Program-made: the position numbers and the translations under genes
Source of the DNA: Sphingobacteriales bacterium
GTDB lineage: Bacteria; Bacteroidota; Bacteroidia; Sphingobacteriales; Sphingobacteriaceae
Assembly (NCBI GenBank): GCA_025353765.1
Contig: JANXOD010000015.1
Span: forward strand, 124,001 to 188,000
DNA length: 64,000 nucleotides
Reading direction: 5' to 3'
Notes under the pieces: model-generated
Told to the model about the DNA's origin: nothing
Databases searched by the model: none
What the model saw: only the letters and a program-made list of their open reading frames with translations
In this document: positions 1 through 64,000 of the stretch, one piece after another
Layout of the letters: each line of letters begins with the position of its first letter
How positions within the stretch are numbered: the stretch's first letter is position 1

Positions 1-1
1 A

Positions 2-529
2 AAAGAAAAAACCGGAATTGAAACGCCAGATTATGTACTGGCCTGTGTAGGTGGAGGAAGTAATGCGATGGGCATATTTTATCATTTTTTGGATGATGAA
101 GATGTAAAACTTATTGCTATTGAAGCCGCAGGCAAAGGAGTTTACAGTGGCAAATCGGCAGCTACCACGTTTTTAGGTAAAGAAGGAGTTTTACATGGAA
201 GCAAATCCATTTTAATGCAAACAGAAGACGGACAAGTTATTGAACCTTATTCTATTTCCGCAGGCTTAGATTATCCAGGAATTGGCCCTCAGCATGCTCA
301 CTTGTTTAAAGTAAACCGGGCTAAATATGTAAGCATTACAGATGATGAAGCTATACAGGCTGGCAAACTATGTGCAGAGTTAGAAGGTATAATTCCTGCA
401 ATTGAAACGGCTCATGCGCTTGCTTATTTGGAGGAAATGACGTTTGCGGGAAATAAAACTGTAGTGATTTGCTTGTCTGGCAGGGGTGATAAAGATTTGA
501 ATACCTATATGAACTATTTTGATTTGTAA
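2..529 (+). CDS. trpB: Tryptophan synthase beta subunit, 3' part (5' end outside window)
   Basis: Only the C-terminal part is present; the reading frame is open from the first codon of the window. TrpB condenses indole with L-serine on pyridoxal phosphate in the cytoplasmic TrpA2B2 complex, the last step of tryptophan synthesis. The glycine-rich PLP-phosphate motif GGGSNAMG is encoded near bases 50-73. Further on come the family's [11 protein letters not shown] and HALAYLEE segments, and the protein ends [11 protein letters not shown], all typical of TrpB. It is followed 107 bp later by trpA. The N-terminal half with the Schiff-base lysine is not visible. The identification is firm. Confidence 0.97.
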
Positions 530-544
530 GAACTGGAAAGTATG

Positions 545-628
545 TAGTATTTAGTACAAAGTATTTAGATATTATATAAAAATTATAATGCGACAGAAAG
601 CTAAATACTATATACCTGATACTAAATA
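545..628. repeat. Imperfect inverted repeat in the trpB-trpA spacer
   Basis: The spacer holds arms at about 545-568 and 601-628. GTATTTAG at 561-568 is perfectly complementary to CTAAATAC at 601-608, and the outer segments match with one or two changes. An 11-mer from the right arm, TACCTGATACT (613-623), recurs at 43972-43982. The spacer could fold within the trpBA mRNA and looks like an intergenic repeat remnant rather than a terminator, because no T-run follows. Function is unknown. Confidence 0.45.
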
Positions 629-636
629 TTCATAAA

Positions 637-1407
637 ATGAACAGAATAAAACAACTTTTTGAACGAAAGAAAGAACGGGTACTTTCTATTTATTTTACTG
701 CCGGTTACCCTGAATTGGATAGTGCACTGGATATTGCCGAAGCTCTTGAGAAAGCCGGAGCTAATTTTATTGAAATAGGATTTCCTTATTCAGATCCACT
801 GGCAGATGGACCGGTTATTCAAAATAGTTCGCTTGTGGCATTAAACAACGGAATGACACTTGAAATACTGTTTAAGCAATTGAAAGACTTACGCAACCGG
901 GTTTCCATTCCTCTTTTATTGATGGGATATTTTAATCCGGTATTGCAATATGGAGTAGAAAATTTTTGTAAAGCTTGTGCTGATATTGGTGTGGATGGAG
1001 TCATTATTCCAGATCTGCCGATGTATGAATACGAGGAAATGTATAAAGACTGCTTCCTTAAAAATAACATCAGTAATATTTTATTGGTCACTCCGCAAAC
1101 TTCTGATGAGCGCATACGGAAGATAGATGAATTAAGTAATGGATTTATATACCTGCTTTCATCCTCATCAACCACAGGCAAAAATCTTACTGTATCAGCT
1201 GAAACGGATGCTTATTTTTCAAGAATACAGAATATGCATCTTAAGAATCCAACAATGATTGGCTTCGGAATATCCGACAGAACAAGTTTTGACAAGGCAT
1301 CTCAATTTACTAGTGGTGCAATTGTTGGCAGTGCTTTTGTGAAGTTTTTAGATACCCCAAATGCTTTAGAGAATTTTCCGGGTTTTATAAAATCAATTCG
1401 TGCTTAA
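637..1407 (+). CDS. trpA: Tryptophan synthase alpha subunit
   Basis: TrpA cleaves indole-3-glycerol phosphate to indole and glyceraldehyde-3-phosphate and channels indole to TrpB. The 256-residue protein has normal TIM-barrel length. The catalytic pair is visible: Glu46 in NFIEIGFP and Asp57 in SDPLADGP, matching Glu49 and Asp60 of the enteric enzyme. The phosphate-binding region reads VGSAFVKF near the C-terminus. It lies directly downstream of trpB and is probably the last gene of a trp biosynthesis operon. An ABC importer begins 80 bp after its stop. Confidence 0.98.
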   Translation: MNRIKQLFERKKERVLSIYFTAGYPELDSALDIAEALEKAGANFIEIGFPYSDPLADGPVIQNSSLVALNNGMTLEILFKQLKDLRNRVSIPLLLMGYFNPVLQYGVENFCKACADIGVDGVIIPDLPMYEYEEMYKDCFLKNNISNILLVTPQTSDERIRKIDELSNGFIYLLSSSSTTGKNLTVSAETDAYFSRIQNMHLKNPTMIGFGISDRTSFDKASQFTSGAIVGSAFVKFLDTPNALENFPGFIKSIRA

Positions 1408-1487
1408 AATGAATATGAGTCATCTTAGTTTTAACTTTATGCCAAGTAAACTGAATTAAACCAATAAATTAGATTTATAAAAATATT

Positions 1488-2465
1488 ATGAATTCAAAGA
1501 GAATAATTTTTTTGCCATTACTTATCATCTTATTTTTTCTTTCTTTCTGCCAGTCTAACAAAAAAGATGGTGTGCCCACTGTAAGCTTTGTTGATGCATT
1601 TGAAGATGCTACTATAGCACAAGCCAAAATAGGTTTTACAGATGCATTAAAGAAAAACGGGTTTAGTGAAGATCAAAAGACTGTGCATATTATTTACCGC
1701 AATGCACAGGGTGATATTCCCACATTAACTCAAATCGTAAACTATTTTATTTCTGAAAAGGTAGATATCTTAGCCACAAATACGACACTTTCTACAATTA
1801 CTGCGGCACAAAAAACGAAGACTATTCCAATCTTCATGATGGTATCACCAACAGCTCAACTGATGAAGCTGGAAGATGCCTCGGGGAATGCTCCTGCTAA
1901 CTTATTTGGAGTAGAAGAAGACCTGGCTTATATTGATACCTCATTTTCTATAATTCCAAAATTGATCAAGCCAAAAGGAGATAAGCTGGTTATTGGAATG
2001 ATTTATAATCAATCCGAACCTCAGTCTATTGATGCATTTAACCGAATTAAAAATTTAGCTGTTAAATCGAACGTTATATTGAAAGCACTCCCGGTAAATA
2101 CCTCTGCTGATGCTCAATTAGTTACCCAGGCTCTTTTGCAAAATAATGTAGATGCCTTCTTTGCCAATCCTGATAATACGGTATTTGCATCGTTTGAAAC
2201 CATCCTCAAAAATTGTAATCAAAAGAACGTTCCCATTTTTACAAGCGAAGCTGGTTTAGTAAAACGAGGAGCTGTTGCTGCCTTCGGGGCAGATATTTAT
2301 CAGTGGGGTTATCAGGCTGGTGAGCAGGCCGCTCAATATTTAAAAACTAAAAAAACAGAGGGCTTAAAACCAGAAATGGTCAAGCTTCGCAAACGGGTTT
2401 ACAATCCTGCTGCAGCTAAGAAATTTAATATTGCTATTCCGCCTAATTATGAGGCAGTAAAATAA
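1488..2465 (+). CDS. ABC transporter substrate-binding lipoprotein, TrpX-like
   Basis: This is a periplasmic binding protein of the COG2984/TrpX family, which delivers a substrate to a two-component importer. The N-terminus has a hydrophobic signal ending in LSFC, a plausible lipobox with Cys at residue 21. It is followed by the family's two alternating Rossmann-like lobes, with segments such as VDILATNTTLST and VDAFFANPDNTVF. In Firmicutes this family has been assigned to tryptophan or tyrosine uptake. Placement just after trpA supports an aromatic amino acid here, but this is inference. The stop overlaps the start of the permease (TAATG), indicating translational coupling. Confidence 0.85.
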   Translation: MNSKRIIFLPLLIILFFLSFCQSNKKDGVPTVSFVDAFEDATIAQAKIGFTDALKKNGFSEDQKTVHIIYRNAQGDIPTLTQIVNYFISEKVDILATNTTLSTITAAQKTKTIPIFMMVSPTAQLMKLEDASGNAPANLFGVEEDLAYIDTSFSIIPKLIKPKGDKLVIGMIYNQSEPQSIDAFNRIKNLAVKSNVILKALPVNTSADAQLVTQALLQNNVDAFFANPDNTVFASFETILKNCNQKNVPIFTSEAGLVKRGAVAAFGADIYQWGYQAGEQAAQYLKTKKTEGLKPEMVKLRKRVYNPAAAKKFNIAIPPNYEAVK

Positions 2466-3334
2466 TGGATTTCTATTTAACAGCACTCTTACAAGGGCTT
2501 TGTTTATCTGTTATAGCTATTGGAATTTACATCTCAATGAAAATTTTCAATATTCCTGATATTACAACAGATGGCAGTTATACTTTAGGCGGAGTAGTTA
2601 CAGGCATCATGTTAAGCCATCAATTACCAATATCACTTATTATCTCTTTGGTTATTTTGGCGGGAGCAGGAGCAGGAACTCTAACTGGTTTAATTCATAC
2701 CAAGCTCAAAATAAATCCACTTTTATCCGGTATTCTGGTAATGACAGCTTTATATTCTATTAATTTAACCCTGCTTGGACGATCTAATTTGCCTTTATTA
2801 AATTTAAAAAACTTGTTTACCAGCATTGTATTGTTTACAGATCCTAATCAAAATACTTTATGGATTGTATTACTTTTCATCATTTTAATTGCATTTGTAA
2901 TTGGATATGTATTGCAAACTGATTTTGGCATTGCTATGAGAGCAACCGGTAACAGTGAAACAATGATACGTTCATTAGGCGTAAATACAGACCGTATGAA
3001 GATTATTGGTTTGGCTATTTCAAATTCATTAGTAGCTCTCAGCGGATTTTTGATGTCGCAGTTTCAAGGTTTTGTAGATATAAATATGGGTATAGGTATT
3101 GTAATTGTTGGCTTAGGATCTGTTATTATTGGCGAAACACTAATTAACTGGCTAAAAATAACCTCTGTCTGGCTAACTATCATACTTGTTATATTAGGTT
3201 CAATTATTTTTCAATTGGTACTGGCTTTCACTCTAAGTATGGGTATTGATGCTAATTTGTTGAAGTTAGTTACTGCAGCATTTGTATTGATCATAGTTAG
3301 CTTGCCACGTATCTCGTTAAGCAAAGCCTCATGA
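2465..3334 (+). CDS. ABC transporter permease, TrpY-like
   Basis: The integral membrane permease of the importer has 289 residues and about eight hydrophobic segments. It belongs to the COG4120 group, related to branched-chain amino acid and ribose permeases. The characteristic cytoplasmic loop reads GIAMRATGNSETMIRSLGV, the segment of this superfamily that docks to the ATPase. The start codon overlaps the binding-protein stop by one base, and its own stop overlaps the ATPase start (ATGA), so all three genes are one transcription unit. Substrate is inferred from the trp neighbourhood. Confidence 0.87.
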   Translation: MDFYLTALLQGLCLSVIAIGIYISMKIFNIPDITTDGSYTLGGVVTGIMLSHQLPISLIISLVILAGAGAGTLTGLIHTKLKINPLLSGILVMTALYSINLTLLGRSNLPLLNLKNLFTSIVLFTDPNQNTLWIVLLFIILIAFVIGYVLQTDFGIAMRATGNSETMIRSLGVNTDRMKIIGLAISNSLVALSGFLMSQFQGFVDINMGIGIVIVGLGSVIIGETLINWLKITSVWLTIILVILGSIIFQLVLAFTLSMGIDANLLKLVTAAFVLIIVSLPRISLSKAS

Positions 3335-4080
3335 TAGAGATAGAGAGTGTTGAAAAAGTATTTAACCAGGGGAAAGCCAATGAAGTTAAAGCATTGGAGA
3401 AAACAGATATAATTATTAAAGATTCGGAGTTTTTAGTTGTTGTTGGTGCTAATGGATCCGGTAAAAGTACATTGCTTAATGCCATTTCAGGCAGTATTCT
3501 TCCAAGCAAAGGAGCAATTTTTATTAATGGTGAAAATGTTACTTCTTTGCCAGAGTATAAAAGAAGCAGGTGGATTGCCCGTGTTTTTCAAAATCCATTA
3601 AGTGGCACTGCACCAGATTTAAGTATATTAGATAATTTTCGTTTAGCCTCTTTGCGAACCGCTTATAAAGGCTTGAGTATTGGAATAAACAATTCGTTTA
3701 AGAAAAAGGTTCAGGATAAAATTGCTGTGTTAGGCATGGGACTTGAAAATAAAATTAATCAGCCGATGGGTACATTGTCTGGTGGTCAGCGCCAGGCTTT
3801 AACCTTACTGATGAGCATAATGGATGATCTGAAAATATTATTGCTCGACGAACCAACAGCAGCTTTAGATCCTCGCTCTGTAGATTTAGTAATGAAAACC
3901 GCTGATCATTTGATTAAACAATACAATTTAACCGCTTTGTTAGTTACCCATAACCTAAAAGATGCCTTGCAATATGGTAATCGTATCATAATGATGGCAG
4001 AGGGCAAAGTGATAAAAGATATGGCTGAAGCAGATAAAACAGGCCTCAAAATTTCAGAAATGTATGACTGGTTTGTATGA
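3331..4080 (+). CDS. ABC transporter ATP-binding protein, TrpZ-like
   Basis: This is the ATPase that powers the importer encoded by the two genes upstream. Walker A GANGSGKST is at residues 39-47, the signature LSGGQ at 149-153, and Walker B with the catalytic glutamate LLLDEPT at 170-176; an H-loop histidine lies in LLVTHNL. Length (249) is normal for COG1101. The 4-base overlap with the permease supports a fixed stoichiometry. All catalytic motifs are intact. A convergent small gene follows after about 40 bp. Confidence 0.9.
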   Translation: MIEIESVEKVFNQGKANEVKALEKTDIIIKDSEFLVVVGANGSGKSTLLNAISGSILPSKGAIFINGENVTSLPEYKRSRWIARVFQNPLSGTAPDLSILDNFRLASLRTAYKGLSIGINNSFKKKVQDKIAVLGMGLENKINQPMGTLSGGQRQALTLLMSIMDDLKILLLDEPTAALDPRSVDLVMKTADHLIKQYNLTALLVTHNLKDALQYGNRIIMMAEGKVIKDMAEADKTGLKISEMYDWFV

Positions 4081-4119
4081 TCCTCTAAAATTAATATTAC
4101 TTACAAAACAGTATGAATA

Positions 4120-4350
4120 CTATGCTTTCGAATTCTTCTTTTGCCCGCCAAAATAAGCTACAAAAATAGGAAGGATAATAAGAAGCACAATAAAAATAAA
4201 GAAGCCGGTATGATCATTCCCCGCATTAGATCCGGCACTGTTACTGGAATCGCTATCAAATGCATTTTGTGCTAAGGCAGAACTTGTAAAAACAGCTGTG
4301 AAGGCGCCTGTGAGGATAAATTTTTTAAAGTTTTTTAAATATAGTTTCAT
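4120..4350 (-). CDS. Small exported single-span membrane protein
   Basis: I do not recognise a named family. The 76-residue product has an N-terminal signal peptide ending near SALAQ. A Ser/Asn/Gly/Asp-rich linker follows, then one strongly hydrophobic segment (FFIFIVLLIILPIFVAYF) and a short basic tail (GGQKKNSKA). It would sit in the inner membrane with a periplasmic linker. Composition and topology look real, and the ATG start precedes a proper signal sequence. Such small membrane proteins are common in Bacteroidota; no function can be given. Confidence 0.6.
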   Translation of the reverse strand: MKLYLKNFKKFILTGAFTAVFTSSALAQNAFDSDSSNSAGSNAGNDHTGFFIFIVLLIILPIFVAYFGGQKKNSKA

Positions 4351-4420
4351 CTTTCTTATAGTTTTAGTGGGATCGTCTTAGTTGATAACAAATGTATGGT
4401 TGTTTAGGTTGTAAACAATG

Positions 4421-4606
4421 CTATTCTATTTTATCATCATAAACCATCACATAAAAATCGAATTTGCTTTTAGTTCCCTGCATAGGTAAGGAGATAATAA
4501 TATCCCGATCAAAATGTTTGCAAATGCTTAATAACTCTTCAATTGATTTTACTTCAATGCTTTTTTTCCCTTTTTTGTCATCAGCGTGACTTAATTCTAC
4601 TTTCAT
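4421..4606 (-). CDS. Small hypothetical protein (61 aa)
   Basis: A short acidic-to-basic soluble protein with alternating charged residues; it contains KKGKKSIEVKSIEELLSICK and ends FYVMVYDDKIE. The pattern of strand, helix and strand suggests a compact alpha/beta fold. It lies 70 bp upstream of the small membrane protein on the same strand, possibly in one transcript. No motif is recognised and the gene is supported only by a clean open frame with plausible composition. Confidence 0.45.
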   Translation of the reverse strand: MKVELSHADDKKGKKSIEVKSIEELLSICKHFDRDIIISLPMQGTKSKFDFYVMVYDDKIE

Positions 4607-4804
4607 ATTTCACTAATTTCACTAAATAATATATCTAACAACAGGATACTGTTTTCACATCTCAGCAAGATATTGATAAAAACCAAAATTAGCTTGTATT
4701 TTTTTAAATAAAGCAGACTTGAAGAATGTCTCCCTAAATTAATTAGCCTTATGTTACTTTAGAGTTCCTATTTTTACATGTTTGTAAATTAAAAATTTGA
4801 ATCT

Positions 4805-6103
4805 GTGCTGTTAGATAAATTAAAACTCAATAAGCAATTGGTAAGGTCTATGACCGATGCGGGTTACCTTGCTCCTAAGGAAATACAGGCAAATACCATG
4901 TCGCGTATTATTGGCGGACAGGATATTATTGCTGTTGGGCCCGAAGGCTGCGGTAAAACAACGGCTTACGTCCTAGGCGTTTTAATGCGATTAAAGTTTG
5001 GTTTTGAAGAAGCGCCTCGTGCTTTAATTTTAGTGCCCGATAAAGAACATGTATTGGCGGTTATAGAACAATTTGAGCTGCTGAATAAAAATAAAACGAT
5101 ACGGATAATAGGATTATATGCCGCTACAGGTATGGAGGCACAATTAAATGCCCTGGCAGATGGAGCAGATATTGTAGTTGCAACCCCCGATAGAGCCCGG
5201 GCTATTTATTTGAAACTGGGGTTAAATCTCAATAAAATCATCATGTTTATTGTTGATGATGCCGAACTGATTGTAAAACAGGGATTGCAATTACCCGTTG
5301 TAGAATTAGCTCGGAGCATTGTTAAATGCCAGCATTTGATTTTTACAGAAGTTGTTCATGATAAATTGAATCTGATGATTAATCCGTTTATGAATTTCCC
5401 TGCCGTGATAGAAGTGACAGAAGCTGGTGAGAATTCGATGGAAATATATTCTCAGCTTTTATATCAGGTACCCAATTACAGAACGAAGATCAATCTGTTA
5501 AATCTATTGATAAAAGATGCGGAAGTTTTTAATAAAGTAATCGTATTTGTAAATACCCGTTTAACTGCCGAAAAGCTTTTCAAAAGTATGCATCAGCATA
5601 AAGATGGAGAAATAGCTATTTATAAACCTCTATTTTTTGATTCGGCGGGTTTTGATGATTTTAATGATTTTAAAAATACGGCTAAAGCCCGTGTATTAAT
5701 TGTAAGCAATGAAATACAAGAATCTATAGAGCTAGAAGGCACCCCTTTTTTAATTCACTTCGAACTTCCAGTTGAAAAGGAAACATTTATAGCACACATC
5801 CTAAATAAAACTGCTTCAGAAAATAATGAGATACTGACAATTACATTTTCAACAGATATTGAACTGAGTCAGGTTAGAAAAATTGAGCAGGCTATTGGAA
5901 AAAAATTACCCATAGCAGAATTACCTGCCGATCTTATCATAGACAGGGATATTAAAAAAACTAATGAAGATGATATAAAGGCTACTACAGAAAAAAATAA
6001 GTCGGCACCAGGATCTGCTTTTCATTCCAAAAAGGAAAGTAATTCGAAAGATTACAACTATAGCTCTAAAGAAAAAGCGAAAATGAAATGGAAAAATAAA
6101 TAG
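4805..6103 (+). CDS. DEAD-box helicase-like protein with degenerate catalytic motifs
   Basis: The protein has the two-RecA-domain layout of DEAD-box RNA helicases but most catalytic motifs are eroded. Preserved elements are the Q-motif glutamine (Gln28), Walker A GPEGCGKT (45-52), TPDR (127-130, normally TPGR) and motif IV VIVFVNT. Motif II is DDAE (151-154) instead of DEAD, motif III reads TEV instead of SAT, and motifs V and VI have lost their arginines and the ATD and HRIGRTGR signatures. A lysine-rich tail follows. The start is GTG. It may bind nucleotide or RNA without unwinding. A strong terminator follows at 6218. Confidence 0.75.
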   Translation: MLLDKLKLNKQLVRSMTDAGYLAPKEIQANTMSRIIGGQDIIAVGPEGCGKTTAYVLGVLMRLKFGFEEAPRALILVPDKEHVLAVIEQFELLNKNKTIRIIGLYAATGMEAQLNALADGADIVVATPDRARAIYLKLGLNLNKIIMFIVDDAELIVKQGLQLPVVELARSIVKCQHLIFTEVVHDKLNLMINPFMNFPAVIEVTEAGENSMEIYSQLLYQVPNYRTKINLLNLLIKDAEVFNKVIVFVNTRLTAEKLFKSMHQHKDGEIAIYKPLFFDSAGFDDFNDFKNTAKARVLIVSNEIQESIELEGTPFLIHFELPVEKETFIAHILNKTASENNEILTITFSTDIELSQVRKIEQAIGKKLPIAELPADLIIDRDIKKTNEDDIKATTEKNKSAPGSAFHSKKESNSKDYNYSSKEKAKMKWKNK

Positions 6104-6217
6104 AAAGTTGGTTACTAATATATTCTGTATAAAATAATATTTTCAGTAACCTAATTTTTGTTGAATCGTACACAAACAGGCAAAGTTCATATTGCATGAT
6201 TTTTCTAGGTAGATGTA

Positions 6218-6246
6218 GGGTCGGGTAGTTTACCCGGCCCTTTTTT
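6218..6246 (+). terminator. Rho-independent terminator after the DEAD-box-like gene
   Basis: A 10-bp stem, GGGTCGGGTA (6218-6227) paired with TACCCGGCCC (6231-6240) with one G-U pair, has a 3-nt loop and is followed by TTTTTT. The T-run is on the plus strand, so it serves the rightward gene ending at 6103. Confidence 0.85.
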
Positions 6247-6252
6247 ATATTT

Positions 6253-7203
6253 CTACTTTAAGAAAACCTCTGTTGCACCATAACCAAATTTCTCTCTTCT
6301 GGCATCCATAAATGTTTTTATCTGTGGATTTTTACTTATTTTTTTATGTATTTCATTGCGTAAAACTCCATTCCCTGTGCCATGTATAAATATAACAGAT
6401 GGTAATTTATGCACTATGGCGGCATCTAATGTTTTACTGAAGTGCTTTAATTGTATATTTAATATTTCTTCACTATTTAGAAATTGATAATCGTCTCGAA
6501 GTTTCTCAATGTGGAGATCTACTTCTGCATTCGGTTTTTCTACCATTAGTTTCTCGTTTGCCGGCTTAAAAAAGCTTTCTTTTAATTTTTGCGGATCAAT
6601 AAGTAGTTCGGGTTTATCTAAAACTATTAGCCAGGCCTGCTGATTTATTAAAGAAACCATTTTTTTGTTTCCAGAAAAGTCTTTAGCCTTAAACTGTCGC
6701 TTTATGAGTAAGGGTTCAGTAGGTATAATACTTGATTGTTTACTGTATAAAAGAATTTGAATATGGAATTCAGGCCAAATATCAAGCTCATTTAAAGAAG
6801 CAGAATATACCTTAACTGCTGATTGAGGCTCAAGAATTCCTGCAAATTCACCTTTGAATTTTTCCTGCTTTCCGGTTGTTAAGGTAGCCAGTAGCTGATA
6901 AGAGGATTCATTTACTAAATGGAAATGAACCACAGAACCTGTACGCTGATCATCGACAATAGCCAGATAGATACCAGTTGTTTTAAACTGATTGCCCTGT
7001 GCAGGTTTTTGTTCATCAGTTTCATATTTAGTCTCTGGTGTTGAAGAATGGCCATGCACCCACGTAACTTTACTTGCTAATACGGGAATTTCAAAGTCGT
7101 CATCATCTGTAACGGCAATCATTTCTTCATTGATAATTCGAGTAACATAGCCCTCTCTGCGTTCATCAACAAAACGAACAAAATCACCTAACTTAAATTT
7201 CAT
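6253..7203 (-). CDS. DUF2027 domain protein with C-terminal Smr domain
   Basis: This 316-residue protein combines an N-terminal DUF2027-type region, found in Bacteroidota, with a C-terminal Smr (MutS2-related) domain at about residues 228-316. The N-terminus starts MKFKLGDFVRFVDERREG, like a small SH3/KOW-type barrel. Smr hallmarks are visible: VDLHIEKL, IFIHGTGNGVLR and the terminal YGATEVFLK. Smr domains bind or nick nucleic acids, and recent work on MutS2 points to collided ribosomes. Whether this protein is a nuclease is unknown. It is convergent with the helicase-like gene. Confidence 0.85.
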   Translation of the reverse strand: MKFKLGDFVRFVDERREGYVTRIINEEMIAVTDDDDFEIPVLASKVTWVHGHSSTPETKYETDEQKPAQGNQFKTTGIYLAIVDDQRTGSVVHFHLVNESSYQLLATLTTGKQEKFKGEFAGILEPQSAVKVYSASLNELDIWPEFHIQILLYSKQSSIIPTEPLLIKRQFKAKDFSGNKKMVSLINQQAWLIVLDKPELLIDPQKLKESFFKPANEKLMVEKPNAEVDLHIEKLRDDYQFLNSEEILNIQLKHFSKTLDAAIVHKLPSVIFIHGTGNGVLRNEIHKKISKNPQIKTFMDARREKFGYGATEVFLK

Positions 7204-7334
7204 AATTTTTTGCGGGAAGTATTAAAGCTTATATAACGCTTATTTTAGCTCAATAAACGTGAAGTATTATTGAAAATAATTATATCTACAAGTTTAAACC
7301 TTTTATAATTGTAAATAGGTAAATTAATAATGCA

Positions 7335-7553
7335 ATGAGCGGCGATCAAAAAAATAATCCTTTACACGGAGTTACTTTAGAAAATATATTGATTCACCTG
7401 GTTGAGCATTATGGCTGGAATGAATTAGGGTTAAGAATTAACATTAATTGTTTTAATGATAATCCAAGTATAAAATCAAGTTTGAAATTTTTAAGAAAAA
7501 CACCTTGGGCACGTAAAAAAGTAGAGGAATTGTATCTCAAAATACAGAAATAA
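7335..7553 (+). CDS. VF530 family protein (DUF2132)
   Basis: The 72-residue product matches the VF530 family almost end to end: [50 protein letters not shown]. The family is a compact helical fold proposed to bind DNA, with no firmly proven role. The ATG at 7335 gives the usual length. It stands alone between a leftward Smr gene and an RRM gene. Confidence 0.9.
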
Positions 7554-7622
7554 TTATGTTTTTAACTTGTAATTGCGTTGATTCTCTCATAATTAATAAT
7601 ATCTGAAAACAATTTGTCCATA

Positions 7623-7661
7623 TTATCCTTTATAGCATAAGGATAAATTTCTTTATAAAGA
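7623..7661 (+). promoter_or_regulatory. Two hairpins in the 5' UTR of the RRM protein gene
   Basis: A perfect 8-bp stem TTATCCTT/AAGGATAA (7623-7630 and 7639-7646, loop TATAGCAT) is followed at once by the 12-bp palindrome TCTTTATAAAGA (7650-7661). The second ends 13 bases before the ATG at 7675. There is no T-run, so these are not terminators. They could control translation of the RNA-binding protein, possibly by temperature or autoregulation; that is inference. Confidence 0.4.
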
Positions 7662-7674
7662 TAAATTTAATAGG

Positions 7675-8019
7675 ATGAATATTTTTATTGCCAGTCTTCC
7701 TTTCCAATTAGAGGAAGCAGATATTAGACGAGCCTTTGAAAATTATGGCGAAGTAAGTTCAGTAAAATTAATTACTGACCGGGAAACCGGGAAGAGAAAA
7801 GGCTTTGGATTTGTAATTATGCCTAATGATGATGAAGCCTTCAGGGCTATCAAGTCTCTAAATGGGAAAGAACTACTTCAGCGCAAGATTTCTGTAACTA
7901 AAGCAGAAGACAGAAACGGAAATAATAGCAATGACAGATTTTCCGCTAATAAAAAACCGTCTGGAAATAACTATAATCAGGATAGAAATAGGAATAGGTT
8001 CTATCGTGATGATTATTAG
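7675..8019 (+). CDS. RRM-type RNA-binding protein
   Basis: A small bacterial RNA-recognition-motif protein of the glycine-rich/Rbp type. RNP2 is IFIASL at residues 3-8 and RNP1 is KGFGFVIM at about 42-49, with the betaalphabetabetaalphabeta pattern across residues 1-78. The remaining 35 residues are an Asn/Arg/Lys-rich disordered tail ending RNRFYRDDY. In cyanobacteria and Bacteroidota such proteins act in RNA metabolism and some are cold-responsive. The gene is monocistronic, with a structured leader. Confidence 0.92.
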   Translation: MNIFIASLPFQLEEADIRRAFENYGEVSSVKLITDRETGKRKGFGFVIMPNDDEAFRAIKSLNGKELLQRKISVTKAEDRNGNNSNDRFSANKKPSGNNYNQDRNRNRFYRDDY

Positions 8020-8148
8020 ATAAGCAATACTAAGGTATCTTGCGTTTTTAGTTATTATTTTATGGGATAGAATAGTTGGATTTAAATTAATAAGATTATT
8101 TGATTTTATTAATTGTAATTTATCCTGCCATATCAAATACTTATTATA

Positions 8149-9207
8149 ATGAGCTATAAAAATATTTTAAACTTATTAGGCGAAGATGCAGATTTGCTAC
8201 TTAAACACGAGTGTAAAACTATTTCAAAAGAGTTAATTCATAAACCTTCTACAGATTCTATTGCTCAGATTTTTGTACAATCTAATCGTAATACTCAGGT
8301 TTTAAAAAGTTTATCAGCTTTATATAATCACGGCCGTTTAGCAGGTACAGGCTATTTGTCTATATTGCCCGTAGATCAAGGGATTGAGCATACAGCAGGG
8401 GCTTCATTTTCACCCAATCCTTTATATTTTGATCCTGAAAATATTATAAGATTAGCTATAGAGGGTGGGAGCAGTGCTATTGCTACTACGTTTGGTAATC
8501 TGGCAATCATGTCAAGGAAATATGCTCACAAAATTCCATTTATTGTAAAAATTAATCATAACGAGCTTTTAACGTATCCTGTTAAATACAAACAAATTAT
8601 GTTTGGCTCTGTAGATGATGCATGGAATTTGGGTGCTGTAGCTGTTGGTGCAACTATTTATTTTGGTTCAGAAGATTCAAACAATCAAATTATAGAAGTA
8701 GCGGCAGCTTTTGAACGGGCCCATGAATTGGGAATGGCATGCATATTATGGTGTTATACCAGGAATAATGATTTTAAAAAAGATGGAAAAAATTACGAAG
8801 CTGCCGCTGATATTACTGGTCAGGCAAATCATTTGGGTGTAACCATACAGGCAGATATTATTAAGCAGAAAATGCCCGATTGTAATGGAGGATTTATAAC
8901 AATAGGCTTCTCAAAAAGTGATCCCAGAATGTATAGTGAATTAAGTTCCAATCATCCAATTGATATGTGCCGTTACCAGGTTGCTAATTGTTATATGGGA
9001 AGAATTGGTCTCATTAATTCGGGCGGAGAATCAAAAGGATCTACTGATCTGGCAGATTCAGTAAAAAATGCAGTAATTAATAAAAGAGCAGGTGGAAGCG
9101 GTTTAATTTTAGGACGCCGAGCTTTTCAGCGTCCTTTTGATAAAGGTGTAACACTTTTGAAAACTATTCAGGATGTTTATTTAGCTAAAGAAATTGATTT
9201 AGCTTAA
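8149..9207 (+). CDS. fbaB: Class I fructose-bisphosphate aldolase (FbaB/DhnA type)
   Basis: The enzyme interconverts fructose-1,6-bisphosphate with dihydroxyacetone phosphate and glyceraldehyde-3-phosphate in glycolysis and gluconeogenesis. Its 352 residues match the E. coli FbaB length. The segment QADIIKQKMPDCNGG includes the lysine that aligns with the Schiff-base residue of FbaB. LPVDQGIEHTAG and the phosphate-binding SGGESKGSTD and GGSGLILGRRAFQRP segments are also recognisable. It is metal-independent, unlike class II enzymes. It converges on the FKBP gene with only 2 bp between stops. Confidence 0.93.
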   Translation: MSYKNILNLLGEDADLLLKHECKTISKELIHKPSTDSIAQIFVQSNRNTQVLKSLSALYNHGRLAGTGYLSILPVDQGIEHTAGASFSPNPLYFDPENIIRLAIEGGSSAIATTFGNLAIMSRKYAHKIPFIVKINHNELLTYPVKYKQIMFGSVDDAWNLGAVAVGATIYFGSEDSNNQIIEVAAAFERAHELGMACILWCYTRNNDFKKDGKNYEAAADITGQANHLGVTIQADIIKQKMPDCNGGFITIGFSKSDPRMYSELSSNHPIDMCRYQVANCYMGRIGLINSGGESKGSTDLADSVKNAVINKRAGGSGLILGRRAFQRPFDKGVTLLKTIQDVYLAKEIDLA

Positions 9208-9209
9208 AT

Positions 9210-9935
9210 CTACTTTCCAATTTTTATTAATTCTACTTCAAATATCAATGCACTATAGGGCGGAATATCCTGTCCGGCACCATTTGCTCCATAGGCTAAC
9301 TGATAAGGAATAAAAAACCTATACTTAGAGCCAACCGACATTTGTTGTACACCTTCTGTCCAACCTGGTATAACCCGGTTTAAAGTAAATGAGATGGGTT
9401 TTCCTCCCTCATGGTCATAAGAACTATCAAATTGTTTACCGTTTAATAAAGTCCCTTTGTAATGAACCGTAACTTCATCCGTAGCTTTTGGTTTAGGACC
9501 ATCTGCTGCCTTTAAAACTTTATATTGCAATCCGCTTGGCAGAGAAACCACACTGTCTTTCTTTTTATTATCCTCTAAAAATTTGGTTCCTTCTGCAATA
9601 ACACCTTCATATTTCTTTTTACTCATTGCAGACATGTAAGCATAAATTAGCTTCTGACTTTGCTCTGCCGTTAGAGATGGTTTTTTATCCTGAAACACAT
9701 CCATCATGGCTCTATTGAGTAATGAATAATTTACTGTAGTAATTCCTTGTTTTTTTAAATCCTGCGCAATACTTGCTCCAAAGGCGTAGTTAAGTGAATC
9801 TGATTGAGATTTGATTGCAGGGCTAACAACTGAAGAAGAAACAGATTTTTTAGCGGAGACGCTTTTCTTAACTTGTGAAAAACAGGTTGTAGTTGCTGTA
9901 ATAGCAATAATTAGGAATGATAAATTTTTGTTCAT
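9210..9935 (-). CDS. FKBP-type peptidyl-prolyl cis-trans isomerase, exported
   Basis: A periplasmic prolyl isomerase and folding factor of the FkpA/Mip class. Residues 1-20 form a signal peptide ending near CFSQ. A helical FKBP N-terminal dimerisation region follows (about 40-115), then the FKBP domain (about 125-241). Key pieces are VTVHYKGTLLNGKQFDSS, the substrate-pocket VIPGWTEGVQ, YGANG and the terminal strand LIFEVELIKI. It is likely monocistronic and divergent from the TlpA-like gene. Confidence 0.93.
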   Translation of the reverse strand: MNKNLSFLIIAITATTTCFSQVKKSVSAKKSVSSSVVSPAIKSQSDSLNYAFGASIAQDLKKQGITTVNYSLLNRAMMDVFQDKKPSLTAEQSQKLIYAYMSAMSKKKYEGVIAEGTKFLEDNKKKDSVVSLPSGLQYKVLKAADGPKPKATDEVTVHYKGTLLNGKQFDSSYDHEGGKPISFTLNRVIPGWTEGVQQMSVGSKYRFFIPYQLAYGANGAGQDIPPYSALIFEVELIKIGK

Positions 9936-10000
9936 GGTTTGAATATTTGGCTAATATATAAAAACAAATATATGGATAGAATTTAATTTCTTAAGAACTA

Positions 10001-10029
10001 AATAGATTCTCTCAAAATAGATTCTCTCA
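10001..10029. repeat. Perfect 14-bp direct repeat in a divergent promoter region
   Basis: AATAGATTCTCTCA occurs at 10001-10014 and again at 10016-10029, a period of 15 bp. It lies between the leftward FKBP gene and the rightward TlpA-like gene, about 80 bp upstream of the latter's start. It could be a regulator-binding site or a chance duplication. Confidence 0.4.
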
Positions 10030-10106
10030 TCTTGCTTCTGTATACTTAATTGTTGATTATCAAATTATATTTATCTTAGAAAACTATTGCATTGGATATA
10101 CTAACT

Positions 10107-11252
10107 ATGAGAAAATTATTTTTTCTGCTTTGCACATTTCTTCCTGGTATTTTATATGCTCAATCCGTAAATTACATTTTAAAAGGTTCAATAGGTAATT
10201 TAAACCCGCCTGCCAAAGCTTATTTAATTTATGGTTCCGATGCCGGAGATGTAAGTATTCCATCTATCATAAAAAATGGAAATTTTCAATTTAAAGGATA
10301 TATAGAAAATCCATTGAGGGCTGCCATAGTAATTGATCATCAAAATATCGGTTTGGATAAATTAAGTCATTCAAAAAATCCGGATTATATTTCTATCTAT
10401 TTAGAAGCAGGTACAATAAAACTGATAGCAGTAGATTCAATAAAAAGAGCAATTATAACAGGGTCACTGTTAGATGCAGATAATCAGGCATTGATTCTTA
10501 TTTTAAAGCCCTTTAAAGATAAATTAAATGCATTACAAGCTGAAGCAGATACAGTTTCATGGAAGAATCAAAGCACACCGGAAGTTGGTGTTGCTTTGCA
10601 AAAAAAATATGATGCCATTCAGATGGAGCAAAATGCAGTTTTATCAGAATTTATAAAAGCGCATTCTAATTCATTAATAAGCATGGATGCGTTAAAAAAT
10701 TATGGCACTTTCATGGATATTGGGCAAACTGAAATTTTATTCAATACCCTTTCTGAAACTATAAAAAATAGCAAAGCAGGCAAAGAATATGCTGCAAATT
10801 TAGCCATCTCAAAACGTACTGCTATTGGAGCTAATGCACGAGAATTTGTACAAGATGATGTCGATGGCAAACCTGTTGCTTTATCATCATTTAAAGGAAA
10901 ATATATATTACTTGATTTTTGGGCGTCATGGTGTGGCCCATGCCGGAAAGAGAATCCGGCTATAGTAAAAGCGTTTAATCAGTTTAAAAATAAAAATTTT
11001 ACTATCCTGGGCGTTTCCTTAGACAATAAAAAGGAACCTTGGCTAAATGCAATTCAAAATGATAAATTAGAGTGGACACAAGTTTCTGATTTGAAATATT
11101 GGAAAAATGAAGCTGCCGAATTATACGGAATAAGGTCTATCCCGCAAAATTTCCTGTTAGACCCAAGCGGAAAAATTATTGCTAAAAACCTAAGTGGCGA
11201 AGATCTTGCCCGAACACTTCAGGAAATATTTAATAATCAGGATTCTCACTAA
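10107..11252 (+). CDS. TlpA-like thioredoxin-fold lipid-anchored or periplasmic protein with DUF4369 region
   Basis: This is an exported thiol-disulfide oxidoreductase of the Bacteroidota TlpA/AhpC-TSA type. An N-terminal signal (RKLFFLLCTFLPGILYAQ) is followed by a beta-rich DUF4369-like region to about residue 230. A thioredoxin domain then carries the redox motif WCGPC in LLDFWASWCGPCRKE. The cis-proline region is IRSIPQNFLL. A TTG 15 bp upstream keeps the frame open, but the ATG at 10107 starts directly at the basic part of the signal peptide and is preferred. Members often reduce cell-envelope thiols or cytochrome c apoproteins; the target here is unknown. Confidence 0.9.
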   Translation: MRKLFFLLCTFLPGILYAQSVNYILKGSIGNLNPPAKAYLIYGSDAGDVSIPSIIKNGNFQFKGYIENPLRAAIVIDHQNIGLDKLSHSKNPDYISIYLEAGTIKLIAVDSIKRAIITGSLLDADNQALILILKPFKDKLNALQAEADTVSWKNQSTPEVGVALQKKYDAIQMEQNAVLSEFIKAHSNSLISMDALKNYGTFMDIGQTEILFNTLSETIKNSKAGKEYAANLAISKRTAIGANAREFVQDDVDGKPVALSSFKGKYILLDFWASWCGPCRKENPAIVKAFNQFKNKNFTILGVSLDNKKEPWLNAIQNDKLEWTQVSDLKYWKNEAAELYGIRSIPQNFLLDPSGKIIAKNLSGEDLARTLQEIFNNQDSH

Positions 11253-11282
11253 AGAAGATTTTTGCCAGGATTTAAGTACTTC

Positions 11283-11350
11283 GCAGGCTAAAATTTCGTA
11301 CAGTACTTTCTCAGCTAAGAAATGGCAGGCTAAGATTTTGTACAGTACTT
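11283..11350. repeat. Two tandem imperfect copies of a 26-bp sequence
   Basis: Units at 11283-11308 and 11325-11350 share GCAGGCTAA and GTACAGTACTT and differ at two positions (AAATTTC against GATTTTG in the middle). The period is 42 bp. They lie in the convergent gap between the TlpA-like gene and a leftward lipoprotein gene, upstream of the terminator hairpin. No coding role is apparent. Confidence 0.5.
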
Positions 11351-11371
11351 ATACAATCCGAAAATGAAGCT

Positions 11372-11414
11372 AACGAAAAGGACTGATTCCCTTCAGAAAA
11401 TCAGCCCTTTCGTT
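11372..11414. terminator. Convergent bidirectional terminator hairpin
   Basis: AACGAAAAGGACTGATT (11372-11388) pairs with AATCAGCCCTTTCGTT (11399-11414) with one bulge and one mismatch, around a short loop. It lies between the stop of the rightward TlpA-like gene (11252) and the stop of the leftward lipoprotein gene (11435), so it can serve both. No long T-run follows on either side. Confidence 0.6.
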
Positions 11415-11434
11415 ACAAGAATACTTTCTTTACT

Positions 11435-12277
11435 CTATTTTTTCAATGTAATTGCTTTAGAAATTCCACCTATACTCACTGTAGCATTAGCATCACAATC
11501 GCCATTCCCATAATCAAGAACCCGGGCAGGATGATCTGCAGGTTTAATTTCTAATGTGCCAGCTACAATGAATTTGCATCCTAGCTTTCTGATAAGAGGT
11601 TTAGTGATGGTTACAGTAAATTCTTTCCCCTTTGAATTAGTACCCGTTGCAGAACCGGTGATAGAGATTGAATTATCTGCTTCTATCCATTCCATAGTTC
11701 TGTTAGCATCCCAGTTAACAGTTCCTTTTATATTGCTTATTTTGCTTTTGGATACATTAACAGTAAATGTATAATTCCCTGCTGTATTTTTACCATTATT
11801 GGTAATGGTTTTTGTGCCTTCTATTTTATTATCATTTACGTAATAGTTATCAAACGTAATGTTAATTACAGCACCAGCCTCTTTAAAAGATTTACTAAAT
11901 ACGGCAATAATTTTTCCTTTTCGGGTTACATCGTTAACTCCGGTGCAGCCATCTTTAAAGTCAAATGTTACTGTTTTAGGCCATTCATTAATTCCGTTAG
12001 TTGTAACAGTTATAGTTGCACAAGTAGTTTTAGCATCAGACAGATTGCTATTGGTAGATTGTATTTTTGTCCCACCAACAGAAAATAAACCAGGATTTTC
12101 TACTTCTACCGTACTTACATCTGTAAAGGTGTCCGAAAATGTTTCATCAGCCTGGGCACTTTCCTGAACAGAAGTCATATCCTGATCATCAGTACTTGTA
12201 TTATCCTTTTTACAGGCATAAAATGTTAAAGCTATTATGCCTAGCATAATAAAACTTGAGTAAAAGATTTTTTTCAT
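11435..12277 (-). CDS. Hypothetical surface lipoprotein
   Basis: No family is recognised. The N-terminus is a lipoprotein signal with the cysteine in LTFYACKKD (residue 21), followed by a flexible Asp/Thr/Ser-rich linker. The rest is beta-strand-rich with repeated Thr-Val-Thr patterns, for example ATITVTTNGINEWPKTVTFDF and EFTVTITKPL, and Asn/Gly turns. Two conserved-looking cysteines occur late (KLGCKF and NGDCDAN). This is typical of outer-membrane-anchored Bacteroidota proteins of unknown role. The AcKKD sequence after the cysteine does not carry an obvious surface-export signal. Confidence 0.7.
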   Translation of the reverse strand: MKKIFYSSFIMLGIIALTFYACKKDNTSTDDQDMTSVQESAQADETFSDTFTDVSTVEVENPGLFSVGGTKIQSTNSNLSDAKTTCATITVTTNGINEWPKTVTFDFKDGCTGVNDVTRKGKIIAVFSKSFKEAGAVINITFDNYYVNDNKIEGTKTITNNGKNTAGNYTFTVNVSKSKISNIKGTVNWDANRTMEWIEADNSISITGSATGTNSKGKEFTVTITKPLIRKLGCKFIVAGTLEIKPADHPARVLDYGNGDCDANATVSIGGISKAITLKK

Positions 12278-12414
12278 GATTTTTTGATTAAATTTTGATG
12301 GTATGACTGCAATTTTTATACGAAGGTTTAATCCTTAGAAGATTCTTTTTAGTTCAGTTAAATTTAGTGAAAATATAATTCATTTTACTGGCTATAGATT
12401 TTACCAAGTTTATA

Positions 12415-13089
12415 TTAAATCAAAAACGGCCTAACTCGCTCTAATGCAAATTCAAGTTGCTGTTCTCTATTTATGGTTGTATTATCTAATACAATAGCAT
12501 CTTTTGCTCGTTTAAGCGGGCTTTCTTTACGAGTGGTATCCTGATAATCGCGATGAGCTAAGTTTTCAAAAATTTCTTCAAGAGTTACTGTTTCTCCTTT
12601 AGCCTTTAGCTCTTTAAATCTACGTTCAGCACGTATTTTAGGATCGGCAGTCATAAAAATTTTAACTTGTGCATAAGAGAAAACTACTGTGCCAATATCA
12701 CGGCCATCCATTACTACGTTTTTAGATTTTCCCATGCGTTGCTGCTGTTTTACCATTTCTTCACGGACAATCTTAAGTGCACTTACTTCACTTACTTTTT
12801 CAGAAACTGGCATTTGGCGAATCTCATTAGAGACCTCTTCATCATTTAAGGTGATGTGGGTTTGATAATCACGAGAATGAAAATTTAAATGAATATCCTG
12901 TAAGGCTTGCTCAACTTGCTCTGCATTAGACAAATCTATTTTTTTTCTCAAAAAATATAATGTAACTGCTCTATACATAGCGCCGCTATCCACATAAATA
13001 AAATGCAATTTTTTCGCTAAGGCTTTCGCGAGAGTACTTTTTCCGCATGAAGAGTAACCGTCTATAGCTACAACGATGTTTTTGTTCAT
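12415..13089 (-). CDS. cmk: Cytidylate kinase
   Basis: Cmk phosphorylates CMP and dCMP with ATP in pyrimidine nucleotide salvage and mRNA-decay recycling. The P-loop reads DGYSSCGKSTLAK (residues 9-21), with the SSCGKS form seen in Bacteroidota. The CMP-binding region includes DSGAMYRAVT, and the nucleotide-sensing DGRDIGTVVF motif is intact. The LID arginines are in HRDYQDTTRKESPL. Length (224) is normal. It stands alone on the minus strand. Confidence 0.96.
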   Translation of the reverse strand: MNKNIVVAIDGYSSCGKSTLAKALAKKLHFIYVDSGAMYRAVTLYFLRKKIDLSNAEQVEQALQDIHLNFHSRDYQTHITLNDEEVSNEIRQMPVSEKVSEVSALKIVREEMVKQQQRMGKSKNVVMDGRDIGTVVFSYAQVKIFMTADPKIRAERRFKELKAKGETVTLEEIFENLAHRDYQDTTRKESPLKRAKDAIVLDNTTINREQQLEFALERVRPFLI

Positions 13090-13224
13090 CAGGAAACAAA
13101 GTTAATATTTGCTATGAAAAACTATAATCAAATTTGACTATTATCTGATTTCCTGTTTTTCTTTTAGATAAAATTCCAGATTTAAACTTCGAACTGAAGG
13201 AACTATTTTATGAATTAACTATTT

Positions 13225-13641
13225 TTGAGCATGGAATTTTCTAGAGAAGATCTTTTAAGGGAGGTTAAATTTAAAACATCCCGAAGCGGAGGCAAAGGCG
13301 GGCAAAATATAAATAAAGTATCCAGCAAAGTTGAATTAAACTTATATATTCATACATCGACTTTATTTTCGGATGAACAAAAACAAATTCTTTTGGAAAA
13401 ACTTGCTAACCGTATTAATTCCGGAGGGGTTTTACAGATCATTACAGAAGAGGAGCGAAGTCAGTATTTGAATAAAATACGCAGTATGGAAAAACTGATT
13501 TTAATATTGAATAAGGCTTTCTATAAACCTAAACTAAGAAAAATTACTAAGCCTAAACGCTCATCTATTGAAGATCGGCTCAGGAATAAATTGCTTAAGG
13601 CTCAAAAGAAAATTAATAGAAAAAGAGATTTTTTAGAGTAG
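13225..13641 (+). CDS. arfB: Alternative ribosome-rescue factor ArfB (peptidyl-tRNA hydrolase)
   Basis: ArfB frees ribosomes stalled on truncated mRNA by hydrolysing peptidyl-tRNA. The catalytic GGQ is at residues 25-27 in SRSGGKGGQNINKV, the context that separates ArfB from RF1/RF2 (no codon-recognition domain). The basic C-terminal tail (RNKLLKAQKKINRKRDF), which inserts in the empty mRNA channel, is present. At 138 residues the length is normal. It may be the main tmRNA backup here. Confidence 0.94.
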   Translation: MSMEFSREDLLREVKFKTSRSGGKGGQNINKVSSKVELNLYIHTSTLFSDEQKQILLEKLANRINSGGVLQIITEEERSQYLNKIRSMEKLILILNKAFYKPKLRKITKPKRSSIEDRLRNKLLKAQKKINRKRDFLE

Positions 13642-13676
13642 AGATATAATTCATCCAAATGTTCTGATAACTCTAT

Positions 13677-14648
13677 TTATATAAACCGATAATACAGAGC
13701 TATTGAGCCATATTGATCTCGTTTTGCGTTACTTTGTATTTCTTTGGAATTGAATATGACTGAAAAATCAATGGTATAACGATTTTTAGAAAAAATAGCT
13801 CCCATTTCCTTGCTAAATACCCAGGGTTTTACAGCAAATAGAATTGGGCCTTTATTTTCTCTAAATAAGCCACCCTCAGAAGATGCATCATAAGCTACAT
13901 AATGGAGTACTGGCTTTGCATAAAGAAAAAGCTCTTTGGTATTTAATGGTTTAATTACTGCTTTATTTGAGATGGTACTATTTGTACTCGCTGAATTAAA
14001 TAACTGATTTAAAATACCGGCTCTGAACATAATTCCGGCTCCGGCACCAGAAAAAGTATTGCCAATATTTGCATAAGAATGAATAGTTAAATCGGCAATT
14101 TTTGATTTAGTACGATATATGAACCGATTATACTCCACTGCTGTGTTTAAACCCAGTTCATCTTTTACCTGGGTTTCCCAACCCTGTACTTGATAGAAAC
14201 CCGCAAGTTTGTGTAAAAAAACCTGTACTTCTTTACCTAATGCAGAAGGGCCAATTGTACCACCCTCTACTGTAATTTTTAATGAATTTTCTGAATTATA
14301 AAACCAGTTTAAGCTTCCACCTGCATATAAATACGCGGCAAAAGGACGATCAATACGCGAAATTCTGGTAACACTGCCTGATGTTGGATTATACATTTTT
14401 TGTCCTGCCTCTGCTTCCCAAATCCGTTTATTAATCCGTCCCTTCAACAAACCTTGGTTCATTGCCCGACGGTAAGTAATAAAAAGACCATTGGTATAGT
14501 ATTTATCCTGTCCTTTAGCCAGGTATGCATCATTGTCACTTTTAAAACCAAATTCACCTTTAAATAATTGTGATTGTGCAAGAATGGAAAGGCTATACAG
14601 ATTTAAAAGGACGAGCAGTATAGAAGTGAAACATTTCTTTAAAAACAA
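13677..14648 (-). CDS. LpxR family outer-membrane lipid A deacylase-like protein
   Basis: The protein resembles LpxR (DUF2219), an outer-membrane beta-barrel that removes the 3'-acyloxyacyl chain from lipid A. After a signal peptide ending near ILAQ come FGFKSDNDAYLAKGQDKYYTNGLFITY, containing the family's Asn-Asp and YTNG signatures (quoted in parts: KSDNDAYL, DKYYTNG). The chain ends in an aromatic strand, ALYYRFI, as expected for a BAM substrate. Start is TTG; no ATG is available near the signal. Activity on lipid A is inferred from family. Confidence 0.78.
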   Translation of the reverse strand: MFLKKCFTSILLVLLNLYSLSILAQSQLFKGEFGFKSDNDAYLAKGQDKYYTNGLFITYRRAMNQGLLKGRINKRIWEAEAGQKMYNPTSGSVTRISRIDRPFAAYLYAGGSLNWFYNSENSLKITVEGGTIGPSALGKEVQVFLHKLAGFYQVQGWETQVKDELGLNTAVEYNRFIYRTKSKIADLTIHSYANIGNTFSGAGAGIMFRAGILNQLFNSASTNSTISNKAVIKPLNTKELFLYAKPVLHYVAYDASSEGGLFRENKGPILFAVKPWVFSKEMGAIFSKNRYTIDFSVIFNSKEIQSNAKRDQYGSIALYYRFI

Positions 14649-14841
14649 AATTAATTGAGATTATAACAAGCAAATTAATACTAATTTTTGTTTAATGGAG
14701 AAATAGCCTAGAAAATATTTATTCTTGAATTTGGAGATAGCCTAGGGTTTATAGTAAATCGATAATAGTTTATGGTTTTGGCGCAGGATTTATATCTCTA
14801 TATTTTTATCATCTACGGTCCATCAATTCTTTTTATCATTT

Positions 14842-17313
14842 CTATGCCACAGCAACAGGATACTTAACGGCCATATCTATAGCATCTTTCACTTTATCCT
14901 TAATCAGAGCCCAATCAATTACTTCCTGCATTTCTGTCACATAATGAAAATTCAGATCTTTAATATAATCTTCTTTAATTTCTAAAATATCTTTTTGATT
15001 AGATTTCGATAAAATGATCTCTTTAATATTTGCTCGTTTAGCCGCTAAGATCTTTTCCTTAATTCCGCCAACAGGCAAAACTTTACCGCGAAGGGTTATC
15101 TCACCCGTCATAGCTAAATGAGGTTTTACTTTACGTTGTGTAAAAGCAGATGTTAAAGCGGTAAGCATCGTTATACCTGCGGATGGGCCATCTTTGGGAG
15201 TAGCACCAGCTGGAACATGAACATGCACATCCCATTGGTCGAATAAACGATGGTCAATATTAAATTTAGCAGCATGAGCACGTAAATAGGCCATAGCGAT
15301 GGTGGCAGATTCTTTCATCACGTCGCCTAAATTACCTGTTAAAGATAATTTCCCTTTACCCGGACTTAAACTGGCCTCTATAAACAAAATATCACCGCCC
15401 ACCTGTGTCCATGCAAGACCTGTAACTACACCGGCTACTTCATTACCTTCATATAAATCTTTATCATAAATAGGAGGGCCGAGTATTTTTTCTACATCAG
15501 CTTTGTTTATTGCCGGATTATATTCTTCATCCATCGCAATTTTTGTTGCAATACCCCGCACCAAAGAACCTAATTTTTTCTCCAATCCTCTAACTCCGGA
15601 TTCGCGAGTATAATCCTCGATCACTTTTTCTATAACAGAACCTTTTATGGCAATATCTTTAGATTTCAACCCATGTTGCTCACGCTGTTTTGGAAGCAGG
15701 TGTTGTTTTGCTATTTCAATTTTCTCTTCAATAGTATAGCCATTTACTTCAATAATCTCCATCCGATCAAGCAGGGCAGGTTGTATGGAACTCAAAGAAT
15801 TTGCTGTGGCGATGAACATCACATTTGACAGATCGTAATCCACTTCCACATAGTGATCATAAAAAGCATTGTTTTGCTCGGGATCTAATACTTCCAACAA
15901 AGCTGATGAAGGATCGCCGCGAAAATCATTACCTACTTTATCAATTTCATCCAATACAAAAACAGGATTAGAAGCACCAGATTTCTTTATAGATTGAATA
16001 ATGCGACCTGGCATAGCACCAATATAAGTTTTACGATGACCGCGTATTTCAGCTTCATCACGGATGCCACCTAATGCCATACGCACATATTTTCTGCCTA
16101 ATGCTTTCGCGATTGATTTTCCTAAGGATGTTTTACCAACTCCCGGAGGGCCAACAAGGCATAAAATAGGAGCTTTCATATTGTGCTTTAATTTAAGCAC
16201 CGCTAAATATTCTATAATACGTTGTTTAACTTTTTCGAGACCATAATGATCTTTTTCAAGAATACGTTGGGCTCTTTTTAAATCAAAATTGTCTTTAGTG
16301 AAATCATTCCAAGGTAAATCAAGTATTAATTCCAAGTAGTTAATTTGTACAGAATAATCAGCAGCAGCGGGATTCATTCTGGATAATTTTTCTATTTCTT
16401 TATTAAAATGATCTGCAACTTCTTTACTCCATTTCTTTTTTGCAGAACGGCTTCGAAGATTTTCAATTTCCAGATCGGGGGAATTTCCACCCAATTCTTC
16501 CTGAATAGTTTTAAGTTGTTGATTTAAAAAGTAATCCCGTTGTTGCTTATCCAGATCTACACGAACCTTAGATTGAATTTGATTTTTTAACTCCTGCATC
16601 TGCAATTCTATGGTAAGATGTTCCATTACCATATTTGCACGTTCACGCAGGTTCGCAACTTCTAGCATCTGCTGCTTTATTGCAACATCTGCATTCATAT
16701 TGGAAGAAATAAAATTAATCAGAAATGACGGACTATCTATATTTTTAATAGCAATTCCTGCTTCGCTGGGTATATTTGGCGAGAGCTGGATAATTTGCAT
16801 AGCCATTTCTTTAATAGAGGCCATGATAGCTTTAAATTCTTTATCCGCCTTAGGGCGAACCTCTTCAAATTTTTGAATAGAGGCTTTAATGTAAGGATCG
16901 CTCTGTACTTCCTCATTTAGCCTGAAACGCTGTTTACCCTGTATAATAACCGTGGTATTGCCATCGGGCATTTGCAGCATTTTTATGATAAGAGCAACGG
17001 TCCCAACTTGGTTTAACTGGTCGAAAGCTGGATCTTCGATAGCTACATCACGCTGTGAAACCACGCCAATAATACGATTTCCACGATAGGCTTCTTTAAT
17101 TAATTTAATTGATTTATCTCGCCCAACAGTAATAGGAATGACAACGCCGGGAAATAAAACCGTGTTACGCAATGGTAAGATGGAAAGAATTTCTGGTGTT
17201 TCTTCATTGTTCATTTCCTCTTCGTCTTCTGGAGACATCAGCGGAAAAAACTCAGTATCTTCATTTATAAGTGGTAGTGCCCGATTAAAATCAAAGGTTT
17301 CGTAATTACTCAT
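14842..17313 (-). CDS. lon: ATP-dependent protease Lon
   Basis: Lon degrades misfolded and regulatory proteins as a cytoplasmic hexamer. The 823-residue chain has an N-terminal LON substrate domain (about 40-240) and a coiled-coil linker. The AAA+ module has Walker [10 protein letters not shown] (388-396) and Walker [10 protein letters not shown] (451-459). The protease domain carries the Ser711-Lys753 dyad (DGPSAG and GGIKEK). A short acidic N-terminal extension precedes the LON domain. It is transcribed alone; no heat-shock operator was recognised upstream. Confidence 0.98.
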
Positions 17314-17613
17314 CTATATCTTTCAAATTGTCATAATGACAGTAAATTTGCTTGCAGTATGAATTACTTTAGCAGGTAATGAAGGTTGCAAGGTATGTGC
17401 CACCTATTTTAAATCTGCGAACTTTCTATATAAAGGTATATTTACACTATTAAATCCGACAAAAATGCAGTTTAGTTTTTTTAGCTTGCATAATATGTCT
17501 GATATAAATTTAGGAATAAATAAGAATGCATCTATCAATTTAAAATGTAAATTGAATACACTTAGAAATAATACTAACTTAACATCGTTATTAAAGGGAT
17601 TATAGAATTTCAA
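17314..17613. other. Divergent intergenic region between lon and a TPR gene
   Basis: About 300 bp without a supported gene. It is AT-rich and should hold the promoters of both lon (leftward) and the TPR gene (rightward). A 69-codon leftward open frame exists inside but has phenylalanine/leucine-rich low-complexity composition and looks like chance. I see no repeat or strong hairpin. Confidence 0.5.
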
Positions 17614-18228
17614 ATGAGATCAATTGCTGGTTTGTTATGTTTTATTTTGCTTGGAGGGACTGTTGAGGCTCAAAATTCTTACCAGAAAATAGGTCAGAAA
17701 GCGCTTATTGATGGAGATTTTAAATTAGCAGTAGTTAATTTAGAAAGGGCTGTAGTTATAGATTCTAATGACGTTAATACCCTGTATATGCTGGGATATT
17801 CTTATTATCATTCCGCTAATTATAAACAGGCGGTGAGTATTTTTAATAGAGTTATATCTTTAAAGCCTGGTGAAACTACGGCATATTATTATCGTGGCAA
17901 AGCACGAAATATTATGGCAACAGAAACCAAAAATATGTCGAATACAGAGCGGGAAAAAGTACTCTTAGCTGCAATTAGAGATTTCTCAAAAGCGATACAA
18001 ATAAGTGCGGAGGATGTTAAATTGTATCAAAATCGTGCTATTGCGTATCGTGACTATGGTATTTTAAAAGGGCAGAAAATACCTAAATTGTATGATAAGA
18101 CTAAAGCTGTGGATGCTTTTCGCTCATGTATTAGTGATTTTCAGAAAATTTTGGATATGAATCCCGCCAGGAAAGATATTACTGCCCAATTAGAGTCGGC
18201 AAAAGATTATTTACAGAATTTTAAATAA
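17614..18228 (+). CDS. Exported tetratricopeptide-repeat protein
   Basis: A signal peptide (residues 1-19, ending VEAQ) precedes about four TPR units: KIGQKALIDGDFKLAVVNLE, YMLGYSYYHSANYKQAVSIF, AYYYRGKARNIM and LYQNRAIAYRDYGI. TPRs form a helical scaffold for protein-protein contacts, so it is likely a periplasmic assembly or adaptor protein. Partner is unknown. It converges on the leftward gpmI-lipoprotein pair. Confidence 0.82.
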   Translation: MRSIAGLLCFILLGGTVEAQNSYQKIGQKALIDGDFKLAVVNLERAVVIDSNDVNTLYMLGYSYYHSANYKQAVSIFNRVISLKPGETTAYYYRGKARNIMATETKNMSNTEREKVLLAAIRDFSKAIQISAEDVKLYQNRAIAYRDYGILKGQKIPKLYDKTKAVDAFRSCISDFQKILDMNPARKDITAQLESAKDYLQNFK

Positions 18229-18255
18229 TCTTTTTAATTATCTCTGGTGATCGCC

Positions 18256-18777
18256 TTATTTTAAGTTACCAATAATCTCATATTCATTATTTCCTATCAG
18301 CCGTACATTTTGTTGTTTTTTGATATAATAAACAGAATCTACCAGATAAGTTAGCTGTTCTGAAGATTGATACAGGCTATTTATTGTCTTATTCAATATT
18401 TCAATGTAGTCTATAGTTCCGTTGGTTTTCCTTTTTATAAGTATGTATCGTGTGCGCAAATTGCTATCTAAGGCCATATAAATAGTGAAGTTATTTTTTT
18501 GTGAAATTTGATAACGATCTTTCCATGCTGGTTTATTAATATCAGATTCAATAAAAAGATTAAATTCATTCATCCAGTTCAAACTGTTGAATTTTCTGGT
18601 TTCTTTATATCCATTACGTGAAACTGTTTTTTCTACCCCCTTTTTAATAGACGATAATCTTTGAGCTTCCCTTTCAAAAAAAGACTTAATATCAAAATAC
18701 TTTTTATTAGATTTTGGAATAGGGTCATCACATGAAACTAGGATTATAGAAAAAAATAATATTAAAATGTATTTCAT
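18256..18777 (-). CDS. Hypothetical lipoprotein coupled to gpmI
   Basis: A 173-residue lipoprotein with signal MKYILILFFSIILVSC (Cys16). The mature part is rich in Lys, Asn, Tyr and Ser with predicted helices and a beta C-terminus. No domain is recognised. Its ATG overlaps the gpmI stop by four bases (ATGA at 18774-18777), so it is translated from the same mRNA. Whether this has a functional reason is unclear, since gpmI is cytoplasmic glycolysis. Confidence 0.65.
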   Translation of the reverse strand: MKYILILFFSIILVSCDDPIPKSNKKYFDIKSFFEREAQRLSSIKKGVEKTVSRNGYKETRKFNSLNWMNEFNLFIESDINKPAWKDRYQISQKNNFTIYMALDSNLRTRYILIKRKTNGTIDYIEILNKTINSLYQSSEQLTYLVDSVYYIKKQQNVRLIGNNEYEIIGNLK

Positions 18778-20297
18778 GTAACTAATATATTTCCACTCAT
18801 TGATTCCGGAATAGGTATATTCATTAAAGTGAGAATGGTTGGAGCAACATCTCCAAGCTTTCCATCTGTAATATGGTGGTAATCTTGATCAATTAAAATA
18901 CATGGAACCAGGTTGGTTGTATGTGCGGTATTTGGAGACCCATCCTCATTGACCATATAATCGGCATTCCCATGATCTGCCAATATGATAAAAGAATATC
19001 CGTTAGCTATTCCGCATTCAACCACAGTTTTTAAACAACTATCCACAGTTTCCACAGCTTTAATTACAGCATCAAAAACTCCGGTATGGCCAACCATATC
19101 CGGATTTGCAAAATTCAGACATACAAAATCTGGCCAGCCAGTCGAAAATTCTTTGCAAATGGCCTCAGTTATACCCGTTGCACTCATTTCCGGTTTTAAA
19201 TCATAAGTAGCCACTTTTGGAGAAGGAATCATAATTCTTTTTTCATTATTAAATTCTTTTTCCCTACCTCCTGAAAAGAAAAATGTAACATGTGGATATT
19301 TCTCTGTTTCTGCTATTCTTACCTGTTTTTTATTGTTTTTTTCAAGAATTTCTCCTAAAGTATCCTTTAAATCATCTTTAGTAAAAATGACCTTTACATC
19401 TTTAAAAGTTTCATCATACGTGGTCATGGTGATATAATCCAGCGGTAAAGGCTGCATATTATATTCAGGAAAAGCTTTTTGAGTTAAAGCAATCGTTATT
19501 TCACGGGCTCTGTCTGTCCGGAAATTAAAAGAAATAACTACATCACCCGGTTGAATAGTGGTAATAGGTTTTCCCTGATCGTCTATCGTAACTATTGGAT
19601 TAACGAATTCATCTGTTATCCCTTCCTGATAAGATAATTTGATCGCTTCAGAAATATCTTTTGTAGCTTTTCCAGATCCGTGAACCATTAAATCATAAGC
19701 CTTTTTAACTCGTTCCCATCTGTTATCGCGATCCATCGCATAATAACGGCCAATGGCAGATGCAACAATGCCAACCGATTGGATTAAATGCTGTTCAAGT
19801 TGCTTAATGAAACCCAGTCCGGAATTTGGGTCTGTATCACGTCCATCTAAAAAGGCATGGATGAAAACATTTTTAATGTGATTCTCTTTGGCAGCATCAC
19901 AGAGTCCTTTTAAATGATTAATATGTGAATGCACTCCTCCATCAGAAAGCAAGCCGATAAAATGAACCTGTTTATTATTGTTTTTGGCGTAATTGAGTGC
20001 TTCTTTTAATGTAGGATTATTAGCTAATTCTCCACCTTGTACAGCTTTATTAATTCTGCCTAATTCTTGATAAACTACACGCCCTGCTCCCAAGTTCATG
20101 TGTCCAACTTCAGAATTACCCATTTGTCCTGCAGGCAAACCTACTGCTTCTCCTGATGCCTGTAATTTGGAGTTTGGATAATGAGAAATAAGGTAGTTAA
20201 AAAAAGGAGTATTTGCCCGACTTATAGCATCAGATTTATCGTGGTTACCATAGCCCCATCCATCTAAGATAAGAAGTATTGCTTTTTTATTTTTCAT
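18774..20297 (-). CDS. gpmI: 2,3-bisphosphoglycerate-independent phosphoglycerate mutase
   Basis: GpmI interconverts 3- and 2-phosphoglycerate in glycolysis using two metal ions (usually Mn). Asp12 in ILDGWGYG and nucleophile Ser62 in GQMGNSEVGHMNLG are in place, and late metal ligands appear in NFANPDMVGHTG and LADHGNADYM. Length (507) is normal. The downstream lipoprotein gene overlaps its stop. No second (cofactor-dependent) mutase is seen in this window. Confidence 0.97.
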   Translation of the reverse strand: MKNKKAILLILDGWGYGNHDKSDAISRANTPFFNYLISHYPNSKLQASGEAVGLPAGQMGNSEVGHMNLGAGRVVYQELGRINKAVQGGELANNPTLKEALNYAKNNNKQVHFIGLLSDGGVHSHINHLKGLCDAAKENHIKNVFIHAFLDGRDTDPNSGLGFIKQLEQHLIQSVGIVASAIGRYYAMDRDNRWERVKKAYDLMVHGSGKATKDISEAIKLSYQEGITDEFVNPIVTIDDQGKPITTIQPGDVVISFNFRTDRAREITIALTQKAFPEYNMQPLPLDYITMTTYDETFKDVKVIFTKDDLKDTLGEILEKNNKKQVRIAETEKYPHVTFFFSGGREKEFNNEKRIMIPSPKVATYDLKPEMSATGITEAICKEFSTGWPDFVCLNFANPDMVGHTGVFDAVIKAVETVDSCLKTVVECGIANGYSFIILADHGNADYMVNEDGSPNTAHTTNLVPCILIDQDYHHITDGKLGDVAPTILTLMNIPIPESMSGNILVT

Positions 20298-20464
20298 CTA
20301 AATAATTGGTTTTTTATAGTGCTGAAGCTGTTATGAGAAAAAATAAATATTCTGTTTTGTGAACTACTTCTTAATATGGCTTCAATGCAAATATACAAGT
20401 GCTGGTTATAATACCTGCAAATAAATACATATGGCATAATTTTAGCTATAATAATGTATCCCAT

Positions 20465-20881
20465 ATGAAAACACGGATTTTACTCATTTTTGTACTGCTT
20501 ACTTTTTCGGCCTTGTTTCTTCCTTTTGAGCAGGCAAAAGCTCAATCCTCTGATATAATAGATGATATTAGCAGTTTACTTAGATCATCAAATACAAAAG
20601 AAATTTCAAAACATTTTGCTTCCACTCTGGAATTGACCATTTTATCGGAAGAAGATGTATATTCAAAAGTACAGGCAGAACAGATTCTAAAAGATTTTTT
20701 CAATAAGCATAATCCTTCTTCAGTCAAAATCATACACCGCTTAGTTTCTAATCCCGGCTATAGATTTGGGGTTGCTCTAATTACTACAGATAAGGGGGAA
20801 TTTCGCACCTCATTTTCTATGAAAGATAACGGTGGTAAATTCTTAATCACCGAGATGCATATCGAATATAATAAAGACTAA
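20465..20881 (+). CDS. DUF4783 domain protein, exported
   Basis: A small exported protein of the Bacteroidota DUF4783 family. The frame is open from a GTG at 20399, but the ATG at 20465 begins directly at a signal peptide (KTRILLIFVLLTFSALFL, cleavage near AKAQ) and is preferred, giving 138 residues. The mature part has the NTF2-like cone-fold pattern: an early helix (IIDDISSLLRSSNTKEISKH), EQILKDFFNKHNP, then strands ending in FLITEMHIEYN. Function is unknown. It precedes nadC by 69 bp and may share its transcript. Confidence 0.78.
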   Translation: MKTRILLIFVLLTFSALFLPFEQAKAQSSDIIDDISSLLRSSNTKEISKHFASTLELTILSEEDVYSKVQAEQILKDFFNKHNPSSVKIIHRLVSNPGYRFGVALITTDKGEFRTSFSMKDNGGKFLITEMHIEYNKD

Positions 20882-20950
20882 GTCGTAGTAAATTCTGTTT
20901 ATTTGCATCTTTATTATAATTTTTTCTAAAATTATTTCTTAATATTTAGC

Positions 20951-21805
20951 ATGGATATAAACAAGGAATTGCTTCGGCCATTTATAAGACAGGCATTAGC
21001 TGAAGATTTAGGCAATGGCGATCATACATCCCTATCAACTATCCCAATAGGTAAGCAGGGTAAAGCAAAATTACTTATTAAAGAAAATGGAGTAGTAGCT
21101 GGCATAGGTGTGGCCCTTGAAATATTTAATGAGATTGATTCTTTACTTCATATTGAAGTAATGTTTAAGGATGGAACCTCGGTAAAGCAGGGGGATGTTG
21201 TATTTTATGTCACAGGAAGTGTTCATTCAATTTTAGTTGCCGAAAGGTTAGTATTGAATGTCATGCAACGGATGAGCGGTATTGCTACAACAACCTCCCG
21301 TATTGTAGAACTTCTTAAAAATACTGGTACACAAGTACTTGACACTCGAAAAACTACTCCAGGAGTGCGTTATTTAGAAAAGATGGCTATAAAAATAGGA
21401 GGAGGAGTAAACCATCGTTTTGGTTTGTATGATATGATATTGATCAAAGATAATCATGTGGACTATGCCGGTGGTACTGCTAAAGCAATTGAATTAGCAA
21501 AATCTTATATCAAGTCGAAGCAAATCTATATCCCCATAGAAATTGAAGTACGTAATTTAAATGAGTTAAAAGAAGTGATAGAAGTGGGAGGAGTAGATCG
21601 TATTATGCTTGATAATTTTGATTTTTTAACACTGAAGGAAGCAGTAAAATTTATTAACGGGAAATTTATTACGGAAGCATCAGGTGGTATAACTGAAGAT
21701 AATGTATTGGAATATGCTAAATGTGGTGTTGATTTTATTTCTATGGGAGCCCTTACGCATTCGGTTAAAAGCCTGGATATGAGCTTAAAAGCAATTAAAG
21801 AATAA
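20951..21805 (+). CDS. nadC: Nicotinate-nucleotide pyrophosphorylase (carboxylating), quinolinate phosphoribosyltransferase
   Basis: NadC converts quinolinate and PRPP to nicotinate mononucleotide in de novo NAD synthesis. Signature segments are ALAEDLGNGDHTS, the core RMSGIATTT, DTRKTTPGVRYLEK with substrate-binding Arg/Lys residues, GGGVNHRFGLYDMILIKDNH, and SGGITEDN. Length (284) is typical. nadA and nadB are not in the window. Likely first in a rightward run with plsY and an M48 protease. Confidence 0.97.
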   Translation: MDINKELLRPFIRQALAEDLGNGDHTSLSTIPIGKQGKAKLLIKENGVVAGIGVALEIFNEIDSLLHIEVMFKDGTSVKQGDVVFYVTGSVHSILVAERLVLNVMQRMSGIATTTSRIVELLKNTGTQVLDTRKTTPGVRYLEKMAIKIGGGVNHRFGLYDMILIKDNHVDYAGGTAKAIELAKSYIKSKQIYIPIEIEVRNLNELKEVIEVGGVDRIMLDNFDFLTLKEAVKFINGKFITEASGGITEDNVLEYAKCGVDFISMGALTHSVKSLDMSLKAIKE

Positions 21806-21861
21806 TAAAAAATTAATTCTTGTATCCTTCAGCTGAACGTTTTTAGTAATATTGCATCTGA

Positions 21862-22509
21862 ATGATCTCAATATACTCGATTTCAGCATTAATTTTAGCC
21901 TATCTGACCGGATCTATTCCTACGGCAGTATGGATTGGCCAGGCTTTTTATGGCATAGATGTTAGAGAATATGGCAGTGGTAATGCCGGAGCCACAAATA
22001 CCTTTAGGGTATTAGGTAAGAAACCAGGAATAGCAGTTATGCTATTAGATATTTTCAAAGGATATACGGCTACTAATCTGGCCTGTTTGATTGGCCTTTC
22101 AGTCACTGGCCCACAGAATTCAGTACAGTTTGTTAATTACCAGCTTGCATTAGGTATAACTGCCGTAATGGGACATTTATTCCCGATTTTTGCAGGTTTT
22201 AGGGGAGGAAAAGGCATTGCCACATTATTTGGAATGATATTAGCAGTACAATCACAAGCAGCATTGCTTTGCGTTCTTGTTTTTATTATTGTATTGTTGG
22301 TATCCAAATATGTTTCACTTAGTTCAATATTAGCCGGATTTACATTTCCGCTTAGTATTATATTTGTTTTTCAGTCTCCAATACGCTCAGTTGTTTTATA
22401 TGGAATGTCTATTTGTATACTCATACTTGTAACTCATCAAAAAAATATCGAGCGATTATTAAAAGGTAAAGAATCTAAAGTCAATCTGTTTAAAAGAAAA
22501 GAAGTTTAA
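21862..22509 (+). CDS. plsY: Acyl-phosphate:glycerol-3-phosphate acyltransferase PlsY
   Basis: PlsY makes lysophosphatidic acid from acyl phosphate and glycerol-3-phosphate, the first membrane step of phospholipid synthesis. The three conserved loops are visible: GSIPTAVWIGQ, GSGNAGATNTFRVLGKK and FRGGKGIATLFG. Hydropathy gives five to seven spans, as expected. Length is 215. It sits 56 bp after nadC and 26 bp before the M48 gene, so co-transcription is likely. Confidence 0.96.
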   Translation: MISIYSISALILAYLTGSIPTAVWIGQAFYGIDVREYGSGNAGATNTFRVLGKKPGIAVMLLDIFKGYTATNLACLIGLSVTGPQNSVQFVNYQLALGITAVMGHLFPIFAGFRGGKGIATLFGMILAVQSQAALLCVLVFIIVLLVSKYVSLSSILAGFTFPLSIIFVFQSPIRSVVLYGMSICILILVTHQKNIERLLKGKESKVNLFKRKEV

Positions 22510-22535
22510 ATAGAAGCTTTTTAATAATAAAAATT

Positions 22536-23348
22536 ATGAAAAGAATAAAATTATGTAGTGCAATAGTACTTAGTGTACTATTTTTATCCTGCTCTAAGGT
22601 TCCTTTAACAGGCCGGAGCCAATTAAGTTTAGTAGATGATGCTGCTTTACAGCAACAAGCCACAGAAGCATATCAACAGTTTTTAAAAGACCCAAGCACA
22701 AAGGTGATCACTAACTCTGCAGATGCCCAGCGTGTTAAAAACGTGGGTAATAAAATTGCAAATGCGATTACCCGTTATATGCAAGCTAATGGCTATGGCG
22801 ACCAATACAATTACCAATATGTATTTAATTTAATTGAAAGCAAAGAAATAAATGCATGGTGCATGCCGGGTGGAAAAGTTGCAGTTTTTACAGGAATTTT
22901 ACCAATAACTCGTGATGATGCTGGCTTAGCTACAGTTATGGGTCATGAAATTGCACATGCTATAGCACATCATGCTGCTGAACAAGCGTCAAATACTACA
23001 TTAGCTCAGGCGGGAGGTGGTTTGTTAGGAGCTGCAGTTGGTGGCAGTGAAGGCACTCAACAAGTTATAGGACAATTATACGGATTAGGCGGTCAACTTG
23101 CTTTGTTAAAGTATTCACGTAAGCAAGAAAGTGAAGCAGATAGGCTAGGTTTAGTATTTATGGCTATGGCCGGATACAATCCTGATAATGCTGTTTTATT
23201 TTGGCAACGTATGGCCGCTGCTAAAGATGGCTCAGGTGCACCACCCGAATTTTTAAGTACTCACCCAAGTGATGCCACCAGAATTGAAGCTATCAAGGCT
23301 CATTTGCCTGAAGCCCGTCAGTATTATACAGGTGCTAAAACGAAATAA
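22536..23348 (+). CDS. M48-family zinc metallopeptidase lipoprotein
   Basis: A periplasmic peptidase of the BepA/LoiP type, usually tied to outer-membrane protein quality control. The lipobox is LFLSC (Cys19). The zinc motif HEIAH is at residues 137-141, and the third ligand glutamate is in QESEADRLG. The ATHPSD-type motif appears as LSTHPSDATR. No TPR domain follows, so it resembles LoiP (YggG) more than BepA. A terminator follows immediately. Confidence 0.92.
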   Translation: MKRIKLCSAIVLSVLFLSCSKVPLTGRSQLSLVDDAALQQQATEAYQQFLKDPSTKVITNSADAQRVKNVGNKIANAITRYMQANGYGDQYNYQYVFNLIESKEINAWCMPGGKVAVFTGILPITRDDAGLATVMGHEIAHAIAHHAAEQASNTTLAQAGGGLLGAAVGGSEGTQQVIGQLYGLGGQLALLKYSRKQESEADRLGLVFMAMAGYNPDNAVLFWQRMAAAKDGSGAPPEFLSTHPSDATRIEAIKAHLPEARQYYTGAKTK

Positions 23349-23370
23349 ATCTCAAAATATAGGGTAAGTA

Positions 23371-23397
23371 AAACCCTGGTAATTACCGGGGTTTTTT
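23371..23397 (+). terminator. Terminator after the M48 protease gene
   Basis: AAACCCTGGTAA (23371-23382) pairs with TTACCGGGGTTT (23383-23394) with one mismatch-wobble position, followed by TTT. It closes the nadC-plsY-M48 group and overlaps the 3' end of the convergent pabB gene, whose stop codon lies inside the hairpin. Confidence 0.75.
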
Positions 23398-24675
23398 ATG
23401 GGATAAAACTTCATTAATCGCCTGAGCTTTTAATATACATTCTTCATATTCCTTCTCAGGATCTGAATTAAAAGTAATAGCACTTCCAACTTGAAATGAA
23501 AGATATCTTGATTTAGCATTGTAAAGTAAAGTGCGAATTACTACATTAAAATCAAAGTCGCCTTCTGGCGAAAAATAGCCTACTGCTCCTGAATAAACAC
23601 CGCGACGACTTCGTTCATATTGTTCGGCTAACTGCATCACTTTTATTTTGGGAGCTCCGGTCATAGAGCCCATAGGGAAAGTGTTAGATATTATTTCTGA
23701 GTTAGAAAGGCCCTCTGCAGCTTCACAAACCACGGTTGAAATCATTTGATGCACCTGTTTAAAGCTATATATCCCAAATAATTCTTCTACATGAACTGTT
23801 CCCGGTTTAGCACTTTTAGTAAGATCATTACGTACCAGATCTACAATCATTACATTTTCTGAAAGCTCTTTTTCATTGCTTAGAAGATACTTTTTCTGAT
23901 TTTCATCCTCAATTGGATTTAAACTGCGAGAAGAAGTTCCTTTTATGGGCTGACTAATTAATTTATTTCCTCTTCTGCTTAAAAACCGTTCTGGTGTAGC
24001 TGAAATAATATATTGATTATTAGATTTAAAAAAGCTTGAAAATGGTGTAGGGGATATTTTATTTAACTGTGTAAACGCTTTTATAGGATTAAATCCTGCA
24101 TTTTCTGAATAAAATTCCTGGCAAAAATTTACCTCATAAATATCTCCTTGATGAATATGTTTCTGGAGCTGCTGGACAGTATTTATATATTCCCTCCGGC
24201 TGAATCGCGACTTAATTTCTCCATAAAAAATTTTTGTAGAGTAGGGAGGAATCTTAATGTTATTAATAGAATTCCATACACTTTCTATGCTTTCTGAATA
24301 GATGCTTACTTGTGTACCTTTAATTAAGATTAAATGCAGAGGAACAAAAAAATAGAGTTCAGGAAAGTGCAGATGATCCGGATTATTGGATTCCAATTGT
24401 TCTGTTTCATTTTTAAGATCATAACTTAAAAAACCCGGAATAAATGCCTTATGCTGATCTAAAAACTGCTGTAATTGTTCAAAAGAATGCCCCCCTGACT
24501 TAGCAATTATATCACTCTCAACTCCTGCAGCAATCAGCACATCAAAAGCCGAATAGGGATCTGAATAATTATTAGAATCAAAATAGCAGGCTGTATCAAA
24601 TGAGTTAGCCCATTTTAGCGCTTTTACTTTTAAACTATCAGGATTGTCAGAATGAAAGATTTTAGATTGCAACAT
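23383..24675 (-). CDS. pabB: Aminodeoxychorismate synthase component I
   Basis: PabB aminates chorismate to 4-amino-4-deoxychorismate for folate synthesis, using ammonia from a glutamine amidotransferase partner. It belongs to the chorismate-binding (TrpE/PabB) family. The motif PIKGTSSR carries lysine where anthranilate synthases have alanine (PIAGT), which separates PabB from TrpE. FPMGSMTGAPKIKVM and QVGSAITFNSDPEKEYEE complete the active site. It follows purA by 25 bp. The aminotransferase class IV protein at 38842 is a candidate PabC. Confidence 0.88.
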   Translation of the reverse strand: MLQSKIFHSDNPDSLKVKALKWANSFDTACYFDSNNYSDPYSAFDVLIAAGVESDIIAKSGGHSFEQLQQFLDQHKAFIPGFLSYDLKNETEQLESNNPDHLHFPELYFFVPLHLILIKGTQVSIYSESIESVWNSINNIKIPPYSTKIFYGEIKSRFSRREYINTVQQLQKHIHQGDIYEVNFCQEFYSENAGFNPIKAFTQLNKISPTPFSSFFKSNNQYIISATPERFLSRRGNKLISQPIKGTSSRSLNPIEDENQKKYLLSNEKELSENVMIVDLVRNDLTKSAKPGTVHVEELFGIYSFKQVHQMISTVVCEAAEGLSNSEIISNTFPMGSMTGAPKIKVMQLAEQYERSRRGVYSGAVGYFSPEGDFDFNVVIRTLLYNAKSRYLSFQVGSAITFNSDPEKEYEECILKAQAINEVLSHKKPR

Positions 24676-24700
24676 TTAAATTATAATGATGCCTTTTTAA

Positions 24701-25975
24701 CTAACAAAGTGTTAACGTTTGAATACGATCTGGCCCTACAGATAAATATTTTACGGGTACACCCAAATGCTTTTCTAAATAACTGATGTAAGAACTTAAC
24801 TTTTCAGGGATTTCATCAATCGTACGAATTTCTGTCAGATCTTCTTTCCAGCCCGGTATAGCTTCAAAAATAGGCTCAGCTTTTATAGCATTAATGTCAT
24901 AGGGCATGTAATCAATAGTTTCACCATTGTATTTATAGTGAGTACAGGCATAAATGGTTTCAAAGCCACTTAATACATCCGCTTTAGTCATCACAAGTTC
25001 TGTAACTCCATTTAGCATGATGGCATATTTTAATGCCGGAAGATCAATCCATCCGCAACGGCGAGGACGACCCGTTGTAGCACCAAACTCATGTCCAATT
25101 CTGCGTAATTCTTCGCCTGTTTTATCTTCCAGTTCAGAAGGGAAGGGGCCACTACCTACACGTGTGCAATAGGCTTTAAAAATGCCAATTACATGCCCAA
25201 TATTTTTTGGTGCAACACCTAAACCTGTACATGCACCTGCGGAAGTAGTATTTGAAGATGTGACAAATGGATAGGATCCAAAATCAATATCAAGCATAGT
25301 GCCTTGTGCACCTTCTGCCAATACAGATTTACCTTCTCTTAAATATTGGTTTACAAAATGCTCACTATCTACCTGTGGAATACTTTTAAGTAAGTTAACT
25401 GCTTCAAAAAAGGCAGTTTCTTTTTCTGAGAAGTCAGGGATTTCACCATAATGAGATAAGATAGATTTATGCTTTGCGACCAAACGATCATAACGCTCAC
25501 GAAAATCAACCAGCATCGTATCACCAACGCGTAATCCATTTCTGCCGGTTTTATCCATATAAGTTGGGCCTATGCCTTTCAATGTAGATCCAATCTTGTC
25601 AACTCCCATTTTAGTTTCAGAAGCAGCATCAAGCAACAGGTGGGTTGGAAGTATTAAATGAGCTTTACGGGCAATAACCAATTTCTTTTGAGCAACAGGA
25701 TCAAAACTGTTCTTTTTCAAATTATCAAGCTCCCGTTTTAAAGTAATCGGGTCGATTACAACTCCATTACCAATCAGGTTCATGGCTTTATCGTTAAAAA
25801 TACCGGAAGGAATGGTATTTAAAACGTATTTCTGATTATCAAATTCCAGTGTATGCCCGGCATTAGGGCCGCCCTGAAAACGAGCTATCAAGTCATATTT
25901 CGGACTTAAAACATCAACAATTTTCCCTTTTCCTTCATCGCCCCATTGGAGGCCTAATAGTACGTCAACAGTCAT
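24701..25975 (-). CDS. purA: Adenylosuccinate synthetase
   Basis: PurA joins IMP and aspartate with GTP hydrolysis, the first committed step to AMP. The N-terminal GTP loop is QWGDEGKGKIVD, with the catalytic Asp, and GGPNAGHT contains the general-acid histidine. Later segments GIGPTYMDKTGRNGLR and GRPRRCGWIDL are diagnostic. Length (424) is normal. It is part of the leftward spoT-fur-purA-pabB group, with 33 bp to fur. Confidence 0.98.
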   Translation of the reverse strand: MTVDVLLGLQWGDEGKGKIVDVLSPKYDLIARFQGGPNAGHTLEFDNQKYVLNTIPSGIFNDKAMNLIGNGVVIDPITLKRELDNLKKNSFDPVAQKKLVIARKAHLILPTHLLLDAASETKMGVDKIGSTLKGIGPTYMDKTGRNGLRVGDTMLVDFRERYDRLVAKHKSILSHYGEIPDFSEKETAFFEAVNLLKSIPQVDSEHFVNQYLREGKSVLAEGAQGTMLDIDFGSYPFVTSSNTTSAGACTGLGVAPKNIGHVIGIFKAYCTRVGSGPFPSELEDKTGEELRRIGHEFGATTGRPRRCGWIDLPALKYAIMLNGVTELVMTKADVLSGFETIYACTHYKYNGETIDYMPYDINAIKAEPIFEAIPGWKEDLTEIRTIDEIPEKLSSYISYLEKHLGVPVKYLSVGPDRIQTLTLC

Positions 25976-26008
25976 GCTTAAAAATAAGGGAATATTCGGT
26001 GTATAAAT

Positions 26009-26485
26009 TTAATTTTTATTAGCGTATGATTCGCAATGGCCGGCTTTTAAACGAGTGCATTTACCATATAGATTAAGAGAATGATGCTTAATCTCAAATT
26101 TTAAAAGATCGCCCATCATGCTTTGTATCTGCTGAATGCGTGGATCACAGAATTCAACCACTTTACCGCAATCAATGCAAATGATATGGTCATGTTGTTT
26201 ATAACCATAAGATTTTTCAAATTGGGCCATATTCTTACCAAACTGATGTTTGGTAACCAAATCACATGAAACTAATAGTTCTAAAGTATTGTAAACGGTA
26301 GCTCTGCTTACACGATATTTTTTATTTTTCATGTGGATGTATAAGGATTCCACATCAAAATGGTCACTTCTTGAATAAATTTCCTCTAAAATTGCAAAGC
26401 GTTCCGGGGTCTTTCTCAGGCTTTTATTTTCGAGATAGGCTTCGAAAATTTTCTTAACCATTTCAATGGCATCTTGTCCGGGCAT
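26009..26485 (-). CDS. Fur family metal- or peroxide-responsive repressor
   Basis: A dimeric winged-helix repressor of the Fur/PerR/Zur family. The DNA-binding helix region reads [16 protein letters not shown] and [16 protein letters not shown]. The metal region [15 protein letters not shown] has the usual HxH and CxxC, and further cysteines occur near the end ([10 protein letters not shown]). I cannot tell iron, zinc or peroxide sensing from the sequence. It sits between spoT and purA, an order often kept in Bacteroidota, suggesting co-transcription. Confidence 0.9.
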
Positions 26486-26544
26486 ATATAGGATTTATTG
26501 GGCTTTCAAATTTATCCAAAAATAAGAGATTGTCAGCAATTTAT

Positions 26545-28770
26545 TTAGGAAGCTTTTACCAGATTGATAGGCTGGGAATCAAATCTTGTTACAGAAGTTA
26601 CACCTTTCACCTGTTTTAATTTTGCTATCAGATTATCCAGATGCTCGGTGTCATTTACGAAAACCATAATTGATCCTTCAAAAATACCTTGGTCACTATC
26701 TACTGTAATGGAACGCATATTTACTTTAAAATCACTTGAAATAACAGTTGTAAGATTGTTAATTAATCCTACCTCATCTATACCATGTATTTTCAAACCC
26801 GTTAAAAAGGCTAGTTCTTTTTGGGAGTTCCACTTGGCTTTTACAACCCGGTAACCATAATTAGACATCAGTTTGGCTGCATTAGGGCAATTTGTGCGAT
26901 GTATTTTAATGCCATCCCCTACAGTTACAAATCCGAATACATCATCTCCAGGTATAGGGTTACAACATGTAGATAATTTATAATCTATTTTTTGCAGATC
27001 TTCTCCAATCAATAACGTATCACTATCATTTCCTTTAACCTTTTTTAATAAAGGATCAAAAGTAGATTCTGTTTTCTCGGGTTTGTTTTCTATTGTTTTT
27101 TCTGATGCGACAAACTCTTTTAATTGTTTTACATCGATAAGGCCCTTTGCAACATTATAAAGTAAATCAAGCGTGGTATGCAGCTTAAAATAATAAGCTA
27201 ATTTATGCAGATTATCAGAGTTGTATGTAATTTTAAGAGACCTTAGTTTTCTTTCCAGGATCTCTTTTCCATCTTCTGCAATCTTCCGTTTTTCCTCTTT
27301 TAAAGCCGACTTAATTTTTGATTTAGCTTTAGCAGTAACCACAAAACTTAGCCAGTCTTCTTTTGGAGATTGCTTGCTGGAAGTGATAATCTCAACCTGA
27401 TCACCATTTTGAAGTTTGTAGGATAATGGAACTAATTTATGATTAACCTTGGCGCCAATACAGCTTGTACCAATATCAGTATGTATTTCAAAAGCAAAAT
27501 CTAATGCTGTTGCTTCTATTGGTAATTGTATCAGAGCACCTTTAGGAGTGAAAATAAAAATCTCATCCGAAAATAAATTCATTTTAAAATCATCCAGAAA
27601 ATCAAGTGCATTTGCTTCCGGATTACTTAACATTTCGCGAACCTTTTGGATCCACAGATCTAGGCCGCTATCTGCCGAAGGCTCTTTATATTTCCAATGT
27701 GCTGCGAACCCTTTTTCAGCAATTTCATTCATTCGTTTGGTGCGAATTTGCACTTCAACCCATTGACCTCTTGGCCCCATTACGGTAGTATGCAAAGATT
27801 CATAACCATTTGCTTTCGGCGATGATATCCAGTCACGCAAACGATCTGGGTTAGGATGATAAAGATCCGTAACAATAGAATACGCTTTCCAGCAATCTGA
27901 TTTTTCGTTTTCGGGCTTGCTATTTAAAATAATCCGGATAGCAAAAAGATCATATACTTCATCAAAAGGTATATTTTTCTTCCGCATTTTATTCCAGATA
28001 GAATGTATTGATTTTGGACGGCCGTACAGATCTGCCTTTAATCCCTGTTCTTCTAATATCTCATTAATCGGACCTATAAAATCTCTGATGAAATTTTCGC
28101 GTTCTGTTTTCTTTTCGTTTAATTGCTGGGCAATGTATTTGTACGTTTCCGGCTCCATGTATTTCATGGAAAGGTCTTCCAATTCAGATTTCATGGTATA
28201 CAAACCTAAACGATGCGCAAGCGGAGCATATAGATAAATAGTTTCTGATGAAATTTTCAGCTGTTTATCACGAGGCATAAAGTCCATCGTGCGCATATTA
28301 TGCAAGCGATCTGCCAGTTTAATAAGAATAACTCGTACATCATCTGCCAGGGTAAGCAGCATTTTTCTGAAATTCTCGGCCTGTAATGAACTGTCATAAT
28401 CAAATACACCGGAAATTTTAGTAAGCCCGTCAATAATGGTAGCTACCTTTTTTCCAAATACATGCTCAATATCTTCCAGGCTTATATCCGTATCTTCCAC
28501 TACATCATGCAATAAAGCACAAACAATAGAGGTGGTGCCTAAACCAATTTCCTGAGCGGCAATCTGGGCAACTGCAATTGGATGATAAATATAAGGTTCG
28601 CCGGATTTGCGGCGCATATCCTGATGACTTTCCAAAGCCATATCAAAAGCATTCCGAATCATCTGCTTATCGCCTTTTTTCATAGTAGGCTTACAAGCTT
28701 TCAACAAAGTACGGTATCGTTTAAGTATCTCTTTTTTTTCGGCTTCCAGGTCTATCACTAGTTCACTCAT
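26545..28770 (-). CDS. spoT: Bifunctional (p)ppGpp synthetase/hydrolase, long RelA/SpoT homolog
   Basis: This is the stringent-response enzyme that makes and degrades (p)ppGpp. Domain order: HD hydrolase (about 45-200) with LLHDVVEDTD; synthetase (about 235-350) with RPKSIHSIWNKM and NGYESLHTTV; TGS (about 400-460); a helical and zinc-finger region with STCCNPIPGD; and a C-terminal ACT/RRM domain ending near TSVTRFD. HD and synthetase motifs are both intact, so bifunctional activity is expected. It heads the leftward group with fur, purA and pabB. Confidence 0.96.
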   Translation of the reverse strand: MSELVIDLEAEKKEILKRYRTLLKACKPTMKKGDKQMIRNAFDMALESHQDMRRKSGEPYIYHPIAVAQIAAQEIGLGTTSIVCALLHDVVEDTDISLEDIEHVFGKKVATIIDGLTKISGVFDYDSSLQAENFRKMLLTLADDVRVILIKLADRLHNMRTMDFMPRDKQLKISSETIYLYAPLAHRLGLYTMKSELEDLSMKYMEPETYKYIAQQLNEKKTERENFIRDFIGPINEILEEQGLKADLYGRPKSIHSIWNKMRKKNIPFDEVYDLFAIRIILNSKPENEKSDCWKAYSIVTDLYHPNPDRLRDWISSPKANGYESLHTTVMGPRGQWVEVQIRTKRMNEIAEKGFAAHWKYKEPSADSGLDLWIQKVREMLSNPEANALDFLDDFKMNLFSDEIFIFTPKGALIQLPIEATALDFAFEIHTDIGTSCIGAKVNHKLVPLSYKLQNGDQVEIITSSKQSPKEDWLSFVVTAKAKSKIKSALKEEKRKIAEDGKEILERKLRSLKITYNSDNLHKLAYYFKLHTTLDLLYNVAKGLIDVKQLKEFVASEKTIENKPEKTESTFDPLLKKVKGNDSDTLLIGEDLQKIDYKLSTCCNPIPGDDVFGFVTVGDGIKIHRTNCPNAAKLMSNYGYRVVKAKWNSQKELAFLTGLKIHGIDEVGLINNLTTVISSDFKVNMRSITVDSDQGIFEGSIMVFVNDTEHLDNLIAKLKQVKGVTSVTRFDSQPINLVKAS

Positions 28771-28889
28771 TTCTTATTATACAATAGCTGCTTTAAAAAA
28801 GCGTTTGGCTTTACTTATTGGGTTACATTCTACTATTTTATGTATTAATTATACAAAAATTAAGGTGTAACTTTATGGATATCTAAATT

Positions 28890-29504
28890 ATGAAATTTTT
28901 CAGGCTTATAGCGATTATTTCTATGATATTGATGTCATATCTTACATCAGCGCAGGAAAAGAACGGGCCTTGGGTAAAAGGAAAGAATGATACCATACGC
29001 GTTGCACTTACCCGGGTTGATGATGAATTGATCCCTTGGTTGCCTATACCGGAAGTTTTAATAGTAGATACCCGTATTTTTAGATCGCCGGAAGAAAAAG
29101 CTAATTTTAATCGGTTAAGATATAATGTTCTTAAAGTAATGCCTTATGCAATGTTTGCCCGCAACAGATATGCTCAATTTCAACGTGATTTAGCACTTGC
29201 TGCAAATAAAAAAGATCAAAAAATTCTTAAAAAAGCATTTGAAAAAGAAATTATGACGATGTTTAATCAGCAAATAAAAGACCTCACTATTACACAAGGT
29301 GGAATTTTAATAAAACTAATTGACAGGGAAACAGGTAGTAGCAGTTATGAACTATTAAAGCAAATGAAGGGTGGTTTCTCTGCTTTTTTTTATCAATCTG
29401 TAGCACGGGTTTTCGGTAATAACCTGAAGAATAAATATGATTCTGAAGAAGACCGGGATATCGAAGCGATCATCCAATCATCTTCCTACTCTACGTATAA
29501 CTAA
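28890..29504 (+). CDS. DUF4294 domain protein, exported
   Basis: A Bacteroidota-specific exported protein. A signal peptide (cleavage near LTSAQ) is followed by strands with DDELIPWLPIPEVLIVD, the segment that identifies DUF4294. A long helical part is rich in Arg, Lys and aromatic residues and contains NRLRYNVLKVMPYA. Function is unknown. It ends one base before the start of the glutathione peroxidase gene, forming an operon with it and bshB1. Confidence 0.82.
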   Translation: MKFFRLIAIISMILMSYLTSAQEKNGPWVKGKNDTIRVALTRVDDELIPWLPIPEVLIVDTRIFRSPEEKANFNRLRYNVLKVMPYAMFARNRYAQFQRDLALAANKKDQKILKKAFEKEIMTMFNQQIKDLTITQGGILIKLIDRETGSSSYELLKQMKGGFSAFFYQSVARVFGNNLKNKYDSEEDRDIEAIIQSSSYSTYN

Positions 29505-30014
29505 ATGATGAACGAAAAGTCTATCTACCAGTTTACTGTTCAAAAAGCGAATGGCAAAGAAGTGAGTTTAACTGATTTCAATAATAAAGTTTTATTAATT
29601 GTAAATACGGCTTCCGAATGTGGTTTTACGCCACAATTAAAAGAGCTTGAAACCTTACGCACGGAGTTTTCCGGTCAGGATTTTGAAATTTTAGCTTTTC
29701 CATCCAATGATTTTGGCGGACAAGAACCTTTAGAAGGAGATGCTATTGAGCAGTTCTGTGAAATAAACTTCGGAACTAATTACCAGGTATTTGATAAAAT
29801 ACGCGTTCGCGGATCTTATGCACATCCACTTTACCAATTTCTGGCAGATAAAAAGAAGAACGGACATGTAGGAACCTTACCTCGTTGGAATTTCCATAAA
29901 TATCTCATTAATCGTGAAGGTGAAGTGGTCGACTTCTTTTATCCCTTTACAAAACCCACTTCATCCCGAATTAAAAAAAGTATAAATAAATTATTGCAAA
30001 CCAAAACCGTATGA
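29505..30014 (+). CDS. Glutathione peroxidase family thiol peroxidase
   Basis: A thiol peroxidase of the GPx family that reduces hydrogen or lipid peroxides. The peroxidatic Cys39 is in NTASECGFTPQ (Cys in place of selenocysteine), with the Gln in FPSNDFGGQEP and Trp in LPRWNFHKYLI. A second cysteine in IEQFCEINFG fits the thioredoxin-dependent 2-Cys type. The double ATG at 29505 and 29508 leaves the exact start uncertain. It overlaps bshB1 by four bases, tying it to bacillithiol metabolism by position. Confidence 0.94.
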   Translation: MMNEKSIYQFTVQKANGKEVSLTDFNNKVLLIVNTASECGFTPQLKELETLRTEFSGQDFEILAFPSNDFGGQEPLEGDAIEQFCEINFGTNYQVFDKIRVRGSYAHPLYQFLADKKKNGHVGTLPRWNFHKYLINREGEVVDFFYPFTKPTSSRIKKSINKLLQTKTV

Positions 30015-30727
30015 AATTAGATATTTTAGTTTTTGCCGTTCATCCGGATGATGCGGAATTGGGTTGCTCGGGCACTATTTTAAAACATATTGCAGCCGGT
30101 AAAAAAGTGGGTATTGTTGATTTAACCCGTGGCGAATTAGGTACACGCGGAACCGCTGAAATACGCGATAAAGAAGCTGCAGATTCTGCAAGAATTTTAG
30201 GTTTGCACGTTCGTGAGAATTTAGGCATGAGAGATGGTTTTTTCAGAAATGATGAAGAGCATCAGTTACAGATCATTCAAATGCTGAGAAAGTATACTCC
30301 CGAACTAGTGCTTTGTAATGCGATGCATGACCGTCATCCAGATCATGGCAGGGCAGGAGATCTGGTTAACGATAGTCTTTTTTTAACAGGATTACCCAAA
30401 ATAGAAACTCAACTTAATGGGGTATCACAAAAAGCATTCAGGCCCAGGTTATTGTTGCAATACATTCAGGATAGATATATTAAACCTGATATTTTAATAG
30501 ACATAACTGATCATTGGGATAAAAAAATGGAATGCATTCATGCTTTTAAAACCCAGTTCTATAATCCTGATGTAGCCCAAGAGGAAACTTATATTTCATC
30601 TCCCAATTTTTCAAAAGTGGTAGAAGCCCGTGCCCGTGAATTTGGTAAATATATACATGCTACGTATGCAGAAGGTTTTACCAGTAAAAAATTATTGGGT
30701 GTAGATGATCTTTTTCAATTGAGATAG
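30011..30727 (+). CDS. bshB1: Bacillithiol biosynthesis deacetylase BshB1
   Basis: BshB1 deacetylates N-acetylglucosaminyl-malate, the second step of bacillithiol synthesis. It belongs to the LmbE-like zinc hydrolases. The zinc/catalytic motif HPDDAELGCSG (residues 10-20) and a later HDRHPDHGRAGDLV supply the ligands. LTRGELGTRGT is diagnostic for BshB1 over other LmbE members. The 4-base overlap with the peroxidase gene shows translational coupling. bshA and bshC are not in the window. Confidence 0.95.
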   Translation: MKLDILVFAVHPDDAELGCSGTILKHIAAGKKVGIVDLTRGELGTRGTAEIRDKEAADSARILGLHVRENLGMRDGFFRNDEEHQLQIIQMLRKYTPELVLCNAMHDRHPDHGRAGDLVNDSLFLTGLPKIETQLNGVSQKAFRPRLLLQYIQDRYIKPDILIDITDHWDKKMECIHAFKTQFYNPDVAQEETYISSPNFSKVVEARAREFGKYIHATYAEGFTSKKLLGVDDLFQLR

Positions 30728-30820
30728 AGGGGGAGAAGGAATAAATTTAGCTGCAGTTTAAGCTTTGTTAAGTACAATTTAATAAAAATTCTTACCTTTC
30801 CAATAACCAAAAATTGAAAT

Positions 30821-31171
30821 ATGAGAAAATTATTACTCCTTTTATTCCTCTTGGGAATAATAGTAAGCTTACAGTTTTGCTCCTCATCAAAAAAATTAAC
30901 ATCGGCAAAACAACCTGCTAAAATTACTTACGCAGCCAATATACAACCTCTCATCATCAACTATTGCTCTCCCTGTCATATCCCTCCAAGAGGCTTTAAA
31001 AAACCCTTAGATACGTATGATGCCGCTAAAACATCTGTTGATGAAATGATAGCCCGTATGCAAAAGAGCCCTGATGAAAGGGGATTTATGCCATTCAAAC
31101 ATGCCAAGCTCTCCGATTCTACTATCATGGTATTTGTAAATTGGAAAAACAGTGGGCTGTTAGAGAAATAG
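30821..31171 (+). CDS. Small lipoprotein with CxxCH heme-binding motif
   Basis: The signal sequence RKLLLLLFLLGIIVSLQFCSS gives a lipobox cysteine near residue 20. A single c-type heme site, CSPCH, lies in IINYCSPCHIPPRGFKK, and a methionine-rich stretch later (KSPDERGFMPF) may give the distal ligand. Size (116) fits a monoheme domain of the kind fused to or paired with membrane oxidases. No redox partner gene is adjacent. Electron donor and acceptor are unknown. Confidence 0.75.
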   Translation: MRKLLLLLFLLGIIVSLQFCSSSKKLTSAKQPAKITYAANIQPLIINYCSPCHIPPRGFKKPLDTYDAAKTSVDEMIARMQKSPDERGFMPFKHAKLSDSTIMVFVNWKNSGLLEK

Positions 31172-31263
31172 CAAGTACATACATAGTATGCTCATAGTTT
31201 TAAAACTACGAACAGCTAACTTATATTAAAAAAGAAATTAAGACAAAATATACTCTCATACGT

Positions 31264-31659
31264 TTATGAAAGCAACTCTTTATCTGCTTTATTTTCTAAT
31301 ATCTTAATCTCTGTTTTCTCCTTTTTAATATCCTGGCGAATGAGACCATATAAGTTCATATAGATATTAGACACCCATACCAATGCAAAGCCTGCTATTA
31401 TAAATCCTCTCCAATCGTTTATTAACAGCTTGTAATCAGTTAAAAAAAGAAATAAAACGGTTACATAATGGCTAAAACAGTACTCACAGGTAAAAAGATA
31501 AAAAAATTTTCTTTTAAATACCGTATTGCCATGATGACTTCGCTGAACACAATATTCTCTGGGCTCATGAAATATCTCTTCATGAGTAACCGTCCACGAA
31601 ATACAGGCAATGGGTAGTGCTAATAAAAAAAGCCAAAGAATTTGCAGGTATATTTCCAT
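31264..31659 (-). CDS. Integral membrane protein with Cys/His cluster
   Basis: A 131-residue protein with about three membrane spans (residues 5-25, 50-75 and 85-110) and a charged C-terminal tail. A CEYCFSHY motif sits at the border of the second span and TVTHEEIFHEPREYC upstream. The arrangement resembles small DUF1360-like membrane proteins, but I am not certain. It is leftward and alone. The start at 31659 gives a hydrophobic N-terminus; the longer overlapping frame upstream is a different frame. Confidence 0.55.
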   Translation of the reverse strand: MEIYLQILWLFLLALPIACISWTVTHEEIFHEPREYCVQRSHHGNTVFKRKFFYLFTCEYCFSHYVTVLFLFLTDYKLLINDWRGFIIAGFALVWVSNIYMNLYGLIRQDIKKEKTEIKILENKADKELLS

Positions 31660-31719
31660 AAATAAAGTTAATGAAGAATTTTAAATAAACAGCTAATAAA
31701 GTATTCTTGTTTCTTTGCT

Positions 31720-31826
31720 GGTGCGGGTTTGTAACTCGTACCTTATTATTTCTTAAGTATAAACTATCTCTGCTTATTAAAAGTACAAAAATCATTTATA
31801 TGAGATACGAGCTGCAAGCTCCCACC
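31720..31826. repeat. Pair of REP-like palindromes in inverted orientation
   Basis: The 23-mer at 31720-31742 (GGTGCGGGTTTGTAACTCGTACC, shown here by its ends GGTGCGGGTT and AACTCGTACC) folds on itself. A related 23-mer at 31804-31826 (GATACGAGC ... CTCCCACC) is its imperfect reverse complement. About 60 AT-rich bases separate them. This is the layout of a BIME-like unit made by REP-associated transposases. No RAYT gene is visible here. Confidence 0.6.
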
Positions 31827-31851
31827 AGTGAGGGCTAGCTAGAGGAGGTTT

Positions 31852-32403
31852 TTATTTATTGTTTTCTTTAATAAGCTCTATTAAAAAAGGAAATTTATCA
31901 AATCCATCTCTATCAATAAAATGTTTTCCTTCCTTTAATAATATAAATTTTGCATGTAGTTTTTTTGCTAATATTTCAGAGTAACGGTATGGTATTATGT
32001 CATCATCTTCAGCAGAAATAACAATTCTATTTTTTATAGTTTTAATAAATTTAGAATAATCTATTTCTTTTTTCATGAATTCCGAAAGCACTTCGATGGG
32101 GGATTTTTCAACAAATCCAGAGACAAGAAACATGGATTCAATATTCTTATTTGCTAAATAATTTAAGATTGTTACACAACCTAAACTATGCCCAATAAAA
32201 ATTGATTTTTCACCGAGTTGTTTAATGTTACTTTCTAAGTGGTTTATCCATTCTTCCGCATTTGGTTCTTGTGAATTTGGCATATCAAAAACATGGACTT
32301 TAATATTTTCAGATTCCAAATTATTTTTCAAATCAGGGAACCAGTTAGAACTAGAATTAGCTGTATATCCGTGAATTACATAGATGTTGTAAATTTGTTC
32401 CAT
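31852..32403 (-). CDS. RBBP9/YdeN family alpha/beta hydrolase
   Basis: A compact serine hydrolase of 183 residues. The oxyanion-hole segment is VIHGYTANSSSNW, the nucleophile elbow GHSLG with Ser at about residue 72, and the late His lies in LKEGKHFIDRDG. The catalytic Asp is likely in SAEDDDIIPY. The family is small, broadly distributed and without a settled substrate. It is flanked by intergenic repeats and shows no operon partner. Confidence 0.85.
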   Translation of the reverse strand: MEQIYNIYVIHGYTANSSSNWFPDLKNNLESENIKVHVFDMPNSQEPNAEEWINHLESNIKQLGEKSIFIGHSLGCVTILNYLANKNIESMFLVSGFVEKSPIEVLSEFMKKEIDYSKFIKTIKNRIVISAEDDDIIPYRYSEILAKKLHAKFILLKEGKHFIDRDGFDKFPFLIELIKENNK

Positions 32404-32811
32404 TTTATTATATCTTAATCAATTTCATTGGTATTTATCATTCAATTTAAATTTTCTTTTCAAAAAAATAAAAAGATCTTTGATTAAGATATTGATCTTT
32501 TCCATAATCATAACTGTTTTTATACTTCATAAAATGATGTTAACTACTTACCATTTTGGCAGGTAATTTCGCAAGTGTGTCTAATTCTTAAGCAGGCATT
32601 CCCGATATCATTTATTATATAATTCATGAGGCTATAATATGTTTTTATTTTTATTGCTTTTTTGTTTTTAGCAATTTATCAGCTATATCTTACCCTTCTA
32701 CAAACAAACTCCACAAAAAAGCCCCAACCTGTTTGAACAGGGTGAGGCCTAATTAACACACCTAACAAAAAATAGTTGCCTGACTCAAAGTCGTGCTACT
32801 ATTAAAAGATT
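32404..32811. other. Gene-poor gap before the Fn3-like gene
   Basis: About 400 AT-rich bases. The upstream promoter for the hydrolase gene should lie in the left part. The right part holds the terminator at 32714-32748. I see no protein-coding frame with plausible composition and no further structured repeat. Confidence 0.5.
32714..32748 (-). terminator. Terminator after the Fn3-like gene
   Basis: Read on the minus strand, a stem of GCC..ACCCTGTT and AACAGGTTGGGGC closes a short loop, followed by a run of T (the AAAAAAA at 32714-32720 on the plus strand). It ends transcription of the leftward gene that stops at 32812. Confidence 0.7.
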
Positions 32812-33423
32812 TTACAAAACAAAGCTGCTTACTTCATCCGAATACACGCGGGTAGGGTTGGAGCCAATGCCAACCACTCTGAAAATATATTCCTGTCCGC
32901 TTAATAGGTTACTGATTACAAGTGAAGATTGTGAATCAAGTATATTTATCCATCGGTCATCAGTAGCATTAGCGTTGAGTTTATATTCAAACAAATACGT
33001 TTTTGCACCATGAATTTTATCAATGCTTAACTTAACACTTCCTTTAGCGGGTGCAGGTATTACTTTAAAATTAGCAGGTTTAGGTAATACACCTACGGGG
33101 CTTGGCTTATTTCTTAATTTAAAGCCAGAGCTTTCGGCTATCACTTCATTGCCATCGGCAACCGTTTCTACATAAAGTCCCAGGCGCTTTAAGGTATCTT
33201 CCAGTTTTTTACGTTTTTCATTTTTTAGAAGTGTCGCATTGGCTCCGTTCCCCATGTTATCCAAGGCGGCGCTATACTCATCTGTAGTATCTTTTAACTC
33301 GGTTAGTGTAGGAACCGGGCTTGGAAAATGAGCGTTATTAGTCATACTAAATTTAATTTGTCCCGCCTCTACCACAAGAGACTCATCGGAATGGTTTTTA
33401 AAACCAATAAGGATTACTGCCAT
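32812..33423 (-). CDS. Fibronectin type III-like protein
   Basis: The frame is open from 33468, but the ATG at 33423 gives a start MAVILIGFKNHSDESLV that looks natural, so this start was chosen (203 residues). The N-terminal half is helical with KNEKRKKLEDTLKRLGLYVE. The C-terminal part (about 115-203) has fibronectin III features, including PKPANFKVIPAP, FEYKLN, ISNLLSGQEYIFRVVG and a final strand VSSFVL. No signal peptide is visible, which is unusual for Fn3 proteins. Role unknown; similar helical-plus-Fn3 proteins occur in Bacteroidota. Confidence 0.65.
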   Translation of the reverse strand: MAVILIGFKNHSDESLVVEAGQIKFSMTNNAHFPSPVPTLTELKDTTDEYSAALDNMGNGANATLLKNEKRKKLEDTLKRLGLYVETVADGNEVIAESSGFKLRNKPSPVGVLPKPANFKVIPAPAKGSVKLSIDKIHGAKTYLFEYKLNANATDDRWINILDSQSSLVISNLLSGQEYIFRVVGIGSNPTRVYSDEVSSFVL

Positions 33424-33599
33424 TTTTAATAGATGTTTTAAAAATAAATTTATTTTTATTTGTAACAAATATATTACATTTAGTTTTAATATTTCATAAT
33501 AAGAATTAAATATTTTTTAAAATAAACTTTTATTTGATCAAATGCTTTGAATAAGATGAAGCGAAACGATTTAAAAAGATGTTTTAAGCGGTTTTAAAA

Positions 33600-33839
33600 A
33601 TGGAGTACATACGCAAGGAAGAAGCCGTCAGCAAAATAAAACCTGCTTTTATAGCGCTATAAGCCATTATAGCTATACATTTAACCATTTCCACGACAAG
33701 GAAAACCTCTGAAACGACAAGGAAAACGTTTAAAACGACAAGGAAAATGTTTAAAACGACAAGGAAAGCTTCTGAAACGACAAAGAAAGTCTTTGAAACG
33801 ACAAGGAAAACTGTTGAAATGACAAGGAAAGAAGATTAG
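33600..33839 (+). pseudogene. Interrupted small ORF ending in 21-bp (heptapeptide) repeats
   Basis: From ATG at 33600, 20 codons (MEYIRKEEAVSKIKPAFIAL) run to a TAA at 33660. The same frame then stays open without a start codon to TAG at 33837. This second part encodes a short hydrophobic stretch (AIIAIHLTI) and then six full TTRKxxx heptads plus one partial. If the TAA were sense, this would be one 79-residue protein with a possible membrane segment and a basic repetitive tail. I call it a possible decayed gene with low confidence, because the repeats may instead be a DNA- or RNA-level element. Confidence 0.35.
33693..33836. repeat. 21-bp tandem repeat array
   Basis: Six complete 21-bp units start at 33693, 33714, 33735, 33756, 33777 and 33798, with a seventh partial unit at 33819-33836. 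Each has a conserved 12-base core ACGACAAGGAAA followed by nine variable bases. There are no indels. The core varies in only two units (AGG to AAG; ACG to ATG). Period 21 equals two helical turns or seven codons. Confidence 0.85.
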
Positions 33840-33959
33840 ATTTTTAAATCAGCCGGCAAAAGGGGGATGAACCATTAAAAAATAGCCCGACAAAATATTT
33901 TCTGTCGGACTAAATAAACTTAAAAAGAATAATAAATGAAAAACGGTACTAGTTCTGGT

Positions 33960-35294
33960 TTACAATTCAGGCAGTATTTTTTCCATTATTTCCAATCCTG
34001 CATCAATATGTTTTGGTTCCATAATAAGAGCCGGGCGGAAACGAATTGTTTGACTGCCACATCCTAAAAACATCACATTGTGTTCCATGCCTTTAGTAAT
34101 AAATTTATCTCTTGTTTCTTTATTAGGAAAATCAAAGGCAGTTAACAATCCGCGACCGCGAACATTAGAAACCTGCTCATGCTTTTCAGAGATTTTAGTT
34201 AAACGTTCCTGAAGGTAATTTCCTGTGGTTGTTGCATTTTCTAACAGATTATCTTCTTCTATAATTTCCAGGGCTTTAGAAGAACGAACCATATCTACCA
34301 AACTTCCACCCCATGTAGAATTAATACGTGAAGGAACATTGAATACATTGGTTTCAATTTCATCTACTTTTTTGCCTGCTAAAATACCGCAAACCTGCAT
34401 CTTTTTGCCAAAAGCCAAGATATCCGGACGAGCGTTTTCGCCGAAATGCTGGTGAGCCCAGAACTTTCCGGTTAAACCAACTCCAGTTTGTACTTCATCA
34501 TATATTAAGAAACACTCATTTTCATCAGCTAATTTCCTCAATTGTTCTAAAAATTCCTGGCGCACGTGGTTATCTCCACCTTCAGATTGTATAGGCTCAA
34601 TAATGATGGCACAGATATCATCCTTATTATCAGCAAAAGCTTGTTTAATTTGAGTTATAGATAATTCTTCGCGGCGTTTCAGGTCTTCATAACCTGCATC
34701 CGTAAAGGGGAATTTAATAAAAGGAATAGACACACGGGGCCAATCAAACTTGGCGAACCATTTGGTTTTATCAGGTACCGTATTGGTTAAGCTTAAGGTA
34801 TATCCCGAGCGGCCATGAAAGGCTTTTTCGAAATGCAATACTTTAAACCCACGTTCTTTGGTATATCCTTTTTGAAAGTTTTTCTGAACTTTCCAGTCCA
34901 TGGCCACTTTTAAAGCGTTCTCAATTGCTAATGATCCACCGGAAATAAAGAATGCATGCGGCAAATAATCAGGAATACCCACACGTGAGAATGTTTCTAC
35001 AAACTGGGCGTATTGTGTGGTGTATATATCAGAATTTGAAGGGTTAGTTAATGCAGCAAGCATCAGGTTCTTTTTAAACTCTTCATCATTCACCATTTTA
35101 GGATGATTATAACCTAGAGGGACGGAAGCAAAGCAGGTAAAAAAGTCTAATAAAGTGCGATTGTGTTTGGCATCATAAATATGCACACCCTGACTTTTTT
35201 CCATGTCGAAAGTTAAATCAAAACCATCTGCTAAAATGTGTTTGCTTAATGTTTCCTGAACTTGATTTGGCGAAATTGATAATTTATACATCAT
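33960..35294 (-). CDS. lat: L-lysine 6-transaminase
   Basis: A class III PLP aminotransferase that moves the epsilon-amino group of lysine to 2-oxoglutarate, giving 2-aminoadipate 6-semialdehyde in lysine degradation. The Schiff-base lysine lies in ILAFGKKMQVCG, PLP Asp in FLIYDEVQTGVG, and the N-terminal signature HILADGFDLTFDMEKSQGVHI sits as in known Lat proteins. GGSLAIENALKVAMDWK is the phosphate-side glycine region. Length (444) is usual. No adjacent semialdehyde dehydrogenase is seen. Neighbours do not form an obvious pathway. Confidence 0.92.
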   Translation of the reverse strand: MMYKLSISPNQVQETLSKHILADGFDLTFDMEKSQGVHIYDAKHNRTLLDFFTCFASVPLGYNHPKMVNDEEFKKNLMLAALTNPSNSDIYTTQYAQFVETFSRVGIPDYLPHAFFISGGSLAIENALKVAMDWKVQKNFQKGYTKERGFKVLHFEKAFHGRSGYTLSLTNTVPDKTKWFAKFDWPRVSIPFIKFPFTDAGYEDLKRREELSITQIKQAFADNKDDICAIIIEPIQSEGGDNHVRQEFLEQLRKLADENECFLIYDEVQTGVGLTGKFWAHQHFGENARPDILAFGKKMQVCGILAGKKVDEIETNVFNVPSRINSTWGGSLVDMVRSSKALEIIEEDNLLENATTTGNYLQERLTKISEKHEQVSNVRGRGLLTAFDFPNKETRDKFITKGMEHNVMFLGCGSQTIRFRPALIMEPKHIDAGLEIMEKILPEL

Positions 35295-35480
35295 GTGATT
35301 TTCTTGAACCCAAAATTATTAAAAAGGGCTCAAACAATAAAATTTTGGCGCTTTTTAAGTTTTAGTTTAAAAAATAGGTTTAAACTGTTTAAAGTTATTT
35401 TTTTTAAAATCTCCATGCGAAGTTGGAGATATTTATAAAATCAGGGGAGCGATAAAATCAAAAATTCTGCTTAAAACGGA

Positions 35481-36380
35481 TCAAAATATAGCCTGGTTTA
35501 TTTTATCGGTCATGCCAGAAATGCCGGATAATCCGCCGGTATGTATAGCCAGAATTTTGCTTTTGGGTGTAAAAAAGTCTTTATGGATGAGATCATATAA
35601 AGCATAAAATAGTTTCCCGGTATAAACCGGATCGGTAAGGATTCCGGTAGAGCTTGCAAAAGCCTGCATAAATTGAAATAATTCGGGTGTTGTTTTAGCA
35701 TAACCTCCAAAATGGTAATTTAAATGCAAATGATATTCTAAGGGTTTTTCAAAGTATTGATCAATTTCATTTTTAAGGAATTCTGCATTTTTAAGCACAG
35801 GTACAGCATTCACCACTGTTTTTAACTTATTTTTTTGAATTCCTTTTAAAATCCCTGCTGCGGTGGTACCTGTACCGGATGCACAAAACAGATGGTCAAA
35901 AGTTTGATCATGTTCATCTATTAATTCTGCACAGCCTTTGGTTCCATCCAAGCCTGCGCCCCCTGCATCTATAAAATAGGCATCTTGATCCTTACCAAAA
36001 TGTTTTTCAAATAAATCCTGCTTATCGCGATAGCTGGTTCGATCAACAAAAAGAAGCTTCATGCCAAACAGTCTGCACAGCATCAACACCTCGTTTTGAA
36101 CGCTTTCTCCGCGGACAATGCCTGTACTTTTAAAGCCGAATTTTGCCGATGCACAAGCCGTAGCTACCAAATGATTGGAGAATGCCCCGCCAAAAGTGAT
36201 TAAGTGATTTTTGTTTTCTTCTTTCGCTTTAAGAAGTATGTATTTTAATTTTCGCCATTTATTACCGGAAATAAAGGGATGGATGAGATCATCACGTTTC
36301 ACAAATACCCGAACCTGCTTATCATCAAAAAGCGGATCTTGTATTTCTTGTACGGGGCTGTAAATTTCTAAATGAAGCAT
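35481..36380 (-). CDS. 1-aminocyclopropane-1-carboxylate deaminase/D-cysteine desulfhydrase family protein
   Basis: A fold-type II PLP enzyme. The Schiff-base lysine is Lys41 in FISGNKWRKLKY, and the glycine loop for PLP phosphate is SGTGTTAAGIL. GGAFSNHLVATA holds the conserved Asn. The family includes ACC deaminases and D-cysteine desulfhydrases; the two cannot be told apart here with confidence, and most bacterial members of this length (299) without plant association act on D-amino acids. It lies downstream of the DUF6588 gene, beyond a terminator. Confidence 0.87.
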   Translation of the reverse strand: MLHLEIYSPVQEIQDPLFDDKQVRVFVKRDDLIHPFISGNKWRKLKYILLKAKEENKNHLITFGGAFSNHLVATACASAKFGFKSTGIVRGESVQNEVLMLCRLFGMKLLFVDRTSYRDKQDLFEKHFGKDQDAYFIDAGGAGLDGTKGCAELIDEHDQTFDHLFCASGTGTTAAGILKGIQKNKLKTVVNAVPVLKNAEFLKNEIDQYFEKPLEYHLHLNYHFGGYAKTTPELFQFMQAFASSTGILTDPVYTGKLFYALYDLIHKDFFTPKSKILAIHTGGLSGISGMTDKINQAIF

Positions 36381-36383
36381 AAA

Positions 36384-36411
36384 TAAAAAAGTCCCGAAAA
36401 AGCTCGGGACT
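36384..36411 (-). terminator. Terminator after the DUF6588 gene
   Basis: On the minus strand an 8-bp stem AGTCCCGA/TCGGGACT (36404-36411 with 36390-36397) is followed by a T-rich run (A-run at 36384-36390 on the plus strand). It lies between the DUF6588 gene and the ACC-deaminase-like gene, which therefore need separate promoters or read-through. Confidence 0.8.
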
Positions 36412-36435
36412 GTAAATATCTGTTGTGTGATTGGT

Positions 36436-37518
36436 TTACTTACCTAAGCCAAAACCAAGCCCGGCATTAAAGGAATTATAGTTTGCTATACTATAAGAAC
36501 CATAAATACGGAAGAAAGCAAGACTAAACTGAAAACCCAGGTTGGTACGTAATCCGCTTACATCATTTTGTTTGATACTAACCGGATCTGTAAACGTGGT
36601 ATATTTTTCTCCTGTTACAATATCATTATCTGTTACAATTGGGTAATTTCCTTTTAAAGTAACATTGGTTCTGGCAGTGTTATATCCCACACTTAAAAAT
36701 GGGGTGAACACTAAAAACTTTTTAGAAAGTATAATCTCCATATTAATACCAGAAAATTTGGCATCTACTGACTGATTTGAAAAATCAGTGTTTTGCTGTG
36801 CATCTTTTGGTTGAGCATTACCCGGTTGTACATTAACAGGAAGTTTGTAATTGAATTGCGTATATCCTAAAGCTGCTGCTACATCAAGCGGAAAAATCTT
36901 ATCTACTGTTTTACCTGCAATTAATGGAAGCAGTTCAACTTTAACTCCTGCACCAAACATACCTAGAGAACCAAATTTACTTCCCAAATTAACTTTAGGC
37001 ATAGCCCTTAGAGTAAAATCAATTCCTTTGGGTAAGCCAATGGTTCCCTGTAATTGTGGTGCAGGTACAAAAGGAAGGTTAGAACCTTGAGGAAGAGTGA
37101 AAGTTTCAATCTTTTTATTGTTGTCATCATAAATATCTACTTGCGGGCCGGGAGTTTTGCTGCCTGCAACTGTAGGAGTTAAAACTTTGCTTGGATCTGA
37201 GGGTCTTATATGGTTTGAAAGTCCAATTTTGGTAACATCAAATACGTCATCTTTTTTAGGGATGATGACTCCTGTTAAGCCAAAACGAAGTTCGAAACGA
37301 AGTAAGTTTTTAGAATGGGCCGTATTGTTCCAGCCAGAGTTTAAACCTGTACCTAAGCCCTTAAAAAGCGGACTTAAATAAGCATTGGTTAATTTGGTAG
37401 CATCTTCACGGCCAGACTTTATAATAGCAGACACATCACTTTGTGCTATGGCTTGTAATCCGGCAAAGAGACTAATGAAAACCACTGTTGCACTTAATAC
37501 ATATTTATTTTTCTTCAT
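36436..37518 (-). CDS. DUF6588-like outer-membrane barrel protein
   Basis: A signal peptide ending near AIAQ is followed by a segment typical of this Bacteroidota family: AYLSPLFKGLGTGLNSGWNNTA, quoted here as AYLSPLFKGLGTGL and NSGWNNTA. The remainder is alternating amphipathic strands with many Gly and aromatic residues and ends in an aromatic strand, consistent with an outer-membrane beta-barrel. Function is unknown. It is monocistronic with its own terminator. Confidence 0.75.
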   Translation of the reverse strand: MKKNKYVLSATVVFISLFAGLQAIAQSDVSAIIKSGREDATKLTNAYLSPLFKGLGTGLNSGWNNTAHSKNLLRFELRFGLTGVIIPKKDDVFDVTKIGLSNHIRPSDPSKVLTPTVAGSKTPGPQVDIYDDNNKKIETFTLPQGSNLPFVPAPQLQGTIGLPKGIDFTLRAMPKVNLGSKFGSLGMFGAGVKVELLPLIAGKTVDKIFPLDVAAALGYTQFNYKLPVNVQPGNAQPKDAQQNTDFSNQSVDAKFSGINMEIILSKKFLVFTPFLSVGYNTARTNVTLKGNYPIVTDNDIVTGEKYTTFTDPVSIKQNDVSGLRTNLGFQFSLAFFRIYGSYSIANYNSFNAGLGFGLGK

Positions 37519-37695
37519 TTTCTTCTATTTAGAATTAGTTTCTAAAGTAAATTTTTTTTATTAGAAAAGGGAAAAAATTAAGGATAATGACAACGTTTTT
37601 TGTAAAATTTTTCATAACTGTTTATTTTAAGATATGAAGTTTTAACAACTATAATACCAAATGTGTTTTTAAGACGCTAAATTCAGGTAAAGGTT

Positions 37696-37703
37696 TATTT
37701 TTG
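37696..37703 (+). promoter_or_regulatory. Candidate -7 element of the RluA-type gene
   Basis: TATTTTTG matches the Bacteroidota -7 consensus TAnnTTTG. It ends only four bases before the ATG at 37708, implying a transcript with little or no leader. A clear -33 TTTG was not found at the right distance. Confidence 0.4.
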
Positions 37704-37707
37704 TAGC

Positions 37708-38733
37708 ATGATTGATGATAATGATGTACAGGATATAGAAGAACAGGATCTATACGAACATTTGAGGATTGTTGTAGACAAAGGACAGTCCCTATTAAGA
37801 ATAGACAAGTTTTTAATTATTCGTACAGAAAATACATCACGTAATCGTATTCAAAATGCTATTGATGCAGGTAACGTATTGGTAAATGAAAAACCGGTTA
37901 AGGCAAGTTATAAGGTAAAACCATTTGATGTTATTTCTGTAGTCCTGCCGCATCCGCCAAGGGATACAGAAGTTTATCCCGAAAATATTCCTTTAAATAT
38001 AATTTATGAAGATGATGATGTAATTATGGTTAATAAACCGGCAGGAATGGTAGTTCATCCGGGTTTTAATAATTATACCGGCACACTGGTTAATGCATTA
38101 GTTTATCATGCACAACAATTACCGCAAATGCCCGGCAATGACGGCCGCCCCGGATTAGTACATCGTATTGATAAAGATACATCCGGTTTGTTGCTGGTCA
38201 GTAAAAATGAATGGGCAATTACTTTTTTGGCTAAACAATTTTTTGACCATAGTATTGCCCGTAAATATTTGGCTTTGGTTTGGGGAGATATTGCCGAAGA
38301 TGGAATGGTAAGCGGATATATTGGTCGGAGTACTAAAGACCGTAAAGTAATGGCTATTTATGATGATGAAACCAAAGGGAAATGGTCTGTCACTCATTTT
38401 AAAGTTTTAGAACGCCTGGGCTATGTTACCTTAATAGAATGCCAATTAGAAACGGGGCGCACTCATCAAATTAGGGCGCACATGAAACATATAGGTCATC
38501 CGTTATTTAACGACAGTACTTACGGTGGTGATAAAATTTTAAAAGGAACAATTTTTAGTAAGTACAGAACCTTTGTAGAAAATTGTTTTGCATTGATGCC
38601 AAGACAGGCTTTACATGCCAAATCATTAGGATTTATTCATCCTACCACACGTGAATTTATTCATTTTGAAACAGATTTACCTCTGGATTTTACTGCTGCA
38701 TTAGATAAATGGCGCAAATACGTTAAAGATTAA
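37708..38733 (+). CDS. RluA family 23S rRNA pseudouridine synthase (RluD-like)
   Basis: The enzyme isomerises uridine to pseudouridine in rRNA. An N-terminal S4 domain (about 20-90) contains RIDKFLIIRTENTSRNRIQNAI. The catalytic motif HRIDKDTSGLLLVSK contains the active-site aspartate, and ETGRTHQIRAHMKHIGHPL is the second signature. The S4 domain plus length (341) points to the RluD group, though the target site is inferred. A 31-bp dispersed palindrome follows at 38745. Confidence 0.93.
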   Translation: MIDDNDVQDIEEQDLYEHLRIVVDKGQSLLRIDKFLIIRTENTSRNRIQNAIDAGNVLVNEKPVKASYKVKPFDVISVVLPHPPRDTEVYPENIPLNIIYEDDDVIMVNKPAGMVVHPGFNNYTGTLVNALVYHAQQLPQMPGNDGRPGLVHRIDKDTSGLLLVSKNEWAITFLAKQFFDHSIARKYLALVWGDIAEDGMVSGYIGRSTKDRKVMAIYDDETKGKWSVTHFKVLERLGYVTLIECQLETGRTHQIRAHMKHIGHPLFNDSTYGGDKILKGTIFSKYRTFVENCFALMPRQALHAKSLGFIHPTTREFIHFETDLPLDFTAALDKWRKYVKD

Positions 38734-38744
38734 TGCGTTTATAA

Positions 38745-38775
38745 TTTGTCCTTCGACTTCGCTCAGGATGACAAA
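38745..38775. repeat. 31-bp dispersed palindromic repeat, copy 1
   Basis: Ends TTTGTC and GACAAA are complementary, with TCCT and AGGA inside and a CTTCGACTTCGCTCAGG core. The same 31-mer with one T-to-C change is at 53982-54012. Such TGTCATCCTGAGCGAAGTCGAAGGA-type elements are widely scattered in intergenic DNA of several bacterial phyla. It sits just after the rluA-type gene and might act as a weak terminator or mRNA-stabilising hairpin. Confidence 0.85.
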
Positions 38776-38841
38776 GTGTTAATTTAAATTGAGAATAATA
38801 AAGCAAGATAATTCAACAGCTAACCATCTAAACAGCAGACT

Positions 38842-39681
38842 ATGAGTATTCAGTTCATCAATTTTAACGGAGAAGTTTTACCGGAAAGCCAAAAGGTTGT
38901 TACGGTAAGTAACCGCGGATTCAGGTATGGAGATGGACTTTTTGAATCAATGCGTTGGATGAAAGGTGAAGTAAAGTTTATAGATCTGCATACAGAACGC
39001 ATCCGTAAAGGAATGAAGCTACTAAAGTTAGAAGGGTATTCTCAGATCGATAATTATTTCATCCGCGAAAAGGCAGAAGAATTAAGCAGAAGAAATAAAA
39101 CGGGGCCTAATGCAAGAGTTAGGTTAACTGTTTTTAGAGATGGCGATGGCTTATATAGTCCGGATAGTAATAAAATGGGATATGCTTTAGAAATGATTAA
39201 GCTAACCGACACTCAATATTCCACAAACAAAAAAGGTTTGATAGTTGATGTGTATGAAGAATTGACCAAACCTATAAATCTGCTTTCAAATTTGAAAACC
39301 TGCAACTCATTAGTTTATGTACTGGCAGGGGTTTTTAAAAACCAAAATTCATTGGATGAAGTAGTGGTTTTAAATCAAAATGGATTTATATGTGAAGGTA
39401 TGAGCAGCAATATATTTATTGTGTATGATAAAAAGTTGTATACACCGGCATTAAATGAAGGTTGCATTGCGGGGGTAATGCGCAGTGTAGTAATGCGGCT
39501 TGCAAAGGAAAACGATATTCCTTTAGTTGAGGCAAAAATAAACCCTGCAATTTTAAATGAGGCGGATGAGGTTTTTTTAACCAATGCCAGTCGTGGTATT
39601 CAATGGGTGATGGGCTATAATAATAAACGGTATTTTAATGAGATATCTCGTTTTTTAATTGAAAAATTGAATGGATTGTAA
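38842..39681 (+). CDS. Aminotransferase class IV, possible 4-amino-4-deoxychorismate lyase
   Basis: A fold-type IV PLP enzyme (279 residues). The N-terminal NGEVLPESQKVVTVSNRGFRYGDGLFE contains the family's RGFRYGDG. The Schiff-base lysine is likely in LLSNLKTCNSLVY, and EGMSSNIFIV is the glutamate-containing cofactor region. The family covers branched-chain aminotransferases, D-amino acid aminotransferases and PabC. The small size and the presence of pabB elsewhere in the window favour PabC, but this is not proven. Confidence 0.82.
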   Translation: MSIQFINFNGEVLPESQKVVTVSNRGFRYGDGLFESMRWMKGEVKFIDLHTERIRKGMKLLKLEGYSQIDNYFIREKAEELSRRNKTGPNARVRLTVFRDGDGLYSPDSNKMGYALEMIKLTDTQYSTNKKGLIVDVYEELTKPINLLSNLKTCNSLVYVLAGVFKNQNSLDEVVVLNQNGFICEGMSSNIFIVYDKKLYTPALNEGCIAGVMRSVVMRLAKENDIPLVEAKINPAILNEADEVFLTNASRGIQWVMGYNNKRYFNEISRFLIEKLNGL

Positions 39682-39697
39682 TAGTAGGCTCTTCTGG

Positions 39698-40603
39698 TTA
39701 TAAACGTACTCCTCTCAAAAATTCTTCAACACCCATTCTCTTTTTTCCTTCTAACTGTACATCTTTCACAAAAATAAATCCATCCTTACAGGCAAACTTT
39801 AAATAGGTTTTACCATCTGATAAAAACCCTCCTGGTAAAAAAGGCGGTTCTGTATGATCCATTTCAGCTTTAAATATTTTAAGTGCTTTATCTTCAAATA
39901 AGGTATAAGCCGCAGGGTAGGGACTTAATCCTCGTATATGATTGAAAACGTCTACTACTGGCCTGCTCCAACTAATTTTGCAATTTTCTTTGAATATTTT
40001 AGGAGCATGAATGGTTTTCGTATCAGGTTGGGGCATCTCTTTATAATCACCGTTTTCAATTGATTGTACAGTTTTAACAAGTAACTCAGCTCCAATATTC
40101 ATGAGTTTATCATGCAAATCGCCGGCCGTATCATTTTCATTAATTGCTGTTTTTTCGGCAAAGAGTATATCACCTGTATCAATTTCATGTGTGAGAAAGA
40201 AAGTAGTTACTCCGGTTTCTGTTTCACCGTTGATGATAGCCCAATTAATAGGAGCAGCACCACGATATTTTGGCAATAAAGATGCATGCAAATTGATGGT
40301 TCCTTTGGGAGGCATGTTCCAAACTACTTCGGGCAACATCCGGAAAGCAACCACCACCTGCAAATCTGCCTGTAAGGATTTTAGTTCGAATATAAAAGCA
40401 GGATCCTTTAGCTTTTCCGGTTGAAGTATACGTAAACCTTTCTCTATAGCAAACGTTTTTACGGCAGATTCTTTTATTTTTTGTCCACGGCCGGCAGGTT
40501 TATTGGGTGCTGTGACTACACCCACGATATCATAGTTTGCCTCCAATAAAGCATTTAAAGAAGCAACAGCAAAATCGGGCGTACCCATGAATATTATCTT
40601 CAT
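39698..40603 (-). CDS. fmt: Methionyl-tRNA formyltransferase
   Basis: Fmt formylates initiator Met-tRNA using 10-formyltetrahydrofolate. The catalytic segment NLHASLLPKYRGAAPINWAI contains Asn and His, and TGVTTFFLTHEIDTGDIL follows with the catalytic Asp. The C-terminal tRNA-binding OB domain (about 205-301) is present, slightly short. Length is 301. It follows the NamZ gene by 16 bp on the same strand and may be co-transcribed. Confidence 0.96.
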   Translation of the reverse strand: MKIIFMGTPDFAVASLNALLEANYDIVGVVTAPNKPAGRGQKIKESAVKTFAIEKGLRILQPEKLKDPAFIFELKSLQADLQVVVAFRMLPEVVWNMPPKGTINLHASLLPKYRGAAPINWAIINGETETGVTTFFLTHEIDTGDILFAEKTAINENDTAGDLHDKLMNIGAELLVKTVQSIENGDYKEMPQPDTKTIHAPKIFKENCKISWSRPVVDVFNHIRGLSPYPAAYTLFEDKALKIFKAEMDHTEPPFLPGGFLSDGKTYLKFACKDGFIFVKDVQLEGKKRMGVEEFLRGVRL

Positions 40604-40619
40604 ATTGTTATGTAGGGCA

Positions 40620-41885
40620 TTATTGATATAGCAAATACTTCCTTCGCATAATTTTATATTGTGAAAGGCCGGGTTCCCAACTTAGGCGAATTTCTTCTTC
40701 TGTTTTGCCGGCTATAATCTGTTGTTTTAATGTTTCCGTTCCTGCCAGCTTATCAAAATTTCCCATTTGATTACTTTGTTTGTAATCGAAAAACTTTTCT
40801 TTGTATGGATAAGCCTTATAGAGTTCAATAAGCCAGCTTAAGTTGAGCTCCCCCAAATTTCTAATCTTGTTTGTGTTGTATTTTTGAAGATCGAGTCCAT
40901 AACAGGTTTTATCCTGATGTAAAGGGGTTTCGCTCATTCCTTTTATACTTACGGGAGTAAATGAAAACTTATACTTCCCTTTAAGATCAGGGTTTCCTAA
41001 AACAGTAAAGGGAAAATAAGTGCCTCGTCCCTGACTTATAACCGTACCCTCAAACAGGCAAAGTGATGGATATAAAAGTATAGATTGCTGAGTATTTAAG
41101 TTAGGAGATGGTTTTACAGGCAATGTATAGGGTAATGAATGAATGTAGTTTTCAACTTTTATAATTTTGAGTTTACATTTTGTTTTGTTTGCCAGCCAGC
41201 CTTCGCCATTAATCATTTGAGCATATTCAGCAATGGTCATTCCATGCACAATGGGTACAGGGTGCATCCCAATAAAAGATTTAAATTTTTCTTCCAATAT
41301 CGGTCCATCTACATAAAAACCATTTGGATTCGGGCGATCAAGAATCATTAATTCTAAATTATTTTCTGCGCAGGCTTCCATTACATAATGTAAGGTAGAA
41401 ATATAGGTGTAAAAGCGTGCGCCAACATCCTGGATGTCAAATATCAAAAGATCCAATCTGGCCAGATCTTCCGGAGTTGGTTTATTATGTTTGCCATACA
41501 ATGAAATAATAGGAATTCCTGTTTTAAGATCAATACTATTTCCGACTTTTGCACCATTACTTGCTTCACCACGAAAACCATGTTCGGGCCCAAATACTTT
41601 TACAATATTTATTCTCAATGATTTAAGACTATCTACACTTGATGTATTTCCTATAATCGAAGTTGGATTAACCACCATTCCAATTCTTTTCCCCTTTAAG
41701 TAGGACAAGTATTTTTCAGTCTGGTCAGCTCCGGTTATTATTTCCCCCTTCGGCTTATTTATTTCAGCAATATTTACTTTATAAGGATTTGGAACACCGG
41801 AATTTAAAGGATGTATTTGTTGACCACATGAAGAAGATGCGGAGATAATGAATAATAAGAAAAACAGGACTATATTGCTTTTCAT
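40620..41885 (-). CDS. NamZ-like exo-beta-N-acetylmuramidase (DUF1343)
   Basis: A DUF1343 protein; members characterised in Bacillus and Tannerella remove terminal MurNAc from peptidoglycan fragments. The frame is open to 41933, but the ATG at 41885 starts a lipoprotein signal (KSNIVLFFLLFIISASSSC), so it was preferred. Signatures include GPEHGFRGEASNGAKVGNSID, quoted as GPEHGFRGEA, plus SLYGKHNKPTPEDL and FDIQDVGARFYTYIST. The lipid anchor suggests a periplasmic muropeptide-recycling role. Confidence 0.9.
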   Translation of the reverse strand: MKSNIVLFFLLFIISASSSCGQQIHPLNSGVPNPYKVNIAEINKPKGEIITGADQTEKYLSYLKGKRIGMVVNPTSIIGNTSSVDSLKSLRINIVKVFGPEHGFRGEASNGAKVGNSIDLKTGIPIISLYGKHNKPTPEDLARLDLLIFDIQDVGARFYTYISTLHYVMEACAENNLELMILDRPNPNGFYVDGPILEEKFKSFIGMHPVPIVHGMTIAEYAQMINGEGWLANKTKCKLKIIKVENYIHSLPYTLPVKPSPNLNTQQSILLYPSLCLFEGTVISQGRGTYFPFTVLGNPDLKGKYKFSFTPVSIKGMSETPLHQDKTCYGLDLQKYNTNKIRNLGELNLSWLIELYKAYPYKEKFFDYKQSNQMGNFDKLAGTETLKQQIIAGKTEEEIRLSWEPGLSQYKIMRRKYLLYQ

Positions 41886-41965
41886 AAATTTTATAAAAGA
41901 GACGATAAATCCTATTCGAGTAAAAAAATGCATCTTTGCTAAGGTAACAAAAATCCATTTAAAGC

Positions 41966-43186
41966 TTGAATTTACCCTTTTTTATCGCTAAGCGAATCAC
42001 TCTTAACTCCAAACGCACGTTTTCAAAGCTCATTGTGCGCATTGCTATTTTAGGCATTATGCTGGGGCTTGCTGTTATGATTTTAGCTGTGGCTATAGTT
42101 AAAGGGTTTAAATCAGAGATCCGGGAAAAAGTGAGAGGATTTTCAGGAGATATACAGATCGTAAAATATGATCTGAATGCTTCTTTTGAAAATTCACCGT
42201 TTAGTATTCGTCCATCTACATTAAAATCTATAAAAAACTATTCTGAAATAGCTTATGCTCAGCCTTTCGCAACTAAACCAGGCATTATCAATACCAATAA
42301 TGAAGTGGAGGGAGTCGTATTAAAAGGAGTTGATAAAAGCTATAACTGGACTTATTTTAAAAATATATTGGTAGCCGGTAAGATTATTGATTTCTCGGAC
42401 ACTATTCAATCCCAGCGACAAATACTCATTTCTAAATACATTGCCGGTCGTTTAAAGTTAAAAGTTGGTGATGATTTTTTGATGTATTTCGTTCAGGAAC
42501 CTCTGCGTAAACGTAAGTTTATTATTTCCGGCATTTTTGATTTGGGAGTGGAGGAAGTAGATAAAACCTACGTGATTGGCGATTTATCATTGATCCAACG
42601 GCTAAATAATTGGTTGCCAAATGAAGTTGGAGGTTTTGAATTGCGTGTTAAAGATTTTAATCAGTTAGATACTACAGCAAATAAGGTATACGAGAATTTA
42701 GATCTGAATCTGAAATCGCTTACTGTAAAAGAATATTATCCCACCATTTTCGAATGGCTCTCTTTATTAGATGTAAACACACAGGTAATTTTAGCGCTTA
42801 TGCTGGCTGTAGCCGTTATTAATATGATTTCGGCCTTGCTGATTATGATTTTAGAACGCACCAACATGATTGGCATTTTAAAAGCATTAGGTAGCGATAA
42901 CTGGAGCATCCGTAAAATTTTTCTTTATAATGCTGCTTATTTAATTGGATTAGGATTATTATTTGGTAATATATTAGGAATAGGATTGGGTTTGTTTCAA
43001 AGTTATACCCACTTTTTCAGCCTTGACCAAGCTTCTTATTACATGACCTTTGTACCCGTTGAACTGGAGTTAACAGATATTATACTCCTCAATGCCGGAA
43101 CATTATCTATTTGCATTTTTGTTTTGCTGATTCCTTCCTTGCTGGTTACGCGGATATTGCCTGTTAAGGCTATTAGTTTTAAGTAA
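41966..43186 (+). CDS. FtsX-like ABC permease, LolE/LolC type
   Basis: A lipoprotein-releasing or MacB-like permease of 406 residues. Four membrane spans are visible: one after the N-terminus (ILGIMLGLAVMILAVAIV), and three in the C-terminal part (about 270-405), enclosing a periplasmic domain. LERTNMIGILKALG is the cytoplasmic coupling region typical of LolE. Start is TTG at 41966, since no ATG precedes PFFIAKRI. The matching ATPase LolD is at 57746, not adjacent. Its head-on neighbour NamZ is divergent. Confidence 0.87.
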   Translation: MNLPFFIAKRITLNSKRTFSKLIVRIAILGIMLGLAVMILAVAIVKGFKSEIREKVRGFSGDIQIVKYDLNASFENSPFSIRPSTLKSIKNYSEIAYAQPFATKPGIINTNNEVEGVVLKGVDKSYNWTYFKNILVAGKIIDFSDTIQSQRQILISKYIAGRLKLKVGDDFLMYFVQEPLRKRKFIISGIFDLGVEEVDKTYVIGDLSLIQRLNNWLPNEVGGFELRVKDFNQLDTTANKVYENLDLNLKSLTVKEYYPTIFEWLSLLDVNTQVILALMLAVAVINMISALLIMILERTNMIGILKALGSDNWSIRKIFLYNAAYLIGLGLLFGNILGIGLGLFQSYTHFFSLDQASYYMTFVPVELELTDIILLNAGTLSICIFVLLIPSLLVTRILPVKAISFK

Positions 43187-43254
43187 GAAGCCTCCTTTAC
43201 TTTATAATAATGCTCTTGATGCTTCCTTCCACTTATAGTTTAAGAGATCTTGAA

Positions 43255-43647
43255 TCAGTCATTGCTTTTTATTCTATGATAATAAACGTATGACACTATT
43301 AATATTCCAAATGTAACTACAGGTATAAAAGATTTAAGAATCAGGCCATCTACTGAGAGATGGGCTATCAAAGCTGAAATATAAACAATGCCTAATGCTA
43401 CATAAGCCCATTCTTTAATGCGTTTCCCAATAAAAGGAAGTATCAGTATAAGCCCTCCTATAAAGCTTCCTATACTTAACTCTAATCTAAACCATTCTGG
43501 TAAACCAAGGTGTTTTGTCCCTTCTATAGCCATAGGAGTATTCATGAAAAAAATTCCGGGCAGTATGAATAAAGCTAAAAGTCCTGTAGAAACCCAGTAA
43601 ATAATTTTTGCCATTTTGTTACTTTTGTTGCTTGTTAAGGTTGTCAT
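43255..43647 (-). CDS. DoxX family membrane protein
   Basis: A 130-residue protein with four predicted spans: about 12-32, 55-72, 80-98 and 105-122. DoxX features include the first-span GIFFMNTPMAIEG loop and LSIGSFIGGLILILPFIGKRIKEWAYV. DoxX proteins occur with quinol oxidases or thiol-redox systems, but this stand-alone gene gives no such context. Activity is unknown. Confidence 0.78.
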   Translation of the reverse strand: MTTLTSNKSNKMAKIIYWVSTGLLALFILPGIFFMNTPMAIEGTKHLGLPEWFRLELSIGSFIGGLILILPFIGKRIKEWAYVALGIVYISALIAHLSVDGLILKSFIPVVTFGILIVSYVYYHRIKSND

Positions 43648-44005
43648 AACTTTGGATTTAATTAAAGTTTAAAGTGAACACTAAAGATATATAAAGTAGT
43701 CAATATTTGAAAGAGGCGCTTCCACCCCTGTTAAGTCTTTGTTCTGTGACGTTCTCTCACTGAATTGGAGAAGGAGTTTCAAGGGAAAACAGTAAGTCTT
43801 ACCCCAAAGGATTCTATTAATACTTCAAGCAAAAAAATTAAAATAGATAAGGGTAACCTATTTTTTAACTAAAATTTCATGTTTTAATTCTTTTTAATAC
43901 TTAAATCCTTCAGGAGTTCAAAAACTCCCGAAGGATTCTTTTGTCCTAAATTCCTGCTACCTAATACCTAATACCTGATACTTTAAGTTTAAGTTTGTTA
44001 GAAAT
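43648..44005. other. Intergenic region between DoxX and recQ
   Basis: Holds the promoters for both divergent genes. It also has a purine-rich stretch around 43740-43790 and a 15-bp hairpin at 43904-43937. A short tandem CTAATACCTAATACCTGATA near 43957-43983 shares an 11-mer with the trpB-trpA spacer. No coding frame with believable composition was found. Confidence 0.5.
43904..43943. terminator. Orphan terminator-like hairpin
   Basis: AATCCTTCAGGAGTT (43904-43918) pairs with AACTCCCGAAGGATT (43923-43937) with one mismatch, and CTTTTG follows on the plus strand. No rightward gene ends just before it, and the flanking genes diverge. It may end an unseen small transcript or be a mobile repeat. 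Confidence 0.5.
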
Positions 44006-45901
44006 ATGACCATCTATCAGATCCTTAAACAATATTGGGGCTTTTCAAAGTTTCGGCCTTTGCAGGAAGAAATTATCCAATCCGTTTTAAACGGGAAAGA
44101 TACATTGGCATTAATGCCTACCGGTGGAGGAAAATCACTTTGTTTCCAGGTTCCTGCTTTACTTCATCCGGGAATATGCATTGTAGTTTCGCCGCTTATT
44201 GCCCTCATGAAAGATCAGGTTGAAAACCTCAAAGAAAAAGGAATTAATGCAGTTGCTATTATCTCCGGTATGGGAAAACGGGAAGTAGATATTTTACTGG
44301 ATAACTGTATTTACGGACAGATAAAATTTCTCTATCTCTCGCCTGAAAGATTACTGTCAGATTTAGTAAGAGAACGCATCAGGCACATGAACGTAAACCT
44401 TATTGCCATAGATGAGGCGCATTGTATTTCGCAATGGGGCTATGATTTCCGACCGCCTTATTTGCATCTTACCGAATTAAGAGAACTTCATCCCAAAGTA
44501 CCTGTTTTAGCTTTAACAGCCACAGCTACAGAACGGGTTGTTGCAGATATTCAGGAAAAATTGGCGTTTAAAAATGGACAAGTATTTCGTAAATCTTTCG
44601 AACGTACAAACCTCAGTTATGTCGTTTTCAATGAAGAAAATAAATTGCGAAAACTCATCGCGATAGCTAAAAAAATAAAAGGAACGGGCATTGTATATGT
44701 GCGTAATAGGAGAGAAACCCAGGAAGTTGCCAATCAATTAAATCAGCAGGGAATCTCTGCCGACTTTTATCATGCGGGTTTGGATACTCCTTTGCGGATG
44801 AAAAAGCAATCCGATTGGAAAACAGGAGCAATAAGGATTATGGTGGCTACCAATGCTTTTGGGATGGGTATTGATAAAGCTGATGTACGATTTGTGGTGC
44901 ATTTAGATCTGCCCGAAAGCTTAGAAGCCTATTACCAGGAAGCGGGTCGAGGAGGCCGGGATGAAAAAAAAGCCTATGCGGTGCTATTATATAATGCATC
45001 AGATAAAATTCAGCTTCAAAAACGATTCGAACAAAGTTATCCTTCCATAGAGGAGATTAAACAGATTTACCATCATTTAGGAAATTACTTTCAGCTGGCT
45101 TATGGAGCAGGAGGGGGCTTATCCTTAGAATTTGATGTGGCTGATTTTTGCAGTCGCTTTAATTTGGATGCTATCAGAACCTTAAACGCCTTAAAATTTT
45201 TAGAACGGGATGAATATATTGCTTTGAGTGAAACGGTTTATCTGCCATCCAGAGTACAAATTATGGTTGGACAGGAAGATATATATCGTTTTCAAATAGA
45301 ACAACCCGGATATGACGCATTTATTAAAACCATGTTGCGCTCTTATGGTGGTATTTATGACCATTTTGTTCCTTTAAAAGAAACAGATCTGGCTAAAAGA
45401 ATAGGAATTTCAAAAGCCGAAGTTTCTGATATCTTAAATAAGCTGCAATCACTGCAACTTATTAGTTATATCCCCCAAACCGATAAACCACATATTGAAT
45501 TTATAAAACAAAGAGTAGATACCGGGCATCTTTTAATCAATAAAAAATATATTACCGAGCGTTACCAAATCCATAAGCATCAATTAGAATCTGTTATTGC
45601 TTACGCTGATCTGGAGTTATGCAGAAGTAAGCAATTATTAAAATATTTTGATGAACCTAATGCCCCAGAGTGTGGTGTTTGTGATGTCTGTCTAAATAAA
45701 AAGAGAAAATCGAAACAAGAATTTATAGCAAATGAAATTACGAATGAACTACTTATTTTATTAACAACTACCGGGCGCATGTTTTTGGATGAATTGGTTA
45801 ACGGTATTAAAAGCGGTAATGAAAAGGAAAGGTTAGCTGTAATACAGAATTTGCTTGATGCCGGAAAAATAAAATCCGACGGCGAAGGATATTATCTATA
45901 A
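44006..45901 (+). CDS. recQ: ATP-dependent DNA helicase RecQ
   Basis: RecQ unwinds DNA 3' to 5' in recombination repair and restart. Walker A PTGGGKS is at residues 38-44 and the DEAH box in LIAIDEAHCISQWG. Motif VI appears as YYQEAGRGGRDE. The RQC zinc site cysteines occur in ECGVCDVC, with winged-helix sequence after it. The C-terminus is short and lacks a clear HRDC domain, so this is the small RecQ form common in Bacteroidota (631 residues). It is monocistronic. Confidence 0.95.
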   Translation: MTIYQILKQYWGFSKFRPLQEEIIQSVLNGKDTLALMPTGGGKSLCFQVPALLHPGICIVVSPLIALMKDQVENLKEKGINAVAIISGMGKREVDILLDNCIYGQIKFLYLSPERLLSDLVRERIRHMNVNLIAIDEAHCISQWGYDFRPPYLHLTELRELHPKVPVLALTATATERVVADIQEKLAFKNGQVFRKSFERTNLSYVVFNEENKLRKLIAIAKKIKGTGIVYVRNRRETQEVANQLNQQGISADFYHAGLDTPLRMKKQSDWKTGAIRIMVATNAFGMGIDKADVRFVVHLDLPESLEAYYQEAGRGGRDEKKAYAVLLYNASDKIQLQKRFEQSYPSIEEIKQIYHHLGNYFQLAYGAGGGLSLEFDVADFCSRFNLDAIRTLNALKFLERDEYIALSETVYLPSRVQIMVGQEDIYRFQIEQPGYDAFIKTMLRSYGGIYDHFVPLKETDLAKRIGISKAEVSDILNKLQSLQLISYIPQTDKPHIEFIKQRVDTGHLLINKKYITERYQIHKHQLESVIAYADLELCRSKQLLKYFDEPNAPECGVCDVCLNKKRKSKQEFIANEITNELLILLTTTGRMFLDELVNGIKSGNEKERLAVIQNLLDAGKIKSDGEGYYL

Positions 45902-46255
45902 AATTATCTTGTTTATCTCATTAATAAGAAGATAAGAATCTCATTATTGTCTAAAATAATTTCATCTAACACCTCTCTCGGCAAAAAGTTTATTTAGATG
46001 GCTTTAAAGAGGGAAAACCATCATGTAAAGCATTTATATTTTCTTACTATGAAAATATAAACAAACCTTTCCTAGTATTTTTTAAATTAATTTGTAACCT
46101 TTGCATTTTTAATGCGTCATATATCATTGAATGAGTATCAATAAAACATTTTTAAAAGATAAATCTAGTATTATGTATTGCATAGTAGTAATTTATTGCA
46201 TAGATTTGTGTTATTAATTAATTGTTAAATTAAAAGAAACTAAATAATATTCAAA
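45902..46255. other. Intergenic region before the first head-GIN gene
   Basis: About 350 AT-rich bases. It contains a partial match to the -7 consensus, AACCTTTG at 46097-46104, well upstream of the head-GIN start. Short palindromic AT stretches are present but no strong hairpin with a T-run was found. No small coding frame stands out. Confidence 0.45.
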
Positions 46256-46924
46256 ATGAAAACAAAATTTATCCCAATGTTAGCTGCAACAGTTATGGCT
46301 TTCATAGTTATTAGTACAGGTTTTAAAAGTGCCCGGGCATCTGAAAATGATGGAAAGGTTACAGAACTTAAGGAAGTAAAACACATCCATAAAATAAGTG
46401 TTACCGGCAATGTGGATGTATACATTACACAGGGTTATGCAGAAAATCTTAAAGTATATGATGATTACTATGCTAAAAATGCTTTGGTTCAATGGGAAAA
46501 AGGTGTTTTACGCATCAGCTCATATAATAAGGAAAAATTGGCAGTATGGGTTACTGTTACAGACTTGAATACGATTGAGGCTTCAGGAAATGCAGTAATA
46601 CATTCTATGAATAAACTAAGTGGTATTAATTTGGATGTAACTTTACAAGGCAGAGCCAATGCTAATGTGGAAGCTCAGGTAGTAAACTTAAATACAACTA
46701 TTTCAGATTCATCACGCTTAGAACTCTCGGGTGATGCTGAAAACCAAGTAATAAACATGAGCGGAGATGCACAGTTAGAATCCTCTAAGTTAGTAGCTCA
46801 GGATAAATCTATTGTAATGGCTGATAATACATTAGCTTCCTTTAATCAGGATGGGAAAACAACTCAGATAAAAACAACAACCCGTTCTTTTAGTAAAAAT
46901 GAGCTGCTGGGCTTAGGAGAATAG
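46256..46924 (+). CDS. Head-GIN (DUF2807-like) exported adhesin-type protein
   Basis: An exported beta-helix protein of 222 residues related to the putative auto-transporter adhesin head GIN domain. A signal peptide is followed by VKHIHKISVTGNVDVYITQGY, the typical opening of the domain, given here as ISVTGNVDVYITQG. Repeating beta arcs with Asn/Asp ladders follow, such as VEAQVVNLNTTISDSSRLELSG. It lies 114 bp before a second head-GIN gene and is likely a paralogue. Ligand unknown. Confidence 0.75.
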   Translation: MKTKFIPMLAATVMAFIVISTGFKSARASENDGKVTELKEVKHIHKISVTGNVDVYITQGYAENLKVYDDYYAKNALVQWEKGVLRISSYNKEKLAVWVTVTDLNTIEASGNAVIHSMNKLSGINLDVTLQGRANANVEAQVVNLNTTISDSSRLELSGDAENQVINMSGDAQLESSKLVAQDKSIVMADNTLASFNQDGKTTQIKTTTRSFSKNELLGLGE

Positions 46925-47038
46925 TAAATTTTGATTCACCATACATTCAGAAAGATTTGTCTCTTAGCGGCAAATCTTTTTTGTAGAGTGTAACCTTACT
47001 TATAAATTCGAAGTCATAATAAATAAATAAATAAAATC

Positions 47039-47764
47039 ATGAAAAGATCCATTTTAATTTCCGGCTGCTTAATCTTTGCCGGCACACTTTTAGCAATTTC
47101 CGGATGTAACCATTTTGGTTGTATAAGTGGTTCTGGCCATCAAATATCTCAAAACAGGACTACCGAACCGTTCAGTAAAATAGAAACCAGTGGTTCTATG
47201 AAAATTGTTTTAAAACAAGACTCAAATCAAATGGTCCGTATTGTTGCCGATGATAATATTCAAAAAGATATTAGAACTAGTGTACATGGCAGTACATTAA
47301 AAATTGATATGGATGGCAATTTTTGCAATACAGGTCCCATTACAGTTTATCTTAATGCAAAAAACTTTGAAGGAGTGGATGCTTCAGGAGCCGTTGAAAT
47401 TGAGAATACTGGTAAGTTAAATGTAAAGGATTTTTCTTTGGATTTAAGCGGATCAAGCAAAGTAAACCTAGATTTAACCGCTGCAAATGTGAGCACTCAA
47501 TCTAGTGGTTCTTCAGAAATATATCTTAAAGGCCAGGCAAGCAGTCATCATATTGATTTAAGCGGATCGGGGTCTATAGAAGCATTAGATTTTGTAGTAG
47601 GTAAATGTGATATTGAATCATCAGGGGCTTCAAAATCACGTGTTAACGTATTAAACTCTTTAGATGTTCACTCCAGTGGATCAAGTGATGTAGAGTATCG
47701 TGGTAATCCTGCTCATGTTTCAAATGATGATTCTGGCTCTTCAAGTATAAAAAAGATTAATTAA
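47039..47764 (+). CDS. Head-GIN domain (DUF2807) lipoprotein
   Basis: A 241-residue lipoprotein with lipobox ISGC (Cys23) followed by NHFGC. The DUF2807 domain opens FSKIETSGSMKIVLKQDSNQ and continues with a right-handed beta arrangement marked by repeated SGSS and SSG turns, for example DLSGSSKVNLDL, QSSGSSEIYLKG and SSGSSDVEYRG. The family is abundant in Bacteroidota cell envelopes. Its function is not established. It is the second of two adjacent head-GIN genes. Confidence 0.88.
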   Translation: MKRSILISGCLIFAGTLLAISGCNHFGCISGSGHQISQNRTTEPFSKIETSGSMKIVLKQDSNQMVRIVADDNIQKDIRTSVHGSTLKIDMDGNFCNTGPITVYLNAKNFEGVDASGAVEIENTGKLNVKDFSLDLSGSSKVNLDLTAANVSTQSSGSSEIYLKGQASSHHIDLSGSGSIEALDFVVGKCDIESSGASKSRVNVLNSLDVHSSGSSDVEYRGNPAHVSNDDSGSSSIKKIN

Positions 47765-47833
47765 TTTAAAATTGCGTTCTTTATTAAACTGATTATATGA
47801 TTTTAATTTGCTAAGATTACATCAATTTTTATG

Positions 47834-47865
47834 CAGTGATATCATTTAATAACAGTGATATCACT
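47834..47865. promoter_or_regulatory. Candidate operator: direct repeat plus perfect palindrome
   Basis: CAGTGATATCA occurs at 47834-47844 and 47853-47863 (19-bp period). The second copy is part of a perfect 12-bp palindrome AGTGATATCACT at 47854-47865. It lies 22 bp before the ATG of the UMF1 transporter gene, so a bound dimeric repressor would block it. The regulator is not identified. Confidence 0.5.
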
Positions 47866-47887
47866 TTAATAATCGATATAATCGTGT

Positions 47888-49219
47888 ATGAAGAATGATA
47901 AAAAAGTAATCAGAGCATGGTACATGTTCGATTGGGCAAATTCAGCCTATAATCTGGTTATCACCTCCACAATTTTCCCGGCATATTATACTATTATTAC
48001 CACTACACAGGCACATGGTGATAAAGTATTCTTTTTCGGAAAACGATTTACAAATACAGCCTTATCCAATTATGCGCTTGCGGTAGCCTATTTAATTATG
48101 GCAATTATGCTGCCTATTTTATCATCTATCGCCGATTACAGGGGCAACAAGAAAATATTCATGAAACTCTTTACCTATGTAGGAGGTTTAGCTTGTATTG
48201 GATTGTTCTTCTTTAAACTTGAAACCCTGGAACTTGGAATTATTTGTTTTGCCTTAGCAGCAATGGGATATATTGGAGGAGTATTATTTAATAATTCCTA
48301 TTTGCCCGAAATTGCTACGTTAGATCAACAAGATAAAGTTAGTGCCGAAGGATTTGCTTACGGATACGTAGGGAGCGTTCTACTGCAAATAATCTGTTTT
48401 GTATTTGTATTAAAGCCAGAGATGTTTGGTATTACAGATGCATCTTTTCCAGCCAGGTTATCATTTTTATTGGTAGGAGTATGGTGGATCGGTTTTGCGC
48501 AAATTCCATTCAATAAATTACCAAAAGGAAGTCCCAACTCTACCCGGAAAAATACAAATATTATAAAAGGTGGTTTCCACGAACTGGCAAAGGTTTGGAA
48601 ACAGTTAAAACATATGAAAGTTGCTAAACGCTTTCTTTTAGCTTTTTTCTTTTATTCGATGGGTGTACAAACTATCATGTTGGCAGCGGCAGGCTTCGGA
48701 GAAAAAATCTTAAAATTGGGTACATCCAAATTAATAGCTACCATTTTAATTATTCAATTAGTGGCCATTTTAGGAGCATTGATTATGTCTTATTTTGCGA
48801 AAAAATTTGGAAATATAAAGGTGATTATCTTCGTTGTAATTATTTGGATTGGCGTTTGTGCCGCTGCTTATTTTATTCAAACTGAGTATCAGTTCTATTT
48901 AATGGCAACTATTGTTGGGTTAGTAATGGGTGGAATTCAGTCAATTTCCAGGTCTACTTATTCCAAATTGCTCCCAGAAAATACATTGGATACAGCATCC
49001 TTCTTTAGTTTTTATGATGTAACAGAGAAAATGGCAATTGTAATAGGTTTATTCAGCTTTGCATATATCGAAGAACTAACAGGAAATATGCGCAATTCTG
49101 CCGCAAGTCTGGCTGGGTTTTTTATATTGGGATTAATGGTATTAACGTCTATTTTATTTTTAAAACCGCAATCCTCAATAAATGTAAGTGTTCAAACTGA
49201 TAGATTTTTCTTAATTTGA
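47888..49219 (+). CDS. UMF1-type major facilitator transporter
   Basis: A 12-span MFS protein of the UMF1 (ATG22-like) family. The signature WYMFDWANSAYN is at residues 11-22. The second half includes SISRSTYSKLLPENT, which is the family's conserved loop. Members are putative small-molecule exporters or amino acid effluxers, but no substrate is proven here. A palindromic operator candidate lies upstream. It is transcribed with, or just ahead of, the LutA-like gene (44 bp gap). Confidence 0.9.
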   Translation: MKNDKKVIRAWYMFDWANSAYNLVITSTIFPAYYTIITTTQAHGDKVFFFGKRFTNTALSNYALAVAYLIMAIMLPILSSIADYRGNKKIFMKLFTYVGGLACIGLFFFKLETLELGIICFALAAMGYIGGVLFNNSYLPEIATLDQQDKVSAEGFAYGYVGSVLLQIICFVFVLKPEMFGITDASFPARLSFLLVGVWWIGFAQIPFNKLPKGSPNSTRKNTNIIKGGFHELAKVWKQLKHMKVAKRFLLAFFFYSMGVQTIMLAAAGFGEKILKLGTSKLIATILIIQLVAILGALIMSYFAKKFGNIKVIIFVVIIWIGVCAAAYFIQTEYQFYLMATIVGLVMGGIQSISRSTYSKLLPENTLDTASFFSFYDVTEKMAIVIGLFSFAYIEELTGNMRNSAASLAGFFILGLMVLTSILFLKPQSSINVSVQTDRFFLI

Positions 49220-49263
49220 AAGCCTATTATTAGCTCATTTATAGAACTACCAATATATAATAT

Positions 49264-49992
49264 ATGACTGTTGAATTATTTATTCCTTGTTTCATTGATC
49301 AACTTTACCCTCAAACGGCTTTTAATACCATAAAAGTTTTAGAGAAAGCAGGATGTAAGGTTGTTTACAATGCAGAACAAACCTGTTGTGGACAACCCGC
49401 TTTTAATGCCGGATTTTGGGATGAAGCTAAAGTTGTAGGTAACAAATTCTTAACTGATTTTTCCGGAGACAATTACATTGTTTCGCCATCTGCTTCCTGT
49501 ACAGGGATGATTAAAAACTATTATAATGACCTATTTACCAACACAGCAGTCCATAATAAATGCCGAACTATTCAAAGCAATATTCATGAACTTTCAGATT
49601 TTCTAATCAACATTATTAGCAAGGATTATTTTGGCGCAGAGCTCGAAGGCCGGGCTGTTTATCATGATTCATGTGCTGGTTTGCGTGAATGTAAAATTAA
49701 AGAAGAGCCCAGACAATTGTTAAGTAAAGTCCATGGCCTAGATTTGGTAGAAATGAAAGATACGGATATATGTTGTGGCTTTGGTGGGACTTTCGCTGTG
49801 AAATTTGAAGGTATTTCCAGTGCTATGGCTCAGCAAAAAGTGAATAATGCATTAGAAATGGATGCAGAATATATCATATCTATAGATTCATCCTGCTTAT
49901 TGCATTTACAAGCATACATCGATCAGCATAAACTACCAATTAAAACAATGCACCTTGCTGATGTGCTCTGCAGTGGTTGGGGGAATGTATAG
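49264..49992 (+). CDS. LutA/YkgE-like Fe-S cysteine-rich domain protein
   Basis: A 242-residue protein with two CCG domains: EQTCCGQPAFNAG and DICCGFGGTFAVKF. It resembles LutA, a subunit of the lactate-utilisation complex LutABC, and heterodisulfide-reductase-like subunits. The partner genes lutB and lutC are not adjacent, so its complex is unknown. The remaining segment VYHDSCAGLRECKI has the expected linker cysteines. Cofactor likely a 4Fe-4S cluster, inferred from the family. Confidence 0.86.
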   Translation: MTVELFIPCFIDQLYPQTAFNTIKVLEKAGCKVVYNAEQTCCGQPAFNAGFWDEAKVVGNKFLTDFSGDNYIVSPSASCTGMIKNYYNDLFTNTAVHNKCRTIQSNIHELSDFLINIISKDYFGAELEGRAVYHDSCAGLRECKIKEEPRQLLSKVHGLDLVEMKDTDICCGFGGTFAVKFEGISSAMAQQKVNNALEMDAEYIISIDSSCLLHLQAYIDQHKLPIKTMHLADVLCSGWGNV

Positions 49993-50066
49993 TCTTCATT
50001 TCTTAACTCTTAACTTGTTTGTATTTTAAAACTAATTCTGCATCTTTAGGAAAAAAATTAGAGCCT

Positions 50067-50693
50067 ATGAATGCCATATTCAACAAGAATAATTTCTTTT
50101 TAAAACAGCAAACAGGTTTACTGTCAGTTACTCAACGATATGAAGTATACGATTCAGAAACTAAGCAACAGTTGATGAAGCGCAAGGAGCCAAGCTTTGG
50201 GATCCTTAAAGATATTCTGAGATTTGTTGGATATACTGCATCAATTCCTTTTTATATTACCGTTTCAGATATGAGTGGTACACAATTGTTTAGCGTGAGG
50301 CGTCGTTTTTCTTTATTTAGGCCTAACGTGAAAGTATTTGATGAGAATGAGATTTGTGTTGGAACAATTAAAAGATCAGCATGGTGGGCTTTTATGGCTG
50401 ATAATTTTAGAATAAGAGATGCTGAAGGCAAAAAACTATGCAGTTTCAATAATAATTTATACAGTTTTTCAAAAAGTGATACAGAGTTTGCTCATTTAAG
50501 TGGAGATATTAAAAATTTGCGGGCAGACTTAATTGATATTACTGATGAATTTAAAATGCAATTCAAAGGTACTGTCCCACAAAATGACCCATTACGGATA
50601 CTAATTTTTGGAGCAGTTATGAGTGTTGATTTATTAGTACAGGAAAGAGCCAAGAACAAGCCGTTGCGTGGTGGATTGGGTTTTGATATATAA
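50067..50693 (+). CDS. LURP-one/phospholipid-scramblase-like protein
   Basis: A soluble, tubby-like beta barrel with a central helix. The TTG at 50019 keeps the frame open, but the ATG at 50067 starts NAIFNKNNFFLKQQ, typical of LURP-one-related proteins, so it is preferred (208 residues). Internal segments such as VYDSETKQQLMKRKEPS and FSLFRPNVKVFDENEICVG match the family. Function in bacteria is unclear; scramblase activity should not be assumed. Confidence 0.7.
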   Translation: MNAIFNKNNFFLKQQTGLLSVTQRYEVYDSETKQQLMKRKEPSFGILKDILRFVGYTASIPFYITVSDMSGTQLFSVRRRFSLFRPNVKVFDENEICVGTIKRSAWWAFMADNFRIRDAEGKKLCSFNNNLYSFSKSDTEFAHLSGDIKNLRADLIDITDEFKMQFKGTVPQNDPLRILIFGAVMSVDLLVQERAKNKPLRGGLGFDI

Positions 50694-50699
50694 ATAGAA

Positions 50700-51233
50700 A
50701 TGAAATTCCTTTCATCTTTATCAGAACTTTTTCTTTGTATTTCTCTCTTAACAATTTATAAAAATAAATCAACAAATGATTCCCAGATAAATATTACCCA
50801 CACTTCTACGGTAAAAAACACTAGTTTATCTCAATCAACACAAGATTCAGGTAAGATTACCAAAGCAAGTAAATACAATTATTTTTTTGAACCAGAAATT
50901 TCGATAATTAGTGGGATATTTAAAACCAAAATATACTATGGGTCACCTGGGTATGGCGAATCTCCTAAAACGGACTCTAAGGAAACTGCTTATATTTTTT
51001 ATCCAGACCATATCATCAACGTAATTAATAAAAAATCTGAAAAAGCTGATGGGGAAGGGGTTGACGTAACAAGAAAAGGAGTTATAAAATTTCAGCTAGC
51101 TCCAATGAATGGAATTTCTCTTCATTCACTTATAGGAAAAAGGATAAAAGTGATAGGAACATTTTACGGAAAACATACAGGACATCACCATACGGATGTT
51201 TTATTAGCTGTTACGAAAGTGGAGAAATTATAA
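50700..51233 (+). CDS. DUF4431-like exported protein
   Basis: The N-terminus is a short hydrophobic signal. The mature part opens with a low-complexity Ser/Thr/Asn-rich linker. The C-terminal half contains the DUF4431 features YYGSPGYGES, YIFYPDHIINVI and the end FYGKHTGHHHTDVLLAV, where the HHHTDV stretch resembles a metal-binding or recognition loop. Function is unknown. It begins six bases after the LURP-one-like gene and is probably co-transcribed with it. Confidence 0.75.
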   Translation: MKFLSSLSELFLCISLLTIYKNKSTNDSQINITHTSTVKNTSLSQSTQDSGKITKASKYNYFFEPEISIISGIFKTKIYYGSPGYGESPKTDSKETAYIFYPDHIINVINKKSEKADGEGVDVTRKGVIKFQLAPMNGISLHSLIGKRIKVIGTFYGKHTGHHHTDVLLAVTKVEKL

Positions 51234-51391
51234 TAACAAATTATCACCATAATTTGTAGTTACACATATTGGACCTAGCAATCTTAAACGCTTTCTCATA
51301 TAATTCTTTATTACGAATTACACTCTATACTAATTTTTAACTTCTTCAAATCGATGAAATCCCTCAAAATAATATTATTTTTGCTTCACAA

Positions 51392-51461
51392 ATTTAAAAT
51401 CACTTTGTAGGTGATTGCTTTTTTATTTTCTCACAACTTCTAAATCATATTGTAGATGATT
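51392..51461 (+). promoter_or_regulatory. thrS leader with two tRNA-Thr anticodon-arm mimics (putative ThrRS operator)
   Basis: Two tandem copies of a 32-base unit (51385-51416 and 51430-51461, 25 of 32 matches, period 45) each fold into a 6-bp stem with a 7-nt loop. Arm 1: AATCAC (51398-51403), loop TTTGTAG (51404-51410), GTGATT (51411-51416). Arm 2: AATCAT (51443-51448), loop ATTGTAG (51449-51455), ATGATT (51456-51461). In anticodon-loop numbering both loops have U33, anticodon UGU and A37, as in tRNA-Thr. The closing pair covaries (C-G to U-A). Arm 2 contains the thrS AUG. Function by analogy to the E. coli thrS operator. Confidence 0.75.
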
Positions 51462-53381
51462 AATATTACACTTCCAGATGGCTCCGTTCGTGCATACGAA
51501 AAAGGAACTTCAGCACATCAAATTGCTTTGTCTATTTCTGAGGGTTTAGCCCGAAATGTTTTAGCAGCCCAGGTAAACGGCCAGGTTTGGGATGCAAGCC
51601 GTCCAATTGAAACAGATGCCAGTGTTAAATTATTAACCTGGAATGATCTTGATGGAAAAGCCACATTCTGGCATTCATCAGCGCATTTAATGGCCGAAGC
51701 TCTGGAAGCATTATATCCGGGAACAAAATTTGGAATCGGCCCCGCTATTGAAACAGGTTTTTATTACGATGTAGATTTTGGCGATCGCGAATTTTCTTCG
51801 GATGATTTTAAAAAGATTGAAGATAAGATATTAGAATTGGCTAAAATCAAAGCCGAATTTTCCAGAAAATCAGTTTCAAAAGCAGATGCAATAAAATACT
51901 TTACTGAAAAAGATGATGAGTATAAACTGGATCTGATCAAAGATATGGAAGATGGTTCTATCACTTTTTATACTCAGGGAAATTTTACTGATTTATGTCG
52001 CGGCCCACATGTTCCGAACACCGGATTTATAAAAGCAGTTAAATTAATGAATGTTGCCGGTGCTTACTGGCGTGGAGATGAAACAAGGAAACAATTAACC
52101 CGAATTTATGGCGTAACCTTTCCGAAGCAAAGCGAATTGACAGATTATCTTCACATGATTGAAGAAGCTAAAAAACGTGATCATCGTAAGCTTGGAAAAG
52201 AATTAGAGCTTTTCGCTTTTTCAGAAAAGGTAGGAATGGGACTTCCATTATGGTTGCCAAAAGGTACCGCTTTACGTGAAAAATTAGTCAACTTCTTGCA
52301 AAAAGCTCAGGTTAAATCAGGTTATGAACAAGTAATAACTCCGCATATCGGACATAAAAACCTGTACATTACTTCAGGACATTATGAAAAATACGGAGCA
52401 GATTCTTTCCAACCGATAAAAACTCCGCAAGAAGGAGAGGAGTTCTTTTTAAAACCAATGAATTGCCCCCATCATTGCGAAATTTATAAAACTAAACCAC
52501 GCTCTTATAAGGATCTCCCGGTTCGTTATGCGGAATTTGGAACGGTTTATCGATATGAACAAAGTGGCGAATTGCATGGTTTAACCCGTGTGCGTGGCTT
52601 TACTCAGGATGATGCACACTTATTTTGTCGCCCAGATCAGGTTAAAGAAGAGTTTAAAAAGGTAATTGATCTTGTACTTTATGTTTTTAAAGCCTTAGGT
52701 TTTAATGATTATACTGCACAAATATCCTTACGAGATCCTCAAAATAAAGCAAAATACATTGGTTCTGATGAAACCTGGGCTTTAGCAGAATCAGCAATTA
52801 TTGAGGCTGCTGAGGAAATGGGATTAAAAACAGTTATTGAATTAGGTGAAGCGGCATTTTATGGCCCTAAACTTGATTTTATGGTGAAAGATGCGCTTGG
52901 TCGTAAATGGCAGTTGGGCACTGTGCAGGTTGATTATAATTTGCCTGAGCGTTTTGAACTGGAATACACAGGGAGTGATAATTTAAAACACCGTCCTGTA
53001 ATGATCCATCGGGCACCTTTTGGATCATTAGAAAGATTTGTTGCCGTATTGATAGAACATTGTGCCGGTGAATTTCCTTTATGGTTAACACCAGAGCAAT
53101 TTATCATACTTCCCATATCCGAAAAATATGAGGATTATGCAAAAAAAGTTTTAGAATCGCTTAATAATTCCGATATTCGCGGCTTGATTGACTCTAGGGA
53201 TGAGAAGATCGGACGCAAAATTCGTGATGCTGAAGTTAAGAAAATCCCTTATATGCTTATAATAGGCGAGAAGGAAATGAATGATGGTATGGTTTCTGTA
53301 AGAAAACATGGACAGGGAGATTTAGGAAGCATGACTATAGAGGAGTTTAATAGTCAATTAGTTAACGAAATTAAAATTTAA
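51456..53381 (+). CDS. thrS: Threonyl-tRNA synthetase
   Basis: ThrRS charges tRNA-Thr. The 641-residue chain has an N-terminal TGS domain (1-60), the editing domain (about 65-230) with [11 protein letters not shown] and [12 protein letters not shown], and the class II catalytic core with [17 protein letters not shown] (zinc cysteine) and motif 2 [13 protein letters not shown]. The anticodon-binding domain fills the C-terminus (about 540-641). The ATG at 51456 lies inside the second leader hairpin. It begins the thrS-infC-rpmI-rplT operon. Confidence 0.98.
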
Positions 53382-53391
53382 TAAAAATAAT

Positions 53392-53964
53392 TTGGCATTA
53401 GGAAGACCAGGCTTTAACAGAGGACCACGACCTCCGTTTAAAAAGAAAGAAGCAGAACATAAGATCAATGAATTGATCAGAGCGGTTGAAGTCCGCCTTA
53501 CTGGTGATAACGTGGAAACTGGCATATATCCTATCAGGGAAGCATTAGCTCTTGCCATTGAACAGGATCTTGATCTGGTTGAAATATCTCCCAATGCAGT
53601 TCCGCCCGTTTGTAAAATTGTTGATTACAACAAATTTATATACGAGCAGAAAAAGAAGATGAAGGAAATTAAGTCCAATGCAAAACAAACGGTTATTAAA
53701 GAAATTCGTTTTGGACCTAATACCAATGATCATGATTTTCAATTTAAATTGAAGCATGCTATAGGTTTTCTTGAATCTGGCGAAAAGGTTAGAGCATACG
53801 TTCACTTTAAGGGCCGTGCGATAGTTTACAAAGAGCAGGGAGAAATTTTATTATTGAAATTTGCTCAGGCTTTAGAAGAAGTAGGCAAGGTTGAGCAGCT
53901 ACCAAAATTAGAAGGTAAACGGATGTTTTTGGTGGTAGCACCTAAAAATGCAGGAAAAAAATAG
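53392..53964 (+). CDS. infC: Translation initiation factor IF-3
   Basis: IF-3 checks start-codon pairing and keeps subunits apart. The N-domain contains [17 protein letters not shown] and the C-domain [21 protein letters not shown]. The start is TTG at 53392 ([14 protein letters not shown] follows), 11 bases after the thrS stop. No ATG alternative exists upstream in frame. A non-AUG start is a known route for IF-3 autoregulation in other bacteria, where AUU is used. Length (190) fits. A dispersed repeat separates it from rpmI. Confidence 0.95.
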
Positions 53965-53981
53965 TTTTTTGAATGTGCTAA

Positions 53982-54012
53982 TTTGTCCTTCGACTCCGCT
54001 CAGGATGACAAA
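53982..54012. repeat. 31-bp dispersed palindromic repeat, copy 2
   Basis: Identical to 38745-38775 except T to C in the core (CGACTCCGC against CGACTTCGC). It sits between infC and rpmI inside the operon, so it does not seem to be an effective full terminator here, unless partial. It could modulate mRNA stability between the two genes. Confidence 0.85.
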
Positions 54013-54065
54013 AGCAAAAAAGACTAAATAAAAAACAAATAAACAAACAACAAATAATAATAGTT

Positions 54066-54266
54066 ATGCCAAAAATGAAAACGTGTTCCAGTGCTAAAAA
54101 GCGTTTTAAGCTTACTGGAACAGGTAAGATCGCCAGAAAGAACGCATACAAAAGTCACATCTTAACCAAGATGAGTAACAAACGTAAGCGTGGCTTAGGC
54201 CAAACCAGTTTAGTATCTGATGCTGACATGGGCAACGTTAAACGTATGCTTTGCATCGGAAAATAA
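54066..54266 (+). CDS. rpmI: 50S ribosomal protein L35
   Basis: A 66-residue basic ribosomal protein. The N-terminal [20 protein letters not shown] and later [14 protein letters not shown] are characteristic of L35. It sits in the conserved infC-rpmI-rplT cluster. The spacer to rplT is 77 bp and has a possible hairpin. Confidence 0.97.
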
Positions 54267-54293
54267 TCAACAAATTAATTTAACCAGGTATCA

Positions 54294-54328
54294 GGTTATA
54301 AGTTTCCGCAAAAGGAACACCGCTTACC
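54294..54328 (+). promoter_or_regulatory. Candidate structured element between rpmI and rplT
   Basis: An inner stem TTCC (54304-54307) with GGAA (54314-54317) is enclosed by an outer pairing of GGT/AAG with CTT/ACC (54294-54302 with 54323-54328). It ends 15 bases before the rplT ATG at 54344. L20 represses its own operon in other bacteria by binding mRNA that mimics 23S rRNA; whether this is such a site is speculative, and the stems are short. Confidence 0.25.
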
Positions 54329-54343
54329 AAAAAACAAAACAAC

Positions 54344-54688
54344 ATGCCACGTTCGGTTAACGCAGTAGCGTCAAGAAGAAGAAGAAAAAAGATCTTAGAT
54401 TTAGCCAAAGGCTATTGGGGATCAAGAAGTAAGGTTTATACCGTTGCTAAAAACACAGTTGAAAAAGGTTTGCAATATGCTTACCGTGATCGTAAAGCAA
54501 AGAAAAGAGAATTCAGAGCATTATGGATCCAACGTATTAACGCAGGAGCACGCCAGCAAGGATTATCATACTCACAGTTAATGGGTAAGTTAAACGCAAA
54601 AGAAATCGGGTTAAACCGTAAAGTTTTAGCTGATTTAGCCATGAATAATCCGGATGCTTTTAAAGCAGTAGTTGATATGGTTAAGTAA
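54344..54688 (+). CDS. rplT: 50S ribosomal protein L20
   Basis: L20 is an early 50S assembly protein that also controls its own operon in several bacteria. The 114-residue protein shows the basic N-terminal extension ([25 protein letters not shown]) and the globular [17 protein letters not shown] region typical of L20. It is the last gene of the operon and is followed by a strong terminator. Confidence 0.98.
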
Positions 54689-54710
54689 AACCAATTATAG
54701 ATATATAGAA

Positions 54711-54737
54711 GGGAATCAGTTTTGATTCCCTTTTTTT
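54711..54737 (+). terminator. Terminator of the thrS-infC-rpmI-rplT operon
   Basis: A perfect 8-bp stem GGGAATCA/TGATTCCC (54711-54718 with 54723-54730) with a 4-nt loop is followed by seven Ts. This is a canonical rho-independent terminator just after rplT. Confidence 0.92.
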
Positions 54738-54806
54738 ATGGCTTTTATTTTCCCTGAACTAATTTAACGAATAGGATGTTAATCAAAATAATATATATTT
54801 AAACTT

Positions 54807-55721
54807 ATGGATTTCGGCCGTGTTGCACCAGAACTTATACCACAGGTAGATTTTACCTTACCACCTGATACATCCCTAACTAAAGCAACGTTTAAAAAGA
54901 CGAAAAAAGTTGAAAAATTTGAGATTTATGTGGGATGTGCAAAATGGGGTAGGAAAGAATGGGTGGGAATGATCTATCCTGAAAAGACAAAAGAGGCCAA
55001 CTTTTTGGATGAATATGTGAAACATTTTAATAGTATTGAACTTAATGCTCTATTCTATAAAATGCCAACTGTAGATCAGGTAGTGAAATGGCGGGAAAAA
55101 GCAGAGAAAGAGCGGCCTGATTTTAAATTTTGCCCCAAATTTACGCAAAGTATAAGCCATATTAAACGCCTGCAAAATGCGGAAGAACTGACTACAATTT
55201 ATCTGGAAAGCATCTCTAACTTTGGAAAATACTTGGGTCCTTCTTTTCTTCAATTGAGTGATAGTTTCGAGCCTAAGAACTTTAATATATTGCAATCCTA
55301 TCTGGAGAATTTGCCCAAAGATTTTGATGTTTTTGTTGAATTACGGCATAAGGATTGGTTTGCTGATGAAGCCAGGAAAGATGTATTCCAAATGCTTGCT
55401 AAGCTTAATAAGGGAGCTGTGATAACTGATGCAACCGGACGTAGAGATTGTGTACATATGGAATTACCAACGCCTCATGCATTTATTCGTTTTGTTGGTA
55501 ACGGACTTCATCAAACAGATTATAGTCGTATTGATGAATGGATAACGCGTTTAGCTAGATGGGAAAAGGAGGGTCTACAATCTTTATATTTCTTCCTGCA
55601 TCAGCATGATGAAAAAGATACTCCTGTTTTGGCTGATTATACCATAAAACGAATGAATGAGCTTTTAGGAACTTCATTGCAACTGCCCAAATTTCTGGAA
55701 AAGCTACAGACTTTATTCTGA
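54807..55721 (+). CDS. DUF72 domain protein
   Basis: A TIM-barrel-like DUF72 (YecE-type) protein of 304 residues. The opening IYVGCAKWGRKEWVGMIYP and later FNSIELNALFYKMP, KFCPKFTQSISH and FVELRHKDWFAD are hallmark segments. The family is widespread but its reaction is unproven. It is monocistronic, between the ribosomal operon terminator and a small hypothetical gene. Confidence 0.9.
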   Translation: MDFGRVAPELIPQVDFTLPPDTSLTKATFKKTKKVEKFEIYVGCAKWGRKEWVGMIYPEKTKEANFLDEYVKHFNSIELNALFYKMPTVDQVVKWREKAEKERPDFKFCPKFTQSISHIKRLQNAEELTTIYLESISNFGKYLGPSFLQLSDSFEPKNFNILQSYLENLPKDFDVFVELRHKDWFADEARKDVFQMLAKLNKGAVITDATGRRDCVHMELPTPHAFIRFVGNGLHQTDYSRIDEWITRLARWEKEGLQSLYFFLHQHDEKDTPVLADYTIKRMNELLGTSLQLPKFLEKLQTLF

Positions 55722-55790
55722 ATCTGCATATATTTATAATTAAATCTTATGGATATCACATATCTTTTACATCTATAACTAAACTTTATT

Positions 55791-56255
55791 ATGAGGAATC
55801 ACAAAAACATCATTTGTATTTCTATTATATTTTTTTCTTTGTTAGCAGGGAACGCTATGAGTAAAGCAGTATCTAAAATTAATAAACCCCAATCGGCAAT
55901 AGGTAAATTAAAAATAAACGAAAAAATAACAATTACAGTTAATTCTTTTACTCATACAGTATTGTTATTAAAAAGAATTTTAGTTATCCAAAGAACGAAA
56001 CAAGGCTTTATTGCTACTTATAATGATGGAACTATTTCTTCCACTAAACTTATGGATGCATATCTTCTTAATAAATTTAAAGAGTTTGAAAAGCAATTAA
56101 ACTTCACAGAAGATATTACAAAAGCATTTAGTTGTACAAAAACTTCAGAATATTTATTCGCATCAAGATACAAAAACTTTAAAAGTAGAGATACTCAATG
56201 TAAATTTGAGGCTTTTGAAGAGCTAATTCAGAGTTTATATACTAAGAAGATTTAA
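55791..56255 (+). CDS. Hypothetical exported protein
   Basis: No family is recognised. The N-terminus is a signal peptide (IICISIIFFSLLAGNAMSKA). The mature part (about 130 residues) is basic with lysine-rich helices and strands, for example TVNSFTHTVLLLKRILVIQRT and KFKEFEKQLNFTEDITKAF. Two cysteines occur (FSCTKT, DTQCKFE). Low-complexity lysine content and isolation may indicate a recently acquired or fast-evolving gene. Confidence 0.55.
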   Translation: MRNHKNIICISIIFFSLLAGNAMSKAVSKINKPQSAIGKLKINEKITITVNSFTHTVLLLKRILVIQRTKQGFIATYNDGTISSTKLMDAYLLNKFKEFEKQLNFTEDITKAFSCTKTSEYLFASRYKNFKSRDTQCKFEAFEELIQSLYTKKI

Positions 56256-56302
56256 CTAACATTTTATAGACATCTTTAAATGTAAAGGAGTTATATAAAA
56301 CA

Positions 56303-56327
56303 AAAAGCCTCGCATAACGAAGCTTTT
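56303..56327. terminator. Convergent hairpin between the hypothetical gene and sucC
   Basis: AAAAGC and TCG (56303-56312) pair with CGA and GCTTTT (56318-56327) around CATAA, with one unpaired base on each side. Lying between convergent genes and flanked by A/T runs, it can act as a weak bidirectional terminator. Confidence 0.55.
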
Positions 56328-56372
56328 CAAAATATTTTCTGCAATTAAAGTTATCTATTGTTGACCACTATA

Positions 56373-57566
56373 TCATTTTTCTAGTACCTGGGTAACCAAA
56401 GCTGCTGCTTCTTTTAATAAAATGGCTGAGTAGACTTTTAACCCTGATTCATCAATCAGTTTTTTGGCTTCAACTGCATTTGTTCCCTGTAAACGAACAA
56501 TAATTGGAACCGGAATATTACCAATTTCTTTATAGGCATCAATTACACCCTGAGCCACACGATCACAACGTACGATACCACCAAAAATATTAATCAGGAT
56601 GGCTTTTACATTTGGATCAGATAAAATGATGTTAAAACCAGCTTTTACCGTTTCTGCATTGGCTGTACCACCAACATCTAAAAAATTAGCGGGCTCGCCA
56701 CCGGCAATTTTAATAATATCCATGGTTGCCATAGCTAAACCTGCACCGTTAACCATACAACCCACATTTCCATCCAATTTAACATAGTTTAGGTTAGATT
56801 TACTGGCTTCAACTTCCGTTGGATCTTCTTCACTCGTATCACGCATGGCTGCATAATCTGGATGGCGGAATAAACCATTATCATCCAGGTTTACTTTGGC
56901 ATCTACAGCCATTATTTTATTATCAGACGTTTTTAATACCGGATTAATCTCAAACATAGAAGAATCTGTATTTTCATACGCTTTGTATAAAGCAGCAATA
57001 AACTTCGTCATATCTTTAAAAGCATCACCGCTAAGGCCTAAATTAAAGGCAATTTTACGAGCCTGAAAAGCCTGTAAACCAACTTTCGGATCAATTTCCT
57101 CTTTAAAAATTAAATGCGGAGTATGTTCAGCAACTTCTTCAATATCCATCCCGCCTTCGGTAGAATACATCACAATATTGCGCCCTTTGGCACGATCAAG
57201 CAAAACACTTACATAAAATTCTTTGGTTTCGCTTTCGCCCGGATAATATACATCCTGAGCTACTAAAACTTTGTTTACTTTTTTACCTTCCGGACCGGTT
57301 TGCGGAGTAATTAGTTGCATTCCAATGATCTGCTCTGATTTTTCTCTAACCTCATCCAGGTTTTTAGCCAGTTTAACACCGCCACCTTTACCACGGCCGC
57401 CGGCATGTATTTGAGCTTTAATAACTACCCAGTCAGAATTATATTCTTGTTTTAACTTTTTAGCAGCCTCAACAGCCTGCTCAGGAGTATCTGCAACAAT
57501 ACCTTCCTGAACGCGTACGCCAAAACTTTTTAAGATTGCCTTGCCCTGATATTCGTGAATATTCAT
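56373..57566 (-). CDS. sucC: Succinyl-CoA synthetase (ADP-forming) beta subunit
   Basis: SucC with SucD makes ATP or GTP from succinyl-CoA in the citric acid cycle. The 397-residue chain has an N-terminal ATP-grasp (about 1-235) with [19 protein letters not shown] and FEINPVLKT, and a CoA-ligase-like C-terminus with [30 protein letters not shown], quoted here as [10 protein letters not shown] and NFLDVGG. The beta subunit is ADP- or GDP-specific by residues I cannot judge. sucD is not adjacent, so the operon is split. Confidence 0.97.
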
Positions 57567-57732
57567 TTATTTGTGATTTGCTGTAAAACTACCATTTTGC
57601 TTTAATTGTAAGAAAATTATATTATTAAAGTTTGATAATTGATGTTGCAAGGAATAAACAAACCTGACTCATAAATTTGAAATTAGGGATATAGCTTTAT
57701 AATAAGTGGTATACGCATTAAGTCAAAATCTG

Positions 57733-57740
57733 TATCTTCG
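57733..57740 (+). promoter_or_regulatory. Candidate -7 element of lolD
   Basis: TATCTTCG is one base from the Bacteroidota consensus TAnnTTTG. It ends five bases before the lolD ATG at 57746, suggesting a leaderless or near-leaderless transcript. Confidence 0.4.
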
Positions 57741-57745
57741 CAGCC

Positions 57746-58402
57746 ATGCTTGAGGCTAAAGGAATAAAGAAATCTTACGGAAAACTTCAAATTTTAAAAG
57801 GTGTAGATCTGCTGATAAACAAAGGAGAGATTATCACCATTGTTGGTGCATCAGGAGCAGGTAAAAGCACTTTATTGCATATTATAGGCACGTTAGATCA
57901 GCCGGATGAAGGAACTGTTTTTATTAATGGGATTGCAATAAACTCACTTTCGCCAAAAAAATTAAGCGCCTTCAGAAATCAGCATATTGGTTTTATTTTT
58001 CAGTTTCATCATTTACTGCCAGAATTTACTGCCATAGAAAATATTTGTATTCCTGCTTATATCGCTAAAAAAACTAAAAAGGAAACGGAGTATAGAGCAA
58101 AAGAATTGTTAGAACTTTTAGGTTTAGAACAACGTGAAAATCATAAACCAAATGAGTTATCTGGTGGAGAGCAGCAACGAGTGGCTGTTGCACGGGCTAT
58201 GATCAATAATCCTTCTATCATTTTGGCTGATGAACCATCCGGGAATTTAGATTCACATAATGCAGAAAGCCTTCATCGCTTATTTGTGGATCTTCGAGAC
58301 CGTTTAAATCAAACCTTTGTAATCGTTACTCATAATGAGAATCTGGCAAACATGGCGAATCGGAAAGTGATGATGAAAGATGGTCAGATTATTCAGCAAT
58401 AA
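57746..58402 (+). CDS. lolD: Lipoprotein-export ABC ATPase LolD
   Basis: LolD hydrolyses ATP for LolC/E-type permeases that detach lipoproteins from the inner membrane. Walker [10 protein letters not shown] (residues 37-45), signature [14 protein letters not shown] and Walker [12 protein letters not shown] are intact. The [13 protein letters not shown]-loop matches LolD/MacB ATPases. The permease gene at 41966 is 15 kb away. It leads a tight three-gene run with a pre-ATP-grasp-like protein and a HAD-like protein. Confidence 0.93.
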
Positions 58403-58407
58403 ATGCG

Positions 58408-58911
58408 ATGACTGTTTTAATTACCGCTGCTTCCCACGCAGAAGCCTATCGTTTAGAGCGTTTACTTCAATCAACACATGTTGTTTTTGCTGATTATCAT
58501 CATCTTCCCAATTTTAGTTTTTCATCACGGCAGTTTATCAATATCCCGAAAGGAGATTCTAACACTTATGCTCATGAAGTTCTAAAGGTTTGTTTGGATT
58601 TAGAAATTGATAAAATTTATCCGCTTTACAGCGATGAAATTCTGGCCCTTGCCGGATCGCAGCAATTATTTAATGAATATGGAATTGAAGTGATTATTCC
58701 TTCCTTAAACTGGCTTAAAAGGAATCCATTTAAGAAAACTACTTACAGTAAAAACCTGGTTATATTAGAAAAAGGAAATATCACTGTCGGAGATTTACCT
58801 AAAAATGCAACATTGCCTGAATTGTTAGCTACCGGAATATTTACTTGGGATATGCATCATAATACAGTTATTTATAATTTATACACCGTTACCCATGCTA
58901 ACCTACGCTAA
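58408..58911 (+). CDS. Orphan pre-ATP-grasp-like protein
   Basis: A 167-residue protein that begins MTVLITAASHAEAYRLERLL, like the Rossmann-type pre-ATP-grasp domain of carbamoyl-phosphate-synthase-like enzymes. LEIDKIYPLYSDEILALAG and YGIEVIIPS extend this likeness. The ATP-grasp catalytic domain that normally follows is missing. It starts 6 bases after lolD and overlaps the HAD-like gene by 17 bases. It may be a binding-only subunit, or a partner that supplies the ATP-grasp domain may be encoded elsewhere. Function unknown. Confidence 0.6.
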   Translation: MTVLITAASHAEAYRLERLLQSTHVVFADYHHLPNFSFSSRQFINIPKGDSNTYAHEVLKVCLDLEIDKIYPLYSDEILALAGSQQLFNEYGIEVIIPSLNWLKRNPFKKTTYSKNLVILEKGNITVGDLPKNATLPELLATGIFTWDMHHNTVIYNLYTVTHANLR

Positions 58912-59509
58912 TCTTGATTCTCGTAAAAAGGCTTTTATTTTTGAATTGGATAATGTTATTTATCCAGAACGAGATTACTTGCTACAGGTTTATTATTTGT
59001 TTGCCAATTTTATAGAATACACAGAAACAGTTCCTGCTTCTACTGATTTGATTAGCTTTCTTAAAAAAGCGTATGAACATCGTGGAGCTGATAAAATTTT
59101 CGATCATGTAAAAGAGGCTTTCGGATTGGATGAAAAGTATCGTGAAAACTTCGAAAAATTACATTATATGTCCGTATTACCCTTAAAACTTTTAATGTTT
59201 GATAAGATTTTAGCCTTACTACAGGAAATTGTTGTTGACCGCAAACAATTGTTTTTAATAACGAATGGGAATCCTCTTATCCAACTCAATAAAATAAGAC
59301 AATTAGAATGGAATGGTCTGGATAAATATATGACCATTTATTTTGCCAATGAACTGGCTCCAAAACCAGAAACCAATGTATTAGAGTATGTATTAAACAA
59401 ACACAAACTAAACCGCAAAGATGTATTAATTGTGGGATGCAATATTGTTGATAAGGAATTTGCCAGCTCGGCCGGAGTAGATTTTTTAGAAACAGAAGAA
59501 TTTTTATAA
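58895..59509 (+). CDS. HAD-like protein with substituted catalytic residues
   Basis: A HAD-superfamily fold of 204 residues. Motif I reads FIFELDNVIYP: the nucleophile position is Glu instead of Asp (the second Asp is kept). Motif II is LITNGN, motif III the lysine in APKPETN, and motif IV GCNIVDK has Cys where the first Asp is expected. Two losses suggest a non-catalytic or repurposed protein. It overlaps the pre-ATP-grasp-like gene, so they probably work together. The fold assignment is good; activity is doubtful. Confidence 0.72.
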   Translation: MLTYANLDSRKKAFIFELDNVIYPERDYLLQVYYLFANFIEYTETVPASTDLISFLKKAYEHRGADKIFDHVKEAFGLDEKYRENFEKLHYMSVLPLKLLMFDKILALLQEIVVDRKQLFLITNGNPLIQLNKIRQLEWNGLDKYMTIYFANELAPKPETNVLEYVLNKHKLNRKDVLIVGCNIVDKEFASSAGVDFLETEEFL

Positions 59510-59643
59510 ATTATTGGGATTCAGCATATTTTAAAATAAATAATATTTTTTAATTTTTATCACAGGATTTTGATTTAGTTTTAAAGGTTTATGGTGAGAA
59601 CGGAGCACTAATCATTCTAACTAAATCAATATAAAAAATTAAA

Positions 59644-60573
59644 ATGAAAATAGTAATTACCGGAGCTGATGAATTTGTAGGAGCATCTTTCTGTCGTTAT
59701 TTTGAAGCTTTAGATCATGAAATAATTGCCCTTGGTGAAAAACAAAATCCGCATCCAATTATAGAGGGTTATGCCGGGTATATTAAGGTTAACATTTTAG
59801 AACCCATCCAGGTTTTTGATGCAGATATTTGCATACATGCTGCGGGTTTAATTTCTGTTACAGATAATTATAAAAGCTTGATATTAAGTAATGTAGAAGG
59901 AACTTTAAATGTAGTAGAAGCCGCTAAAAACTGCAAGTACATCATTCATATATCTTCATCATCTGTATATGAATTCACTAATACACCCGCTAAAGAATCG
60001 GATGCATCTATTGATGCCAATCTGAGCAATTATGGCGAAACCAAACTTTTGGCGGAGGAAATAATAAACTTTGAAATCCCTGTCAATCAGAAACGTCTTA
60101 TTTTAAGGCCAAGGGCAATATATGGTAACGACAATCAAATAGCTATATCAGGATTTTTGAATTTTGTATATAAAGCGATCTTTTTCTGTCCTATAAAAAA
60201 GCGTGTTATTACTTCATTAACCCATGTTGATAATATAGCTGACGCCATTAAATTATTTTTAGAACAAGTGGATGCACCTGAATTGCAGATATTTAATATT
60301 ACGGATGATCGACCATACTATTTAAGAAAATTAATGATTAATATTCTTTCTGAGGTGACACAGAAAAGGTTAAAAGTAATTCAACTGCCTGTAGTTAGCT
60401 TCAAATTGCTGTCAATTTTGAATACTAAACTAAATCAGTTTAAAAAACTAAATCCGCTTATAGTTAATTCTTTGCAAATAAATTCTATTTTGGATATTAG
60501 TAAAATTAAACAGGAATTGAACTACAAACCTTCCCGATATTTTTACAATTTTTTATCTGAAAAGAGTTATTAA
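59644..60573 (+). CDS. NAD(P)-dependent SDR epimerase/dehydratase
   Basis: An extended SDR of 309 residues. The nucleotide-binding start is MKIVITGADEFVGASF, with the glycine motif in the form TGADEFVG. HISSSSVYEF supplies the catalytic serine region and SNYGETKLLAEE contains the YxxxK pair. A substrate lobe fills the rest. The precise sugar or steroid-like substrate is unknown. No sugar-nucleotide cluster surrounds it. Confidence 0.86.
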   Translation: MKIVITGADEFVGASFCRYFEALDHEIIALGEKQNPHPIIEGYAGYIKVNILEPIQVFDADICIHAAGLISVTDNYKSLILSNVEGTLNVVEAAKNCKYIIHISSSSVYEFTNTPAKESDASIDANLSNYGETKLLAEEIINFEIPVNQKRLILRPRAIYGNDNQIAISGFLNFVYKAIFFCPIKKRVITSLTHVDNIADAIKLFLEQVDAPELQIFNITDDRPYYLRKLMINILSEVTQKRLKVIQLPVVSFKLLSILNTKLNQFKKLNPLIVNSLQINSILDISKIKQELNYKPSRYFYNFLSEKSY

Positions 60574-60800
60574 ATTCTAATAAAATATTGAACCTATTTT
60601 TTCTTTTTTTACATAAAATCTCCTTAGTAAAAAAGTAATTGGTTCCTTCTTATCCTAATTAAAAAGCTATTAGGATACTTAAATCGCAGCTCTTGCGTTT
60701 TTTGTGTAACTAAAATATTATAAATAAGTATACACCCTCCAATATAAAAGCAAACTATTCTGCAATTACTGAGTTATACTAATTAAGAAACTAAAGAATT

Positions 60801-61607
60801 ATGAAGAAATATTCTTTTTGGTTTATGGATGTACTACTGCTTATAATTACATTACCAGCTATCAGTTGGATTTCTGTTAATAAAGCCCATATTCCGTTTA
60901 TAGCAACTATAAGCAAATTATCTAATGATAATGGATCCACACCTCAACAGTTATTTGATAATTATGTTTCTGAGATTTATGATGAAGCTAATTTAAGTCA
61001 ATCAAATTTGGATTTTCTTGTTTTTAAAAAGGCTATTGTTGGTTACTATAATTTTAAAGAAGCGCAACTTATTTCGCCTGAAAAATCTGTTATAACCATT
61101 ATTGATTTTAATAAATCAGGCAAACAAAAGCGTTTGTGGATAGTAGATTTAAATAAAAAAGAATTACTATTTAATACGTTGGTAGCACATGGGCAGGGGA
61201 GTGGTAATGATAGGGCACAGAGTTTCTCTAATTTAGAGAGTTCACATCAAAGCAGTATAGGGTTTTATATTACTAGCAATACTTACCTTGGAGGCCACGG
61301 CCTTTCTATGAAACTAGATGGAATGGATAAAGGCTTTAATACAAATGCAAAAGATCGTTTAATTGTAATTCATGGTGCAGATTATGTAAGTCAGGATTTC
61401 ATTAATCAGCATGGTTATTTGGGCAGAAGTTATGGTTGCCCGGCCTTGCCGATAGAATTAACACCAGCAATTATTAATACAATTAAAGACCATACCTGTT
61501 TATATATTAATGGATCTGATCTGAATTATTCTTCAACCTATTCAAATGAATCTTTAGCAGCTAATAATTTTCTATCAGCCTCTACAGTAATGCAAGCAAG
61601 TCTGTAA
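60801..61607 (+). CDS. Murein L,D-transpeptidase catalytic domain family protein (YkuD_2)
   Basis: A periplasmic protein with an N-terminal signal-anchor and a C-terminal YkuD_2-type domain. The catalytic cysteine lies in YLGRSYGCPALP and the conserved histidine in IVIHGADYVS. LVAHGQGSGNDRAQSFSN is another family segment. It likely modifies peptidoglycan or anchors lipoproteins, based on the family. A perfect 14-bp terminator follows at once. Confidence 0.86.
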   Translation: MKKYSFWFMDVLLLIITLPAISWISVNKAHIPFIATISKLSNDNGSTPQQLFDNYVSEIYDEANLSQSNLDFLVFKKAIVGYYNFKEAQLISPEKSVITIIDFNKSGKQKRLWIVDLNKKELLFNTLVAHGQGSGNDRAQSFSNLESSHQSSIGFYITSNTYLGGHGLSMKLDGMDKGFNTNAKDRLIVIHGADYVSQDFINQHGYLGRSYGCPALPIELTPAIINTIKDHTCLYINGSDLNYSSTYSNESLAANNFLSASTVMQASL

Positions 61608-61622
61608 CCATTTCTACTTACA

Positions 61623-61654
61623 AAAAGAGTCCCGATTTTTATCGGGACTCTTTT
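61623..61654 (+). terminator. Terminator after the L,D-transpeptidase gene
   Basis: AAAAGAGTCCCGAT (61623-61636) and ATCGGGACTCTTTT (61641-61654) form a perfect 14-bp stem with a TTTT loop. The core GTCCCGA/TCGGGAC recurs in the terminator at 36390-36411. It would also end minus-strand transcripts. Confidence 0.92.
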
Positions 61655-61662
61655 GCTTTATA

Positions 61663-61670
61663 TATCTTTG
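61663..61670 (+). promoter_or_regulatory. Candidate -7 element of the LPG-synthase-TM gene
   Basis: TATCTTTG matches the consensus TAnnTTTG exactly and ends nine bases before the ATG at 61680. It supports this ATG over the TTG at 61653, which lies inside the terminator. Confidence 0.5.
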
Positions 61671-61679
61671 CCACAGAAC

Positions 61680-62639
61680 ATGCAGCAACTAAAAAAAATT
61701 AAGCAAATTTTATCAGATAATAAAAGGCTTTGGAATGCCATTAAAGTCCTTCTTAAAATTGCTTTTACTATTCTTCTTATATATCTTGTACTGCAGAAGA
61801 TAAACTTTAAAGAGATACAGATTCTATTTTTAAAGAGTAATCCGGTTTTTATTCTTCTGGCTTTTTTAACTTATTTCTTATCTCAGATAGTTTCTTCATG
61901 GAGGCTTTTAAGTTTTTTAAAAAGTATTGGCTTAGAGCTTAAATTCGGATTTAACTTCAGACTCTATCTACTGGGCATGTTTTATAATGTTTTTTTACCT
62001 GGAGGAATTGGTGGAGACGGCTATAAAATCTATTTGCTCCGCAAGAAATTTAAACTGCCTACAAAGCGTATATTTTTGGCACTTTTTTTTGATCGCCTGA
62101 GCGGACTTTGGGCTATTGGTTTCATTGCCGTAGTGCTAATTATATTTATTCCTAAAATAGATATTTCAATAACATGGCCCCTTGCAGCTTTATTTTTAGG
62201 AACTCTTGTTTACTTTGTAATTATTTATAAATTCTTTAAAGATTACTCTCGGTATTTCTGGATTGCTCATCTTAAAGCCGGCGTAGTACAATCGCTTCAA
62301 TTAGTAAGTGTCATTTTTATTCTGCTTGGTCAAAATTTTGACGGAAAGTTTTCCCCTTATCTGTTTAGCTTTTTAGTATCAACAGTTGCAGCAAATTTGC
62401 CTCTTAGCGTAGGTGGATTAGGTGCCCGTGAGTATGCTATGACCCATGCATCAACCTTTTTTGGAATGGATCAAAATCTTGCAGTATTCATATCCGCTAC
62501 ATTCTGGTTATTATCTACCATAGCATCACTTGCAGGAATTTGGTCTATTTATTATTCAAAAGAATTTGAACGTTTACCTTCTCAGGAGAAGGCTGAAGAA
62601 TTTGAGAAAGAAGCTGATCAGGCTCTTACAGTTCAATAA
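61680..62639 (+). CDS. LPG-synthase-TM (UPF0104/AglD-like) integral membrane protein
   Basis: A membrane protein of about eight spans in the family of the lysylphosphatidylglycerol flippase domain. Conserved features include LGMFYNVFLPGGIGGDGYKIYLL, given here as NVFLPGGIGGDG, ALFFDRLSGLWA, and NLPLSVGGLGAREYAM. No aminoacyl-transferase domain follows, so it is a flippase-like domain alone. The start at 61680 was chosen because the TTG at 61653 overlaps the terminator. Substrate unknown. Confidence 0.85.
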   Translation: MQQLKKIKQILSDNKRLWNAIKVLLKIAFTILLIYLVLQKINFKEIQILFLKSNPVFILLAFLTYFLSQIVSSWRLLSFLKSIGLELKFGFNFRLYLLGMFYNVFLPGGIGGDGYKIYLLRKKFKLPTKRIFLALFFDRLSGLWAIGFIAVVLIIFIPKIDISITWPLAALFLGTLVYFVIIYKFFKDYSRYFWIAHLKAGVVQSLQLVSVIFILLGQNFDGKFSPYLFSFLVSTVAANLPLSVGGLGAREYAMTHASTFFGMDQNLAVFISATFWLLSTIASLAGIWSIYYSKEFERLPSQEKAEEFEKEADQALTVQ

Positions 62640-62739
62640 CTTTAACCCGGTTCTTTTGAAAAAATCAATCCAATTTAAAACAATAAAGTTTAATTCAGTA
62701 ACTTTATACTCATTCTACGTTTACAGAAATATATAACAA

Positions 62740-64000
62740 ATGACCGACTTTAACGATTTTAACAATCCGCAAGTTGCCCGCTTACCTAATCACCTGAAGC
62801 AATTTATTGTTGAGCAACACTACGAGCATTATACACCTGTAGATCATGCGGTTTGGCGTTATGTCATGCGACAAAATTACAGCTATTTAAAAGATGTAGC
62901 TTATTATCCTTATATCCCTGGCTTACAAGCAGCAGGTTTAACAATAGAAAAAATCCCAAATTTGCAGGAAATGAATGATGCTTTAGCCAAAATTGGTTGG
63001 GGCGCTGTAACAGTAGATGGCTTTATTCCACCAGCTGCCTTTATGGAATACCAGGCTTATCGGGTATTGGTCATTGCCGCTGATATCCGCCAGATCAATC
63101 ATATTGAATATACCCCTGCACCGGATATTATTCATGAATCAGCAGGACATGCACCCATTATTGCAGATCAGGATTATCATCAATACCTGAGTTATTTTGG
63201 GTCTATTGGTGCTAAAGCCATGTTTTCTTCTAAAGATTTCGAACTTTATGAAGCTATACGCGAGCTCTCCATTTTTAAAGAAATGCCTGATGCAGATCCT
63301 ATAGTTCTGCGTAAAGCAGAAAAACGTGTAGAATTTTGTCAGAAAAATTTAGGTGAGCCCTCGGAAATGGCTTTATTAAGCCGGTTACATTGGTGGACAG
63401 TTGAATACGGCTTAATTGGAACTTTGGAAAATCCCAAAATTTATGGAGCAGGATTGCTTTCCTCTATTGGTGAAAGCGCAAGCTGTATGAATTCTGATAT
63501 TAAAAAGATCGGGTATACTTTAGATGCTGTCAATTACCCGTTTGATATTACTAAACAACAGCCGCAGTTATTTGTAACTCCTACTTTCCAAAACCTCATT
63601 GATGTTTTAGAACAATTTGCTGATACCATGGCTTTTCGTCAGGGTGGATATGAAGGATTGTTAAAGGCAGTAGAATGTAAAAACATTTGTACAGCCGTTT
63701 ATAGTTCTGGTTTGCAGGTTACAGGTATTTTTACAGATTTAAATATGGATCGTAATAATGAATTAAACTTCATTAAAACCAGCGGTCCAAGTGCTTTATC
63801 TTTTGGAAATAAACAACTAACAGGGCATGATAAATACTATCATAAAGATGGTTTTTCATCCCCGGTAGGGAAACTGAAAAACTATAATAAAGCCGTAGAA
63901 GATTTTACTATTGCCGAACTAAAAGCAGCAGGTATAGAAACTGGTAAAGTTTCTGCTCTTCATTTTGAAAGTGCATATACAGTTACAGGAAATGTAGAGA
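62740..64000 (+). CDS. Aromatic amino acid (phenylalanine) hydroxylase, 3' end outside window
   Basis: The open frame from ATG at 62740 (TDFNDFNNPQVARLPNHL) runs off the window end after 420 codons. Pterin-dependent hydroxylases oxidise phenylalanine, tyrosine or tryptophan using a non-heme iron. The iron ligands are His132 and His137 in PDIIHESAGHAP, and Glu in the later WWTVEYGL. Bacterial PhhA is about 270 residues, so this longer protein is of the extended Bacteroidota kind, whose C-terminal region has no known function. Substrate preference is not determined. Confidence 0.9.
   Translation, partial: MTDFNDFNNPQVARLPNHLKQFIVEQHYEHYTPVDHAVWRYVMRQNYSYLKDVAYYPYIPGLQAAGLTIEKIPNLQEMNDALAKIGWGAVTVDGFIPPAAFMEYQAYRVLVIAADIRQINHIEYTPAPDIIHESAGHAPIIADQDYHQYLSYFGSIGAKAMFSSKDFELYEAIRELSIFKEMPDADPIVLRKAEKRVEFCQKNLGEPSEMALLSRLHWWTVEYGLIGTLENPKIYGAGLLSSIGESASCMNSDIKKIGYTLDAVNYPFDITKQQPQLFVTPTFQNLIDVLEQFADTMAFRQGGYEGLLKAVECKNICTAVYSSGLQVTGIFTDLNMDRNNELNFIKTSGPSALSFGNKQLTGHDKYYHKDGFSSPVGKLKNYNKAVEDFTIAELKAAGIETGKVSALHFESAYTVTGNVE

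Follow-up and report, generated by a model that had tools for sequence, protein, structure and literature searches.

The window, which is the whole 64,000-nucleotide stretch of Sphingobacteriales DNA analysed here, carries a 21-bp tandem array, named C13, in the space between an aminotransferase gene and an Fn3-like gene. The features of this locus are as follows:

30728..33959, no strand: lineage-specific 3.2-kb stretch holding C13, between the convergent PIG-L deacetylase gene and lat
32812..33423, reverse strand: Fn3-like gene without a Pfam match, the downstream neighbour in gene direction
33600..33662, forward strand: ATG-led stretch of 20 codons ending in TAA at 33660-33662, in frame with the array; probably no gene, as coding support is absent
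33684..33692, forward strand: half-unit ACCATTTCC at the left edge, resembling the xxxATTTCC 9-mers of other arrays
33693..33830, forward strand: the array C13, six full 21-bp units and a seventh core (12 conserved and 9 variable bases)
33883..33912, reverse strand: terminator-like hairpin of the aminotransferase gene, 13 pairs followed by a T-run, with the array just past it
33960..35294, reverse strand: class-III aminotransferase gene lat, L-lysine 6-transaminase-like (Pfam Aminotran_3, E 2.9e-90), the upstream neighbour in gene direction

C13 contains seven copies of the core ACGACAAGGAAA, spaced at exactly 21 bp (core starts at 33693, 33714, 33735, 33756, 33777, 33798 and 33819). The core varies at two positions, through a G to A change in copy 5 and a C to T change in copy 7, and there are no indels. 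TRF reports a period of 21 with 6.6 copies and a score of 157, while a 63-bp reading of the same DNA scores 199. A pattern made of two cores gives 31 matches in the genome itself and none for the reversed control, which places C13 far above chance. The array is therefore real, and the seven cores and the TRF result confirm what the first-pass annotation had described: 21-bp tandem repeats with a conserved core, nine variable bases and no indel. We counted ACCATTTCC as the edge of the array because xxxATTTCC precedes the first core in three of the four arrays of this genome.

With respect to its neighbours, C13 lies 5' of the Fn3-like gene in the reverse orientation, i.e. antisense to the next gene. 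The 20-codon frame opening at ATG 33600 is present as previously annotated, in frame with the array, and it continues past the TAA at 33660 and across C13 to a TAG beyond the array. Orthologues of lat in 18 congeners are 82–88% identical, and in most congeners the end of the PIG-L gene is close behind lat, as opposed to the 3.2 kb that separates the two converging genes here. This stretch (30728-33959) holds four small genes in addition to C13, and most congeners do not have it.

Arrays in the source genome and in its relatives

Three further arrays, with the same period and a core identical to that of C13, were found in the source genome (2.83 Mb, 44 contigs):

C6a, C6 at 139 kb: separates a PNPOx-like gene from kynureninase
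C6b, C6 at 526 kb: separates a GNAT gene from aspartate kinase (lysC)
C20, C20 at 338 kb: separates an HMA-domain gene from a gene for a product with a signal-peptide-like start

These three arrays could not have been visible to the first-pass annotation. Together the four arrays comprise 39 units, 7–12 per array, with no indels. All are intergenic and between co-directional genes, and three are sense-oriented 5' of a gene. Tandem units of 10–100 bp at several loci, lying between genes and non-coding, are traits of a dispersed intergenic minisatellite, and the four arrays have these properties, with the proviso that the last unit of C20 may supply a start codon. Several of the variable 9-mers (ATGATTTCC, ACCTTTGAA, ACGTTTAAA and ATGATTGAA) recur across loci. 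For example, ATGATTTCC and ACCTTTGAA are common to C6b and C20, and ACGTTTAAA is common to C6b and C13. A duplicated 42-bp unit pair is present in C20, and the 63-bp period is the one that TRF scores highest in C13, C6a and C6b. Lone units elsewhere in the source genome are in no excess over the control pattern. The products encoded next to the arrays (aspartate kinase, kynureninase, aminotransferase and a protein without a Pfam match) have no common function. Directly adjoining the C6a array is a perfect 18-bp inverted repeat (TTTTGCTAATTTACATAG/CTATGTAAATTAGCAAAA, with a 3-bp loop; L009 5436-5474).

We searched 100 relatives, 399 family genomes and 395 phylum genomes for the two-core pattern, allowing two mismatches or fewer. 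Arrays turned up in the source genome only; all other matches were isolated ones, at about the rate of the reversed control. With three cores and at most three mismatches, no array came to light in 20 congeners, and a 42-position profile search of the 100 relatives found arrays in the source genome and none in the other 99. Twelve weak profile matches in one relative, G084, turned out on reading to be unrelated dispersed sequence. This genome has many near-identical dispersed copies of GGAACCTCTAATAATTCATTCGCATC... (L168, L169, L170, L172), perhaps insertion-element ends. The viral, phage and plasmid collections gave no match to the unit, and a phage or plasmid origin was rejected on that account. 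It had been held beforehand that the lack of a homologous array in any other genome would leave C13 as a chance expansion. The first half of that argument stands, as no other genome has one, but the second does not: there are four arrays in the same genome, and C13 therefore belongs to a dispersed family rather than being one chance expansion.

Comparison of the gene junctions indicates where these arrays arose. Orthologues of lat, aspartate kinase and kynureninase were compared with their flanks in up to 18 congeners, and TRF found no such array at these congener loci. The gap between GNAT and lysC is 307 bp in the source genome. Both genes were read in 17 congeners, 16 of which have a gap of -17 to 40 bp, and the two genes overlap by 17 bp in G015, G012 and G005, which are among the nearest by aspartate kinase identity. 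In the seventeenth, G014, the gap is 182 bp and is occupied by a different, heptamer-type repeat; it lies at the same junction as C6b (L105 1316-1500) and consists of 14/28-bp TGAGCTATCAGC units followed by CTCACAA-type heptamers. At C20, the HMA gene and the next gene are about 310 bp apart, versus 1 bp in G003 and G018, and most simply the start codon of the downstream gene is the ATG of the last repeat unit. The gap between the PNPOx-like gene and kynureninase, which holds C6a, is 526 bp versus 62–71 bp in two congeners. Two of the arrays, C6b and C20, thus occupy junctions where the congener genes overlap or nearly abut. Since the syntenic loci of the congeners carry no array, it can be deduced that the source lineage acquired, at every one of these loci, DNA that includes the array, and repeated loss in all the other lineages is less likely. 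Even the nearest congeners, with at most 88% amino-acid identity at lat, are too distant for the edges of the insertions to be placed.

Coding potential, RNA structure and protein binding

One potential role for such repeats is to encode a heptad-repeat peptide, either TTRKxxx or one on the reverse strand. A unit of 21 bp is seven codons in strict register, three frames (forward frame 0, encoding TTRKxxx, and two reverse frames) are open across all the arrays, and at C20 the frame enters the next gene to form a 333-codon ORF. However, an open frame is uninformative here, because it is automatic for a stop-free 21-bp unit. In the open forward frame 0, the units differ from the consensus 141 times, and five of these differences are synonymous. 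Two frames do have mainly synonymous core differences (reverse SLSFxxF and forward NDKEN), with stops in several units; these counts are descriptive, as the units are related and one change is counted several times. Coding was rejected in all six frames, since the open ones change almost only non-synonymously and those with synonymous changes are interrupted, so that no open frame has a synonymous bias. Moreover, the fusion at C20 would bury the signal-peptide-like start 59 residues inside the product, and the congener homologues begin at that start. We consider a coding role scarcely credible. The peptide that the first-pass annotation had read through the interrupted frame goes with it, as no relative has an array in which a sense codon at 33660 could be sought, and the frame is open automatically. 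The same annotation had favoured recent expansion or nucleotide-level constraint over protein conservation, and this agrees with an array that is non-coding and genome-specific and whose core has mutated less than its 9-mer.

Another possibility is that the arrays act as RNA elements in 5' leaders or operon spacers, where hairpins would act on the downstream gene through termination, stability or translation. The position of all four arrays between co-directional genes, with three of them sense and 5' of a gene, would suit such a role. C6b folds better than dinucleotide shuffles on both strands and C20 does so on the reverse strand (z -3.8 and -3.0, respectively, on the reverse strand). This can be traced to the 9-mer ATGATTTCC, in which both arrays are rich and which forms GGAAA-ATGA-TTTCC palindromes (GGAAA-NNNN-TTTCC). 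In C13, by contrast, z is about 0 on both strands against dinucleotide shuffles, and C6a is also not clearly structured. The distinct 9-mers pair with the cores no better than column-shuffled ones (8–13% of shuffles are as good), Rfam gave no match, and C13 is antisense to the next gene. A transcribed hairpin array was rejected as a general explanation, given that structure is confined to the two ATGATTTCC-rich arrays, and an RNA function for the family seems improbable.

Changes are unevenly distributed within the unit. In minimum spanning trees of the distinct variants, 15 changes fall on the 12 sites of the core and 31 on the 9 sites of the 9-mer (binomial p 0.0009), and the contrast persists in a tree of whole units (p 0.008). 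Per site, the core has mutated about three times less than the 9-mer. Of all the features, this alone is left unexplained by plain slippage, and it supports some constraint on the core or biased copying, the two not being told apart. A reading that makes use of it takes the arrays as sites for a putative DNA-binding protein, one per two helical turns and maintained by selection, with the 12-bp core as candidate recognition sequence and the 9-mer as spacer. The 39 units in exact 21-bp register without an indel, the identical core at four separate loci, and the lower mutation of the core even when distinct events are counted would all be expected of such sites; most core changes are C/T, at positions 2 and 5, or G/A, at position 8. 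However, slippage preserves the 21-bp register as well, lone sites are in no excess elsewhere in the genome, and the genes next to the arrays share no function. With no array in any of 20 congeners, the role of the protein would also be peculiar to the source genome. Maintenance by a binding protein is thus an unlikely explanation.

Origin of the family and comparison with known systems

The reading that we prefer, with a probability of roughly 0.6, is that the arrays are a dispersed family of intergenic minisatellites, young and specific to this genome, expanded in place and untranslated. The 21-bp unit, comprising the 12 conserved bases of ACGACAAGGAAA and nine variable ones, would have spread by copying at the DNA level, reaching four or more sites that separate co-directional genes. 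There the arrays may have been lengthened and shuffled by slippage or unequal recombination, which would maintain the 21-bp register and yield the 42- and 63-bp higher-order repeats. Any influence on the neighbouring genes would come from pulling coupled genes apart. Two observations speak against this reading: the core has mutated less than the 9-mer, and the flanks have no word of more than 10 bp that recurs from locus to locus and no common inverted ends, leader or tail.

The manner of spread could also be that of a non-autonomous mobile element of the MITE or REP type, with the array as cargo. Gain at tight gene junctions would be consistent with this. So would a 9-bp direct repeat, ACCATTTAA, that brackets C20 where the two genes formerly met and could be read as a target-site duplication; however, 12% of shuffled flanks contain a 9-bp match at some position, so that ACCATTTAA is not significant alone. 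No convincing target-site duplication was found at C13, C6a or C6b. MITE ends or common flanks were rejected, none being found across the four loci, which share no leader, tail or terminal inverted repeats. The genome does have a single Y1-type (REP-type) transposase gene, surrounded by REP-like palindromes (AACCTTTCCAAAAGTTT and relatives; L162 1293-1352, 1581-1607 and 1966-1998). The 21-bp unit does not resemble these palindromes and does not occur near the Y1 gene, for which reasons the transposase was rejected as mobiliser. A mobile element is therefore a very improbable source.

If the preferred reading of an untranslated, genome-specific family is correct, a minisatellite arose in one species of the genus and filled junctions that are tight or overlapping in its sister species. 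Such before-and-after loci could be used for studying the spread of naked tandem repeats in bacteria and the fate of coupled genes once they have been pulled apart.

Several described repeats resemble the arrays in part. REP/BIME palindromes with RAYT transposases (PMC2817692) are likewise dispersed, intergenic and built of short units, and the source genome has its one Y1-type gene. However, they are palindromic and reach a high copy number, whereas the present units are direct tandem repeats in four places, C13 has no clear palindromes, and the sequence flanking the Y1 gene is of other palindromes. The TAACTGA heptanucleotide repeats of Beggiatoaceae (PMC4679880) are intergenic direct repeats, and the heptamer-type array of G014 at the GNAT-lysC junction recalls them; the arrays studied here differ in period (21 rather than 7), in sequence and in number of loci (four versus 169).

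A Chitinophagaceae MAG, 338R_metabinner_42, has two families of 21-bp intergenic arrays. The first (L159 and L160) has units with AAGGAAA...TTTT on two contigs, and its array at L160 1909-2097 lies between mraY and murD. Its unit, ATGATAAGGAAAACGATTTTA, differs from that of the window in having inverted half-units, and as the arrays of both families were found through a pattern containing the window core, the likeness of the cores is partly a matter of how they were selected and no common origin is claimed. The second family consists of 21/42-bp arrays with near-perfect palindromes (ATCCTTCTTTTGAAAAGAAGGAT), also on two contigs (L157 2085-2287 and L158 1819-1998). The cores of a 21-bp array in a Verrucomicrobia MAG (L055 4253-4499) alternate with inverted ones, ATGACAAGGAAAGTATGTGCG and ATGCTCGTCTTCGCACGTGCG, and the likeness of a CTCAGAATGACA-type intergenic repeat in Lachnospiraceae (L049) is limited to the searched core. 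It could be imagined that 21-bp (two-turn) intergenic arrays form a recurrent class, with a sequence of its own in each genome, that enters the stop/start junctions of coupled genes, a dedicated putative protein protecting the core and spreading the units, but we regard this as quite improbable.

The nearest case in the literature, which otherwise offered general papers only, is BrickBuilt of Porphyromonas gingivalis (PMC4596501), a minisatellite-bearing MITE with 23-bp units that occurs in 19 intergenic copies, of which many carry leader and tail segments as well as IS5-like terminal inverted repeats. Our arrays cannot be counted as members, as their units are of 21 bp, their copies number four, and a leader, tail or inverted ends were not detected in flanks whose shared words do not exceed 10 bp. 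The family is ordinary in kind, and its points of interest are the gain at tight junctions and the contrast between core and spacer. BrickBuilt is confined to one species and a close relative, and it shares with our arrays the phylum Bacteroidota, a unit length near two helical turns, the division of the unit into conserved and variable halves, scattered positions between genes and a restricted distribution. On these likenesses, it is the closest described analogue.
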